Shown here: positions 1 to 64,000 of the stretch, one piece after another
How the letters are laid out: every line of letters starts with the position of its first letter
How positions within the stretch are numbered: the stretch's first letter is position 1
NCBI RefSeq assembly: GCF_028009165.1
Contig: NC_079246.1
Span: forward strand, 3,410,001-3,474,000
Source of the DNA: Akanthomyces muscarius
Lineage: Eukaryota; Ascomycota; Sordariomycetes; Hypocreales; Cordycipitaceae
Length of the DNA: 64,000 nucleotides
Reading direction: 5' to 3'
Notes under the pieces: model-generated
The model's database searches: none
What the model was told of the DNA's origin: nothing
The model's input: the letters and a program-made list of their open reading frames with translations, nothing else
Made by a program: the position numbers and the translations under genes

Positions 1-246
1 ATGTAGAATAAATAGCCTGTCGTCGAAAAGTCTACTGTCGACTAATAAGTCTGGATGACCGCCGCCAGAAAATTTTAGCGGGGAAGATTTTAGCGCACGT
101 GTGATAAGAGGCTTATCGCGGTCCCTCCAAAACTTTTTTTTTGGCTGGTCGATGCTGCCGGCGATGCCATTTTTTTTTAGGCCAAGTCATTGACATTGCC
201 GTTTTCTTCACTTTCAAGCCAATTGAAACCATAAAATACCTTCACA

Positions 247-1608
247 ATGGCCCGCCGCAGAGTAAAGAAGAGAACCCACATGGGCTTCAACAACCCCGAG
301 TCCAATATCCAGGGCCATGCGACCGCCAAAGACCCCAAGAGCATGGTCATTCGCATTGGTGCTGGCGAGGTCGGTACCAGCGTCAGCCAGCTCGCTACCG
401 ATGTGCGCAAAGTCATGGAGCCTGGAACGGCGAGCCGACTGAAGGAGCGCAGGGCCAACAAGCTCAAGGACTACCTCGCCATGTGCGGTCCGCTGGGCGT
501 GACGCATCTAATGCTCTTTTCCCGATCCGAGAGCGGCAACACAAATCTGCGCGTGGCACTGACACCGCGCGGCCCGACAATGAACTTTCGCGTGGATCAA
601 TACTCGCTCTGCAGAGATGTGCAGAAGATTCAGAAGCATCCCAAGGGCATGGGCAAGGAGTTTCTCACAGCGCCTCTGGTATGTCGAAGACGAACGACCG
701 GCCAGAAGAAATGCTAACAGACGCAGCTTGTCATGAATAATATGAGTCGTCCCGACGCCGACAACAACTCCAAAGTACCAAAGCATCTCGAGTCTCTGGC
801 TACGACCGTCTTCCGATCCATGTTTCCTCCCATCAACCCCCAGGCGACACCGCTCAAGTCGATTCGCCGAGTCGTCCTCATCAACCGTGAGCAGTCCGAA
901 GAAGACGACGGCACTTTTGTCCTCAACTTCCGCCACTATGCCATCACAACGAGACACACCGGCGTCTCCAAACAGCTGCGCCGCATCAACGCCGCCGAGA
1001 AGCTCGTGACAACCAAGAACTCGCGCCAAGCACACATGCCCAACCTCAGCAAGCTGCAGGACATTGCCGACTACATGGTTGGCCAGGACGGCGAGGGTGG
1101 CTACATGACGGATGCCACCAGCGGCAGCGAAGCGGATACCGATGCCGAAGTCGAGGTCCTCGACGCGGCGCCGCGCAAGGTGCTATCGACAAAGGCGAGA
1201 TTGGCGGCCGAGCACAATGGCGAGGCAGAGCAGACCGAGGAGGGCACCGTGGAGCGCCGCGCCGTCAAGCTCGTCGAGCTAGGCCCACGCATGCGCCTAC
1301 GTCTGACCAAGGTTGAGGACGGGCTGTGCGGCGGCAAGATCATGTGGCACGAGTACATCAACAAGAGCAAGGACGAGGTCAAGGCGCTGGAGAAGCGATG
1401 GCAGAAGCGCCGCCAAGAAAAGGAGGCGCGCAAGAGTGAGCAGAAAGCCAACGTCGACCGCAAAAAGGCCGAGAAGGAGGCGCGCAAGGGCAACAAGGGC
1501 GGCGACGACGACGCGGACGAGGACATGGAGGACTATAGCGACTTTGACTACGAGGCTGGTGATGCCCAGGGCGGCGCGGGAGAGTGGGAGGACGAGGATG
1601 ACGAGTAG
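247..1608 (+). CDS. SSF1: SSF1/Peter Pan ribosome biogenesis factor (Brix domain)
   Basis: Nucleolar Brix-domain protein needed for 60S subunit assembly (pre-27S rRNA processing). Two exons, 247-678 and 727-1608; the 48-bp intron (GTATGT...CAG) lies exactly on a codon boundary and joins ...TAPL to LVMNN, as the family sequence requires. The 437-residue product starts with a basic MARRRVKKRTHMGF tail. The Brix core spans about residues 25-300 and includes GPLGVTHLMLFSRSE and GPTMNFRV. The C-terminus is a Lys/Arg/Glu-rich charged tail (about 370-437) ending in an acidic run, also typical of SSF1. The ATG at 247 is the first in frame and sits in CACAATGGC. Family assignment is secure; only the role in this organism is inferred. 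Confidence 0.95.
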
Positions 1609-1848
1609 GCGAAAACATGGTTGTTCTACATTTGGTTTGGCGTTTGGCGACTATCTGGAATCAGGACATGTAAATTTGCATAAGAAATATCATTCACGTC
1701 TCATTTGAACTGTTGAACTGAGTAGATGGTGATGGCTACCCTACGTTTTAAATGATGCCTGCATTTCGTGACGCAAAGGTTCAAAATAGCAAAGGATGTT
1801 CAAAAGAAATAGAGCATATTGATGATACCCTATTATAGAAGTAGCTAT

Positions 1849-1926
1849 ACTAGTGGTAGCAATAGTGGTAGTAGCAGCAATAGCAGCAACAGCAGCAACA
1901 GTAGCAATAGCAGCAACAGCAGCAGT
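1849..1926. repeat. AGC/AAC-type trinucleotide microsatellite
   Basis: Imperfect run of agc, aac, aat and agt triplets in the intergenic DNA downstream of SSF1. It creates a Ser/Asn-only open frame that has no other sign of coding. The rest of 1609-2434, between the SSF1 stop and the phosphatase stop, holds no gene I can support; it is the shared 3' region of two convergent genes. Confidence 0.8.
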
Positions 1927-2434
1927 AAGATCAGCGGCAGCGCGGAGAGCTTTTATACAGACAAACGCACTCCAGCGATGACTGCTATGAATCTAGTGTA
2001 TACCAAATCTCACTATAACTAGTCAAAAGTAGGACTCATTCTGGTGTGGAAAATAAGGCTCTGATATCGGGCTTGGCGGGACGGGTCTCTTCATCGTGGG
2101 CCATGTTGGTTCGCCTTTCGGCACCAACTTTGTTGATTGGCCGCATTAAGTCGCGGGGCAAGCAGTCAGCACATGAGTAGATCGGACCAGGGCAGGTTGA
2201 CAGTAAATGTTTTCGATTTTTAGGAGTTTGTCTGGTTGATATAAAGCAGAAACAATCAAGGCCCCGAGATGAAGACTCGGCCAGCAATAAACAAATCCAC
2301 AACCCACAGGTAACAAGTAGCAAGCGTTCCGACACGATGGAAAAAGGCCCCCTCCTAGGGCAGAAACAAATGCTGGCGCACGGCCAGCCGGGGTAGAAAG
2401 AGATGAAGAGGCTGTCCGCCAAGCAACCGGGGTC

Positions 2435-3982
2435 CTACTTGCGATAGGGGTCCTTGAAGAACATGACCTGAATGGTAATGTCGTCGCGCACGTTCCGGTT
2501 GAGCGGCGTCGTCGTCGTCGCCAGGCCCTGCACGATACTTCTCCGCGTGCCGCCCAGCGCATTCTTCAGCAGGCACACCGCAGCATTGTCCATGTCTTCC
2601 ATGGCAAAGTACTCGGGCGTCGCCTTGTAGCTCGCCCAGCCGTCCTCGTCGTAGCTCCAGTTGGCCTTGGCAGTGACGTTTTGCTTGCCGCCGGCAGCTC
2701 TTTTCTTTTCCTTGAGCCACTGCGATACGCACGCGACGGCGTCGTCATTGGAAATGACGTCCCACAGGCCATCTGAAGCCAAGATGACAAAGTCTTCGCC
2801 CTGGACTTGGCGCGTCGTGACCTCGGGGCTGGCCGTGAGGTACGGCGGCGTCACGTTGGGCTTGCGCGGGCCGAAGCCGGCGAAGCGGTGCTCGATGAGC
2901 TTGACCAGCTCCTGCGGGTACTTCCAGCGGTGGTCGCCAAAGGCGCGCGTCACGGCCAGGCCCATGAGACGGCCGGACTTGGGGTCGAGGATTTCGTCCT
3001 TTTCGCCGGGGTGTGCTTCATCAAGGCGTTTTACTTCGTCCTCGTTGAAGCCGGTTTGGTCCTTGCTGAGCGCCTCGGCGGAGTAGGCCTTTTTCGACGC
3101 AGACCAGGTTCCAATGACGGCACGAGAGTCACCGGTGACGGCGGTGCGAAGAGTGGACGTCTGCGTGTCGTAAATGGTCATGAGCGCGCATGAGCCGGCA
3201 ATGGCGGGGGCGAGGGCGGACATGGCCTCCGCGGTGATGGGAGCAGTGTCATCAGTGACGGAGTTTCTGCCAGCAGTCATGATTTGGTCATCGAGACGAA
3301 CAAAAGCCTTCTTAATGGCCGCATCAACGGCATCTCCCGCCACATTGGACGCGAGAGGGGCCAGCATGGCTGAGACGTAGGGGATGAGCTTCTGGCGGAG
3401 AACCTCGGAGCAAGCCCAGCCGCTGCAATGGTCAGTGCATCATTCTCGTGAAATATACAAAGATCGAACTCACGCATGGCCGTCATAAACACCGGCAAAG
3501 ACAGTTTTGGCTCCTCCGACGCCTGCTCCGACGCCAACAGCCCACTGGTCCTCGGTGGGGGAGTTGCTCTCAAACCGCACCGCATCAATGCGTCCCTGCG
3601 ATCCGTTGTGGCCCTCAAACTTGAACGACGTGGCTTGCTTGCGAATCATGCTCGATATTTCCGCCCAGTCCGCCACCTTGACGGGCGACTCAACGGGGCC
3701 ATCTACATCAGCGCCGGAGATCTCGGGCAGCTCATTGTCGCGGCGGGTACGATCTCGGTGACGCTCAGCCACGGTGACCCGTCGCTTTCTCGAGGTATAC
3801 CAGACTAGGGCCCCTCCAGCGACGGCAAGGGCAATATATCGCGTGCTGCGGGTAAATCCAGGCCCGTCGTCACCGGTGTTGGTTGAGTAGAGCTGGTCTC
3901 TCCCCAGACTGGGCTTGCGGGGGGCAACACGCGGACGGGGGGCAGCGAGGAGCCGCCGACTGGCAGGACTGCAGCGAAACAT
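2435..3982 (-). CDS. Mitochondrial PP2C-type protein phosphatase (PTC5-like)
   Basis: Metal-dependent Ser/Thr phosphatase of the PPM/PP2C family, most like fungal mitochondrial Ptc5, which acts on pyruvate dehydrogenase. Exons 3982-3474 and 3422-2435, intron 3423-3473 (GTGAGT...GCAG), 498 residues. The intron splits the conserved VYDGHAGWA motif, so the splice is well supported. The N-terminus MFRCSPASRRLL is basic like a mitochondrial presequence and is followed by a membrane segment (YIALAVAGGALVWYTSRKR), arguing for an inner-membrane anchor. Metal-binding motifs are visible: DGHA near residue 169, TGDSRAVIG, LAVTRAFGDHRWK and ILASDGLWDVISNDDAV; a late RDDITIQVMFF supplies the last acidic pair. 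The upstream in-frame start at 4015 is TTG, so ATG 3982 was chosen. PTC5 versus PTC6 is not settled. Confidence 0.9.
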
Positions 3983-4967
3983 GGCGATGGCGTCTCGATG
4001 ATGCCCAGAGTCCAAAGAACAACGTCAATTGCCGCGCGACGCAATAAGTAGATGAGGCTGTCACTCGGCAGCGTGCATGTCAGATGAAGCCTCGTCGCTC
4101 ACGCGACAGCACTTCCCCACAGTAGCGCGGCCGGGCCGCCGCCTCGCCTTCCAGATGCAGCTAGGGAAGGCTTGCACAGCCCGGCTGCCCACGGAACCTA
4201 GCCGGGGATGGGACAAAAATGCCTCTATGCTCATTTAAAATCCAGAGATTTGATGTGTTTCTATTCGCGAATGGAGGGGCCGATTGATGTCCGTGGAGAT
4301 GATGTGCTGCACGACGGGGACGGCTGACAAGATCCGGGGCAGCATTGGGAACAGGGTTTTACTGCTGCGCCACTGTGACTCATGATTGTGCAAATACTTG
4401 ATGACTTACGGATACTCTGATAATTTTTCATCACAGCAGTTTTGTGAGAATTTAATGTGATCCGTTTTGATCTCGACTCAAATGCTACCCTACATGGTAC
4501 TTGGTGGCGCAAAACATCACAGCAGTTTTGTGAGAATTTAATGTGATCCGTTTTGATCTCGACTCAAATGCTACCCTACATGGTACTTGGTGGCGCAAAA
4601 CAGAGTAAAACTATGCTTATAGGGCAACGATGGCGCCGGCGGAAAACATTCAGCTTTGGTGGCCTGTCGGACGTGAGTCCAGAAGCCTTGGCAATGCGTT
4701 TGTGCAGACCGCCGTCGTAGATAAAGGCTGCATCTTGCCTGGGAAGTATGCGTGAGGGTAGACTCAATGGTTCAGCCACTAGACGGGATAGATATTGGCA
4801 TCGACGGCGTATTTTGCAATTCCATAGAGTGTATAGTTTGAACATTAGCGATTTTCTTCCGGTATTACTATCCGCATAGCAACTTTTTGCTAAACGTATA
4901 GTTTTATGTGATTTACTAGCGTGCTGTTATTATGGTGCGTACTAAAAGATGCATTTTCTAGCTAAAC
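3983..4967. other. Intergenic region with 86-bp tandem duplication
   Basis: No gene seen. It contains the phosphatase promoter side, a GC-rich stretch, then AT-rich DNA with the duplication listed separately, and the 3' flank of the alpha-galactosidase gene. Confidence 0.6.
4429..4600. repeat. Perfect 86-bp tandem duplication
   Basis: Bases 4429-4514 and 4515-4600 are identical and directly adjacent. Each copy begins catcacagcag and ends ggtggcgcaaaa. No open frame spans it. The absence of any mismatch suggests a recent duplication (or an assembly artefact). Confidence 0.95.
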
Positions 4968-6569
4968 CTATGAATAGTTAATTTCCACGCCAACAGGCAC
5001 ACCAAAAACCTGGCGGTTCTCAACATCGCCGCAGTCCGCTGTAGATGTAGAAGCATCTTCGTTCTCATTGACACACTTTCCGCTCGTCTTGTGCACAATG
5101 TTGCCAGATACGGGAAAATTCCAGGTGCTGGATGCGCAGCCGTCCCTGCTAGTCGAGACAGTTCCGTTGCTCACCAGGCAGCTACCAGGATTAAGCAGAC
5201 TGCTCACACGACCAGACTTGTCGACGGTCCACGACTGACTATCAGAGGCATCACAAGTAGCCCAGGTTGCCTCCCCCGAAGCAGAATCGGTGAGGCAGTG
5301 CAGGGACCAAGTGTTGAAGATTATGCCGGTCGGCACGGTCTTCAGCTTGTCGCCCGAGATGCGGAAAACAGCCGTCCCGTGCTTGGGAACCTTCTTGGCG
5401 GTGATTCCGCCACTGCTCGCCCTGACGTTGGACGTTTTACCGGCCCAAAGATCTCGCACATGGAGTGTCGCGCTGCTCTCCGGGCGCACGCCAATGCGAG
5501 CCCACGGCACAGTCAAGTCGGCGGCAGCGTTGCCCTTGTTGAGAACGGTCAAAAGTCTGTCTCCGTTGGCCAGGCTCTTGGTGAGGACATCCCAGGTCGC
5601 ATCCTGGCTGACGAGCGAAGCCTGCTGCACAAGACGATCCTGGTTCACGGCAATAAGATCCCTGTTGTTCAAAAAGGCAAGCTCCTCTTTGGTGAGGTGA
5701 GGAATATCGGCGCTGATGATGAGCGGCGCCGAGAAGCTAGTCCACAAGGCAAATTGGCTCCTCTTCTCCTCCAGCGTCAGGCCCGGGTGGTCGGCAATCA
5801 GGAAGTCTGGGTCGTTGAAATAACCCGGTTGCTGGAAGCGCGTGGTGCGCACCTGGAAGCCGTAGTTTCCCATGACACTGTTCCACGCCGGCTTCGAGCT
5901 GTACGTCGCGATATCATACGAGTGGCGCGCGAGCTGGCCGCCGGCTGCCGCCTGCATCATGATGCCGTACCAGCCCTGCAGGTCCTTGGGATCCGCATAG
6001 TATGCGGGCGACGAGTTGGAAAAGACCATGCGCTTGCCACTAGCTTTTCCCTTGTTGAACTTGGCCAGCAGGTCGAGCCAGAGACCGTACACGGTGGGGT
6101 AGTCATCGACGTAGCAGCCGTCCAGCTTGAGGTACTCGAAGCCCCAGGCGTAAAAGTCGTGCAGGTCCTGGCTCTCGTGGCCGAGGGTACCCGGGTAGTT
6201 GGCGGCGCACGAGAGCGTGCCCGCGTCGCTGTAGATACCGGGGACGAAGCCCTTGGACTTGAGGTGCTGCGTCAGCCACGGCAGGCCCTGCGGGAACTTG
6301 GTCGTGTCCCAGACCATGGACCCCGTCGAGTTGCGCTTCGTCGTGGACCACGCGTCGTCGAGGTTGATGCGGTTGTAGCCCGCAGCCAGCAGGCCGTTGG
6401 TGGACATGGCGGCGGCGGCGTCCACAAAGATGGACTCATTGATCGCCGTCATGAAGCGCGACCAGTTGTTGAAGCCCATGGGTGGCAGCGGGAGTGTTTT
6501 TGGATCCGGCTTGCCGGCCGCAGCCGTGCCAAGGAGGCCGGACACGAAGATGATGGTTTCAGATCTCAT
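4968..6569 (-). CDS. Secreted GH27 alpha-galactosidase with C-terminal lectin-like domain
   Basis: Glycoside hydrolase releasing terminal alpha-galactose from galacto-oligosaccharides or galactomannan side chains outside the cell. Single-exon, 533 residues. Signal peptide MRSETIIFVSGLLGTAAAG; the GH27 barrel begins at PPMGFNNWSRF (29-39). Substrate aspartates are at NLDDAW (D71, D72). The nucleophile is D150 in YLKLDGC. By comparison with human GLA the acid/base is probably D219 in ARHSYDIATY, and the conserved NDPDF motif follows at 252-256. A beta-sandwich occupies about 310-405. The last 120 residues (about 412-533) are Cys- and Trp-containing and resemble a ricin-B/CBM13 trefoil, as in other fungal GH27 enzymes. 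A TATA box lies about 90 bp upstream. Substrate preference cannot be told from sequence. Confidence 0.93.
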   Translation of the reverse strand: MRSETIIFVSGLLGTAAAGKPDPKTLPLPPMGFNNWSRFMTAINESIFVDAAAAMSTNGLLAAGYNRINLDDAWSTTKRNSTGSMVWDTTKFPQGLPWLTQHLKSKGFVPGIYSDAGTLSCAANYPGTLGHESQDLHDFYAWGFEYLKLDGCYVDDYPTVYGLWLDLLAKFNKGKASGKRMVFSNSSPAYYADPKDLQGWYGIMMQAAAGGQLARHSYDIATYSSKPAWNSVMGNYGFQVRTTRFQQPGYFNDPDFLIADHPGLTLEEKRSQFALWTSFSAPLIISADIPHLTKEELAFLNNRDLIAVNQDRLVQQASLVSQDATWDVLTKSLANGDRLLTVLNKGNAAADLTVPWARIGVRPESSATLHVRDLWAGKTSNVRASSGGITAKKVPKHGTAVFRISGDKLKTVPTGIIFNTWSLHCLTDSASGEATWATCDASDSQSWTVDKSGRVSSLLNPGSCLVSNGTVSTSRDGCASSTWNFPVSGNIVHKTSGKCVNENEDASTSTADCGDVENRQVFGVPVGVEINYS

Positions 6570-6654
6570 GCTGATGAATGTGACAAGGCTTATTCCTTTA
6601 ACTGGTAGAGGGTTGGCGCTGATTTCAACTGCAGTCCAAACTGCGCGTGAATGA

Positions 6655-6663
6655 CTTTATATA
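6655..6663 (-). promoter_or_regulatory. TATA box of the alpha-galactosidase gene
   Basis: TATATAAAG on the minus strand, 86 bp upstream of the ATG at 6569, with no other element between; position fits a short 5' leader. Confidence 0.55.
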
Positions 6664-8197
6664 TTTGCACAAGCTCAGTCTATCTCGGCCATGCCGGACA
6701 ATCGCCAAGCCTTTCAATTGACCCCTTCACCCGCCGACCCGCGGGGTACAGATGAGATGCGTTCGGATCGCCCTGCATGTCGATAACAGATGCCGACTGC
6801 AACGTTGCAGCTTCTACCTGCGCAGATGCGGACGTCTGCAGCCGCTCGATGGCCACGTAAAATATGGTCGGCAGTTGGCGTCCGTGTACTATCAGCGTTC
6901 TCCTTCCAGATCGAGAAGGTCAACTTTGCCGATTATCCAGGCATCGCTAGTTTGTGGATCTCGGCTGCCAAAGCGACGCTAGAGTTCAGGGTATTGGTGT
7001 ACATATGGACATTATGACCAATAAATATGTATCCCATTCAATCTTCTACCCCACACTCCCCTGCCACTCTTCTGCCACGCCACAACTCCATGTCAACGTG
7101 TCATTGATGCGACATTGAGTGCCAAAAGCGAAGCTATTCTTCCTTTTCTTGTATTTTTGATTCGCGTTATAGTAATGTGACAAGATCATATCTAAACTGC
7201 GAAACCTCGTGTCCTTTTTGGCAACGAGGGAAGCTTCAATTACTCAACTCTGGCATGGGTGCTAGCATCTGTAAACATGTGTACAGTTTGCGTCTTTTCC
7301 ACGTGCCCCCTACATTGATGATGTTTCCGGAAACAATTAAAAGTCTGAATACAACAAACCTGTCGGGAACCGTGTAGTGGCGGCGTATCGGTCTAAAGGA
7401 CAGGCGAGGCTGACTCGTGGAGCGTGCTACGGCAGAGCACTGGCACTTTATGAAGTCATGCGTCCAGCTGGCGCTTTTGGGCCAATGATAATGGTGTTGA
7501 ATATCTAGACAAATAAACAAGCTAGCAAGTTGTGTTGGCCATGGCGTTGGCCACTGTTGGTACACTGGGGGCTAAAAGTGATGGTCCCAAATCTCAGCAC
7601 GTACAGGGCGTCAAACATAATTTTTTTTATACTAAAGCACCTTACCGAGACAAACTAAACCAGGTTTTGACACGAGTCCAGGATAGTGTTTGGCGTCGCT
7701 GTGGCGACCAACAAGCTTTTAGGGAGGCTTGGCGCGTCGTGGCTGCCGCGGCGTAATTGCTGACCATCACTTGACCACTTAACCAGGTTCTCATTCGTAC
7801 ATGCATGAACGCTTCCCTCGACAGTAACCCAGTACAGAAGCATAATCGTCTTCCTTGCACAGATCCCTTTTTTGCTAACTTATCATCAATCGAGGCATGT
7901 TGCTGCCACCTCTGGCCTTTCCATGGACGACAGCCCTTGAAAATCTTTTCCTATACATCTATCTTACAGCTTAGAGTTTCAGACGGACTATTTTCAATGG
8001 AAGAGAGGGAAACCTAAAAGTGCCGTGGCTTATATAGCCCTCTTCTCGCCACTGCGTGTGCCCGCATGTTATTCGATGCAAAGTTAAACCCAGACACCTC
8101 ACATATAAGCACCACCCTATCCTAAAATGCGACAGTTATTATTTTTTGGACAGTTTCCTATTCTTTTACTGCTTAGACTCCTACATTTTCGGTGATC
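6664..8197. other. Intergenic region, no gene recognised
   Basis: About 1.5 kb with only short unrelated open frames on both strands. It must hold the promoters of the divergent alpha-galactosidase and F-box genes. A TTATATAG at about 8029 lies 170 bp before the F-box ATG and could be its TATA element. Confidence 0.5.
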
Positions 8198-9618
8198 ATG
8201 CCCACAATGGACTCTGACGTGCCACCGCCGTCATATGAATCGGTAGGTCTTGAAATAATTACTCGACCCGGTTCTCCTATTCTGCTAATATTCTCTAGTG
8301 TGTGTCAACGATCAAGGATACCGATATCCTAGTTCAGAATGCGTACAAAAACCAAATCTCGAGCCCGCTTCTACGACTCCCGGACAAGGTCCTCATCGTC
8401 TTGATGAAAAGGCTCGATCTAGACAGCATACTCCGACTTCGCCATACATCTCGAATATTCATGTGGCTTTTTAGTACTGAACCGGGTTTTGAAAGATATC
8501 GTCTGACACCGCAGCAAGATGAGGAAAGATACAACGACACGACTCGGGTTTGGACACCACCCTCTTCATCCTTCAAAGCCCAAGCCGCAAGCCAATTTGG
8601 CCGGATGTGCTCAGGCTGTTCGTCAAAGCGCAAGGGTGACATCTTTGGGAAAGCACTCTTGGACGGTATGCCATTGCTTTCTTGTTCGCGGTGTCAGACA
8701 AAGCACACCACAATCCATTTCTCCAGGGAACAACGCCAGCTACCGGAGACGAGTGAAAGAGTGTGTATCGGTCACGAAGGCTTTTTTTACGTATGCAGTC
8801 ATGTTTTCCCAATAACTTGGCATCAGCTCGTATCAATGGAGCATGAACCCGAAAGGGTATACCGGAACGCAGGCTGTTTCTACGGAAAGCACTTCCACGG
8901 GGAGCCGCTTTGCGATGTTTTGGATTGCTCGCGACATCAGCCTCCAAGTCTATTCGTCGGCCGAGACAAAAATGAAAAGCTGTTTGTGGGTATTGGGACT
9001 CAGCAGCACATTTCAATCAAACGACTGTCGTCCGGTAAGATATGCGCCAATAGCCTTCGGAAGGCGCTTGAGCAGGAGCATTCTGGCATGGGAATGGCAT
9101 CCTGGATGCCTAGATCTTGGCCCGTTGCGGGGAATCCCCTGAGAGCTTTCGACCCCAATATATGCGACTGCGTCGAGTGGCATGGCGAAAGCCAAGATGC
9201 TAAGCATGTGCGGTGGCCAATTTGTCCGGACCCGGAGAGGCCTCAGAGGCCCTTGGTACATAGCGACTCCGTTGCAAGCACGGAACCACGTTGCAGTTCA
9301 TATGATCACAAAATCTCTGCTCTGTATACTGGCGCAGAGGCTATAATTGGATTCGAACGCTGCAAAGGCCGGGACGACGTGCTCGTACTATTCCAGGAGG
9401 CCAGATACTTCATCGGTAACGCGTGTGGATCTGGCTGGGAAGACATTGTGTGCGGCCCGTCGTACAACGACACAGGCGATGAGGATATGCAGGGGGTTAC
9501 GTGGTGTCCATATCCAACCTGTGCAGTCTCAACCCTAGTACAAAGGAACAGGCACATTAGAAACATAGAAACAAGACAGCTAAGAGGCTCTAAATGGCCG
9601 CGCGAGTTTCTCTTCTAA
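8198..9618 (+). CDS. F-box protein with Cys-rich segment
   Basis: Probable substrate adaptor of an SCF ubiquitin ligase. Two exons: a 15-codon first exon (8198-8242, MPTMDSDVPPPSYES) and 8299-9618; the 56-bp intron has GTAGGT, a GCTAAT branch site and CTCTAG. Product 454 residues. The F-box is at about 39-75 (LLRLPDKVLIVLMKRLDL...). Next comes a cysteine-rich stretch (CSGCSSKRKG, LLSCSRCQTKH, VCIGHEGFFYVCSH) of the type seen in a large expanded family of hypocrealean F-box proteins. The C-terminal half has no named domain. The second exon has no ATG of its own at its 5' end, which supports the short first exon. Target proteins are unknown. Confidence 0.82.
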
Positions 9619-9644
9619 ATGATACTAGCAACACCTCTGCTATA

Positions 9645-9705
9645 TTGCTGCTGTAGCTGCTGTTGCTTCTGTTGCTGCTGTTGCTTCTATTGCTTCTGTT
9701 GCTGG
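9645..9705. repeat. CTG/TTG-type trinucleotide microsatellite
   Basis: Degenerate ctg, ttg, ttc triplet run just downstream of the F-box gene stop. It produces a spurious Cys/Phe-rich open frame. Confidence 0.75.
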
Positions 9706-9893
9706 TTATTTTGCAGCTGCTCCGCCCTCAGTATTGTCACAACGGGCTGCAGGTCTGCATTTCGACGCGAGAGTAGCCGCTCTTGGAGAGGACATACTAT
9801 GAGATATAACCATGTGCAGAGTCATTATTCGATGCAAATTCTAACCAATGAACTATATACGAGTCGTTTCTACGATGCATATCCCATAGCGAA

Positions 9894-11832
9894 CTAGTAT
9901 GCCTTGGAAGCGACGCGGACCTTGACCTCGGTCCAGTAGCTCTCGCGCTTTGCCGCTCTCAGCCTCTTTCCCCACCAAATCATGGGCAGAAATGTGCTGC
10001 AAATGGCGAGCGCGACAAAGGCGACACTGATAAAACAATTCTGCAGGCCGAGGCCGTCGAGCCAAGGCGTGATGCCATAGCCAATGGCAAAGCTCATAGT
10101 GTTGCGGATGAGGATGACGCTGACGAGGGCGTCGCCCGAAATCTCGCGAAACGAATCGACCAGGTACGCAACGGCAATGGTCAAGCCGGCGCTGCTGCAA
10201 AAAGCCAGGAACGCCATGGCGACGAGCAGCCCGAACCAGTGCACGCCATGCGCGGCCTGTATATTTGTTAGCAAGGTGAAAATGTTGAAAGGTCGAAGTG
10301 GGGAGAACGCACGCCGACACCCCAGAGAACAAGACCGGCCGGGGCGAGGATGGCCGTTGCGGCAAAGAGCCATAGGCGGTGCTCGGGCTCGTAGATGCCG
10401 CCGTTGCGTCGGGCCATGCGCAGCACGAACCAGTCGGACGCGACCCCCGAGTACGCAGCTCCGATTACAGTGCCAATGACACACGCCAGATATGACAGGC
10501 CGACGATACTGGGGCGGAAGTGGTACGGCGCGCCGCCGAGGATGATGGACGACGTGGCGTTGAGGATGTTGAACCAGATGAGATATGTGCCGTATGCGAA
10601 GCCTGCGTAGAACACCGTCGGCCACGTCAGAAACCGCAAGCTCTGCCATGCGCGCAAATGCATGCGAAACGGCTGCTTCTCTCCGGTGTTGAAGAGCGCG
10701 AGCTTCTGCACAAACGTCTTCTCGGGGGGATAGTCAAGCTCGCCGTCGCGATCTGCTGCCTCATCAACCGGCATTTTGTCCACCTCCGGCGGCGACGACT
10801 TGCTTGGCTCATAGACTACGCCGACACTCGCGCGCGCATAGTTGGTCTCCTCCATGAAGAGGAAGAGGAATACGAAGCTGGCGGCGCAGAACAGGCCCAT
10901 GATGTAAAACGGCCAGCGCGGGCCGAGGCCGTCGTTGATGAAGCCGCAGAGGACGGGCGCGAGGTAGTTGGAGCCGGCAAGCATGAGCGCGTACCAGCCC
11001 ATGTAGGTGCCACGCTCGTGGGCAAAGTAGATGTCAGTGATGGACGTCTCGGGCAGGGACTCGATGGGGGACGCAACGAAGCCGGTGACAATGTTGCGCG
11101 CGATCCACTGGCCGCCGCCTTGGGCATGGGGGCTCCAGAACGAAACGGCCTGAGACGATGTTAGAACGAGGAGAGACAGTCGTGAATAAGGATGGTATTG
11201 AGGCTTACGACCATGCCCAGCATCGAGGCGAGATAGGTGAAGCGCTTGCCGTACTGCAGCGCAAAGGGTTGCCAAAACAGCAGCGACCAGCCCAGCAGCA
11301 GGAACATGTAGCCCGTGCCGGCATTCAGATCGCCCACTGTTTTTGTCAGTTAAGTGAGTCAAGCAAGTGCAGGCGACGGCAGGGAATATGAATCAAGAGA
11401 GACAGGCAGGGACATCCAGACAAGGTTTTCGGGAATAAACTTACGGGTAACGCCCAGGGCACTCGACAGGGGCACCAAGACGGAATACACAACCGATAGG
11501 GCCATGCCGTTGAACCCGACATAGCTGCAACATAAATAAGCTTTTCGGGCCCTACGGACTGTTTGGATATTATAAGAAACTTACACCATGAGACAGATGA
11601 GATGCAGCCGCTTCCGACCGGCCGACCAGTTGAGCGGGTCGTTGGGATCCCGCGACGGCGTCGGGATGAGGATAATGTCGCGGCTGGAGCCCGCGTGCCG
11701 TGTTGCCTTTGTGTGCTCCAGGTCGACCAGATGCACGGTGCCAGGAATCTGCGATTCGTCAATTTCCATCGCGGAGGTGGCTGGCGGCGTCGCGCCCGCA
11801 GCGCCTTCTACCGCAGCTGCGTCAACGCCCAT
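9894..11832 (-). CDS. MFS transporter, HOL1/DHA1-like
   Basis: Twelve-helix major facilitator transporter of the plasma membrane. Five exons: 11832-11585, 11524-11445, 11336-11209, 11149-10313, 10256-9894; all junctions keep frame and introns are 56-108 bp. Product 551 residues. The cytoplasmic N-tail carries the motif [20 protein letters not shown] that marks the fungal HOL1-like group (polyamine, histidinol or drug/H+ antiporters). Helix 2-3 loop [13 protein letters not shown] and [24 protein letters not shown] in helices 4-5 are also typical. A charged central loop with [27 protein letters not shown] separates the two six-helix halves. An ATG at 11958 is in frame but would add a leader unlike the family, so 11832 is preferred. 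Substrate unknown. Confidence 0.88.
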
Positions 11833-13104
11833 GGCAGGGTGTGCGCGTGTCTGCCGGCCTGGCTTCCCTATCCGTACTTGGGCCTGACCTGGTAAGGCAA
11901 GGCTTAAAGGTTCCTGAACAGTATGTGCGATGTGACGGTGACCGGGAAAGCTGAACAAAAATGTGCGACAAGCTAGATTGCTAGGGTTGCAGCACGGCGG
12001 CCTCGCTCTTCCCCTCCTGCTTGGGTTTGTTAGCGAGCGGACAGGGAAATTCTCCGATAATGCAAGAGAATGTCTCTAGTTGCCTATCGGGCGCAGGGGT
12101 CTGCGTCCAGTTTCGCTGGGAGGGGGGGCAAAGACAGCGGTGCACAAGGCTGTGTGGCCTTGCGCTTTGGCAGTAGGTAATGGGACGGAGTAGTTGCGGT
12201 TCTCGGAGTAAAAAACAGAGACAGAATAGGTAGAGTTGGTGGGCAGCTGCTCCTTTCGAATGAGACAAGAGGAGCAGCGAGTGGGAGGATTTAAAAGATC
12301 GCCGCCGCCGCCGCCGCGCAACGGTGCTTGCAGCCCCGAACCTAATACTAGACGTTGTTAATTACCCTTCTTCGCTAAAATTATGGAAATGCGCGGAACT
12401 GCTTTTGCTTTACGACAGCCAGCAACTTCCCGGCGGCCAAGAGGATATTTGCTGATGATAGCCCGGCCGGCCGGGGCCCTGGCAACCTGGGCAATGCTCC
12501 ATCACAATCGGCCCCTCCCCTTGAAACAAGGAAAAGGGATGGTTTTATCTGGGGGTGGAGATGCTAAGATGGACGCTCTGCGCAAATCAAAAGCACTGTT
12601 TTATCCATCACTGGCACTCTGTCGTCGACTCAGTAATCTGTACAAAAACGACAGTTGGCAAGCCACAAAACGCCACGACGTCGGCATTTGTCCTTGGCAG
12701 CTCGGAAAAGCAGCTACTCAAACTTCCGCTCGACTGGCTCGCCGTGTGCCGCGCGTCGGAAACCACATGGCTAGCGATCTTCTCTACAGTTGTTGTGCTA
12801 GATAACGGCGCTGTGCAACCGCTTCAGGGGTATACTTCAGTAATCTAAACGCCCCTGGCTGGACTTTGTGTTCTCTTTATCTACCAGGCTTGATCTGACA
12901 TGATTGGACAACGACTGCGAACGCCGCCATGGCGAAGCCCGAGGTTCTCAAATTCTCTGGGCTGGCCCGGTTAGCCCCAGTAATAGCGGGTGGCGTCCGG
13001 AGATGGGCTGCTCCACGTAAATGGCAGGGGTTTATTACAGACGAGACACTGGAGGGAGAGGTCTGGTCAAGAAAGAAACGAGGATTGGCTGTTTAACTAG
13101 TTGT
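11833..13104. other. Intergenic region, no gene recognised
   Basis: About 1.3 kb upstream of the MFS transporter. It includes a short GCC run at 12301-12317. The frames here (for example 12383-12805) show no family features, so I call no gene. Confidence 0.5.
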
Positions 13105-13688
13105 CTATTTCGAACGCTGGTGCTTGGCGCTGCCTGCCTGTCTGCGCTCCGTCACGCCATCATTCCTCTTGACCTCGTCGTCAGTCAGGCTCCAGCCGTC
13201 AATGTCGTAGTTGGCCTTGAGCAGGCAATGGCCCCTCAGTTTCCCGTCCGTCTCCATGCCCCCTCCGTCCCCTTCGATACCGCTTTCTGCCTACTACTAA
13301 CTGTAGACCTGGTGGCCTTGCGCTCCTCTTTCTCGGGGCCGGTCTGGGTCGCGGCGTCGGCGACGGCGACGGCGGCCCTGGGAGGGGCGGCGGCCCTGGG
13401 AGCGGCGGCGGCCAGCAAGTCGAGGGCCCGGATGTGGGCGCTGGCTGCGGCGGCCTCCTCACGTTCCGCCTTCCTGTCGGCCGCCCGTTCAGCGGCGGCT
13501 TCCTCGGCGGCTTTGAGCACGAGAGCCCGGTTGAGGGCCGCCTCGGCAGCAACCTCAGCGCGAACGGCGGCAGCATCGGCCTCCCACTTCGCGGGCTGGT
13601 AATCCTATAACCGTTGCCCTCCGGAGCGAATCAGCGTTGCGACGCCGACAATGCTTCCCACCAACGCGATACCCGATTCCCAACCCAT
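13105..13688 (-). pseudogene. Small membrane/coiled-coil protein gene with in-frame TAG
   Basis: Three minus-strand pieces look coding. (1) ATG 13688 opens MGWESGIALVGSIVGVATLI, a probable membrane helix, preceded by a CA-rich leader typical of fungal 5' UTRs. (2) After TAG at 13605-13607 the same frame continues as DYQPAKWEADAAAVRAEV and a long Ala/Glu/Arg coiled coil to about 13320. (3) A different frame, 13197-13105, encodes KANYDIDGWSLTDDEVKR and ends in TAG at 13105. A 74-bp intron (GTCTAC...CTGAG, about 13218-13291) would restore frame between parts 2 and 3, but both sites are weak. The first TAG could be removed by an intron ending TTATAG. So either this is an unusual multi-exon gene or a decaying one. 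No family recognised. Confidence 0.5.
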
Positions 13689-14951
13689 TCTGTTGCTGCT
13701 GGTGTTGGTGATGGTGGAGATGGTGGTGTTGTTATAGTTCTTGTTACTGTTATCGCGTCTCGGACTTTTGAGGTCGTGATGGTGTAAAACCCTTACTTTG
13801 AGGCCCTGAGTCTACGTCATGTCGGCCAGTATCGAAAACGCGGAAGGGGCATCTAACGGGCGCTCCTTCCTAACATGTTTGTGATGGACATGTTTATAAT
13901 TGCCCATCTTCTACCCTCTTATCCCGATATTGATATAGCGGCCCCTGTCAAGACCCCGCGAGCATTAAAAGATTCGGCCGGGCAATTTCTAGATCCTGGA
14001 TCCTCGGGAACTGAGTCGACGCCAATAGCTAGCCAAATCTACAACACCATCTCTTCATGACGGACAAGACAACGCAGCCGACTCAGGCTGGGGGTGGCCT
14101 ATTATGTCTGCGCCACCAAAACTATCTGCACATGGCACAGTGCATGAACGAGTGCGCCATTTGGCCCTGCCAGCCCTGTCTTGTGCTTGGGGCGATCGGT
14201 GACTGAAACCGGCGCGCGTCGTACGGTCCCTGCCAGCCAGTTGCTGCTGTGCTGGTCTTGCCAGTAACCTTTTCCGAGCATCAAACAGACTCTAGCATCG
14301 GCGTTACCTAAAAGTAATCTCAAGAGGCAAAAGCGCCGTCGCATAACTAAACCATTTTAGTTGCTAGCTCGCCCCAGTCCAGCGGCGTTCCCAGAGGACC
14401 GCTGACCGGCACCACTAACTACGAGTAAAGTTAGAATGCAGGGCGCTGGAATTCGCCGTCTGTGCTTCGTCTTGGGTCCTCATCCATGCAAGGTGACATC
14501 GCTCCCTCAGCTTGCGACACCAAGGGCGGAGACTACCAGGATAGGAGGGTCGCATTCGAGCACTGCAACAGCAGAGAAAAGTCTGCACTTGCTGCTGCTG
14601 AACCCCTGTAGAATTACTGTGTACTCGTAATACACAGCAGCCGTCAAATGTACTGGCAGCCCCGCGGTCGCCGCCCTGCCCAAGCCATCCGGCCCGCCCG
14701 CCGCCCGCCCCCAAGTGTCAGATCCCCAAGCCTTCATCAGTCCACAATCCGCCGCCGCCCGTTTTAACCTCTGCCCCCTCTCTTCATCTTGAATTCTGCA
14801 CCCTTCTTCGCGATTCAACATTTTGCCGTCAGCCCTCGACATTCATGGCGGAGTGAAGCCAAAAATCACCGACTCACACCTGGGCTGGTGCCATATCCTA
14901 ATTTGGACAACTGCCCACGCGCCCGCGGCCGGCGAGGAACCTCAAAGTACA
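13689..14951. other. Intergenic region, no gene recognised
   Basis: Contains the CA-rich leader and promoter of the minus-strand gene on its left and the promoter of the rhodopsin-like gene on its right. No coding feature seen between about 13800 and 14940. Confidence 0.5.
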
Positions 14952-16617
14952 ATGGCGTCCGAGTCGCTGCAGGCTGGGGTGTACGCCTGTGTTGTCATCA
15001 CATTCGTCGCCTCGTCGATAACGCTCGCGTTGCGCTTCTACGCCCGCAAAATCAAGAATGTGCAATTGTGGTGGGATGATTGGTTCGCTGTCTTGTCATT
15101 TGTACGCCTCCTCTTCCCCCGATAGTCCGGTGGCTTTGGGACCCTGCAAGCCGACTTTCTCGCTCACCACCTTTTCGAACCACGGGGCACGTCGAGCAAA
15201 GCCATCGGACGAGGCGCAAGTCAAGGAGACTGGCGCACTTGACTAACGTTATCTTTCCTCTAGGCTGGCTGCATCGTCTACGATATTTCAGTCTTTTTCC
15301 GTCCGTGCCTGTCCCGAACCCGTTGCTTCCGCCAATCTAGTTGCTAACGTCGATATGCCTCAGTCATCACAAAGGGTCTAGGACTGCATCTCGATGATCT
15401 GCCCGTGCCGATAGAAGAAGCCCGGTATTATCAACGCATGGTGCAGGAAATTGAAGAGCATGCGTATACGATTGCGATAGGCGCGGCCCAGCTGTCGCTG
15501 TTGGCGCTCTACTGGCGTCTCTTTCAGGCCATTACACCGGCACGGCTGGCTGTGCTGCTGCTCACGGCGCTGGCGTCGACGTGGTTCATTGTGCGCGTAA
15601 GTCTGAACCAAAAAGGGTGAAAGAACAACGGCGGTGGTGATGGCTCTGAAGTGCATGATTAAGGCCTGCTAACTCGTATCGCAGCTGTTGGTGGCCGTCT
15701 TCCAATGCTACCCACCCCGATTCTTCTGGGACAAGAGCATACAAGGAAGATGCACTGTAAACCCAGCGCAATTTTTCCTTTGGTCGGTTTCGACACATTT
15801 GGTCATCGACCTGACGTTGATCGTCCTGCCTGCAAGTAAGCTTTACTCTCGTCCAGGCATTTCCATGGCCCGTCATCCCCGCGACCGCGCCAAAGCTAAC
15901 TCCCCACAGCCCAGATCAGCCGTCTGTCACTGCCATTAATGCAAAAAGCCGCCATTTTGTGCATGTTCATGTTTGGATTCATGTAAGCCACGCAATCTCC
16001 CAGGCTCTGTCGACAGGCTGCTAACTTACCCTCTACAGGGTCATGATTGCATCAATCATGATGCTGGTCGTCTCTTCACACTACGACTCCTATGCCGACG
16101 ATACAATGTGGAACTGCGCACCGATTGTCATATGGTCAGCGGCAGAAGTCCACCTCAGCGTCATGACTTGTAAGCGGGATGATGCCCAAAGCCCTAGTGG
16201 TGTGATATTAACGGTGCAATAGGTTGTCTTCCCATCCTTCGACCCATTGTCGTCGCTTTTGGCGGCTGGTGGAGCCACAACTTTCGATCGCGAGGCAGCC
16301 AGACGTCGCGCTGCACCAAGAGTAGCAGCGTGAAGCTGTCCAAGCTGTCGGGCAGCAGCGGTCGCAAGAAGAACAAGCTGGGCTCGGGGGAGTCGACCTG
16401 CGAGCTGGCCACGACCGACACGGCCAACGAGGCGACGTACATCTATGGCCAGGGATCCGGCCCCGACACGGTGGTCGAGGGCAAGCGCGGATCCGTCGAC
16501 GACCACGAGCTCGAGTCTGGGTCGTCGGCTGAGCAGGGCATCAAGGTGAAATACGAAGTCACGCTGGACTTTACCGAACCAGCGGATACGACGCATACGC
16601 GGCATAATACGGATTAA
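14952..16617 (+). CDS. PTH11-like seven-helix membrane protein (fungal rhodopsin-domain family)
   Basis: Integral membrane protein of the large fungal family often called PTH11-like or 'rhodopsin domain' GPCR-like proteins; roles in surface sensing are known for only a few members. Seven exons: 14952-15101, 15264-15300, 15364-15596, 15685-15835, 15910-15982, 16039-16169, 16223-16617. All six introns have good splice and CTAAC-type branch sites and keep frame; product 389 residues. Helix 1 is VYACVVITFVASSITLALRF, followed by the family hallmark WWDDWFA. QCYPPRFFWDK and LPATQISRLSLP are the conserved loop motifs, and helix 7 ends before CCLPILRPIV. The C-terminal cytoplasmic tail (about 275-389) is Ser/Lys/Glu-rich with likely phosphorylation sites. 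No CFEM domain is present. Ligand unknown. Confidence 0.9.
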
Positions 16618-16729
16618 ACAGAACACATTAACACCCTACCTATATACCATGAAATTAGCGACTGTATTTTAGCCATGAATTAATCATCTGCTCAAATGTT
16701 TCTGCTTTCGCTACATCCCATGTGCTCTG

Positions 16730-18412
16730 CTACTGCTTTACGTCCAAGTACTTCTTTAGCTGCTCCAACGCACCAAACAACTCATTGTCATGGCGTCGCG
16801 GCGCAACAATCTGAATCCCGATCGGCGCACCTTCAAAGTCCCCCTCGTCCCAGAGCCGGCGCGCATGCTCACACTCCTTGCTCAGCGGCGCATCCTCAGC
16901 GTACTGCTCTGTGCTCTTGGTGCCCGCGACAACCGGCGTCGGCAGCACAACGCCCGGCATGTCCAGATAGTTGAAGATGATGGTGTAGTTCCAGTAAAAC
17001 GCCGTGTCGTGGCTCGCCGCCGGGCCGTAGAACGCAGGGCAAATGACAATGTCCACGTCCTGCTTGGCCCAGTGCGCCGCCCAGTCGTACCAAAACTGCT
17101 CCTTCTTCTTGCTCAGCTCAAACAGGCCCTGCGAGGTCGGCGTCGGCGCCGCCTCTGCATCTCGGACCGACCATTCAGAAAGCGGCAAAAACGGCTCGCC
17201 CGACTCCTCCAAGCCGCGACGAATCGCATCCAACCCGTAGGGAAAGTAGGCGGTGTGCGCATTCTTGGCAGCCTCTTGGGTGCGGTACGGCTCAAAGGGC
17301 TTCACGTCAATGTCCGCAGCACCTTGTAGCTGCGCGCGCGCCCACTCCATGGCTTTGACAACAGGCGGCTGGGGCTGAATCACGCCATCCGTCATCATGA
17401 AGCCAACCTTGAGCGGGCTCTCTGTAGACTTGGGCGTCGCGAGACCGGTCCACGGCCTGTTGCTGAGACGCGGATCGGCACGCCACGGCTGCGCCGCCGA
17501 GAAGACGGCCATGAAGAGGTCCATGTCCCGCAGCGACTGCGACATGGGGCCCCAGGACGCAGGCACGGTGAGCTCTGCCGCGGAGCCCCCGACGAGGCCG
17601 TCCCTGCGCGGCAGCAGGCTAGCCGTCGGCTTGAAGCCGTAGACGCCGCAAAACGCGGCCGGCCCGCGGATGCTCCCGCCAATGTCGCTGCCGATGCCAA
17701 AAACGGACCCCCGCATGGCGAGCAGCGCCGCCTCGCCGCCGCTCGACCCGCCCGACGACAGCGCCGTGTTGCGCGGGTTGAGCGTGCGGCCGTGGAACGA
17801 GCCGCACTCGATGTGCATGATGAGCTGCGGCTGGTTCGTCTTACAGTAGAAGACGGCGCCGGCGTCGCGCACAATGCCAATCGCCTGGCTGTCAAAGTCG
17901 ACGACGGCCTCGGACGCCAGCGTGCCCAGGTCCATGCGATGGCCCTTGAGAGGCATGTGCGCCTTGATGCTGGTCGGGACGCCGTGCAGGGGCCCAACGG
18001 TGCGGCCCGTCGCCGCGAGGTGCTCGTCGAGCTGCCTGGCGCGCGCCAGGGCCTCGTCCATGAAAAATTCCGTGAGGCAGCACGTTAGCTGGTGCGCAAT
18101 GACGGCTCGCTTGCAAAAGGCCGCGGCGACCTCGACGGCGGTATACGTCTTGTTGGCGAGGGCCGCGGCCAGGGCCACCGCATCGTAGTTTTCGGTAATT
18201 TCCAGCTCCCGCGCCGTTAAAAGACCGCACTGACGAGGAATTTGGGTGACGTTCTTGGGCGCCGAGTCGACAACGTGCTGTGGCAGGCGAAGCTCGACAG
18301 GGATGCTGTCGGCGAGGCGCTGCTGGTTCGCAGCCCGCTTCTTCTCGTACTCATCTGAGCCCCGCGGCATCGCGGGGTCGACCGCCACCATCGGCAGAGC
18401 GGGAGTCGCCAT
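16730..18412 (-). CDS. Amidase-signature family hydrolase (acetamidase-like)
   Basis: Hydrolyses a carboxylic amide to acid and ammonia, probably cytosolic and for nitrogen use. Single exon, 560 residues from ATG 18412 (the longer frame begins with TTG). The complete Ser-cisSer-Lys triad is visible: K150 in PTSIKAHMP, cis-Ser S223 in SSGGSSGGEA and nucleophile S247 in SDIGGSIRGPAAFCGVYG. The 24-residue spacing between the two serines matches that of the family. The C-terminal PIGIQIVAPRRHDNELFGALE is also characteristic. No signal peptide. It is convergent with the upstream rhodopsin-like gene (112 bp apart). Acetamidase, formamidase or a fatty-acid-amide substrate cannot be told apart here. 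Confidence 0.92.
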   Translation of the reverse strand: MATPALPMVAVDPAMPRGSDEYEKKRAANQQRLADSIPVELRLPQHVVDSAPKNVTQIPRQCGLLTARELEITENYDAVALAAALANKTYTAVEVAAAFCKRAVIAHQLTCCLTEFFMDEALARARQLDEHLAATGRTVGPLHGVPTSIKAHMPLKGHRMDLGTLASEAVVDFDSQAIGIVRDAGAVFYCKTNQPQLIMHIECGSFHGRTLNPRNTALSSGGSSGGEAALLAMRGSVFGIGSDIGGSIRGPAAFCGVYGFKPTASLLPRRDGLVGGSAAELTVPASWGPMSQSLRDMDLFMAVFSAAQPWRADPRLSNRPWTGLATPKSTESPLKVGFMMTDGVIQPQPPVVKAMEWARAQLQGAADIDVKPFEPYRTQEAAKNAHTAYFPYGLDAIRRGLEESGEPFLPLSEWSVRDAEAAPTPTSQGLFELSKKKEQFWYDWAAHWAKQDVDIVICPAFYGPAASHDTAFYWNYTIIFNYLDMPGVVLPTPVVAGTKSTEQYAEDAPLSKECEHARRLWDEGDFEGAPIGIQIVAPRRHDNELFGALEQLKKYLDVKQ

Positions 18413-19475
18413 TCCTGTTGTGAAGAGTGTTGAGCTGGTGAGGAGCAACTAGTGTTGGGCAAAGTGTGACAAGAGCTAGCTGCAAAAGCCGTCCATAACT
18501 CTCTGCTCGATGAAAAAGAGGACCGCTCTGAACAGCAATGCAACGCTCGTCCCCTGGGGTTTTATGTTCGTCACACTATCCCGCCCCTCATCCCGGCGCC
18601 GAGATTCCACATGATGGGTTCCAGCCCCATGGGGCCAGGAAGCCGTGCTCCACGAGGGCGCGGTGCCTGTGAGCTGAGTCGAGGAATTGCTTTTCCGCCT
18701 GTGCATTGTTCCTTTCGCCCGAATACTCACTTTTGCAGCCACTATTTACGGTACAGGGAGATCTTGTTCTGCGACGCTGCCGTTCTTCCAGTTGGCGCGG
18801 AAACAATTTCCGATCGGCCATTTCCCGCTTACATATGGTGGGGTTTAAGGGTCAATATTTCTTTGCCCGCGAATGAGCTTATCGGCGACACCCGCTGATA
18901 TTGGTCGCTATTTGCTGCTCTTTAATTCGCCGTCCGCGCCGTCGTATCACTAGTGGAATAGGGCCCTACTGGCTACGCAAGGCTAGTACATTAGAAGCAG
19001 TGATAATGCACGAGGTACACTACTGTGGTTATGTATTCTTAGTCTGCCTAATCGGGCGATCTGTATGCGCCCGTCTGGTCGCTTTCCTTAGGCCGCCGCT
19101 GCGCGCGCCTGTTACTTTTCTTCGTTCGTAATATATTACCGTTATTTACTGAGTTAGGTGTATGTTAGCAGCTACTTCCGCTTCCTTGAAAGCAGTTAGT
19201 GGCGGCTACTACTGACACGAGAATAAAGGCATAGTGGAGGAGGCGCATAATAACAGCTCCGCTAGGTAGAAGCGGGAATAGTGTCACTAATTCGCAATGG
19301 AGGGGTTCAGGCATTGGCCAGCTATAGAAGCATTATACGCCGCACCGTCTTGTTAGGCCTTGGCCCTTAATTAACAACGATGATTCTTAGAGCTACCCAT
19401 CGGATTCGCTAAAAGTTACCACATGTTATCTTATAGGTAGCCAGAGTCTTTCAATGTCGGATGCCAAGTAGACAG
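18413..19475. other. Gene-free region, TA-rich part about 18900-19450
   Basis: Left part is the amidase promoter. From about 18900 the sequence changes character: many TA dinucleotides, no open frame and scattered stops. It could be a mutated repeat remnant, but I found neither terminal repeats nor a transposase-like frame. Confidence 0.45.
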
Positions 19476-21037
19476 CTACAATTTGAAGCCTTCCGCTCGA
19501 ACACGCTTAGACCTCCTCAATTCAGTATGTCCCGTTTCACTATCATTATTGGACGACGCGAAGCTGTCGCCTTGCTTGATGCTCGTGGCAAAATCGCCAT
19601 TCGGGAACCGCCGTGTCCTCTCGTTGCGGTGTGTGGTGTCGCTCGGTGCAGATTCGCTTCGACGAGAGCGTTGCGACTTGGAATCACCATTAAGCAAATG
19701 GCCTCATACTGGCCTTGACGGGAATTGCCAAGAAAAATGCGAGAGACCGTACCTGGAAACTGCCTGTAAATGCCAAACTGTCACTGGTAAAAGAGTGGGT
19801 ATAGGATTCGCCAACGTCCTCGTACGCTCGCTTGCGAGATCCGCTTCGGCCGGGTCGCTGGCGTTGTTTTTTCTCACTTTCTGGAGTCGCTGGGACCCGA
19901 GGATGTAGGCATTCATGTTGTTGCAGGTTTTCAGACTTCAGCACGTTGTACGTCCAGTTTGGCTCAGACTCGTACGCAGCCAGCACATGGAGGAACCACA
20001 CGGCCAAGTTGAAAGTAAGAGGTTGCTCGTTTTTCTTGTGTTTGCCTTTATTCACGATCGTACCTCCATCCTGGGACCAAGGAATAGATGCATACTCCAT
20101 CAATCCACATTTCCGAAGCGTATTTTTCAACGTGTTCGTCTTGTCTGTCGGGTCAACTAAAAAAAGGGAGGGAAAGAGTAGAAAGTTAAATTTTAGCTCC
20201 TCTCCAGCTGCAGATCAAAAAAGGAAAAATAGGAAATGATGCTATACCTGGCCGAATTCGAAAAACAAAGGCCTCCTCCGTCGTCAGTATACACCCGTAG
20301 CGGCAGTTAAACTCGACGCAGTAGGTGTATGCTTGTCGAAAAGGAAACGCGCAATCTTTAGTAGTCTCCTTCAGTATCAAATTTCCGCTCTTGTCTTCTA
20401 GCAGTCGTTTCAGTGCTTCCCAGCTTCTCCATTTCGTGGGAGTCTTGTAGTCTTTCGGCAGTCGCTCAATCCAGCTTGCTGGGCAAGAGTTGCCGTGGGT
20501 GTGACAGAAGGTGGTCGCGCCAGCGTCTGGACGCATTCCTGTCCCCCTTCTTTGGGAAGCATAACTTACTGCAGCATGCAAAGCCGCTGCATGAGCCGGA
20601 ATGGTGCTCTCGCTCGCTGGTGTGCTCGCGTAGCTTGTCGACGCTGTGGTGAGAATGCTCGATCCTCGTTTCGACTTTGCCAGAATGCCAGATTGCCATG
20701 TGCAGGTCGGAAGCTGATCGTTGACAGCATCTAGGCACTTCTGCACAATTTCATGATTCCATTTGGTCATGATGAATTTGATGCTGTCTTCTTCGAAGCA
20801 GAATGCAGGGCCCAACTCAGGCGGCGCACTGAGCAAGGACGGCGTTGTCTGGATTATGCGGAGGAGTTTCCCTTCAGCAATACTGGCTACGGTGTCCATG
20901 TTGAATTCCGTCCACGGTATGATTTTCTTCGGCGTATGATACTTTCTGTTTTTAGTATTAGAGCCGCCGTCAGCATCATGTTCAACCTCGGGATTCAGCC
21001 ATCTCAAGGAATCGAGCACCGTTGTCGTGCTGCTCAT
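19476..21037 (-). CDS. Fungal protein of unknown function, kinase-fold-like central part
   Basis: Exon 1 is 21037-20248; intron 20157-20247 (GTATAG...TTTTTTTAG) joins FRIRP to VDPTDKTN in frame; exon 2 runs to 19753 before a good GTACGG donor. Recognisable blocks are IIPWTEF near residue 40, then CHTHGNSCPASWIERL. YCVEFNCRYGCILTTEEAFVFRIRP and GLMEYASIPW follow, as in fungal proteins related to kinase-fold/FTA2-type families. The last exon is unresolved: a frame ending LRRSKRVRAEGFKL with stop at 19476 looks natural, but no acceptor in the right phase is obvious; another frame gives a shorter tail. A Lys/Arg-rich nuclear-type segment (ESEKKQRQRPGRSGSRKR) is present. Diverges from the next gene with about 0.5 kb between. 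Confidence 0.65.
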
Positions 21038-21552
21038 TTTCGTTCTCCTTTGGGTTGTTGATACGGGCTATAAATGGCACGTAGCAGCGAATGTGGCGAC
21101 GAGGAGGCATAGTTTTCGTGGGAGGAGCTCGGCGGCTTTTACACGGCTACAGTGCTTGCCATGGGCATGCTCCGTTGTACGCCTCCATTCTCGATGAGAG
21201 CTGGGCAGCCATCAAGCAACTCTCAGACAGGATCACATGCGCTGTAGAAAGGCAGCCAATCCCAGGACGCCGCGTGTATTCATCATGTCTGCCACTGCTG
21301 GTCTGAAACAAACGGCGCGTGCTGGTTGGCCGTGGCCCGCTAATCTGCATCCCTCGTCGGGTAGTGCTGCATCGCAAGATAAGCTAGAGGGCGGGTGCTC
21401 CCGTCAGCCACGGCCGAGAATAGCGCCGGCCGGTCATCTTCATCATACGCATGAGCTATTAAAAAGAATTTGCGACCCATAGCTGGCTGCATCCAGGCGG
21501 CCTGCTAACCTTTTGTATCTGCTCAGCCCAGCGCTCGCGCTCAGAATAGAAT

Positions 21553-22518
21553 ATGCTGAGTGGTCGGAGGCAGCGGCCGCGGCCAACCGCACACCCGAAG
21601 GAGCTACCTCCTTGCCGAGGTCCAAAGCTGCGAGCCTTTCGCCACCACGATTCGCCTATCGAGTGGCTAGGGAGACTCGATGCAGGCTCCGGCTTCCCTC
21701 TGGAGGATTCTGATTCGGGGCGTCAGGGATACGTATTCAAGGTTAGGATCGAGTCGGAGCTCTATGCTTTGAAAGTGGTAGGTGGCTAAATTTTAAGCCG
21801 ATGACCGCATTTATACTAAACAGTAATGACATTCTACATTCAGTTCAAATTTTATAACGCAGAGGACTCGAGATGGTCTTGGGAAGCTTATGTGTCAGGG
21901 GATGATCCCAAACGTCTCGCCGAGCTTCATTTAGACCCCTTCTACGCCGAATGCCGCGCATATGGTCGAATACATATGGCCAAAAGTCAAGGCAAGATCA
22001 AACGCGATATAGGCGTACCATGTTACGGCTTCATCTATCTTGATGATCGCTACCGCAAACAGCTAGACGAATACGGAGTTGATTTAGACGAGAGCTGTCT
22101 CGACAGCGATGCTTCTGCCAACTCGTCCCCAACGCCAGGGGCGAGGAGGGCAACTACAAGCCGGCCGATACGAAGCATCGTTAAAAAACTAGCCTCGTCA
22201 GATCCAGGCATAACATATAAGACTATCGAGAATATCAGAAAGGACATTCAAGAGCTAAATCGACTCGAGGTGTACAACACTGACATTCGGAGGGATAACT
22301 TTTGTGACGGCAAGTTAGTCGACTTTGGCTCGTCAATAACAGAACCACACTGTTTAATCACACCAGAGAATGGCTACTTGTCTAAACAATCGCAGTGTGG
22401 GGATATGGCTATGTTGGAGGATATAGTGGACAAGGCAGGTATTCTGGTACGGTGGAGGACGTCAGAGAATGTGGAATATAAGAAAAAACTGCGTAGTACT
22501 AGCGTCAGGAGTAGGTGA
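21553..22518 (+). CDS. Kinase-fold protein, probable FTA2 (Sim4 complex)-domain family
   Basis: Exons 21553-21777 and 21844-22518; the 66-bp intron (GTAGGT...TTCAG) joins ELYALKV to FKFYNAEDSRW in frame. Product 299 residues. GYVFKVRIESELYALKVFKF resembles a protein-kinase N-lobe with its beta-3 lysine. YTEVYNTDIRRDNFCDGKLVDFG-like text (VYNTDIRRDNF, LVDFGSSIT) mimics the catalytic and DFG loops. HLDPFYAECRAYGRI between them is characteristic of fungal proteins annotated with the kinetochore Sim4-complex FTA2 domain. The usual HRD aspartate context is replaced by YNTDIRRDN, so catalytic activity is doubtful. A true kinetochore role is not implied: these genes are often multicopy in fungi. The start at 21553 is the first ATG in frame, but an upstream exon is possible. 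Confidence 0.7.
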
Positions 22519-22778
22519 GCTGAGGGGGCCGTTCTCAATAATGTGTCACGAAATAATGTCGCTATCCAGCACCGAAGCCAAGTAAGATGCAATATTGAAA
22601 TGAATGTTATTGCCTATATTTATGCATTCAACGTACTTCTTTTTACTGATAGGGTACGTCCTGTCCAAGGCTATGTACAAGGAAACGCCAGTTCCAGCCC
22701 GTAAGTAAAAGGGTATTATAAATTAGTCCATGTCAAAGACCATTAGTCGTCGTTCAACCATATTCCCATGCGAGTCAA

Positions 22779-24956
22779 TTAGTCGTCATGTAGGCCGTAC
22801 TCTTCATCCAAATCAGGATTATCATCGTCCTCGGCAAATCCTTCATAGTCTTCTTGATGGGCCCCCTCTGCATCCTCATCTTGCGCCTCGTCGTCGCCCG
22901 CGTCACTATCTTCAGGCGCCTCGTCGTCGTCGCCACCGAGTGTGCTACCTGCGAGACTCGTCTTGCGACTCGTAGCCGCAGAGCCCAGGCCGCCAACATC
23001 AGGCACATCAAAGATGCTTCGGATAGCATCATAGTTGATGCGCTTCGACCACGCGCGGTCCTTGGCCACGCTGACGGCGGCCTCTGCCGCTGAGCTAGCC
23101 GGACTGGTCTGGCCCTCGCCGATGCGCGCGCGCTTCCTGCGTCGACGCGTTTGCTTGGGCCGCTCCGCCTCCATTTTGCGGCGAAAGACCTTTTCTTGGT
23201 GCTGGCGCAGCCATTCCTTGTTCTGGTTGACCCAAATCATCTCCTTGATCTGTGCTTCCTCGGGTGAGAGCAGGCAGTTGCGTACTTCCGGATCATTGGC
23301 AAACTCATCTTCATCAATCTCGACAGACATGGAGACTTCCTTCTGGGGACGTTGTTGCAGAGCCCATGACGAGTGGATTCGTGCGCGCTGTTCGGCGTTG
23401 GAGTAGGCGAGAGCGTGTTCGTAGGTCAGCGGATCGTTGAAGATTTCTTCGATTTGACCTTCGAGATCTTGCTCGTCTTGCTCCCATTCCTCGTTGATGG
23501 GGAGCTGGGCCTTTTTCTTCTTCTCCTTGCCAGATGCAGCGCCCTCTTCTTGCTCCATTTCTTCGTCGAGAGCGTCGCCGAATTCAGTGGCTAATTTTTG
23601 CAAGTCGTCGTCTCCCTCAGTCGCCTCGGGCGCTTCTTCCTGAACGGGGACTGGAGGCATATCTTTGGGAATCTGCGAAGGATGGAGCGGGATAATGAAG
23701 CCGTCGGCATCGCGACGAAACTTCAACTGAGGCGCGCTGGAAAGGTCCGCACCAGCATCTGTGCCTCGCCGCGTCCTAACAACGGGTCCAGGCGGTGGTG
23801 CAGCGGGCTCATCCTGGTCATCGCCTGAGGCTTCGTTTCGCTTTCGCTTGTTGGCTTTCCCTTCTTGCTGTGCTCTGTATTCGTCGGTTTTTCTGTAGAA
23901 TGATGGTGGATCGTGTGAACTTTCCAGAAAATCCTGCTTCAAAAAGTCTTCCACCGACATTTGACTCGACTCTGTAAAATTGAATTCCTGCAGTCGGTTC
24001 TGGATCGTGTGGTTGGTGACTTTGACAATGTAGACGACCTCGCGGACGGTGCGGCGAAAGTTGTGCATACGCGCGGCCATGAGCAGGCAGGCACCGCAGA
24101 TGCCCGAGGGTCGTCGTCCCATGACCATCCAGTCTCGGCTCATGCGCTTGACGAGGCGCACAGCATCTTCGGCGACCTTGGCAGTCTCCTGGCGAAACTC
24201 CATCTTGGTCGCAAATCTCCAGATCAGATCCTCGGGATATACGGGAATCAGGCCATCGTTGCCGATCGGTACGACTTCATTGAGCTTCTTGAAGATTCTA
24301 CCGAGCTTGAAGACGTTGAGCTGTACCAAATCAGCCAGATCGATGAGCATGACCTTGCATGGCGGCTCGGCTCGGCAGGCAGCGTATAGACAGACGGCAG
24401 CAACACTGGCGAGCGTGCGGCCCTGAATAAAGTTGGCACCTGATGCGAGCTTGAAGACTTGCGTGCCAGCGGCCACCAGACTATCGGAAACGTTGAGCTG
24501 CTGAGCATAACCCTGCATCAAGCCACGGGCTTCCCTGATGCTCTTTTCCCTGTCTTCGGAGCCACCGACTCGTCGAAAGGCAGGGCCCATGCTACGGACA
24601 CCAGCCTGGTCGGCACCAATATAGGAACCCTGGACCATGGCGGCACCCGAGGACGTTTCGCCAAACTGGACTTCGGCGACAATGTTGCTGTCATCGGCAA
24701 CACGACCACAGGTCTGGCAGGTACCGTCGACGACATTGGGCTTGGGACAGGCCTTGTTGGGACACTGCTGGCGGGCAGGGGGGGCGACGGCACCCTGCTT
24801 GTTGGCCGCGGACGCAGACTGGCCCTTCTGGGCGGCGGCGGCAGCAGCTTGGCGACGCTCTTCGCGCTCGCGCATGGCTCTGACGGGATTGGGTCGCGCA
24901 AACCTTGGTTTTGCTGGTTCGGCGCGACCGGCTTTTCGCGACATGAGGGACGACAT
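22779..24956 (-). CDS. BRF1: TFIIIB subunit BRF1 (RNA polymerase III initiation factor)
   Basis: TFIIB-related factor that bridges TFIIIC, TBP and RNA polymerase III at tRNA and 5S genes. Single exon, 725 residues. The zinc ribbon is at C65, C70, C80, C83 (CPNKACPKPN...CQTCGRV), with four residues rather than the common two in the first pair. Two cyclin folds follow at about 130-225 and 235-325 (GRTLASVAAVCLYAACR; RRPSGICGACLLMAARMHNF). The TBP-binding homology block II is NCLLSPEEAQIKEMIWVNQN at about 560-590, then an Arg/Lys-rich segment and a very acidic C-terminus. An Ala/Arg/Gln-rich N-terminal extension of about 60 residues precedes the ribbon. Essential housekeeping gene. Confidence 0.95.
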   Translation of the reverse strand: MSSLMSRKAGRAEPAKPRFARPNPVRAMREREERRQAAAAAAQKGQSASAANKQGAVAPPARQQCPNKACPKPNVVDGTCQTCGRVADDSNIVAEVQFGETSSGAAMVQGSYIGADQAGVRSMGPAFRRVGGSEDREKSIREARGLMQGYAQQLNVSDSLVAAGTQVFKLASGANFIQGRTLASVAAVCLYAACRAEPPCKVMLIDLADLVQLNVFKLGRIFKKLNEVVPIGNDGLIPVYPEDLIWRFATKMEFRQETAKVAEDAVRLVKRMSRDWMVMGRRPSGICGACLLMAARMHNFRRTVREVVYIVKVTNHTIQNRLQEFNFTESSQMSVEDFLKQDFLESSHDPPSFYRKTDEYRAQQEGKANKRKRNEASGDDQDEPAAPPPGPVVRTRRGTDAGADLSSAPQLKFRRDADGFIIPLHPSQIPKDMPPVPVQEEAPEATEGDDDLQKLATEFGDALDEEMEQEEGAASGKEKKKKAQLPINEEWEQDEQDLEGQIEEIFNDPLTYEHALAYSNAEQRARIHSSWALQQRPQKEVSMSVEIDEDEFANDPEVRNCLLSPEEAQIKEMIWVNQNKEWLRQHQEKVFRRKMEAERPKQTRRRRKRARIGEGQTSPASSAAEAAVSVAKDRAWSKRINYDAIRSIFDVPDVGGLGSAATSRKTSLAGSTLGGDDDEAPEDSDAGDDEAQDEDAEGAHQEDYEGFAEDDDNPDLDEEYGLHDD

Positions 24957-25772
24957 GGTGAAAGTGCGGGGGGTGTCCGAGGTCGTCGCCCAGACGTCTT
25001 AGATATGATATAGCGTGTATGAGCTGCTGGTTTCCATAAAGTGAATAATATGTCGATGCTACAAACGCAGACGGCGTGACAGATGTCACCGTGGCCACGT
25101 CGACGATGAATAACACGGTTGTCTGGTGAAGAAAATTGTTTCGCCCTGCCCACCAAAAAGGCTGCGGGCGTGGATCAAGGCGGCGCGTGGTCGAGTGGGT
25201 ACCGAAGCCAGCTGCTGACTCATTCAACACGAAGCGCACCGTTCGAACCGGTCGAGTATGTTTTTTTTTTAACCATTACCACGTACTTTTGATAAGCTGT
25301 GAGTGATTTGGCACGACTCGCCTGCATCATATTCTTGTTTGAGTCTTTTCTGTTCGCAAGCACCGTTTGTGGAGACTCGGTCAGCTGTGGGTGTGTCCCT
25401 GTACTGTGGCCGGCGCCGAGGCCTACCCTGTACACAACTACCCGCGGCTTCAGAGTGATGGAGGACGCTGTTGGTATTGTTGCTTGGCCAGATTGCTGCT
25501 TTTATTAATAAATGGTGCTATTACAGATAATACATACTTGTCGGCTGTTTACCAGGGGTTCCCGGCATGTAACTATGCGGGTTGCGGATGCAATCGCGAT
25601 GATTATGCACTGGTAGGACAAAGCCTTTCGATACAGACTTTCTTTTCCATTCCCTAGTAAAGAAGCGTTTTGATCGTCTACAACCATCCTTCTAAGTCTC
25701 GTCGGCTGTTCGCAAAGCCAGGTCGATGGCCTCGTGCCCGGGTCAAAATCTAATAAGCCCCACTGCCCACTG
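24957..25772. other. Divergent promoter region BRF1 / methyltransferase
   Basis: 816 bp between two divergent starts. A T10 run at about 25261 follows a tRNA-B-box-like GTTCGAACC, but no tRNA fold could be made (see rejected items). No gene supported. Confidence 0.5.
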
Positions 25773-27245
25773 ATGCCGACCACGAAAAACTCACTTCAAC
25801 TCTCCAGGTTGCCAGCATCAGCGGCATTAGCAATGCTGGACCTGCCCAGCACTTACATCGACTTGGAAAAATACACAGACGACCTCTGCAGCTTCATAAA
25901 TACCCCGCTTGTCCGTCAGATTACCGGCGGCATCCACGTCAACGATGCGCTGATCCACAACGCCTGGGACGGATTGCCCGCGGAGTGGACTGGCTGGTGG
26001 TCGCGCTGGCCAGATCACCGACTGGCGCAGCAAGATCTGATTGACAGCATTGACGAAGATGAAAGTGTCCATGACGACGGGCGCGGAACTACAGACGACG
26101 AGGTTCTACGTACCCGCCCCGAGTCGCTACGCAACTGGCTCTCACAGCTAAAAGCCCTCGCTATAACCCGCACACAGACACCAGGGCCGACAGAGGCCCT
26201 CCCAGAGGTCTTGCAAACGCGCATGAAGACAAAAAAAATCGCCGAAGTGGCTCGCGCAACCAATTTGATTCATGAGATTTGCGAGTCAAGAGGAATCAGG
26301 CGCGTCGTCGACATGGGCTCCGGACAGGGCTATATGTCCATCAGCCTGGCACATCTCTTCCCAGAGCTACAAGTCCTCGCCATTGACGGCAGCGAATCAC
26401 AAATCACTGGCTCCCAGACATTCGCCGACAGCCTGGATATCCCGCACAGCCGGCTGACGCATATGGTGCACTGGATCGACGGCTCATCCACGCTGGCAGA
26501 CAAGGTCCGCGACTGGGCGGCCGGAGACAGGTGCATCTTGGTGGGCTTGCACGCGTGCGGCAATCTGTCTGAGCACATGATTCGCTACTTTGCGACGATG
26601 TCCTGCATGGACGCCTTGGCAGCCGTGGGGTGCTGCTACAACCACATTGTGCCGCGGTCCGACACCAACCCAGACGGCTTTCCCATTTCCGCCGCGCTTC
26701 GCGACAGAAATGTCACGCTGAGCCCGACGGCGCTGATGACGGGGTGCCAGGCGCCCAACAACTGGCCGCGGCCTGACCCTCACGCGTCGTCCGTGTTTGG
26801 TCGTCGTCGTCTCTACCGCGCCATGCTCGAAAAAGCCTTCCACGACCACGGCATCCGTCCTGCCAGTGACGGCGGAAGCGAGCGCCCGGCTTGGGGCATT
26901 CGTAAGGGCGACATGGCAAGTTTTACGGCCTTTGCCCACCGCGCCATGGACTGCCTTGGCGTGGACGCCGCGCAGCGCCCAACTGACGAGCAGCTGCGTG
27001 CCTATGAGGACGAGTACAAGGGCTGGGAAGGCCGCATCGCGATCCTGTGGACGCTGAGCGTGCTCTGCTGCAAGGTGGTGGAGAGCGTCATTGTCGTGGA
27101 TCGGTACCGGTACTTGGCGGAGCGGCAAGACGTTCAGGACGTGGACGTTGTGCCTGTCTTTGACGTCAAGGTCTCGCCGCGGAATCTCATGATTGTAGCG
27201 ACAAGGGGGCGAGGCGGAAATGCAACAGGCAGTGGGACTGTTTGA
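25773..27245 (+). CDS. METTL25/RRNAD1-like SAM methyltransferase
   Basis: SAM-dependent methyltransferase-fold protein of the METTL25 (Methyltransf_32) family. Mammalian METTL25 family members are linked to rRNA or translation but the reaction is poorly defined. Single exon; ATG 25773 chosen because the longer frame opens with GTG. Product 490 residues. Motif I is VVDMGSGQGYMSISLAHLFP at about 178-197, preceded by the family-specific MKTKKIAEVAR. Acidic motif II is LAIDGSESQI. VGLHACGNLSEHMIRYF and GCCYNHI follow, both diagnostic of METTL25. The C-terminus includes GWEGRIAILWTLSVLCCKVVE and a final SPRNLMIVATR. No signal peptide or membrane helix. Divergent from BRF1. Confidence 0.85.
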   Translation: MPTTKNSLQLSRLPASAALAMLDLPSTYIDLEKYTDDLCSFINTPLVRQITGGIHVNDALIHNAWDGLPAEWTGWWSRWPDHRLAQQDLIDSIDEDESVHDDGRGTTDDEVLRTRPESLRNWLSQLKALAITRTQTPGPTEALPEVLQTRMKTKKIAEVARATNLIHEICESRGIRRVVDMGSGQGYMSISLAHLFPELQVLAIDGSESQITGSQTFADSLDIPHSRLTHMVHWIDGSSTLADKVRDWAAGDRCILVGLHACGNLSEHMIRYFATMSCMDALAAVGCCYNHIVPRSDTNPDGFPISAALRDRNVTLSPTALMTGCQAPNNWPRPDPHASSVFGRRRLYRAMLEKAFHDHGIRPASDGGSERPAWGIRKGDMASFTAFAHRAMDCLGVDAAQRPTDEQLRAYEDEYKGWEGRIAILWTLSVLCCKVVESVIVVDRYRYLAERQDVQDVDVVPVFDVKVSPRNLMIVATRGRGGNATGSGTV

Positions 27246-27794
27246 TGAGCTGAAATTCGAACGCCGCAATGCGAGATACGATGACGCGCTAGCCGGGATC
27301 CAACAACGGCGACGATGGGCGAAGTGCGGGCTACCAATTCAGTCAATTGCAGTTCCCAGTGACTTTTAAACGCATATCAGAACTCGAAATATTCCATTTT
27401 CAGGCTATGTCCGTTGTTGGAATTGCTGATGAGTCGCTCGTCCATCCAGACACCCGACCAAAGGTGGCACGAGTGGAGCTTAGATCAATACAAAAATGAG
27501 GCTTTACGCAAAATTAGACTTATTTAGCCTGCTAGGGCTGAAAAGGACCCCTAGCTGAAGTCTTACTTTAGCCGACGCCCTTGGTCCTGTGTCGCGTGTG
27601 AAATGTCTGGTATGCTGTGCCATTGCGCTCTCGAAAATGGGTGAGCTTTGCGAAATAAGCTCTTCAAAGCTTATATGAGAGACGCCCACCCGGAATTCAT
27701 GATATAGGCCGTCACCAGCAATACGATCACTTTGACTTGCATTGAGCAAAAGTTACAATCCACCTCACAAGTACAACCAGCCTCAGTCTCGGAA
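27246..27794. other. Intergenic region
   Basis: 549 bp between the methyltransferase stop and the GPI-protein start. No gene seen. Confidence 0.5.
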
Positions 27795-28547
27795 ATGCGC
27801 ACCGCAGCCGCCATTGCTCTCGTCGGCATCGTCGCTGCCAACCCAGCCCCGGCACCCGCGCCTACGGCCGCGGCCTCGCTCAACTCGCGCACCGCCTGCG
27901 AAGTCGACTACGACCTCGGCCGGCCCCTTCAACCACCCCCAAACCTTAAAACATGGCTCCGCTCGGCCCAACCCCCCGACGCCTGCACCGACGTGATGCC
28001 CGCGCGGCTGACGTCTGCCTGGATGGCGTACCTGGGCCAGCTGTCGAGCTTTGTCGCGCACGCGGCGGACAAGACGGCGTCGCTGACGGACCTCTGCGGC
28101 TCCGCGACGTACACGGTGTCGATTGAGTTTTGCGCCACGCAGGGCAAAATTGTGGTGACGGACGAGGAGAGCGGCGACGCGGTCACGACGGTGGCGAATG
28201 GCGTGCGGGATCCGGGCGTGGTGGTGCTGACGTCCAAGGATGGCAAGATTGGGGTTGCGAGCGCCGAGGCGACGGCGACGACGACGAGTGATGATGGAGA
28301 GCCGGTGGCTACAAGTATAGACGGCAGTAGGAGTAACAGCGGTGTGGTAAGGACGAGCAGCAAGGGAAGTGCGTCGATGACGACGGGTGCAGCGACTACA
28401 GGTGCGGTGACGACGTCGGGTGACGCGAGCACGACGAGCGCGTCGGCCAGCAGCACCGGAACCCCCAAGCCCAAGGAAAACGCGGCCGGCAAGATTGGCG
28501 CTGGTGCCGCGGCTGCGGCTGCTGGCATTGCCGTCTTGGCTCTCTAA
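27795..28547 (+). CDS. Secreted, probably GPI-anchored Ser/Thr-rich protein
   Basis: Small cell-surface protein, 250 residues, single exon; ATG 27795 is used because the longer frame begins with TTG. Signal peptide MRTAAAIALVGIVAANPAPA. A folded part of about 100 residues contains four cysteines (TACEVDY, DACTDVM, LCGSATY, EFCATQG), so two disulphides are likely. A Ser/Thr/Gly-rich stalk (about 150-225) follows. The C-terminus AAGKIGAGAAAAAAGIAVLAL is a hydrophobic tail directly at the stop, preceded by small residues, as in GPI-anchor signals. No enzymatic motif. Wall or adhesion role is inference only. Confidence 0.8.
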   Translation: MRTAAAIALVGIVAANPAPAPAPTAAASLNSRTACEVDYDLGRPLQPPPNLKTWLRSAQPPDACTDVMPARLTSAWMAYLGQLSSFVAHAADKTASLTDLCGSATYTVSIEFCATQGKIVVTDEESGDAVTTVANGVRDPGVVVLTSKDGKIGVASAEATATTTSDDGEPVATSIDGSRSNSGVVRTSSKGSASMTTGAATTGAVTTSGDASTTSASASSTGTPKPKENAAGKIGAGAAAAAAGIAVLAL

Positions 28548-29138
28548 GCGGCGCGTGGAAGCTCTAGTATATATCTCATCACATGTAATATCATGCACTT
28601 GGTTCTCAATACGCTTTGTGCCGCAGCGCCATTGTAACCAGATCGTCAGGAGAAACAACACGTGTCAATCACTTCACTCGTGCAAAGTACCCATTGAGCC
28701 AGATTAATTCTCCAACTCATTAATAATACTCGAACGCATCAGCTCCTCGAACTCCATCGCCATCTACACCGGGCTGGCCCAAAACGGTCCCTCCGCACGA
28801 GCGACCCACCCGGAGTCGAGGCCCGTCTTGCCGACAGCATAGTTGTTTCGGCAGACGTTCCGTCTCTCACAACTAAAGCACGGCCCTTTCCGACTGAAGA
28901 AGACTCTAAAATTAAACCTAATTAATATTGGAACATCTCAAACCTGGAACATTCCAACAATTGCGCAGTCCCGGCCCGACAGCTGCGCATCTTGTTCGCC
29001 TTGTTTAGCGGGGCGTCACTGCCCCGCGCCGTCATCTATATAAGCCAGGCAACGTCTTCAGCACTTTCACCATTTACCAAAGACATCATCAACCCAGCCT
29101 CTACATCATCCTACATTCACTCCTATACCGCATCAACA
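28548..29138. other. Intergenic region
   Basis: 591 bp. The right end is the promoter of the DUF1349 gene with the TATA box listed below. No gene seen. Confidence 0.5.
29037..29044 (+). promoter_or_regulatory. TATA box of the DUF1349 gene
   Basis: TATATAAG, 95 bp before the ATG at 29139, followed by a CA-rich leader ending CATCAACAATGG. A strong core promoter, often linked to inducible genes. Confidence 0.6.
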
Positions 29139-29762
29139 ATGGCAAAGTCTTTCAGTATCTGCGCCGGTCCAGACACCGACATCTGGAAGAAGCCCCCCAC
29201 CACGGACGTGTTCAACGGTACGCCGTCCCACGCCCATCACCGGAATGAAGCACACTGACGTACCCGCGCAGCCCCTTTCAAGACGCACTCGTCCAACCCC
29301 GTGTCCAAGTTCCGCGCCGCCCAGGTCACATTCACCGCGACGTACGCGCAGCGCTACGACCAGGCCGGCCTGCTCTTCCGCCTCACGCACCCGTCGCGGC
29401 CGCGCAAATGGGTCAAGACGGGCATCGAGCTGTACGAGGGCCTGCCGCGGCTGTCGACCGTGAGTTGCGACGCCTGGGCCGACTGGAGCGTCGGCGCCGT
29501 GGCGCGCGCCGACGAGGTCGCCACGGGGGACAGGAGCGTGACGGTGCAGGTGCGCAGCGAGGGCGACGAGAACGGCCGCAGCTGGTGGGTGTACCACGTC
29601 GACGGGGAGACGAGGACGCCGCTGCGCGAGATTTGCTGGGTCGCGGATGGGCAGTACGCAGACTGGAATTTGGAAGTTGCGGCGCTGGTGGCGAGGCCAG
29701 CCAAGGATGGCAAGGACCAGCTCGAGGCCAAGTTTGACGACTTTACGGTGGACTGGGCTTGA
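29139..29762 (+). CDS. DUF1349 protein (REE1-like concanavalin-A fold)
   Basis: Cytosolic beta-sandwich protein of the DUF1349 family, which includes yeast REE1, a regulator of enolase expression under galactose. Exons 29139-29217 and 29272-29762; intron 54 bp with a CACTGACG branch site. Product 189 residues. Family marks: DIWKKPPTTDVFNAPFK near the start, ATYAQRYDQAGLLFRL, KWVKTGIELYEGLPRLSTV, and the late SWWVYHVDGETRTPLREICW. No signal peptide. Length is normal for the family. Actual function in filamentous fungi is unknown. Confidence 0.85.
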
Positions 29763-30795
29763 ATGTGGCTACGGTTGTATGTTCATAGTAACAGTCACGG
29801 TTGAGGGTGAGAACAGATGAGGTCGGACTTTTCTATTACCTCAAAAAAGACCCTGACGGAATAGCTTTCCTCAAGGAGGACTGCACAGCAGCCCCTTGTT
29901 GTGAAGACAAAAGAAACTAGCTCTCGGAGCCAATTCCCTTCTATCCACGTTTTGCAATTTTTTGTCTGTGAACCATGCAGCATGCTTATCCTCCCAAACA
30001 AAGGAAAAAGAAACATGGTCTTGTGCGGACAGTGTTTAAAAGCAGAGTGTGCTTCAAAAAAAGATGGCGCCGACTTCTCAAAGCTGTAAGAGACATTCTG
30101 TAGCTTTTTGGGTATCCCAGTAATAAAACAGGCAAATACAAGTTTCAAAATGTAGCAAAAACAAACGGTGAAAATAAGAAAAGGTAGCGATGGCTTTTTT
30201 TTGGGGGGTGGGTTGCTGTCCAGCGCAAGATTTTCTGAGATGTATTGGTGGATTGGCAATGGGGACGACGGAGCCAATCTTGGTCCCCGGGGGGTGAGTT
30301 GGGTAGCAGAAACAAGCATATTGATACAACTCCGTCGCTGCAAGCAACGTCGGAGTTCTCCATCATCAGGAGCCATAGATTCAAGATCATAAGAGTAGAG
30401 TGACGCAAGAAGTCACTTCGCAAAAATCAGCTGATCAAAGCAAAAGGAGCAGAGGAAGCTTTACCTGTGGACAGACGGGTCGTTCTTATATCCTCGGCCC
30501 TCAGTTGAAGCAAAACCCAAAGCGAGAAAATCCCGAGGGATCAAAAAGCGACAGAAAGACACGAACTGAATCAGCCTCCCTGCGGTGAATGAGACAATCT
30601 GACGAGGGAACCAAGAATACGCCAACGCCCGCTGTGAATTCCACAAATCATAACTTCGTGAACTTATTTTTTTTCGGTTGATTCTTTTTGGTATGCGACG
30701 GCTTCAAGGACATTCAATCTTTACTCGTAAGCTTGAGCCGTGTGAAATGGGATCATATGAGACGGAAAACCTAGTAAAGACGCACATGCACAGTC
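29763..30795. other. Intergenic region, no gene recognised
   Basis: About 1.0 kb between the convergent DUF1349 and BTB genes, AT-rich, with homopolymer runs; likely 3' UTRs. Confidence 0.5.
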
Positions 30796-31683
30796 TCAGA
30801 CGGTCCTTGGAGAGCGAACGTGGTTCACGTCAATGACGTCGTCGAGATGGTTGCACATGGCGACGAACAGGTCGAAAAACAGCTTGGTGCCACCCGCCTC
30901 CATCTCAGCCTGCATGGTGCCGCTGCGCTTAAACGTCTTGCGGCAGCGGATGATGAGGGCGAGGTAGTGCGCGCGAAGGCGGCTGTCCGAGTCGGGCGTG
31001 TGGGCGTAGGCGTACTGGGCGGAGCGCAGGATGGTGGCAACGTCGATGCCGGCCTGCAGCCCCTGCTTGCGGAGGGCCAGACGCTTCAGCTCCTCGAGGC
31101 CGTAGCGCTCAGCGGCACAGTAGACTACAGTGTCGCGCAGCACATCGGCCCCCACGCTGTCGAGGTAGACGGCGGCGTCGGTCGCCGCGGCGGCGCACCT
31201 ACCATCGAGGTTGGGGGATGCCGCAGGTGTTCGCAGCCCGGTGCTCGGGGCTCGGTCCTCGAGCTCCCACGAGTTGCGGTGGCGGTTGTGCACCAGCCGC
31301 GGGTAGTAGTCGCCCTTGTAGAGGTACTCGAGCACGGCGGAAAACACCTCGGGCTCTTCTTCGGGGAGGGAAATCCTCCGGCTCTGCGCATCGGGAAAGG
31401 CGGAGCGGCAGGCGGCGTCAAAAAACGGCGACTGGCGCAGCACATCCTCGTGCGCCGCAAAGAGCCGGCCCTCGCGGCCCACCGTCAGCGTGACGATGGG
31501 TGACGGCGCGGGCGGCTGCTGCTGCTGTTGTTGCGGTTGCGGATACAGTAGAGCGTCGTTTTCGGTGAGCGACCTTTGCAGTTTCGAAAGCTTCGTTGGG
31601 TCCCGGACGGAGCCCGACTTTTTGACCCGCGCAGACCTGTCCATGCGCATGGCGTCGTTGTTGCGAAACGAGCGCTTGAACAT
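30796..31683 (-). CDS. BTB/POZ-domain protein
   Basis: Fungal BTB protein, 295 residues, single exon, ATG 31683 (the longer frame starts TTG). A basic N-terminus (MFKRSFRNN...SARVKKSGSV) is followed by a short polyglutamine/proline run encoded by CAG repeats (about 52-60). The BTB fold spans about 62-180: PIVTLTVGREGRLFAAHEDVLRQSPFF, then ISLPEEEPEVFSAVLEYLYKGDYYP. A 30-residue insertion with SWELEDRAPSTGLRTPAAS interrupts the fold. The C-terminal half is helical (YGLEELKRLALRK; DVATILRSAQYAYAHTPDSDS). BTB domains dimerise or bind cullin-3; no kelch or MATH partner domain is present. Function unknown. Confidence 0.85.
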   Translation of the reverse strand: MFKRSFRNNDAMRMDRSARVKKSGSVRDPTKLSKLQRSLTENDALLYPQPQQQQQQPPAPSPIVTLTVGREGRLFAAHEDVLRQSPFFDAACRSAFPDAQSRRISLPEEEPEVFSAVLEYLYKGDYYPRLVHNRHRNSWELEDRAPSTGLRTPAASPNLDGRCAAAATDAAVYLDSVGADVLRDTVVYCAAERYGLEELKRLALRKQGLQAGIDVATILRSAQYAYAHTPDSDSRLRAHYLALIIRCRKTFKRSGTMQAEMEAGGTKLFFDLFVAMCNHLDDVIDVNHVRSPRTV

Positions 31684-32641
31684 GGCTGCGGCTTTTTGAT
31701 CTTGGGGGTCGGTTGTCGGGTGGGAGAAAGAATGGACTCGGTCGGGGATGGTCAAGAAAGGAGAGCGAGCGAGAAGAGTTCACGCACGCTGCACGCTTCC
31801 TTGCTGTTTGTCTAGAGAGCGACGAAAAGAGCGAGAGAGGGGTTGGGGCGGTAAAGAGTGAATGACGCACAAAGGGGATTGACTGGGGGGTCCGGGCGAG
31901 AAGAACACCTTCTTAGTGAAAAGATGGCAGACTCCGCGAGATTATTTGCGACCCGTACGTTGGTTTGTGAGTGAAGAAGAAGAAGAGGGAAACATCTAGA
32001 CGCGGGCGGCCATCGTGCACCTTTATTATGCCACACAGGCCACCAACAAAGGCAGCCACACCTCAGCCACGCCAATTACGATGACAGTTGGGCAGAGCGG
32101 GGTCGATGTGCCTGGCTCAGCGGATTTTAGTGGCTGGGCCGGGCCGCCAGGGCCGTTGTTAGGGGGGTTAGTCGGAGGTTTAGGCCACAACAGCGCTGAA
32201 AGTGGCGTCGCCTGGGGTAAACTCCACTGTATTAGGTGCCGAATTGGGTTGCAGGTTCTCGGTTGCCTTGCATTCCAGGGACCGAGGCGGGATGGCTTCA
32301 CTTAAGAAAGGGAAAAATCACTAAAAGAAGTACTGTATTAGGACAATTCTTTTACATAAAATCTAATAAAAAATACGCTTCTTGCTTCTTTTGCAGTGCA
32401 GACACTATCAAATCAGTGCTTTCCTGTCTGCCCAACGATCCTTCAGCCAACACGTGATGCACCGTCTAGCCTCAGTGGTATATGCAAACGCCAACAGTCC
32501 TTGAATCTTCTCTTCCAATTAATAGCCCGACGACTCTTGACACGCCCAGCTTACCAGGCATGCCTATTTTCCTGTTTTATGCTAACAGTCCTTGAAGTTG
32601 ATGCTCCAATTAACGACCCGACAACACCCAGCACGCCCAGC
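31684..32641. other. Intergenic region with imperfect direct repeat
   Basis: 958 bp between BTB and transporter genes. It holds the BTB promoter and, near 32491, a diverged copy of the transporter 3' end (listed separately). No gene supported. Confidence 0.5.
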
Positions 32642-32656
32642 TTACCAGACATGTCC
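32491..32656. repeat. Imperfect direct repeat duplicating the transporter 3' end
   Basis: Bases 32491-32566 and 32581-32656 align without gaps over 76 bp, sharing aacagtccttgaa, ctccaattaa-type, cacgcccagcttaccag and catg segments. The second copy covers the stop codon and last codons of the MFS gene (minus strand). Differences are scattered, so the event is not recent. Confidence 0.75.
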
Positions 32657-34357
32657 CTTGGCCTGCTTGATGCCCTTGACGTTAATGTTACGCCACATCA
32701 GCACCGCAACAAGCCCAAGTGCCCAGACACCGGTGGCAGTAGCCAGCATACGCAGAAAGGCATCGCTGTACGCGTGCTGAATTGCCATTCGAGTAGGCGA
32801 CCCGATTGGGTACGACAGCTGCGTGTTAAGGTCGGCATAAATCATGACGAGATTGGGCAGATCTTCTTCGGGTAGATACTCGAGCAACTTGTTGGGCAGC
32901 GTGTTTGTCCAAATAGCAGACGCCACCGTGAAACCAATGGCGCCGCCAATATTGCTAAACATGCCCAGCACCGCAAGACAGACGGCGACGTATTGATGAG
33001 CACCCGCTGCCAGCATGGCAATCTCGTCACACACAATAATCGTGCCCGCGGCAATACCGATGAAGATGAGGCACATGACAATGTACCCAATGTTGCCGTC
33101 TGCGCCGCGGAAATGGATCATCAGCCCGAGACCAAAGGCACTCAGCGGCACGCCGACAAACAGCGTCGCAGGCTTGAACTGGCCCGTCTTGTGGATAATG
33201 GCACCCGCGACCACGCCAAAGATGACAGACACGACCGAGTATGTCTGCACCACGTACGTCGAATTGTCGATGCTCAGCCCCTTGACCACCTGCAGGTACG
33301 ACGAGAAATAGGCGTTCCAGGTCGAGTAGCTGAGGAACAAGACCAAGGACAAGATGCACGCGCCAGACACGGTGCGGTCAAGGAGCAGCGAGTACGGGAT
33401 GAGTGTCACCGAAGCAAAGAAGCGTTCCCAGACAACGAAGGCGACAATGAGCAAGAAGCCAATAATCAGCATGCTCAGGACAAGCGGCGAGGTCCAGCCC
33501 CGTGCCTGCATCGTGTAGAGGTTAAAAGGCAGCAGAAACAAGGCGACGCCGGCCGAGAGAAGAACCAAACCAACCGCGTCGAATTCACGGCAATAGTGCA
33601 GGAATGACTGCAGCGGCGATCGGCCACTTTCGGATTTGGCGACGAGGCCCAGGCGCTTGGCCTTGAGGAAGTTGGAGACCAGGATGCCGTACAGCGGCAG
33701 CGTGATGCACGGTACCATAATGGTAAACATGCCAAACGCCCACCTCCAGCCCGGCCCCTTGACGAATCCCGACGCAATAGGTCCGGCCAGGAAGCCTGTA
33801 AACAGGTTGGGCGTGCTGACAATGGCCTGCATGAAGCCTCGGTTCTGCAGCGTCGACGTGTCCGCCACAAACACCGACAGGCTGTACTGGATGCCGTTGT
33901 TGCCGACCGTCTGGAAGACTTGCGCCGCGGCGTAGGCCTCGACATTGTTGCATGCCGCCATCATGATTAAGCCGACCGTCCCCAGTACGATACAGAAGAG
34001 GTAGCCCTGTGGACGGCCAAACACGTCGAGAATCTTGGCAAGCGTGAGGTTGGTCACGCCGCCAATGACACTACTCAAGATGCCGACTGTTGGCGTAAGT
34101 GAATGCTGCGCAAAGGCCGACGTGACGTAGGGTGTAAGAGCGGCGGTGGTATTCCCCAGCATGCCCTCGACGCAGTATGTTAGCCAGATGAGGACGTAGG
34201 CAATGATCAAAATGTTCTTGCTCCACGCGACGGTCGTGGCTTCGATATTCTTGACACCTGCTTGCGTACTGCTGCCGGCCGCGACGCTCGCCGCATCATC
34301 AGCACTCTCGGCGGTTGCGTCGACGCGCATCTTGGCGTCGTCTGCGTGGATGGACAT
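32642..34357 (-). CDS. MFS transporter, siderophore-iron (SIT/ARN/Mir)-like family
   Basis: Fourteen-helix-type MFS protein of 571 residues, single exon, ATG 34357. Similar in layout to fungal siderochrome transporters (Sit1/Arn/MirA-C): a cytosolic N-tail of about 45 residues, then ILIIAYVLIWLTYCVEGML. Next come AALTPYVTSAFAQHSL and the loop 2-3 motif LAKILDVFGRPQGYLFCIV, then NVEAYAAAQVFQTVGNNGIQY. PYSLLLDRTVSGACIL and SSYLQVVKGLSIDNSTYV correspond to conserved central segments of the family. The late extracytoplasmic loop has KLLEYLPEEDLPNL. It follows the isocyanide-synthase gene on the same strand, 593 bp downstream of that stop. Context suggests transport of the isocyanide product or its metal complex, but this is inference; a plain siderophore importer is equally compatible with sequence. 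Confidence 0.88.
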   Translation of the reverse strand: MSIHADDAKMRVDATAESADDAASVAAGSSTQAGVKNIEATTVAWSKNILIIAYVLIWLTYCVEGMLGNTTAALTPYVTSAFAQHSLTPTVGILSSVIGGVTNLTLAKILDVFGRPQGYLFCIVLGTVGLIMMAACNNVEAYAAAQVFQTVGNNGIQYSLSVFVADTSTLQNRGFMQAIVSTPNLFTGFLAGPIASGFVKGPGWRWAFGMFTIMVPCITLPLYGILVSNFLKAKRLGLVAKSESGRSPLQSFLHYCREFDAVGLVLLSAGVALFLLPFNLYTMQARGWTSPLVLSMLIIGFLLIVAFVVWERFFASVTLIPYSLLLDRTVSGACILSLVLFLSYSTWNAYFSSYLQVVKGLSIDNSTYVVQTYSVVSVIFGVVAGAIIHKTGQFKPATLFVGVPLSAFGLGLMIHFRGADGNIGYIVMCLIFIGIAAGTIIVCDEIAMLAAGAHQYVAVCLAVLGMFSNIGGAIGFTVASAIWTNTLPNKLLEYLPEEDLPNLVMIYADLNTQLSYPIGSPTRMAIQHAYSDAFLRMLATATGVWALGLVAVLMWRNINVKGIKQAKGHVW

Positions 34358-34591
34358 GGTCGTCAATGGTTACGCAAAGCTAGTGGAATACAAGAAAAAA
34401 AAAATTGATAAAGGGCAAACAGGAAAAGGGAAGCGCCCGAGAGACAACTCAGCCGGGGGTGGCGTCGTTTATGAACCCCAAGGTCCCCGAAAATGAGAAG
34501 GTTCTCTTTCAACACACGGGCCTAACCGCTTACCAGGGGGGCGTGCAGATGCACCAACGGGTGGAGCGAATGTATGGCCCAATCTCGGAAA

Positions 34592-34649
34592 CTTGCTCAA
34601 TTTTCTGCAAGCCTCGTTTTTAGGAGCTGTTGTCATCGAAACTTGCTCA
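34592..34649 (+). promoter_or_regulatory. Paired CTTGCTCA motifs, candidate copper-response elements
   Basis: GAAACTTGCTCA occurs twice (CTTGCTCA at 34592-34599 and 34642-34649), exactly 50 bp apart, 235-292 bp upstream of the transporter ATG. Yeast Mac1 binds TTTGCTC(A/G); the repeated element differs only in its first base. Role is inferred from the motif and the neighbouring gene. Confidence 0.35.
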
Positions 34650-34699
34650 CTTTTTGTGTGCCGCGCTAGCCTTGTCCCCATCAGCTCGTCTGGGCCCTG

Positions 34700-34745
34700 C
34701 AGGTCGTACAATAGATAACGGCCCCGTGGTCTATTGTACGACCTG
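34700..34745. repeat. Perfect 15-bp inverted repeat (46-bp palindromic element)
   Basis: caggtcgtacaatag at 34700-34714 is the exact reverse complement of 34731-34745; the spacer is 16 bp. It lies 343-388 bp upstream of the transporter ATG and about 205 bp past the isocyanide-synthase stop. Could be an operator or an mRNA 3'-end hairpin. Confidence 0.7.
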
Positions 34746-34950
34746 TGTTTCTCAGCCCCGGGGACCCTTGCGGGCGTTTCACGCGGACTGGAGACTGTGT
34801 GCTTTTCCAACACTACTGTAGGTTCGAGAGGATATAAATTCTCAATCTAGCGCCTGAGGCTGTTACAGGCTGCGCTATGTGACTTACACGAGAGCCCATG
34901 ACACGGCTTCCTCGTCGTTCTATGTACGCTATGAAAATGCTAATGCTCCA

Positions 34951-37900
34951 TTACCAAGGCGAAACATCTACGACCTTGGCATATTGGCTGAATTCTTCGT
35001 CTTGCTTGAAAAAGTCAAGTTCCTCCGGGAACGTGCCCAGGACAAGTTCTACAGCGCCGTCCTTTTTCATGGGCGAAATGATCAAGAAACGGAATCGGCC
35101 GTGGGCGCGCACCAGCTGCGGCCGCATAGTCTCGGGCGACCCATTGTTCCCAAACAGCTTATTGCCGAAATTAATCTCGCTCATCTGGAACAGGATAAGG
35201 TTCGATATCATGGCGTGCATATGATTGAGACCCATGTTGGCCGTCGAGAAACGGGTGTGATCGGGCAGCGACTGCAAGATGGTAAAGGCATCGTGCACCA
35301 AGGATGGTGTGATGCGGGCTGCCGTGTCGCGTAGCACCTGCGAGATACGGCCGAGGCTTGTTTTTGGCGCACACAATTCCTCTGCCGACAGTACGGAGCG
35401 ACTCATGATGAGCATGCTGCCCATATAAGTCTCGGGCAGCAGCGAAGAAAAGTGCGCGCGACCATCTGTCGGCGATTCCAAGATGGACACGTCTTGCTCG
35501 TCGGACGTGTCATTTCCAGTAGCCTTTGCCACATGACGCCGGGCGCGAATGGCTGATCGCCAGAAAAAGGCCTGGACAATGTCGCTGACTGAAGCAGAGG
35601 ACCCTTTGGTTGCGGGATCGGCCAGCACTTGCTTCTTGAGCTTCCGGATATTTTCTGCCGAGATTTCTACGACAGTCGTATTCATGCACCGCTCGGCGCG
35701 GGGGAGCGGCCAGATGGAATGCAGTTTGTACTTGGGCGGCGGAGGCAGATCACCCGCTGTCGGGATATACTTGCTGGGGGGCGCATCCTCGGCCGGCTGA
35801 AAGGGGAGGAAGCCCCAAGTGCCAGGGTCGACTTCATCAGCAGACTTGGTCCAGCCTTCTTGGTGGTGAATGATCTCTGGCAGGCTGTGATTGAAGCTGT
35901 CGGCATCGAGCCACGAGCACGTAGCGGTCGCGTCGCCTTGCAGGTAGCGGCAGTTTTCCGCCCACGCCTTGAGAGCAATCATGACACCCATGCCATCCAA
36001 GCAGCAGTGATTCATGTCCACAGCCAGAATACAGCCGCCCTTGACAAAGTTTGCCTGCGCAATGACAATGTCGGTGGGTAAGTTAGGAAAGGTGTCCTGC
36101 TGGAGTATGATTTCGTCGCGGAACAAGGACGGAACAAAGTCTTTTTCGCGCAGCTCGGCAAATGTGGGCAACGTGTCGGAACAATCTTTGTAGATGAGCC
36201 GGTTGTGCACCGAAGACGCCATGTGAAGAGGCGGAATCGTCACGCACAGGTCTCCCCTCGTGTAGCCAATCTCGTGCTCAGAGCAGGGCACCATCTTGCC
36301 GCCCAGCGCGGGAATCAAGTCCATGCTGCGATCTAAGCCCTTGGACAGGTTGTCAAACACTTGCTGGAAGTCGACACCGTCGGCCAGAGGAAAGTAGAAG
36401 ACGAGGCCCATGTAGTGATTTGGGTTGACGTAGTCCATGGCGTTGAGCTTGAACGACTGTCGCGCTTGGTGCTTTGCCATAAGGCGCTGCAGCTCGCTCA
36501 TCTGGCCGTTTCCAGCTTGCTCTTTGATTTCCTTGGACAGCTCGAGCAGGACCGACGAGAAGCCGCCCAACGTAGGATTCGCATAAAGCTGTCGCGCGCT
36601 CAGACGATCAGCCAGGCCAGTGACGATGCGAAGCGTCTTGATCGCAGCAAAGACGGCCAACGAGTCAAACCCGAGCTCAAACAGGTTTGCGTCGAGAGGC
36701 ACTTCTCGCACTTCGGCCAGGTATGATGCAAATAGCTCGCGAACATCATGCTGAATCGACTCTACAGAGCTCAAATCCACGTCAAACACGGGAATATCGC
36801 TGTTGCGGGAGCTATAGAAGCGCTCAATATAGTCCTCGTACACTTTCAGCGTCGCAGGCCGCTTGACGGTGCCCTTGTCCGCTCTGACGAATGGTTTGTC
36901 CGCCTCGGCAAAGGCGATAAAGTCACGCAGCAGCTGGTTCTTGTGGCGCATCTGCGCGTTGGCCTCTTGCACCGTGTCCCAGATGCTGTCGAGGATCTCC
37001 TCCGTCTTGCCGTTGGGGTCCTTGAGCTCGATGAGCAGCGCGGCCTGCGGCTTGCCGGTGCCGATGACCAGACAGCCGTTGATGGCCGGGTGCGTGGCAA
37101 TGAAGGCCTCGGTCTGCAGCGGCGAGATCTTGTAGCCGTTGGACAGCACCACCAGGTCGTCGTTGCGGCCCTTGAACGCCCAGAGATACGACTTCGTAGG
37201 GTGCTGCATGTACAGGTCCTTGAAGTTGATGGACTGCTGCTCGGGGAATGTATGGTAGATGCCCTGGAACAGCGACGCATGCTGCTCGTCACGGTGGATC
37301 CAGTGCTCGTAGGTGTCCTCGTCGAGCTGCTTGAACTCGAAGCCGGAGTACGGGTGGAAGGCGAACCAGAACCAGTCCTCGCGCGGCGGCACCAGGTTGC
37401 CGATGAAGAGCCCCTCGGTGGTGCCCGTCAGGTTGAGCACGCGAATCACCTTGTTGGCCTTGCCGGCGCTGACGGGACTCACGGGCCCGCCGGACGCGCA
37501 GATGAACTTGGACGGCGCCAGCTTGGCGAGCACGTCGGGCGTCTCGCCGACCTCGTCCGTCAGCGAGGGCACCATGCTCCAGATGTCTATGCGGGCCTGC
37601 TCGGCGAGGGCCTCGACGAGGGTGATGTTGGGCAGGATGTTTACGGGGCCCATGATGCAGTGCAGATTGAAGAGCGCGGGGAGCAGAATGTTCATGATGA
37701 TGCCGGCGCCGTGGCTCATGGGGAAGGACGAGTAGATGCGGTCGTGCGCGCACCAGTCAGTTGTCCACGGAAGAAGGTCATGATCGCCGTCGACGCGCGG
37801 CAGCAGACGGATGGCGTCCATGGTACCAATGAGCCCGTTGGACCAGGGGATCGGCTTAGGGATGCCGGTGCTGCCAGAAGTGTGCAGGAAGCAGAAGGGG

Positions 37901-39845
37901 TCTGCGGAGGCCTCGGCAAAGGTCTTGCTGTATGGGTAGGCGGGGGTATTGGCGGAGTCGAGGAGCGTGTCGAGAGAGGGTAGATCAAGAATGGTCATGG
38001 GACGCTCTTTGAGAACGTCCTGTACGAGGGGAACCAGCGGCGCGTCGCCAGCTTTGGCCCATATGTGGCAGTTGAGAGTTTCGAGGACCGCGAGGGCACC
38101 TTGCGTGCTGTTCTTTGGTGAAAGAAAGAGGGCCTAAAGGTGTCAGCTTGTAGATTGTATAGTGGGTGAGCATTTGACTTACAGCGTAGCCTACTTTAAC
38201 ACAAGCATACGTCAAAAGAATATGGCGAAGATCATCTACTCATGTCAGTATGCGGTTGACAATGTGACCAAAGCTGGAACGTACGGGGTCCAATATATCC
38301 GATCGGCTGGATGGCAGCTGGCTTCCCAACCTTTTCTTGCAGCCACCATGCCGTCTTGTCGACCGCGTTGGCAAACTGTCTCGCCGATACATCCCGGAAC
38401 TCGAGCACATTCTTGACCATGGACGACAGCGAGAACAAGCTCTGCTCTGGATGCGAAGCGGCCAGCTCGTCGATAATCTGCGGTAGCAGTCGTCTTCCAT
38501 AATCAGGACTGCGGCCATCCTTTGCGGCCGAGAGCTCATTCTCCGACGTGTAGCTGCCCGCCGGCGTCGTGCAGCCACTGATGCCCAGTCCAAGGACACG
38601 CGGCGACGCGCCCGGCGTAACTTGGCCCTCCCTTGACGATAGCAGGCTCGTCGTTGGCGACGACGACCCCGCTGACGAGGGGCTAAACTTCTTGGCCGCG
38701 GGCATAAACGCCGCCCACGTCTCGCTGATGCTGGGCGGCGAGTCGGCGCCGCGGGGCTTCTCCTTGAAGTGGCTCGGGCGGCCATTCTCGTGCACGAGCT
38801 CGAGGCGGTCGTCCTTTTGAAACTCGCCCATGGGCGCGCTGATCCACTCCCCGTCGGCGAGCTGCGCGACGCTGCAGTGCCAGGGTGTAGTGAAGCCCGT
38901 CTGGGTGTTGAGCAGGCTGATGGAGACTTTGTGCTCGCCGAGGGACTCGTGGATGGAGAGGCGGAGATGGGTTGGGAATGCTTTCTTGACCGCACCGGCA
39001 AAGGCCTGTTCTGATTAGCATGGATATAAAAGGGACTGTGTGCAATGAACACTCACGTAGCCGCGTCGGAGCATCTGCTTGGCCAAGTACTTTACATCGC
39101 GCTTGTACGCGCGGTTCGTCCGGTCTTTGTCGGGCGGGAAGATGTGCTTGAGGTCCGACTCCAGAAAGCGGCAGTAGCCGAGGTAGGTGAGCTTGGTATC
39201 CGGGTTGTCGACGATTTCCTGGTCAATGTCGAGGTCGTCACGGCCGTGCTCGTTGAGCAGGATACGGCGCATGTTGGTGCAGTTGGCGACGTAGGTGATT
39301 TCGCGCAGTTTCTCGGGCAGCTCGCAGTCGACGAGGTCGCGGATGCGCGCAAAGGAAATGTGGCTGAAGCCCTTGGCTTGGGCCATTCTGCGCAACGCCT
39401 CGCCATACTGCCACGTCTCGCTATCAGAGATGGATAGCAGGTCTTGTGGTGCCTTCCGTTAGCAAACCCCTTCGAGCTATGCGTGTAGGTGGGATGTCGA
39501 CAACGCACCGTTGTAGGTCATGCCGTCGGAGATGATGGTCACTCGGGCGCCTGGAGAATACACCTCGCGGATACGCCTGCACATGTTATTCAGTCGGGCC
39601 AGCGCCAGCTCCTCGGCCTTGTCGGGGAGAGACCCAAGGACCTTGTACTGCTTGTTGGCCGACTTGAAGGGGAACGAGGGCAGACATGTCTGGACCTCTT
39701 GCTGCGCCGCGACGAACGCGTCAATGACTGCTAGAAAGGACGGTGTGCCGGCGACGATGCGCTGCGCCGAGTCGTCAAACTTGTTCAGGGAAAATTCCGT
39801 GATGATGTCGAGAATGGACTGCGATACGCTCTTTTGCGCTGCCAT
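34951..39845 (-). CDS. crmA: CrmA-type isocyanide synthase-NRPS-like hybrid (ICS-A-T-acyltransferase)
   Basis: Multidomain enzyme that should make an amino-acid-derived isocyanide, then activate, tether and transfer it. Five exons: 39845-39509, 39442-39057, 39005-38285, 38235-38183, 38133-34951; introns 49-66 bp, all in frame; 1559 residues. Domain 1 (about 1-330) is a DIT1/PvcA-type isocyanide synthase: IISDGMTYNDLLSISDSETW (104-123), YGEALRRMA, LRLSIHE...ISLLNTQTGFTTPWHCSV. A Ser/Pro-rich linker follows. Domain 2 (about 435-930) is an adenylation domain: YIGPHDLRHI, A3 core HTSGSTGIPKP (584-594), GRNDDLVVLSNGYKISP, terminal KGTVKRP. Domain 3 is a carrier with FELGFDSLAVF, phosphopantetheine Ser990. 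Domain 4 (about 1050-1559) is an HxxxD acyltransferase (HCCLDG, H1208/D1212). The order equals Aspergillus fumigatus CrmA, a copper-starvation-induced valine isocyanide producer. Orthology is inferred from architecture. Confidence 0.9.
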
Positions 39846-42417
39846 GGTCAGAGACGCCGCGTAACGCAGACGATGAGAAGCTGTAGCACGCTATATCTAA
39901 AGAAGAGGGGGAGGAACTAGAGGAGTAAATCGAAAGGTACTCCAGCTAGCTCAGAGGCTTGGATCTCCTGGTATGAAAAGCAAAATTTGGGGCGCGGGGG
40001 AGACGTCGAGGGCTGGCTCGAATTTTAAAGTCTTGGGCATGGCTGGGGCGCTAATCAAAGCCTTCGTTGCTGCCAACTAACGCAGGCACATGGAAATAAT
40101 GGACTAGAATGAAAAGATGCGAGAGAAGAATAACACAATTTCAGGCAAGGGAAAAAAAACCTGCGCGCGGCAAGCCGACAGACAAAATCTGGGACGAGCC
40201 TGGCATCATTTGTGTCGGCAACTATACAAATGGGGTCGCAAGAAGAGTAGTCTCGTCTGGGCTTCTGGAATTCACCACTATTTTCTTACACGTCCCTATT
40301 TTTCCTGCTGGACAAGCCTCGCGGCGGAGCACATGGCAGACAAGGGGGGAGGGGGTGTGTGCAGAGCGAGAAGCAAGGGATAATTCCATTTCATTGTTGG
40401 TGGCCGGCGGGCCGACTGAGCACGTTTGAGCCAGAAAGCGACACGCCCTCGGCGCGGCCCTAGTTTCTTTCCTGGCCTTTTTGGCTGAAGTCTTGTTCTG
40501 TTCGGCATTGATGTTCGGCCGCGGACCTGCATCACGGGCACCAGACCAAACATGGAAAGTGTCAAAAACAGACGCAAGGCCCGAAGAAGAGTATGACAGG
40601 CTAACGATTGAGAGCCTGTTTCGCAAGAGTGGTCGAGCCTGGCAGAGAGGATCACGACGTCGTGACCGTGACCATCCTGTCTCTGTTGCCCAAAGTAACA
40701 CGACCACGTCGACGATTCGCCACTGTGTGAGGCGGCAGCGAAGTGCTCTCTCGGAGGAATTATCAGAAGAATCCCGGCGTCGCATTCTGGACCGTTTCTT
40801 CGACCGGGCAGCTGAAGAGCCGTGGAGAATGAGGCTGCAGGAAGTGGTGGGGTGCAGGTCCGCTGCCCGTTGGGCTTGGGCTCCTCGGCGGACGTTCTCA
40901 TTGGGTAATAACATGGGAAGATTGCCTATTCCCATATTACAGGTATATTATATGTTTGGTGATTTTCGCTGCTAGCGGGCTGTGGCCGCCAGGAGCTTGT
41001 CCGGTAGGTTCGGAATAACGTGTGCGGTCCTGGTAAGCACGTATTACCCGCCCCGTGTAAGCCACGCCAAGATCATCTAACGGGTTCAAGACACTTTTCT
41101 GGCCTGTCGCGCGCACTCCATACCGCTCTTCGATGGTTCAATAATAGCCAAAGCCGGGGTCTTCGGGTGGACTTCTGTCTCTGTCTTTGTGCGGCTGAGT
41201 GTTTTGCGGGCTGGCTATTATTATCCATTTTAAGTTCTGATGGCGTTGGCGGCAGGAGTTCCCAGCAAGTTCACTTTACCCCAGAGAGCACATATCGGGC
41301 CACGAAAGAGCAGATGTTTCTTATCGCCATTTTCTTCTCAATCACTCTCAAACTGTACTCCGGTGAGTCAAAGGAGCAAGACAAGAAGACGTTTCCAGTT
41401 CTTATACTTTGCTGGGATATTTTGGGACCGCGATTATGAATCTGCTCGGCCGGTTGCTTTTCGTGGGTTTGAATCTGTCTCAAACCTGCTCACGCTAGGC
41501 GGAACCAGGTATGGCTAGCGCAAGCCTCGTCAGATCCCTGGCCGGGACCCAATTCGCCCCCGGTCCAGCCCAACTTGAGATGAAGCCATAACGTGGACGA
41601 AACTTGCTCTGAGGCCCTTTGAGAGGGGCGCAGGTACCGAGGTGAGGCGGCGCCGTCGGCGAGAGGCTGAAAGCGTCCGTCTGTGCAGAACAGTGCGACA
41701 CACCAATGACCGATGACCACATCTGTGAGGCACAGCTGGCGGTTTGTCTTGGTCATACGCTTGGCCAACAAGAGTGCAGGAATTAGTCATGGTAGCTGAG
41801 ACTGTAGAGTACAACCCGGATGGGCAGGCTCCAGGGCGAGGCACAGGCTGCTTTTGACTATTTGAATCGAGCAGGGTGTGCAATTTTCGCAAATATCATA
41901 AGCGCTAGCCCTGCGCCCTGCGCAACCGAAATAAAATGACTACCAGGATCAGACTCGTCTATCAAATAGGCTACTGCTGTCGCGCATGGTTGCAGTGCAG
42001 GTCTGTATCGCCCACGGCAGCAGCCTACCGGTGTTCACTTAATCTATCGTGAGAAAGGAACTTGATTAAATACTGCTTTATTTTTACTACAGCCCTACCA
42101 TTATTAGCCATCTCGATAGTAGACTATACCTGTTAGTTGAATCGAGGCGCTCGTGCGAAAACGTGCTGGCGACTTCCGTATCAGGATCATGCCGAAGCCG
42201 GTGTGCTGATGATATTTCTGGACTGTCGTAACCGCAACGTAGCCTCACCGAACCAGCACCATTGCGAAATAACGAACAAAAATATCCCGAGACAGAGATT
42301 CGTTTGTAGGAGAATCCGCCAAAGTCTACAGGAAGAATTAATAGAGCGCCGCTGCCACATTCGCCGCTTTGTTGAGAACCGCCAGCCACCTGCACCGACG
42401 CGCCTCACGTATGTCCA
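39846..42417. other. Long gene-free region upstream of the isocyanide-synthase gene
   Basis: About 2.6 kb with no supportable gene; open frames on both strands are short and lack family features. It holds the promoter of the isocyanide-synthase gene (candidate TATA GATATAGC near 39890 on the minus strand) and of the plus-strand gene at 42418. Confidence 0.5.
40326..40424 (-). promoter_or_regulatory. Two near-matches to the MacA copper-starvation motif
   Basis: Read on the minus strand, TGTGCTCC is at 40333-40326 and CGTGCTCA at 40424-40417. Each differs by one base from TGTGCTCA, which I recall as the A. fumigatus Mac1/MacA site. They lie 480-580 bp upstream of the isocyanide-synthase ATG. 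Chance matches of 7/8 are not rare, so confidence is limited. Confidence 0.3.
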
Positions 42418-44019
42418 ATGCCAGATCATCATGAGCCGGAGCAGATGAAGCGCCCGTCGGTATCGTCGCGAGACTCTAGCTCATCCGACGCGTCAAATGG
42501 CGACGATGCAGCTAGTATGCACCTCGCTGCTTTGCGCGGCCAAGAGCTGTCAGACGCAGCCTTGCTGCGGTCAAAGCAGGGCCGCCAAGCCGTCATCCAC
42601 GGCATCCGTCACCACCTCTCCTTCGCACAGCTGCCCGCCGTCGTTGCCCTCTGTCAGCAACCTGAATACACAGCCTTGGCGCGCGCACGCCATGCGCGCC
42701 TCATCATGAGCAACATTGTGCCTGAAATGGGCGACGACGCCGTCCTGCCATACTGCATCTGGCACCCCGAGACCGCCACAGAGGAGACGTACCGCAATGT
42801 CGCGAAGATGTACCCGCATCTCAAATATAGTGTGGCGAGGGCTTGCGCCGTGGCTGGCTACACCAAGCTGTATCGGGAGCTTGACGTGCTTCCCGAGGTG
42901 GCGGTCGCCGAGGAGGCGCAGGCATCGGAGCGAGGCGGCGAGATTTTCAAGCTCATAATGGCGCAGCCCGTGCGGTACGCCGTCATGAATGACTATGAGA
43001 ATAAGATTCAGCAGACGCCCCGGCCTGGTGCCTTTCTAAACGGTGACACGGCGGTGGCCTCTGTCCTCCGCCTTCGGTCCGAAGACCCCGGCAGTGTGCT
43101 CGACGCCTGGCCGTCGTACTGGGACATTGAGGAGGATGGATACATTGGTGAGGAAGACGTCGGACACTTGGGCGAAGAATACTTTGGTACTGTGACGGCG
43201 TGTGAGATTGAGCTACTTGAAAAGCCCCTACCAGCTGATCTGCCCACTGTGAACAAAGACGTGCTGATCCTCATGGCTGCCTACGAGGGACACATGGATC
43301 GCTATGCGCGCCTGGCGCGACCAGATTTTATCCGTGGCGAAGCGGCCTGTATTGCACGGGGCATCTATCACAACACTTGCTTTGCGAAATGGTGGGGGAC
43401 TCGAAATCTGTTTCCGGCGGCGGTCAACGCCCGACGCACCATGGTCAACGACCTGTCTTATCTGACGCCCGGCATTGCCGAAGAGGATCTGCCGTACCTT
43501 ATCTGGCATCCTCTCCGTCCACACTTTAATACCCTCTTTGAGATTGTGCGGCGCGAGCCGAGAATGTGGGTGACTGTTGCCCACGCCTGCATCGCATGCA
43601 ACTACACGCGGCTCTTTGACCTGCTTCTCCCACGCATCACGCCGACCCGCGAGCTCCTGTGGGAGGCGGAGCAGGCGTATAACCCGCACTTCAAGGAGCT
43701 GCTCGCGCCGCTCAAGGAGCAGGGCAAGCTTGTGGGCGGCCGTGGCGAGGCCGCGTCGGAGGAGGACAAGGAGCCGACCGAGTCGCTCGTGAGCGGCCGG
43801 CTGTTGCTGGACAGTCTGTGGGAGAAATACCATCCCAAGCTGTGGGCTGGGCTCCGGGCCAATGCGGCGTCGCTGGAGCTGTATCTGATGGTGCCGGAGA
43901 AGATTCGTCAAGAGGCGGCCGCGTCCGAGGTGGGCAACTATGCGCTCTACCAGTTTGATGATGGCATTGACCGGGAGTGGGATGAGAGCATATTTGAGAA
44001 GCTTACTGTCAAGGACTAG
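42418..44019 (+). CDS. Fungal-specific protein with internal duplication, function unknown
   Basis: 533 residues, single exon, no signal peptide or membrane segment. The N-terminus is Ser/Asp-rich and probably disordered (about 10-35). Two halves repeat a common unit of about 70 residues. In the first, PYCIWHPETATEETYRNV then SVARACAVAGYTKLYREL (about 111-155). In the second, PYLIWHPLRPHFNTLFEI then TVAHACIACNYTRLFDLL (about 359-402). Each unit is preceded by a helix ending in an acidic DD/EED. The pattern suggests helical repeats of the ankyrin/TPR size class, but no known repeat consensus fits well. An acidic stretch (DIEEDGYIGEEDVGHLGEEY) lies between. I do not recognise the family beyond its being fungal. 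Confidence 0.8.
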   Translation: MPDHHEPEQMKRPSVSSRDSSSSDASNGDDAASMHLAALRGQELSDAALLRSKQGRQAVIHGIRHHLSFAQLPAVVALCQQPEYTALARARHARLIMSNIVPEMGDDAVLPYCIWHPETATEETYRNVAKMYPHLKYSVARACAVAGYTKLYRELDVLPEVAVAEEAQASERGGEIFKLIMAQPVRYAVMNDYENKIQQTPRPGAFLNGDTAVASVLRLRSEDPGSVLDAWPSYWDIEEDGYIGEEDVGHLGEEYFGTVTACEIELLEKPLPADLPTVNKDVLILMAAYEGHMDRYARLARPDFIRGEAACIARGIYHNTCFAKWWGTRNLFPAAVNARRTMVNDLSYLTPGIAEEDLPYLIWHPLRPHFNTLFEIVRREPRMWVTVAHACIACNYTRLFDLLLPRITPTRELLWEAEQAYNPHFKELLAPLKEQGKLVGGRGEAASEEDKEPTESLVSGRLLLDSLWEKYHPKLWAGLRANAASLELYLMVPEKIRQEAAASEVGNYALYQFDDGIDREWDESIFEKLTVKD

Positions 44020-44051
44020 CAGCTGTGCCAGAGAATCAACTTCAGAAAGAA

Positions 44052-44342
44052 CTAGGTAGTGGGCAGATGATATGCCACGATCATAATGCGAATTTGGCTA
44101 TTTGCTGGTACATACGACCATAGGCAGTAGAGAATACCGCGTCCCGTCAAGCTCTCTATCATGGTCATTGGGTGCGGAAAAAGTGCAGCCTTGATGGCGA
44201 TTTTAACGGCGACTACCTCCATTTCTGGAGGTCGAACAACCGGAGCCCCGCCTAGCCACGTCACAGGATCAACCTTGGTGGACGGGCACTTGTCTGCCGC
44301 CCGATGATTTTCAAAAATCAACATATCGGTCTGCATAGCCAT
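44052..44342 (-). other. Short ORF containing one copy of a coding-like repeat
   Basis: ATG-initiated 96-codon frame ending at 44052. It includes TGRGILYCLWSYVPA, which recurs (as TGRGIFYCLWSYVTA) beyond the HET gene at 46481-46517. It may be a relic exon of a lost or duplicated gene. No expression evidence and no family match. Confidence 0.3.
44111..44147. repeat. 37-bp direct repeat, left copy (flanks HET gene)
   Basis: catacgacca...gcgtcccgt; matches 46481-46517 at 34 of 37 positions in the same orientation. Confidence 0.8.
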
Positions 44343-44469
44343 CTACGAACATGAATCGCTGCGCAATAACGCTTTTGTCCTGGCCGTGAGCGAGTTAGAT
44401 TCTGGTGTACGACAATTCCAAGTCGAACTCTACAACAAAGGAACAGTGCATCTTTTCTCCGCCGTCGTG

Positions 44470-46266
44470 ATGCCTTTGCAATCGATTGAACCACTTAAGC
44501 ACGGAGTTGTGCGGCGTCATGAATACGATACACTACCAACAAGGCGCTCTGCACGATATCTGGTTCTGCAGCCGGCTAACGAGAGCGGTGATCAACTGGT
44601 CTGCACATTGCATACGGCCGAGATAGATGATTTCCCGTCGTACGAGACCATCTCTTATGTCTGGGGGACAACAATTAAGCCTGAGACTATTTTCTGCAAC
44701 GGCCACATAATTCCTATCACGATCAATCTCTTCCAAGCCCTAATGCAAGTCCGGCATAGAGATAAGGCCCGGGCGCTTTGGGTGGACTCGGTTTGCATTA
44801 ACCAGGAAGACCCCAAGGAGCAAGGCGCCCAAGTGCACATTATGGGTACTATTTATGCAGGATCGAGGTCTACCCTCATTTGCCTCGGAGACTCTAATCC
44901 ACTTCATGCTCATCATGCGGCGAAGCTGGTCACAGAGGTCAGCCATATGATTGAGCGAACCCTCGAAGAAAGGAATCATGACTGGGAACCAAACAGCTTT
45001 CCATTTCCTGCAGAGGGAGAATTGTTGGGCTCCAATAGACAGTGGCAATCACTTGGCGTCCTACTTGGTCAACCTTGGTTCAGGCGAGGCTGGGTAGTCC
45101 AAGAAGCAGCGCTGAGCCAAAACGCCGTTTTACTATGGGCAAAGATCGATATTAGCTGGACCAAGCTATTGCGAACCTACGTCTGGGGCCGATGGAGAGC
45201 TTTGATTATCTCTAACGAACTACGCTTATCCTATTTACACTTGCAAGGCTTTTGTTCTCTACGGCCCCTCGAAGTAGGTCTTTACGGGCCGGCTGTTAAG
45301 CCTATGCAATTTCTAGAAATTTTGGATTGCGCTAGATGGCTACGTCTTACCGATCCCAAGGATCGGATTTACGCCTTCTTGAGTCTGAAACCGGCGGAGT
45401 TGTCGTTTTCTACGCTGAGTCCTGATTATGAGAAGCCATGTCTACTTCTTTATCGAGATTTTGCCATCGAATACCTGAAAACAAGGAAAGACCTGGACAT
45501 ATTGCACTTTGTTCACCACGATAACAACTCACTCGACAGCGATTTAGCGTCTTGGGTACCGCGTTGGGATATACGTCTCTACTCGGATTATAACGGTGGC
45601 CTGAACAACTACGATTCATCATCTAAACGGTTCAGCGCTGAGAATTCATCTTCAGAGCCAGTACTATTGCCTGATCAGATGTCTCTAAAAGTGCATGTTA
45701 TGATCCTTGGCACTGTTACTTTTACAGGACCCCGTTTCGACAAAGACTGCACAACTGTCGTTGAAGTCGCCTCACTCTGGGACGCCGTCTCAGAAAAATT
45801 GGAGATATCTGTTTACTCTTCGCCTTCTCTGCGAACCTTTGTGACAGTGTTTCGATGCGGCGTATATCGAGGACGACTCGAAGAGTGGCAGAGGCTGGAG
45901 GCGGCCTACATGCGCTTTCTGCAGGGTAAGCCGCTACAAGGAGAAGCACAACATGAACATACCGAGGCTTTCCATAAAATGAGAATGCAAGATGTGCACA
46001 ATAAAAGCATCATCTTTTTGGATCGAGGATACTATGGCTTGGCGCCTGGTATCGTTAGACCAGGGGATGTTTGCTGCATTATTTTTGGAACAAGGTCTCT
46101 CTTCCTCCTTCGCAGGACAAATCAAGATACGCGTTTCAAGATTGTGGGTTCGGTAGTAGTCCTCAGCAAATACCTTGACCACAATGGACGACCAAAAGTT
46201 CTAGGACACTGCGATAGCGAATGGAAAGACTGGGGCCTGAAAGAGGAGCAAGTATTATTGTGCTAG
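44470..46266 (+). CDS. HET-domain protein (heterokaryon incompatibility family)
   Basis: Cytosolic protein with the fungal HET domain, which in known cases triggers cell death after fusion of genetically different hyphae; many genomic copies have no known partner. Single exon, 598 residues from ATG 44470 (the longer frame opens with GTG). HET motifs are intact: YETISYVWG (58-66), LWVDSVCINQEDPKEQG (103-119), then GQPWFRRGWVVQEAALS and DPKDRIYAFLSL. The C-terminus has YGLAPGIVRPGDVCCIIFG, a common tail motif of this class. No NACHT, WD40 or ankyrin module follows, so it is a 'HET-only' type. Flanked on both sides by a 37-bp repeat. Confidence 0.92.
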   Translation: MPLQSIEPLKHGVVRRHEYDTLPTRRSARYLVLQPANESGDQLVCTLHTAEIDDFPSYETISYVWGTTIKPETIFCNGHIIPITINLFQALMQVRHRDKARALWVDSVCINQEDPKEQGAQVHIMGTIYAGSRSTLICLGDSNPLHAHHAAKLVTEVSHMIERTLEERNHDWEPNSFPFPAEGELLGSNRQWQSLGVLLGQPWFRRGWVVQEAALSQNAVLLWAKIDISWTKLLRTYVWGRWRALIISNELRLSYLHLQGFCSLRPLEVGLYGPAVKPMQFLEILDCARWLRLTDPKDRIYAFLSLKPAELSFSTLSPDYEKPCLLLYRDFAIEYLKTRKDLDILHFVHHDNNSLDSDLASWVPRWDIRLYSDYNGGLNNYDSSSKRFSAENSSSEPVLLPDQMSLKVHVMILGTVTFTGPRFDKDCTTVVEVASLWDAVSEKLEISVYSSPSLRTFVTVFRCGVYRGRLEEWQRLEAAYMRFLQGKPLQGEAQHEHTEAFHKMRMQDVHNKSIIFLDRGYYGLAPGIVRPGDVCCIIFGTRSLFLLRRTNQDTRFKIVGSVVVLSKYLDHNGRPKVLGHCDSEWKDWGLKEEQVLLC

Positions 46267-47177
46267 TAGCTGCGTCAGGGCTCGACTGAGCTTATTTATA
46301 GTAGGTTATACCATCACTATCGGTGTACGAATATTACATACAAGCAATAACTAAGTAGCGTCAAAATCTAGACGCGGAAGGATCTCATCTGATGCTTAAC
46401 TGAACAAATATCCCGTGGAGAATGTTTCCTTGGACCCCGTGGCATACACTACATGTAACAGAACTGTTTCAGTGCTGTCACATACGACCACAGGCAGTAG
46501 AATATACCGCGTCCCGTTTGCTCCGCAGCTGTCAAGCTACTGACCGGCAGATTAGTAGTTGGGTCGGTGACGACCAGCGAACACCGGCTGTTGTATGTTA
46601 TTTTTTATTTTTTTTTGCTGATTTTTGCTATTGCTTGTATGGCTGCCTGATGATTGTGTTTGCTTTCCCTTCTGTATCGTCTTGTATTTGTTGAATGTTT
46701 TGCTGCAATAAACGATAACTCCTTCAAGTTCCCTGTGCCATGGCGTGCAAGCATGATCATGAGTGCAACACGCCGGGACTATGTCGCAGCGCACGAGCAC
46801 CTGCCAAGTGGGAGTGTATATAGTAGCAGGTGTAAGAGGACGGCAGGTTCTGAGGGGAAAATGAGAAAAGAAAAGGAAAACATTTGCCACTGGCACCCTT
46901 CAGTCAGAGGCGTCGCAATGGGCGTGGATCTTTTTGCCCACGATACAGCGGAGCCGTCAAACAAGTATTTCGCGAATAAACTCTGCTTAGAATCTTGTCT
47001 ACAATATGTGATGAGAGACAAGACAGCCAACCAGACGATGCAATAATAATGCGCTGATCGCACGGTTTCCAAGGTAAGGAGGCACAGTAATGATCATGAC
47101 GCAGAACGAGAATAATAAATTAGCTACTACAACAGCAATACACAAAAGGAATTGTTGAATGACTAAACAAAGAATAT
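46267..47177. other. Intergenic region
   Basis: 911 bp between the HET stop and the convergent gene's stop. Apart from the 37-bp repeat copy and T/A runs near 46600, nothing is recognised. Confidence 0.5.
46481..46517. repeat. 37-bp direct repeat, right copy (flanks HET gene)
   Basis: Same element as 44111-44147, 3 mismatches; 2.37 kb apart. Confidence 0.8.
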
Positions 47178-49184
47178 CTACAGCGCATAAACCCTTACAT
47201 TGTCCGTCATCAAAGGAGTCTTGACCGTCCGCACGCCATTCTTGCCACTCTTGTAAGTGCTGTCCTTGACAGTCAGCCTCGCCTTGGTCATATCCCCAAC
47301 AAACACAGAAATCGAATCGCCCTTGGCCTCGACCCGCATACGGTACGGCTGTCTCGCCTTGATATCCGCCGCGACCGCCCTCTTAAGCTCCTTCCAGTTG
47401 TTGTTCGCGACACCAAGCAGGACGGAGCCGTTTTCGATGCCGGCATAGTAACCCTGGTACGCATCGTCGCCGGCGCCGGCGGTGCCCACGCGGAAGATCA
47501 ACCCGCCGTTGCCGCTGGGCACGTTGAACGTCACATCAGCTTCGTAGGCAAAATCAGAAAACGTGCCCTTGTTGATGAGAGCCTTGGCGCCAGGGGCAAA
47601 GGCCACGAGCTGGCCGGAGCCAGCGGCGACTTTGCCGTCCACAACGGTCCAGCTATCGCTGTTGTCACTGTCAAACTCGTCGTGGAAGAGCAGCGGCGAG
47701 AGGCGGATATTGTCAAACGCAGACGCGGCGAGGTTGACCTGCACGCCGTCCATGCCCGTGTAGTACGCGCTGTCCTTGGCGGTGATCTTGGGCGTGGCCA
47801 GGTCATCGACGAACACGGCCAGGTCGCTGCCAATGGCCTGCACACGGACGTGGTGCGCGACATCGGGCTTGATGTCGGCCTTGACGCGGCCGAGTTCCTT
47901 GTAGTCGAGACCGCCCTGGCCGTCGCCGCTGCGGCCGAGGACGACGTACCCGCTGGCGCTGATGCCCGCGTAGTACCCCTCGTAGCCGTGCTCGCGCTGG
48001 ATGTTCTTGACGCGGAAGAGCAAGCCCGAGTCGTGCGTGCTGCCATTGAGGGTAGGCGTGATGTCGGCGTCATATAGAAAGTCGGCATAGTTGCTGCGGA
48101 TAAAAGCGCGTCCGCCGTCGGCGCCAAAGCCGACCATGGCATTGGTCTCGGCGACAAAGGTGCCCGAGTCAATGAACCACCTGTCCATCTTGCCGCTGGA
48201 AAAGTCATCGGAGAAGGCAACGTCGGTAGGCAAGGGAGTGGCCGTTGGCAGCTGCGTTGAGGTGGACGTGCTGGTCGGCGTCGACGAGCTGCTGGTTGTG
48301 CTGGTTGTGCTGGTCGGAGGGGGGACGTAGGCGTCGCCGGGGGAGACGCAGCCAAAGGAAACTTCAGGCGTCTTTTGGTTCTTTGCACCCCGGCTGTAAC
48401 CCCATACTGTGGCGACCATGTATGTCCTGTTGGCTGCCATTTGATATGAAAGGGCGTTGCCGGGGCCGTGGAATCCTGTGCCCATTCGCCAGCTGTATAG
48501 CTCCTGAGCCTTGCTAGTTTGGAGCAACTCCAGGTCCGGGTCAGCCAGAGTTGTGCTATCGAAAGCTGCAAATTTAGGATTAGCAAATTGCGCCTCTGAG
48601 ATGGGGAATCAAAACATACCCATCACATCTTGGCGGGACTTTCCAAACGAGTCAAAGCAGCTCTCCGGAATCATGTCAAAGATGAACGCAGAGCACATGC
48701 TGTCCTGGTCTGCCGTGCCCCAGCTGTCGGTAAGGCTCGCCTTGAGATCCTTGGCGCAATCAGCGGACAAGAAAGAGCATTGGCTATCGCCACCGTCGAC
48801 GGCCGTTTTGACCGCGGGCGTGGTCGAGATGAAGACGTGGCGACAGAGCGACCACGACTTGTCCATGGCCTTAGGATGGCCGCCAGACATGAGGCTGTCC
48901 GGCGCACCAAATGTGAGCGAAGTTAGCACCGTCGTGCCATCCTCGACGATGTTTTCCGACAGCGGCATCTCCTTGCCAACATTGAGGTAGACGCCGTAGC
49001 CATCTTTTTTGGTGCCCGGGAACGGCTGCGTCCAGTCGTAGCCCGTAATGGCGGCCGACTTTGACGAGACGGGCGCTGCAAAGCTCTTGCTCACATCGCC
49101 ATACGGCACCGCGATGATGTTGCTTGCGTTTGGGAAAAAGTCGAAGTAGTCCACGTAGATGGGACTGCTTCCAGTAACTGACAT
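47178..49184 (-). CDS. Tandem concanavalin-A/LamG-like domain protein
   Basis: Exons 49184-48620 and 48565-47178; intron 54 bp (GTATGT, GCTAAT branch, GCAG). Product 650 residues. The N-terminal 260 residues form an undefined fungal region with several cysteines (SLCRHVFIS, CSFLSADCAKD, MCSAFIFDMIPESC). A Ser/Thr/Pro linker (about 271-301) leads to two homologous beta-sandwich domains. The first starts FSDDFSSGKMDRWFIDSG (about 305) and the second FHDEFDSDNSDSWTVVDG (about 482). Both contain GLLFRV or GLIFRV followed by YxGYYAGI, the pattern of 3-keto-disaccharide-hydrolase/LamG-like folds. The linker and disulphide-rich look suggest secretion, yet the chosen start MSVTGSSPIYVDYF lacks a signal peptide. 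Carbohydrate binding is plausible, activity unproven. Confidence 0.75.
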
Positions 49185-50111
49185 TGTTGCGGTCCTGCTG
49201 TACTGAAGACTATTTCTGAGGAGAATGGGGAAGAGAGACAGGGAAAGCCGGGTAAAAGACAGTGTCCATCACAGTCGTAGTAGCAGCTCGACGTCCACGA
49301 GGTTCTTTACTGCCCGAGGACCTATACAAATGCTCGACTCGGCATTGCATTGCATATTTCGCGGAATTATTCATGTACGCCCCTGCAAAATCCTTCCCTG
49401 CAGCCCTGTGGACACCAGACTAGGTGCAGGAACTAGTTTGGGGATTTCCTCATCAGGCAATCGCCTGGATCCTTGTGCTTATGGCGGCTGACAAGCCTTG
49501 TGAGGCTGGATTAGCTGCAAGGGTTCATTGTGGAAAAAAAGGGCAGGTGAAACTTTTGCACGGTCGCACTATTAATCTCGCTCCTAGTGACAATCATGCA
49601 AATGACTACTCGGGGACTTTTTTGTGCACCACCCAGTCGTCTTTCGATCCCGTCAACTTCGGCAACTAAATGCTCTGCTCGTTTATGCCGGGCCCGCTAA
49701 CTTAGCAGCAGCGGGTGGTGCCTAGTCTGGAACAGACCGCGCTCTTGGACGACTTTTTCCCTGCGGTACAGAGGAGCAATCTGCTTTTATGGTTCCAATG
49801 CTTCCCAATACCCGTGTGGGCGGCACGTCTGAGCTGGCACAAGGGCAGAGAGAGTCGATACAGACTACTGACAAGTGAACGCGGCGTTGGCCTCCAGAGA
49901 GCCAAGTGCGTTACATTACAAGTTCGAATTTTAGCTCGTTCATAACACATGCAGAGTCACAGTTACCTCCCAGGTTTCATCACAGCACAAAACAAAACGT
50001 TGGTATTTCTCCAATCAAGCAGAAAATAAGATGAGATAAGAAATAGATACAAGCAAAAATATCTAGGGAAGCCCATCCTTCCAGCAGCAGGGAATTCACG
50101 GCTCGGGCGTC
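49185..50111. other. Intergenic region
   Basis: 927 bp; promoter of the tandem-domain gene on the left and 3' flank of the secreted-protein gene on the right. No gene seen. Confidence 0.5.
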
Positions 50112-51047
50112 TCATGCTAGACACTTGCTGAACCGAACCTGTATCCTTTCCCACATGGACAGAGTCTGGAAATGTGTAACAGCGACATCTGTAAACTTGA
50201 GGGTTGCATCTTTAGGGCCCCAATTGACGTCGCCGTACTTGTTCGCGTATTTCCTAAAGTCGGAACGTTTGTTCTTGTCGTAGTCCGGGTTCTTCCTCAT
50301 CTTCTTCACTGTCTCGTCAACGTTGACCTTGTCGTAGGTTTTGCCGTCAAACTCATTTTTCGGAGCCGGGTCAAACATGATGACTTCCGAGTCTTTCAAG
50401 CCAAAGCCGGGATTCGGTATTTCCTTTCCTTTAGCGTCCGTCTTTGTGGCATCCGTGGCTCTCGTCAGGTCGGCTTTGAGCCAGCTGCCAAAGTCGGACT
50501 TTCGAATAGAGACAATCATCTCGGGAATCTTCTTCATGCGTTCAATTCGCTCCGTGACGCCTGTCTTCTTCAAAAAATCCTCATCCTTAGACATGTCCTC
50601 CACCATGGAGGCGACCATCTCATGCAGGACAAAATAGTAGCTCTTGCCTTCTTTGACAGCCTTGGACTCTAGTCCACGATTAAAACCCTTGCCGTTGATG
50701 TCCTTGTTGAAGCCCGCTGCGTCGAGTTCTTTGGCGACAGTCATGGTATCCCGACCCTCGCCGGGCGGCTGTACGGTGCACGGTTTGCTGTCCATGTTCA
50801 GCATGAATTCCTGAAACGTGAGTCTGCCTGAAGGGTCTGCAGCCGGATATCTAAGAATTTTGCCAATCTTCTTATGCTCCTGGAAGTTGGGGAAGAGGTA
50901 TGTCTGATCCTTTCCCTTCCAATCCCATGCGAGGTCGTACGCCTCCCAGAGATGTACTCGCTCAAGACCACCAGGCAGGCCGCCTGCTAGAACCTCGAGG
51001 CAGAACAGGGACAAGAGTGCGAGCCACAACCTAGCTCGTGGAAACAT
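50112..51047 (-). CDS. Secreted protein of unknown function
   Basis: 311 residues from ATG 51047; signal peptide MFPRARLWLALLSLFCLEVLA. The frame is open further upstream, but that part is Phe-rich and begins outside a signal peptide, so the internal ATG is preferred. The mature part begins GGLPGGLERVHLWEAYDLAW. It is Lys- and Asp-rich, with only one clear cysteine (SKPCTVQPPGEG) besides that near the C-terminus (FSKCLA). Near the middle, ELDAAGFNKDINGKGFNRGLES and a following YYFVLHEMVASM could form a compact alpha/beta domain. No catalytic motif recognised. It lies next to the large chitinase gene in divergent orientation, 1.3 kb apart. Possibly an effector-type or wall-associated protein; this rests on secretion and context only. 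Confidence 0.7.
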   Translation of the reverse strand: MFPRARLWLALLSLFCLEVLAGGLPGGLERVHLWEAYDLAWDWKGKDQTYLFPNFQEHKKIGKILRYPAADPSGRLTFQEFMLNMDSKPCTVQPPGEGRDTMTVAKELDAAGFNKDINGKGFNRGLESKAVKEGKSYYFVLHEMVASMVEDMSKDEDFLKKTGVTERIERMKKIPEMIVSIRKSDFGSWLKADLTRATDATKTDAKGKEIPNPGFGLKDSEVIMFDPAPKNEFDGKTYDKVNVDETVKKMRKNPDYDKNKRSDFRKYANKYGDVNWGPKDATLKFTDVAVTHFQTLSMWERIQVRFSKCLA

Positions 51048-52367
51048 GTTGGCGTCGGCCAGGTATTGCTGGTACAATGCCTGATTGCCCAAGAAAAAGA
51101 CGAACGTAGTGAAGGCAAAAAGAAAAAAAAAAGAACAGAGAGCGACAGAATGAAAATGGAACAGAATGCTTTCAGTCTTGGGGAAAGCGAAGGGAAACGA
51201 GGCTTCAAAACAAGACAGTGCCATTTCCCCCAGCATCGCAGCGTAGACTCGGCCTATGCCCAGTTCGACATGGCCCGAACCCAGCTTCGCTAGTCGTTTC
51301 CGTGCAGCCACAACGTCTGGAGGTTACACAGGCATGGATATTGTCAGGATTCTCTAGACCATTGGGCTGACCGCAATTTTAGCCAATGGTATCCTCTTGA
51401 TAGATTGTTCTGAGCTGGAGTCGCAGGATCCCCGGAGACTAACTTGGTGTAAGTAGGCGGATGCCCCCTGTGCTGGCTTAGCCTGGCTCCGCCAATCCAC
51501 ACCCTCAATACCGCAGCTGGAGGGTATTATGGCCGCATGCTTTTTTGTAACCCTGAAAGGGAAAATTACTAGTCGTTGACCGAGCTTAGACGAATGCAGG
51601 CAGGCCCTTGTCGACCGGCACTTGATGTACAGAAAAGGAGAACGAGCAGCCTTTCTGGAATCGCTCTATCGTGTGGTGGTATCGTTTCTCGGCTGCATAG
51701 AAGGAGAAGAAAAGAGAGAAAGGAGAGAGAAAATGCAAAGTAAAACCGCTTCTCCCCAAAGCTAGGACATTGAAATGCAGGAACTTCTTTCAGGGCGCAT
51801 GATTTCGGCAATACCAATGAGCCTATCCCAATTTGTAAGCGCCGATATTACTGGCAGCGAAGCGTTGGGGGTCGGCGCCGTTTCGGCTCAGTATTCGGAC
51901 TTTTACGCCTTAATTCGTGCATGGATTCTCCAAGCTCCCTGGTTAAACGTCCCGCATTGGGTGCGAACATATCTCACAGCATTTTTACGCGAGACCCTCG
52001 CGTACCTGCCAAGACGAGCTCGGGGACTTATGGAGACTTGTGCCGGTGTCGTATCGGCGAACGCCAAGACGGGCAGGGCCCGATCAGTCTAAATCGGCGG
52101 TCCTGCTAGAGCCTAGGGGATATAACGATATCCTGTACAATTTGCCTGTCGACCTGACGAGGGTGAAAGGATAATGCCTGCCGCTCGCCACAAGGCAGGT
52201 ATATGGTAAATGGCTGCACTTCTTTGTATGTGATTCTACTTCTGCTCCCATTGTCCGCTCCGACACACCAGCATATGGCAACTCTTTCTGCCGCACAAGC
52301 AGCAATCTTGAACATTTTCTTCATCACTTTTATTTTGGCTCTCTAAAGGGCCATCGAAGAACAGACT
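51048..52367. other. Divergent promoter region of secreted protein and chitinase
   Basis: 1.3 kb; no gene supported. A GATATAACGATATC stretch near 52120 lies about 240 bp before the chitinase ATG. Confidence 0.5.
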
Positions 52368-55300
52368 ATGCGGCCTGTCAATGGCTCGGCCGTCTTGGCA
52401 GCATTGGCTTTTGCCTCTCTGTCTACAGCTTTGACAGAGAGCTATTCCGGAGACTACCCTGACAATTGTCCTGGGCTGTGCGAAAGGCTAGGCCCCGACC
52501 CTAGCAAATGGACACAATTGCATCGCCTGGACGAGCTGTCCAGCTGCAACCAGAGCGTCATCTTTGACCTCAACGTTCACAACTCGGTGGACGACCCCAA
52601 CACTGTTCTCACTATTCGCGCCTGTGTGTCCACTGGCAATGAGAGCTACGATGCTCACTCCAAGGTTCTTGCGAGGGATGATTCTACGTCACAAGACTCC
52701 TCAGTTCAAGAGTCTCTCGTAATCTCGCAAGGATGTGGAGCCAAGACAGTCACCTCGTCTCTCGCTCCATCGGTCGGAGGCAAGCTCACCATGAACTCAG
52801 GAAAGACTCCCAAGGCAGGTGATATTTCAGATGCCACGCAACAACTGACGAGCTTTATGAAAAAGGGTTCTCAGTGTGGAAGGACAATATTGTTCGCCAA
52901 GTCTGGTTCTGCCATCGTCGGTATGCACTCGGGAGCAGACGTTGCCAAAAGCTCGGCGCCCGGATTGCTGGACGCATTCAGCAAGCAAATTGAGCAAGGC
53001 GGCTCGTCACTGCAGATTTGCTCGTCAAAAGCCGCCCCGTCGACCTTTGGTGTCATTGCGACTCATTTTGAAGATCTTGCGGCAGCTCAAGCCGCTGTCA
53101 AGAGCTGGAACGATGGCGACTGTCTCGACGGCGCCAGTGCGGCCTCCACGATGAGTGTCGACATGCTTGTCTCTCTTGCAAGTGGAAACGCCACCGCCGA
53201 ATCAAACACCACGATGAGCTCCAACAGCACCATTGTTCGAAGAACCCTTGACGTGCTGCCAAGGGCGGAATGCAAGACTGAGCAGTGCCGAGGTGTCGGC
53301 GATGGCTGCCCCGCCATTGCTGGCCGTTGTGGCATTTCCGTCAAAGATCTCCAGAAATACAACGGCGGCGCTGATGACTTCTGCAATAAGCTCATGCCCA
53401 AACAGCATGTGTGCTGCGGCCCAGGCACTCTCCCCGATTTCAAGCCCAAACCACAGCCGGACGGAACATGCTTCACTTACAAGATCAACCCTGGTGACAC
53501 CTGCTACGCCATTGCAGACGGCAACTATCTCAAGCAAGACGATATCGACGGTTTCAACAAGAAAACCTGGGGCTGGGTTGGCTGCGGCAATCTTCAGCTC
53601 GGTCAGCTTATTTGCCTAAGCAGTGGCGACCCGCCCATGCCTGCGCCCGTCGAAGGCAATGCATGCGGTCCCCAGGTGCCCGGAACCAAGAAGCCACCAA
53701 AGGGCACCGACTTGTCCGACTTGAATCCATGCCCGCTAAACGCGTGCTGCGATGTATGGGGCTTCTGCGGCACTACTGATGACTTCTGCACGAAGACTCC
53801 AGCTGATACCGGCGCCCCTGGCACCGCGAAGCCCAACACCAATGGCTGCATATCCAACTGCGGTAGAAAACTCGTCAACAACGACAAGGCCCCTGCTTCT
53901 TACATGAAAGTTGGTTATTACGAGGCCTTTGGTATGAAACGCGACTGCATGAACATGGAGGTTACCAGTATCGACGGAGACGAATACTCACACATCCACT
54001 TTGCCTTTGCGACCGTCACGACGTCCTGGGGTGTCGACATCTCTGACTCCAAGGAGCAATTCGACAAGTTTGTCAAAATAGATGGCAAGTTCAAAAAGAT
54101 TCTGTCGTTTGGCGGATGGGACTTTTCGACGAAACCCGAGACTTATCAACGCTTCCGAGATGCCACGAAGCCTGAGAACCGAGGCCCATTTATTGACAAC
54201 CTGATCAGCTTTTTGGGCAAGAATGCTATTGATGGTCTTGACTTTGACTGGGAGTATCCTGGAGCCCCAGACATCCCCGACGTGCCGCCTGGTGGAAGTG
54301 ACGAGGGCAAAAACTACCTAGAGTTTCTGAAAGCCCTCAAGGCCAAGATGCCGAGCGGCAAGTCTGTTTCCATTGCACTGCCGGCGTCTTACTGGTACTT
54401 GAAGCAATACCCTGTCGACAAGATGGGAGACGTTGTCGACTACTTCATCTACATGACGTATGATTTGCACGGACAGTGGGACGTCGGCAACAAGCACGCT
54501 ATTCCCGGCTGCGAGGGTGGGAATTGTCTTCGGTCGCACATCAACAAAACCGAAACAATGGATTCGCTCATAATGATCACCAAGGCTGGTGTAGAAGCGC
54601 GCAAAGTGGTCGTGGGAGTAAGCAGCTATGGCAGAAGTTTCCGCATGCAGGATCCCTCGTGCTCAGGCCCCATGTGCAAGTACACGGGGACGCGGAACCA
54701 ATCGGAGGCATACAAGGGAGAATGCACACAAACATCGGGCTACATTTCCAACGCAGAAATGAACGAGATCATCGAGTATGGTGGATATTCTACCGTCAAG
54801 TCCTCTTACGACAAAGCCTCCGACTCCAACATTCTGATGTACGGAGACGGCAAAGCGGTTGACTGGGTGGCGTACATGGACGACGACGTCAAAAAGTCGC
54901 GCCAGGACTGGCTCAAAGGTCTCAATTTTGCCGGCACCTCGGACTGGGCGGTCGATCTCAATGAGTACACCATCGACGTTGGCAGCGATTCGGGCTTCAA
55001 AGACTTTGCTCTCAGTGATCTGGACGACATTGAATGCAGCGGGGACTTGAACCCGGGCAACATGGGAGATCTTGTGGACAAGGCCGACAAGCTTCCTGCG
55101 CGCTGCACCGCCATGTTTGCACTCGATATTCTGTACGGCACGTTGGAAGATGCCCTCCAGCTGTTCGACGTCAACTCGAATGGCTATGACGACAAGTTTG
55201 GCTATTACGAGGAGTGGGTCAAGGAAGGCATCAACAGCAAGCTGGATACATTCATGGACTTTCGAAAGGACATCAAAGACGCCAAGGGAGTCAAGTATTG

Positions 55301-56240
55301 CGACTGCAAGTACGAGTACGGCAATCAGAAGGGCCAGTCATCGTGTGCCGGCATGCCACACTTCTGGGACGCCAACTACTACTCGTACACGGTCGAGTAC
55401 ATCATCAAAGACGAAAAGGGCTTCTACGACGCCCTGTCAACCGAGACGGGCATCGACAAGGACTGGATCAGCTGGGAAACAACGACAGATCGGTCTTTCT
55501 GTGCGGATCCTGGCGACGTGCCGCTTCGACCCGGTGGCGGCGGCGTCAGCCCGCCCTGCCGACACCTCACCCACACGCTCGTCAACTACCCGCGCAAGGG
55601 CCCCGACTCCAAGATCAAGGTCGGCAACCCCAAGAAGATGATTGAGGCATCGATGCCCAACATCACGGCGCTGCAGGACTCGCTGCTGTCCAGCTACGCG
55701 TCCCTGTCGTTTGGCGTCTACGGCGACGACGCGGCCAACGCGTCCGACACGGACCCGGTCGTCGCGTACGCCATGCCCGTGTTCCAGCTGCAGACAGCCA
55801 TTGAGAGCATGAAGGACATCAAGGACATTGGCGAAAAGGCGCGCGAGGAGAAGAAGAAGAAGCTCATCATGACCATTCTCACGTTTGTCTTCATGGCCAT
55901 TCCCTTTGTCGGCGAGGCGCTGGGGCCCATCATCGGCAGCGCGGCGGCGATTGCGCGCATCGCACTCATCATTTCGGAGGTGGGCAACGCGGCCCTCACC
56001 GTGGCGGACATTGTAGAAGATCCGGCCTCGGCGCCCTTTGCCATCCTGGGGCTGATTGCTGGCGTGGGCGGCGGCACGAGCAAGGTGACCAAGGAGGAGG
56101 CGCTGGAAAAGGCGTCGTCGGCAAGGGGACTGATGAAGGCGGATGACCTGGCCAAGTTTCCGGCCAGGTTTAAGGAGCTGGATGGGTTTGTGCAGAAGAT
56201 TGTGCAAAAGGCAAAGTCGCCGTCGTGCAGTATTAAATAG
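52368..56240 (+). CDS. LysM/chitin-binding GH18 chitinase, subgroup C (killer-toxin-like)
   Basis: Very large extracellular chitinase, 1290 residues, single exon. Signal peptide MRPVNGSAVLAALAFASLSTALT. Domains in order: N-terminal region of about 280 residues with scattered cysteines; a LysM-like unit (CRGVGDGCPAIAGRCGISVKDL, about 307-350); a second, clearer LysM (CFTYKINPGDTCYAIADGNY, 368-418); a hevein-type chitin-binding module with CxxxxCC...CG (about 434-480). The GH18 barrel (about 510-850) follows, with LSFGGWDFS and catalytic DGLDFDWE (D622, D625, D627, E629). The C-terminal 400 residues include CDCKYEYGNQKGQSSC and a hydrophobic segment LIMTILTFVFMAIPFVGEAL (about 1165-1185). This layout is that of fungal subgroup C chitinases, related to the alpha subunit of Kluyveromyces zymocin. 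All catalytic acids are intact. In other fungi such genes help in mycoparasitism or self/non-self wall interactions; here that is inference. Confidence 0.93.
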   Translation: MRPVNGSAVLAALAFASLSTALTESYSGDYPDNCPGLCERLGPDPSKWTQLHRLDELSSCNQSVIFDLNVHNSVDDPNTVLTIRACVSTGNESYDAHSKVLARDDSTSQDSSVQESLVISQGCGAKTVTSSLAPSVGGKLTMNSGKTPKAGDISDATQQLTSFMKKGSQCGRTILFAKSGSAIVGMHSGADVAKSSAPGLLDAFSKQIEQGGSSLQICSSKAAPSTFGVIATHFEDLAAAQAAVKSWNDGDCLDGASAASTMSVDMLVSLASGNATAESNTTMSSNSTIVRRTLDVLPRAECKTEQCRGVGDGCPAIAGRCGISVKDLQKYNGGADDFCNKLMPKQHVCCGPGTLPDFKPKPQPDGTCFTYKINPGDTCYAIADGNYLKQDDIDGFNKKTWGWVGCGNLQLGQLICLSSGDPPMPAPVEGNACGPQVPGTKKPPKGTDLSDLNPCPLNACCDVWGFCGTTDDFCTKTPADTGAPGTAKPNTNGCISNCGRKLVNNDKAPASYMKVGYYEAFGMKRDCMNMEVTSIDGDEYSHIHFAFATVTTSWGVDISDSKEQFDKFVKIDGKFKKILSFGGWDFSTKPETYQRFRDATKPENRGPFIDNLISFLGKNAIDGLDFDWEYPGAPDIPDVPPGGSDEGKNYLEFLKALKAKMPSGKSVSIALPASYWYLKQYPVDKMGDVVDYFIYMTYDLHGQWDVGNKHAIPGCEGGNCLRSHINKTETMDSLIMITKAGVEARKVVVGVSSYGRSFRMQDPSCSGPMCKYTGTRNQSEAYKGECTQTSGYISNAEMNEIIEYGGYSTVKSSYDKASDSNILMYGDGKAVDWVAYMDDDVKKSRQDWLKGLNFAGTSDWAVDLNEYTIDVGSDSGFKDFALSDLDDIECSGDLNPGNMGDLVDKADKLPARCTAMFALDILYGTLEDALQLFDVNSNGYDDKFGYYEEWVKEGINSKLDTFMDFRKDIKDAKGVKYCDCKYEYGNQKGQSSCAGMPHFWDANYYSYTVEYIIKDEKGFYDALSTETGIDKDWISWETTTDRSFCADPGDVPLRPGGGGVSPPCRHLTHTLVNYPRKGPDSKIKVGNPKKMIEASMPNITALQDSLLSSYASLSFGVYGDDAANASDTDPVVAYAMPVFQLQTAIESMKDIKDIGEKAREEKKKKLIMTILTFVFMAIPFVGEALGPIIGSAAAIARIALIISEVGNAALTVADIVEDPASAPFAILGLIAGVGGGTSKVTKEEALEKASSARGLMKADDLAKFPARFKELDGFVQKIVQKAKSPSCSIK

Positions 56241-56727
56241 GGTTAGGGTCTTGGATCCAATTGTCGCGAACTAGACAAGCCCGTCGACAGCATACATTGT
56301 TTCTCTATACAGAGTAGTTGCTATCATACAGATTTTGGAGTTTTAAATTATTGTTGTTTCTGCATGTATATTAATAGCCGGTCGGGCATGTCATACACAT
56401 GATCAAGTACAAGTGCTGAAGGCGTACAACTTTGGTGGTCGACGATGCACTTTGGCGAGTTCCAATCTCCACACCAGACACAACGAGGTTGTCTGCAGAT
56501 ATTTAGCGTAGGGCACGACATCACAAATAGTATCATTCCAAGCATATTCTGCCTTTTGGCGCTTTTGCACGATGATGTCCTGTCTGGAGCAAAGCTTCCG
56601 AGGCATCGGCAAACGGCCTTCTCCGCTCCATATATGTCATGATGAGACACCGATGACGATGCCACGTTACTGTAACTTAAATACACGACGACTCCCGTCG
56701 GCCCATGCAACGGCGCCAACCATACCA
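56241..56727. other. Intergenic region
   Basis: 487 bp; chitinase 3' flank and promoter of the next gene. No gene seen. Confidence 0.5.
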
Positions 56728-57267
56728 ATGATCTTACAATTTAAAAGCCTTCGCCTTATTCGAAGTACATTTGCGACAAGACAATTTCAATATTCTCAAC
56801 AGCGGAGCATAACAAAAAGTCCCACGATGGCATCTAACAAAGGTATGCTCGCCTTTGGTGGCAACGGCGGCACCGAACGCATTTGTGGCGCGCAAGTCAA
56901 TGGTTCCCGTGACAATTTTGATTCTGCGATCCCTTGTCAAGAAAATGTTTCAATTTCATTTCTTCATTCACTGACGCAATGCGTAATAGAGGACATGGAG
57001 CAAGTGCGAAACGCATCTGCCGAGAATGAGCACAAAAAGAAGGAGAACACAGGAAGCATCACTACTTCCACCAACCACACCGACGACAGCGGTTTCACGC
57101 ACCCTCAGCATGACAACAGCGCAGGCAAAAAGCCCGAGGCCGACTCCGCCAGTGGTGTTACTACGGCCGCCAACCGCACGACCGATAGTGGCTTCACCTC
57201 GCCTGGGGATGACATGAGAAAGACTCGCAGCAGCATTAAACAAGACTCTAAAAACTCGAATATATAA
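56728..57267 (+). CDS. Small protein with mitochondrial-type presequence and DSGFT repeats
   Basis: Hypothetical protein. ATG 56728 opens MILQFKSLRLIRSTFATRQF, basic and free of acidic residues, like a mitochondrial presequence; ATG 56827 (MASNK) is a shorter alternative. A probable intron 56843-56989 (GTATGC..., CACTGACG branch, TAATAG; 147 bp) is a multiple of three without stops, so intron retention would also keep frame. The spliced product has 130 residues. The C-terminal part is hydrophilic and carries an imperfect repeat, NHTDDSGFTHP and NRTTDSGFTSP, 32 residues apart. No known domain. Confidence 0.55.
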   Translation: MILQFKSLRLIRSTFATRQFQYSQQRSITKSPTMASNKGMLAFGGNGGTERICGAQVNGSRDNFDSAIPCQENVSISFLHSLTQCVIEDMEQVRNASAENEHKKKENTGSITTSTNHTDDSGFTHPQHDNSAGKKPEADSASGVTTAANRTTDSGFTSPGDDMRKTRSSIKQDSKNSNI

Positions 57268-57863
57268 GTTATCTTTCCTCTCTCTTACAGCGATACGCAG
57301 GTAATGCTGCTGTCATGTGTTGGCCAGCAACAGATTCGGTGAAGTGCACCAGGTAGCGTGCGCTGGGCGATGCACAGGAGCCATGTGCGCAATTTTCCAG
57401 GCTATACCTCTCGAACGCATGCAATGCAATATGCGACAGTAGAAAATAAACTCGCAGGCTTCGGATCAACTTGTGCACAAATTACTGTCAAGCCATTTCG
57501 TGGTGATTGATTGTGGTTGTTTTTACTACCGTTGCGTAGCGCTCTCGGCGAAGCGCTGTCTGCAGCTGGACAGTACTGTCGCAAGCTAGAATTGGATTGA
57601 GGAGAAATGCTCTTGCTCTTCTTCTGGTGCCCGGGGAATAAATACGGAGCAATTCGCCACGGCCTTTTGCAGTGAAGCATGTCATGCTGCCAGGGCAAGT
57701 GCTCCTCACGACTTGCTGTGATGGAAATGTCCGGCAATGTAGCCAGGCAATGCCAACCACACAACACAATAACCGCAACTCGAAAATCTATGGATACATT
57801 ACAACATTATTAAAAGATATCATCTTCCATATTCAAATCATTTCTCCTCAACGGCGCTCCGAA
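57268..57863. other. Intergenic region
   Basis: 596 bp, AT-rich towards the right; the promoter of the helicase-related gene. No gene seen. Confidence 0.5.
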
Positions 57864-58912
57864 ATGCCTCCGGGCTGTCAAGCGATACGCCCCGCGCCAC
57901 CGAGCCGGACCCTACCCACGTCCTTGACACGATGGGAAAGCTCATTTCCTCTCGACCGCCGATGGTATCGCGCGATTCTAGAAGCGCACGTCTCCGGCTG
58001 CTCCTCCAACATGCTCGACATTGCCGTCCTGTGCAGCGCGAGGAGATCCATCCTCGCCGGCCCTCTCGACATCAGAGCTCGCAACTGCGCCATTGCCAGC
58101 TACGGGTATGCGGTCGCTGACTCGGACCACGTTTTACTGATACATCTGCTGCGAATGTACACCCTCGTGCGAGACAGCTTCCTGCGGGAGGGGAAGCTTG
58201 AGGAGCTGGGGGCATGGTGTCGCCGTTGCGGTCTAGACCGGGCCGCGTCGGAAGTGGCAGCGCAGGAAGTGACGAGACTCACGTCGTGGCTGGTCAAGCA
58301 TCCTGGCATGGCGCTGCAGTATACCCCGCAGAATAGCTCAAAGCCGATTCTCCTTGCGCTCGTTAAAGTCTTTTACACACATCTGGCCATCGGATGTCCG
58401 CAAGCCTACTATGGCCGCGACTCCAGATGGGAAACGGTGCCCAACCGCGAGATTGCGCGCATTACACCAGCCAGCGCGGTCTACAGACTCGCGCCGCAGT
58501 GGGTACTCTACAATTCCATAAAGCACTGTCTCGGCTGGAGCGAAATGCATATTGTGTCTACCGTGTATCCGGAGTGGCTCCTTGTATGTGGTTTTTGCCG
58601 CGTGGACAGGAGAGGCTGTCGAGCTGACTGTGTTCCCAAAACTTTTAGGATCTGCCGTTCTTTCGCGGCCTCAATGTCCTGGGAACAACACCTAACATGT
58701 CAAGAGGAGGTTTTGCACAGCGCCATGTTCGGGATTCTCTGGCCGCGGCGGCGCATAGACAGTGGCTCGCGGCGGAGAGACAGCGACTGATGGAGGAGGA
58801 ACGGCGGCGAGATCGACGCCGACTCGCAGAGCAAGAGAGAGCGACTGAAAGCTACCAAGCGCGATTGATGGCGATTGATCGGTATTGGGCTCGCTTTCGG
58901 CTCTCGTTTTAA
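57864..58912 (+). CDS. DEAH-helicase C-terminal-half protein (HA2/OB only)
   Basis: Exons 57864-58583 and 58649-58912, intron 65 bp (GTATGT, AGCTGACTG, TTTTAG); 327 residues. It resembles the part of Prp43/DHX-type RNA helicases behind the motor. FPLDRRWYRAILEAHVSGCS and LDIAVLCSARRSILAGP correspond to the helicase-associated (HA2/ratchet) start. YAVADSDHVLLIHLLRMY stands for the usual GDHLTLLNVY. LAPQWVLYNSIKHC...VSTVYPEWLLDLPFF is the OB-fold WVVYxE...EPxWL signature. The two RecA domains, with Walker A and DEAH motifs, are absent and no upstream frame supplies them. The C-terminus is an Arg/Glu coiled coil (ERQRLMEEERRRDRRRLAEQER). It cannot be an active helicase alone; it may bind RNA or a G-patch partner, or be a relic. 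Confidence 0.75.
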
Positions 58913-59236
58913 TTTTTCCATCTACCGTATTTTTGGTAACAGCGTATAGAATAGTGTCTTAGAGTACAGAGCAGCGAACTTCTAGCGAAACTTAAAACAT
59001 CTACTTGGGCACTACCAGTTGCTCTGTTGAATTTTTGTTGTTTTACTATTATTTTGCCATCTTTTGATTTTCTGTTATTTCTGCAGTTTCTTTTTTTGTT
59101 CATTTTTCATTAATTCTTTAATTCCCCACCATCTCTCTCATGTTCTATTATCTCCTTCAGGCGCGAGACCCGCGTTTGCAGCCAACATCTCACCTTCCTC
59201 ACGCATCACCATCGGCAAACGCGCAACGCCGACACC

Positions 59237-60334
59237 ATGGCTCGCCATCTAGCAACAAACAACCACGGCACGCAAACTCGGAGTAAGATCCTCGGCAAAC
59301 TCGTAGCGATGCCCGCCCTCCCGGCCGTACCCAACATGGACGATTTCGAGGCCGAGTACGACAGTTACCGGGCGCAGGTCTCCGTCTGGCGTAAAAAGAA
59401 GTGCCTGCTGGTTCTGGCCGGCATGGGTTCCAAGACAGAGCCAGTCGCGTTTGAGAAAGCCTGTCGTGCCCAGTTCTCGCACCCGTATGCTGCCAAGTTT
59501 CTGTGGATGCTGAACAAGAAGGCGAAGCGAAAACACCAAGGAAAGGTCGCTGTCGGCTTTGATGATCCATCCCAGCGCGAAGCGGCGGTACCAGACTTGT
59601 TGCGCTGGACTTGGAAAAACCATCAGATCCAGATCGAAGGCATGAGCTACAAAAAGGTGAGAGCATTGCCGACAGTCGAGCCGTCAGCTAAATCACGTTG
59701 GTAGTACCTGAATGGTCTCCCCGCCGGGCAAGCTGCTCCGAAGAAGTCGACTCAAAATCGACCGTTGCCGTCTACCCAACAGAACACTTTCCAGCCTCTC
59801 AAAGAGCCCCAGGCTCATCGAATCGTGCCTCAAAATACTGCTGCCACTGTTGCCACTGCTGCGCCCTTCTCGGCTAGTGTTGCTCCTCCGAAGCAAGCAG
59901 GAGATCCCTCTCCCACTACCAACATCCAACCCAAAACTCGTGCTCTACAAATAATGGCAGTCCCCAAATCGCCCTTCGTCATTGACCTGACTGGCGACTC
60001 ATATCTAGAACCCACCTGCTCTGTCCCGAATTGCGTCGTGACGGCTGTCAATGTCCCTTGCGCAGCTGCGGCCGCTGTCCACGAGGCAGCGGGCATTACC
60101 GCCGTGACTGCGGCCGCCGCGCAAACTGCCGTGGATGAGGCCCAGGCGGCTACGTTTCGAGCATTCAATGCTGAAACAAGGGGCGACCTGGTAGCTGCCG
60201 CGGCCGCCAGGGAGGATGCTGCCGCGGCGGACGAGAGAGCCCGGACCGCATATGGGGCGGCGGCAACTGCTGCTCGTCTTGCTGCTGCGTACTCGGGCAG
60301 CATTAGCCTCCGAGGCATTCGCCATCAATATTGA
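59237..60334 (+). CDS. Hypothetical protein with SUMO-interaction-like motif and Ala-rich helix
   Basis: Exons 59237-59656 and 59705-60334, intron 48 bp (GTGAGA, AGCTAAAT branch, TTGGTAG); 349 residues. The N-terminal 140 residues look folded and basic (RAQVSVWRKKKCLLVLAG, FLWMLNKKAKRKHQGK, VPDLLRWTWKNHQIQIEG). A Pro/Gln/Thr-rich linker follows. PFVIDLTGDS (residues about 231-240) matches a canonical SUMO-interacting motif (VIDLT with flanking acid). The remaining 90 residues are an alanine-rich helix with regular acidic and arginine residues. No family recognised. It sits between two helicase-fragment genes in the same orientation. Confidence 0.65.
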
Positions 60335-60927
60335 TCAGTGTTGATTTACAGAAATCAATGAGCATGCAAATCTAGCAATGCTCTGTGCCTCGCCTCTGGT
60401 GGACAGGGTTCACCAGCTTCGCGGGTAGTTATAGGAGATGAATTTCGTTATCAACGATAGCTTTACACAGTCTTGCTTTCTGAGAGCAATGCATTTTCTC
60501 CGGCTAATCTACAATAAAGGAGCGGTCGCAAGGACAGGACTGGTGGGGATGACCTCTTTTACACCATACTTTTGTGCTGGCACCCTATTCCTAGTATTCA
60601 GATTTGACTTTCTAATTCTAAAGTACTTTTCAAATTCTGCATTTTGTCTCTGCTCCGCAAAATGCCTTCTATCTCAGCTGAACAATAAACAGCGTCCTGC
60701 CACACCAGCCTCAGGCAACCTAAGATAGGGCACAGGTACCTCGCTAATGCAGCTGCACCCCGCTTCTCACCCACGGCTCACTTGATTGGCTTCCTACGCA
60801 GAATCCATCCATAATCCGCATTTTCCTGTCCATCCACGCCCCGTCCTGCATCGTCCTGTTAGCACAGTACTTCCTGTTCTAACAGGCACTCCCGTATCAA
60901 CATCACGTATGCCCCGGCACCATCAAC
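60335..60927. other. Intergenic region
   Basis: 593 bp between the SIM-motif protein and the second helicase-like gene; no gene seen. Confidence 0.5.
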
Positions 60928-62768
60928 ATGTCAACACCACAACGCCCTCATGTACGTTTACTGCTACGCCTCTTTGTGCTTGTACTCATCATCCTATTAG
61001 ATTCCGTTTTCTTCCGGCCTTTACCATGTCGCTGAAGGCTTTGCGCCCCCAGACTTTCGCGTCGCTGCCGCAAACACCGTTGCGCATCTGCACAAGACCT
61101 CGTTCCAGGGTCACATTCTGGTTTACGCTCCCGGCGCCGGGGAGATTGATACAATCTGCACAATGGTCAGGAAGGCGACGAAAGGAAAACTCGACGTATT
61201 CCCCTTGTACTCTGCCATGCCGTCGGAGAGCCAGGAGGAAGCGCTGCGTGTCACTAAAGAGCCCAAGTGCATTATCGCCACCAGCCTCGCCATGGCCACG
61301 CCCGTGCGGAATTTCATCTGCTATGTGGTGGATACCGGCCTCTGCAAATAACATGTTTACAATCCGCGCCTGAACATGCACACGTTGGAGACCCGCCTCA
61401 TCTCGCGCCGACTGGCCAGCCGTCGCGAGGGCCTGGCCACAGAGCAGTACACATGTATTCGACTCTACTCGGAATCGGCACTTCTCGCAATGCCCATTTC
61501 AAAAGACTCGGATAAGACCTCGCAGTCAGCCCATGTACGTGTTTTCGACCGGCTGGCGCTGGGGGAGACAGATCTCACTCGGGCCGGGTGGAGTCCGAGA
61601 CTTCACCCTGATGATTTGGCCCGTGTTGCGCAGGACCTCGTGGTATGGTACGAGGAATACTGCTACAACTGCAATACCGCTACCAACTTAAATAACTAAC
61701 AATTTGAACAGGGGTCTCGTGGACGAGCATGGCACTCTGACTGAGCGCGGCAAATGCGTGAGTAGGATTACAATGAAGATGGGCGACCACCCACTTGAGC
61801 CAATCTGGGCCAATGCCATCTACGAAGCGTCAAAACTTGGCTGCATGGACGAGGTCATCACGATTTCAGCCTTGTGCAGCATCCAGAAGAATGTTTTCCA
61901 GGACGTGGCCGGTATGGAAAGAATCGCCAGCATCTCGCGCGCCAAGTTTGCCCACGGACCGTCGGATCACCTCGCACTGCTCAACGCATTCATGCAGTAC
62001 CAGCAGCTCGTCGACCGAGACGAGTCGCACGAACTGTGCAAAGTGTGGTGTCGCTTGCATTTTCTAAATTTCGGTGCGCTACAAGATGCATCTCAGCTGC
62101 GCACCACCATCAAGACGGCCGCCTCTGGGCTTCGACCGGAGGACAATACCAGGACGCAGAGCTCTACACCAGAGACAAACGAGAGCCGCACCGAAGCGAG
62201 CAGTGGAACTATGAAAAGTGAAAGAGGCTTCTGCAGCGAGGATGATTGTTACAGCGCACCCGAAGATCACGTCAATGATGATGATGATCTGGGCGCACAC
62301 GAACAAGAGCCTGACGAGGAGATGATCTCCGCGAAAATGAAGGCCGATCCCGGGAAACACGCCAACATTCTCAAGGCCATCACCCGCGCATTCTCTACGC
62401 AAATCGCCATCTCGCTAGGCTCCGGAGACAAGTACTGCACCGTGGACACCAATGTCACCGCAATGCTGCATGCCAGCTGTGCGCTCGTTGATCTTCAGCC
62501 ACAGTGGGTGGTGTACACGCAGCTCAGCAGGCGATCACGCTTTCAATTCCTAGATATTGTGTCTGTTGTTGATGTGGACTGGTTGCTGGTGCGCATCACA
62601 CACTGTTTTTCTTCTAGGCAGAGCTGACTGAAACTCCAGGACCTGCCGAATTTCCAGCCTGATGCGCTGACGCGCGACAACGGCAAGATTAGACAGGCCG
62701 CTGTCAAGGATGCCCTCGACGCTGCGCGGGTAAAGGCTACGGCCGCACAACTTTCCAGGGCCCTGTGA
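60928..62768 (+). pseudogene. DEAH-helicase-like gene lacking RecA1, broken by in-frame TAA
   Basis: Exons 60928-60951, 61001-61647, 61712-62588, 62640-62768; introns 49-64 bp with good branch sites; 559 codons. The product begins in RecA2 (LYHVAEGFAPPDF, FQGHILVYAPGAGEIDTI, LYSAMPSESQEEALRVTKEP, KCIIATSLAMATPV). It then reads VVDTGLCK, stop, HVYNPRLNM: homology to DEAH proteins continues straight across TAA at 61349-61351, where glutamine (CAA) would be expected. Motif VI (QRxGRxGR) is degenerate (SRRLASRREG). HA2 (VITISALCSIQKNVFQ; HGPSDHLALLNAF) and OB-fold (LQPQWVVYTQLSRR...VDVDWLLDLPNF) parts follow, with a 100-residue acidic insertion. Walker A and DEAH motifs are absent. A reader could instead call two shorter genes split by the stop. 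Confidence 0.7.
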
Positions 62769-63334
62769 ATAATGTTGAGGACTCTTTGTTGCTTTTTACG
62801 GCTACTGCTAGGCTATCGGCTTTTTTTTTTCTTTGTAGTATTTTTTCTGTCGCAGAGGACCACCCTGTTAGAGGTGTCGAGACAAGAACTGGCGGTGCTT
62901 TGGTGTGCAAGGATGACCAGGCTTGAACAAGAACTTTCAAATTTTTCTATACACTTGTCTCGAAAACAGCTTGAATGTCTAGTAAAATAGGTCACCGCAA
63001 TTTTTTCATTTTTTTCCATATCTTCTTTTCATCATGCGTGTTAACTTTTGCCGCACTCTCGCACTGGTGTCGGCGCCCTCCTCAGCCCTGCTCAGATGCA
63101 CCTCACCTTTTCACGCGCATAATTTCAATTTGGAAAACAAAATCTGGACTGTGTGTGAGTCTATCACGTGCTATCCAGCAGAATTTTACATCCGTTCTGC
63201 AGAACTTCAGCCTACACTGGGACTCTTGCACCCACGCCCACACCTGTTTGCTCTCCTCCAGCACGCGTTGAGGAGCAAAGCACCACGCGTCCCCTTTTCA
63301 TCACCCTCAAGAAATCCATTCGAGAATCTTTCCT
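62769..63334. other. Intergenic region
   Basis: 566 bp with T-runs near 62820 and 63000; no gene supported. Confidence 0.5.
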
Positions 63335-64000
63335 ATGTCCGAGTCTCCTGAGAATCTCTCGCCTCAGCTGGCCCCGGCCACCGACCCATCTGATCCTCTG
63401 GCCGAGCTGGACGCTCTCCGGGCTACCTGGGCACGTCCACCGCGCCCCCGGGAACATGAGAACAGGATCAATCTCCACTTTGGCGGCAATGTTCCAAAGT
63501 ATCTGAAAGACTGGCAGCAGATCCAGGTGTACTTTGGGGAGAAAGGCCTGCCTTGCCACAGTTTCGCAGGCGCAGAAACCGACAGATGCATCACCACCCA
63601 TGCGTACGTCGACGCCGACGAAGATGACGGCCCAGTTCCTCACCCCAAGGTCGTTTCCATGATGGGTGTCGTTGATCCACAGACCATTCTGCCCGATTCT
63701 GTCCACTTTGACGGCAAGAGAGCCCAGGCTGACTCTTCCTTCGGGGACGTTGTTTGGATCTCGGTCCCTGAAGACGCCGTGGAGAAGCACCACGCGGCGG
63801 GCTGGGCTGTCTAGCATCCACCCATGTTCACGCGCACGGCGACTGACCACGGATACTGGCGTGATCACCGCGATCCTGCCAAGAACGTACAGGACACCGA
63901 CTCCTTTGGCGACAACCCGCTCTCGAGGGGCCCGTACCACCTCGCCAAGGGGTATGAGCTCCTGTCTCGCTGGAGCGGCGGGGCTTGGAAGCACGGCGAC
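63335..64000 (+). CDS. Hypothetical protein, in-frame TAG and truncated by window edge
   Basis: ATG 63335 opens a frame of 159 codons (MSESPENLSPQLAPATDP..., later WISVPEDAVEKHHAAGWAV) that stops at TAG 63812-63814. The same frame then stays open to the window end and reads naturally (HPPMFTRTATDHGYWRDH...LSRWSGGAWKHGD). So TAG looks like a nonsense change of CAG (Gln) or a readthrough stop; no intron with plausible sites removes it. No family recognised; the region is acidic with a Pro-rich N-terminus. Confidence 0.5.

What the first reader, a model, noticed from the sequence alone, without database searches (positions are those of the whole stretch)
32642..39845. CrmA-type isocyanide synthase hybrid next to a siderophore-type transporter: a probable copper-linked isocyanide cluster
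Splicing five exons gives a 1559-residue ICS-adenylation-carrier-acyltransferase protein. Sequence shows DIT1/PvcA marks, an A3 core, a carrier serine and HCCLDG in one chain. Established knowledge: this order is that of A. fumigatus CrmA, induced by copper starvation and making valine-derived isocyanides. Inference: the same-strand MFS gene of the siderophore-transporter family handles the product or its copper complex. If so, this is a compact two-gene metallophore-like locus.
Basis: partly seen in the sequence, partly recalled or inferred. Interest (0 to 1): 0.9.

Follow-up and report, generated by a model that had tools for sequence, protein, structure and literature searches.

The report
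Copper-responsive fungal isocyanide gene pair
A fungus close to Akanthomyces (moulds that often live on insects) carries a known type of two-gene unit, an enzyme predicted to make a reactive valine-derived isocyanide plus the transporter that goes with it, and its promoters carry the same short DNA signal as several of the fungus's copper-starvation genes.

Summary
Five minus-strand exons give a 1559-residue ICS–adenylation–carrier–acyltransferase protein, gaplessly colinear with an Akanthomyces lecanii protein (98.8%) and 63% identical to an A. fumigatus protein of CrmA length. It falls in the CrmA clade. The MFS gene downstream is a single exon of 571 codons.

It also precedes 2 of 4 Ctr, 2 of 15 ferric-reductase and 1 of 3 Fe/Mn-SOD loci, and none of 47 other MFS loci.

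Three separate genes (some lichens, Plenodomus), two (here) and one make a series.

So this is a crm-type locus reduced to crmA plus a crmC-like gene: a new member of a known kind. A metallophore role, the cargo and the transport direction are unproven.

The parts
34951..39845 (-). crmA-like gene, five exons (39845-39509, 39442-39057, 39005-38285, 38235-38183, 38133-34951 with stop), 1559-aa ICS-A-T-acyltransferase
   Evidence: splice and translation; Pfam; gapless 98.8% match to A. lecanii P0121 and 63% to A. fumigatus P0149
38285..39845 (-). exons 1-3: isocyanide synthase domain DIT1_PvcA (residues 41-311) and the start of the adenylation part
   Evidence: Pfam; PF05141 search of the genome; ICS tree
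34951..38133 (-). exon 5: most of the adenylation domain, carrier (LGFDSL), both transferase parts (NHCCLDG)
   Evidence: Pfam; aligned marks; A-T-transferase tree
32642..34357 (-). MFS transporter gene (crmC-like), single exon, 571 aa, 14 long helices in the model
   Evidence: homologues; match to fused transporter domains; model
34588..34599 (+). candidate Mac1/copper-starvation site GAAACTTGCTCA, 231 bp upstream of the MFS ATG
34638..34649 (+). second GAAACTTGCTCA, 281 bp upstream of the MFS ATG
40417..40428 (-). candidate Mac1 site CAAACGTGCTCA about 0.57 kb upstream of the synthase ATG
34700..34745 (.). perfect inverted repeat (16-bp arms, 14-bp loop) between the synthase stop and the MFS promoter sites; role unknown
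   Evidence: no other exact copy of the arm in the genome, ten at two mismatches

Best explanation
The locus is a crm-type isocyanide cluster in a fungus of or near Akanthomyces (Cordycipitaceae; inferred from protein identity), reduced to a two-gene core, crmA and a crmC-like MFS gene. Proposed working: under copper starvation a Mac1-type copper-fist activator binds TGCTCA-core sites upstream of both genes (sites shown; binding inferred). The ICS domain turns L-valine into 2-isocyanoisovaleric acid (crmA-dependent in A. fumigatus in print; inferred here). The adenylation domain activates the acid, the carrier serine holds it and the C-terminal transferase passes it to a hydroxyl acceptor, most likely a polyol such as mannitol (inferred; PMC9381783 leaves the acyltransferase open). 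The 14-helix MFS protein then moves that small ester, or an intermediate, across a membrane; export is my first guess, uptake of the product or its copper complex the second. That the MFS belongs to the pathway is well supported by linkage and fusion; what it moves is inference.
For: Domain order and full-length identity. Placement with CrmA for ICS and A-T-transferase. Listed MFS relatives share species and contig length with listed synthase or ICS entries in 14 cases; in the 9 of these 14 where tags of both are visible they are one or two apart. Four of the 120 listed CrmA relatives carry an MFS domain, 65, 63, 62 and 49% identical to this MFS over 543-573 columns; the best own-genome paralogue matches at 47% over residues 154-563 and 54% over 56-153. 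Motif: 2 copies in the 593-bp MFS promoter (0.0008 expected), 1 upstream of the synthase, 51 in the genome; within 3 kb upstream of 2 of 4 Ctr, 2 of 15 ferric-reductase, 1 of 3 SOD, 1 of 3 copper-fist, 1 of 5 copper amine oxidase and 0 of 47 other MFS loci. F. oxysporum Mac1 consensus DHNTGCTCANNN and Mac1 control of its crm genes (PMC11563359, passages).
Against: No expression or chemistry data for this organism. In A. fumigatus, deleting crmB-D left crmA-dependent features unchanged (PMC9381783). The 12-base pattern was written after looking at these promoters and the Ctr promoters, and the reversed pattern gave 24 hits against 51, so about half of the sites may be chance; 2 of 4 Ctr loci lack an exact site. 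For most of the 120 listed MFS entries the tables do not show whether a synthase is linked; in C. rosea IK726 the listed MFS and synthase are on contigs of different length. A. fumigatus CrmC was not retrieved. Valine as substrate is carried over from homologues.
Confidence: 0.85

Rival explanations
1. The pair is a true copper metallophore (chalkophore) system: the isocyanide product binds copper outside the cell and the SIT-like MFS imports the complex.
For: SITs are described as about 600 aa, 14 helices and most likely proton symporters (PMC9600649, passage); the model has 14 long helices and intramembrane acids E64 and D444/E445 kept in at least 95% of the 40 aligned rows; copper-type promoter sites.
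Against: In the passages read, crm products are described as antimicrobial; among the 50 listed solved folds the nearest are 14-helix efflux pumps (EmrB, EfpA, QacA), and I saw no SIT among them, so this says little; no copper-uptake phenotype of crmC is given in the passages read.
Confidence: 0.25
2. The MFS is a general siderophore or drug transporter that merely lies next to the synthase.
For: MFS genes are common (48 loci matched this query) and some relatives are named mirB or siderophore transporter.
Against: Linkage recurs in lichens, Dothideomycetes, Eurotiomycetes and Sordariomycetes; the same MFS is fused to CrmA elsewhere; of 48 loci only this one has the motif upstream.
Confidence: 0.05
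3. The two genes are not copper regulated in this species; the sites are chance.
For: About half of all sites may be chance by the reversed-pattern control; the synthase has one site, 0.57 kb upstream.
Against: Two sites 50 bp apart in a 593-bp promoter; 4 of 21 ferric-reductase, SOD and copper-fist loci, families not used to write the pattern, have a site within 3 kb upstream against 0.09 expected, P about 2e-6.
Confidence: 0.1

Closest known systems
crm cluster of Aspergillus fumigatus (crmA-D)
   Same: ICS-A-T-transferase synthase (63% identity) and a neighbouring MFS gene of the SIT-annotated kind
   Different: No crmB (alcohol acetyltransferase) or crmD (Ctr) gene found beside it: the nearest AATase match on this contig is about 0.18 Mb away and no Ctr match lies on the contig. 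Orthology to CrmC not tested by sequence.
Mac1-controlled crm cluster of Fusarium oxysporum (FOXG_09769-09773)
   Same: crmC (putative siderophore iron transporter), a transferase-family gene and crmA lie together, with Mac1 sites (PMC11563359, passages)
   Different: There the transferase-family gene is listed apart from crmA, and a hydrolase and crmB are present; neither was found here. Sequences of that cluster were not compared.
CrmA with a fused transporter domain (Bipolaris, Lojkania)
   Same: MFS domain 63-65% identical to this stand-alone MFS
   Different: Separate genes here, with stops in all three frames between them
ICS-TauD synthase at C2:752 kb of the same genome
   Same: DIT1/PvcA domain, 40 and 60% identity in two stretches
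   Different: Has a TauD domain in the same frame and no motif within 3 kb upstream

Membership tests
CrmA family (ICS-NRPS-like) | DIT1/PvcA, adenylation, carrier and transferase domains in one chain | tested here: met
   Pfam; gene model checked against P0121
CrmA family (ICS-NRPS-like) | groups with known CrmA proteins in trees of its parts | tested here: met
   ICS tree: 16-row clade with A. fumigatus, SH-aLRT 99, holding 15 of the 19 CrmA-type rows and one single-domain Pyrenophora row. A-T-transferase tree: 32-row clade, 98. Quick trees, no bootstrap
CrmA family (ICS-NRPS-like) | makes a valine-derived isocyanide | not testable with these tools
   needs chemistry
crm cluster | induced by copper starvation through Mac1 | tested here: inconclusive
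   promoter sites present and enriched at copper genes; no expression data
crm cluster | neighbouring MFS gene of the lineage that is linked or fused to CrmA elsewhere | tested here: met
crm cluster | that MFS is the orthologue of A. fumigatus CrmC | not tested
   the CrmC sequence was not among the listed hits or otherwise in hand
crm cluster | crmB and crmD neighbours, as in A. fumigatus | tested here: not met
   none in the 18 window frames scanned and none by genome search within the window; PMC9381783 itself reports little conservation of crmB-D in distant species, so this does not exclude membership
SIT (siderophore-iron transporter) family | about 600 aa, 14 transmembrane helices | tested here: met
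   571 aa; 14 long helices in the model, mean pLDDT 76.5; shared with other 14-helix MFS families
SIT (siderophore-iron transporter) family | moves siderophores or related chelates inward | not testable with these tools
   nearest listed solved folds are 14-helix efflux pumps; direction open

The most novel reading that the evidence does not exclude
The crmC-type transporter is not an optional extra but the oldest constant partner of this synthase: ICS, A-T-transferase and transporter began as three neighbouring genes, the first two fused in most lineages, and the transporter later fused too, at least once and perhaps more often. crm would then be a make-and-move unit whose core act is transport of the isocyanide ester, possibly as a copper complex, which runs against the published remark that crmC is little conserved.
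Probability: 0.5. Interest if true: 0.6.

Novelty: new member of a known kind. Interest (0 to 1): 0.38.

Why it matters
CrmA homologues in Cordyceps and Beauveria are already in print (PMC9381783, passage), so the locus itself is expected. What is useful is a clean two-gene version with a transporter whose tie to the pathway is backed by linkage, fusion and a shared promoter site. It is a small, testable unit for the open question of what the crm transporter does in copper starvation, and the 12-base site gives a list of candidate copper-starvation genes in this genome.

Tried and rejected
Coincidental MFS neighbour: rejected. MFS and synthase as one gene: rejected here, stops in all three frames of the 593-bp gap. 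ICS of another clade: rejected. Lichen and Plenodomus A-T-transferases as ICS-free systems: first thought to part the MFS from isocyanide making; dropped where a single-domain ICS gene turned up beside them (Plenodomus lindquistii, Gyalolechia). For Loekoesia and Blastenia no listed ICS entry lay on the same contig, so there it stays open. Fusions in Verticillium albo-atrum and Trichoderma camerunense may be merged gene calls, since V. nonalfalfae and T. simmonsii, close to them in the tree, are listed unfused. A search of solved-structure sequences with the MFS found nothing. NCBIfam gave only hits below the curated cut-offs for the MFS. A possible crmB/crmD remnant at C10:877-885 kb (Ctr, ferric reductase, a frame that looks like a P450 by eye, AATase) was looked at but has no exact site and is left as a remark. 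Copper amine oxidase was looked up because a site pair lay beside it, so it is left out of the held-out test (one search had included it).
Full report
What is there. The minus strand at 39845-34951 encodes, in five exons with GT..AG introns, a 1559-residue protein with isocyanide synthase, adenylation, carrier and acyltransferase domains. It aligns without a gap to a 1559-residue protein of Akanthomyces lecanii RCEF 1005 at 98.8%, and at 63% to an A. fumigatus protein of CrmA length. Marks of each domain line up with nine relatives, with small changes. At 34357-32642 on the same strand lies a single-exon MFS gene of 571 codons. The window is part of contig C6 of a 36.2-Mb genome in 12 contigs. 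Identities of 95% (MFS) and 99% (synthase) to A. lecanii entries put it in or near Akanthomyces; the species is not settled. The only other DIT1 matches of the genome are at C2:752 kb, an ICS-TauD gene.

Family placement. The whole-protein search found 155 relatives and lists 120. By the precomputed Pfam column 21 of these 120 lack DIT1, four carry an extra MFS domain, and a few lack another domain. In a tree of the A-T-transferase part (46 of the 120 plus the window) the window sits with Cordycipitaceae inside a 32-row clade whose rows are all ICS-fused (SH-aLRT 98). The rows without ICS lie outside. Rhypophila and Apodospora, ICS-fused, also lie outside and suggest a second fusion; a Fusarium langsethiae row named partial falls among the split forms. 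The root is the midpoint, so the direction of change is inference. In the ICS tree (44 rows) the window is in a 16-row clade (99) with A. fumigatus; it holds 15 of the 19 CrmA-type rows and one single-domain Pyrenophora row, while Lojkania 2, Rhypophila, Apodospora and F. langsethiae fall outside. These are quick trees without bootstrap. [quoted passage not shown]

The transporter. A search with the MFS found 1092 relatives and lists 120. By eye I compared species and contig lengths in the listed rows: 14 contigs hold both a listed MFS and a listed synthase or ICS entry. Nine of the 14 show locus tags for both, one or two apart in each: Aphanocladium, Pyrenula, Chaetothyriales CBS 135597, Plenodomus lindquistii, Gyalolechia, Blastenia, Loekoesia, Plenodomus lingam and Polycauliona. 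The other five (Cordyceps militaris, Amniculicola, Clonostachys chloroleuca, Plenodomus tracheiphilus and one unnamed) share a contig length only. For most other listed MFS entries the tables do not tell. In C. rosea IK726 the listed MFS and synthase have different contig lengths; Clonostachys has more than one listed CrmA-like protein, so the linked one may not be shown. In Plenodomus lindquistii and Gyalolechia, ICS, A-T-transferase and MFS carry three consecutive tags. In Lojkania, Bipolaris, Verticillium albo-atrum and Trichoderma camerunense the MFS is the C-terminal part of the synthase, 65, 63, 62 and 49% identical to the window MFS. The best own-genome paralogue gives 47% over residues 154-563 and 54% over 56-153. 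In the MFS tree (43 rows) fused forms nest among stand-alone ones in two places; the Verticillium and Trichoderma entries may be merged gene calls. PMC9381783 (passages) reports the fused transporter domain and says crmC homologues were not identified in three Dothideomycetes, L. maculans among them; the Plenodomus lingam pair here (IAQ61_007041 ICS and IAQ61_007043 MFS) suggests that a relative is present. I did not have the A. fumigatus CrmC sequence, so orthology to it is open. The MFS model (mean pLDDT 76.5, 40 sequences) has 14 long helices; the nearest of the 50 listed solved folds are 14-helix efflux pumps (TM-score 0.5-0.6 by query and about 0.6-0.7 by target), which does not settle direction.

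Copper. Reading the promoters of the four Ctr loci of this genome and of the two genes here showed a shared longer form of the TGCTCA core. VAAACKTGCTCA occurs 51 times in the genome, the reversed control pattern 24 times. Two copies lie in the 593-bp MFS promoter and one 0.57 kb upstream of the synthase. Five places in the genome have two or more copies within 300 bp: two Ctr promoters, the MFS promoter, the 5' side of a copper amine oxidase gene, and a stretch 3' of a secreted protein that looks like a cupredoxin by eye but has no Pfam match. Within 3 kb upstream of the domain match a site is found at 2 of 4 Ctr, 2 of 15 ferric-reductase, 1 of 3 Fe/Mn-SOD, 1 of 3 copper-fist, 1 of 5 copper amine oxidase, 0 of 3 AATase, 0 of 1 ICS-TauD and 1 of 48 MFS loci, the one being this MFS. 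Three kb upstream of a domain match can include coding sequence. Ferric reductase, SOD and copper-fist loci were not used to write the pattern: 4 of 21 against 0.09 expected, P about 2e-6. The F. oxysporum Mac1 consensus and its targets (ctr, fre, sod3, crm genes; PMC11563359, passages) match this list. Binding and induction are untested here.

Neighbourhood. Of 18 other window frames scanned unspliced with Pfam, matches were an alpha-galactosidase, a partial MFS_1 frame (10274-11392), an amidase, BRF1, a methyltransferase, DUF1349, BTB, HET, a 3-keto-disaccharide hydrolase-like protein, a GH18 chitinase and a helicase-associated frame; seven had no match. No AATase, Ctr or alpha/beta-hydrolase was among them; a gene in short exons could be missed.

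Literature. PMC9381783, PMC5974471, PMC11563359, PMC9600649, PMC12113139 and PMC11509074 were seen as passages, PMC10153163 as abstract, passages and section 20; other papers only as search listings. I did not see the three-gene to one-gene series with this MFS as the constant partner in print; that rests on the searches in an open-licence library and on those passages. Subscription journals and supplements were not seen.

Noticed in passing
window 34700-34745: Perfect 16-bp inverted repeat with a 14-bp loop between the synthase stop and the MFS promoter sites; no other exact copy of the arm in the genome.
   Followed up: partly
window 32500-32664: The last codons and 3' flank of the MFS gene are repeated imperfectly just downstream, as if the tail of the gene had been duplicated.
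   Followed up: partly
L024 and L060 (C10:877-885 kb): A Ctr gene and a ferric reductase gene diverge, as ctr3/fre9 do in F. oxysporum, with an AATase gene a few kb on; only a one-mismatch site was seen between Ctr and reductase.
   Followed up: partly
L058 2781-2874: Three AAAACTTGCTCA copies within about 100 bp lie 3' of a secreted, cupredoxin-looking gene, not in an obvious promoter.
   Followed up: partly
L023 4321-6124: Second isocyanide synthase of the genome, ICS-TauD type, with an FAD-binding (PF01494) gene a few kb away.
   Followed up: partly
window 52347-56237: Large GH18 chitinase frame with LysM and chitin-binding domains.
   Followed up: no
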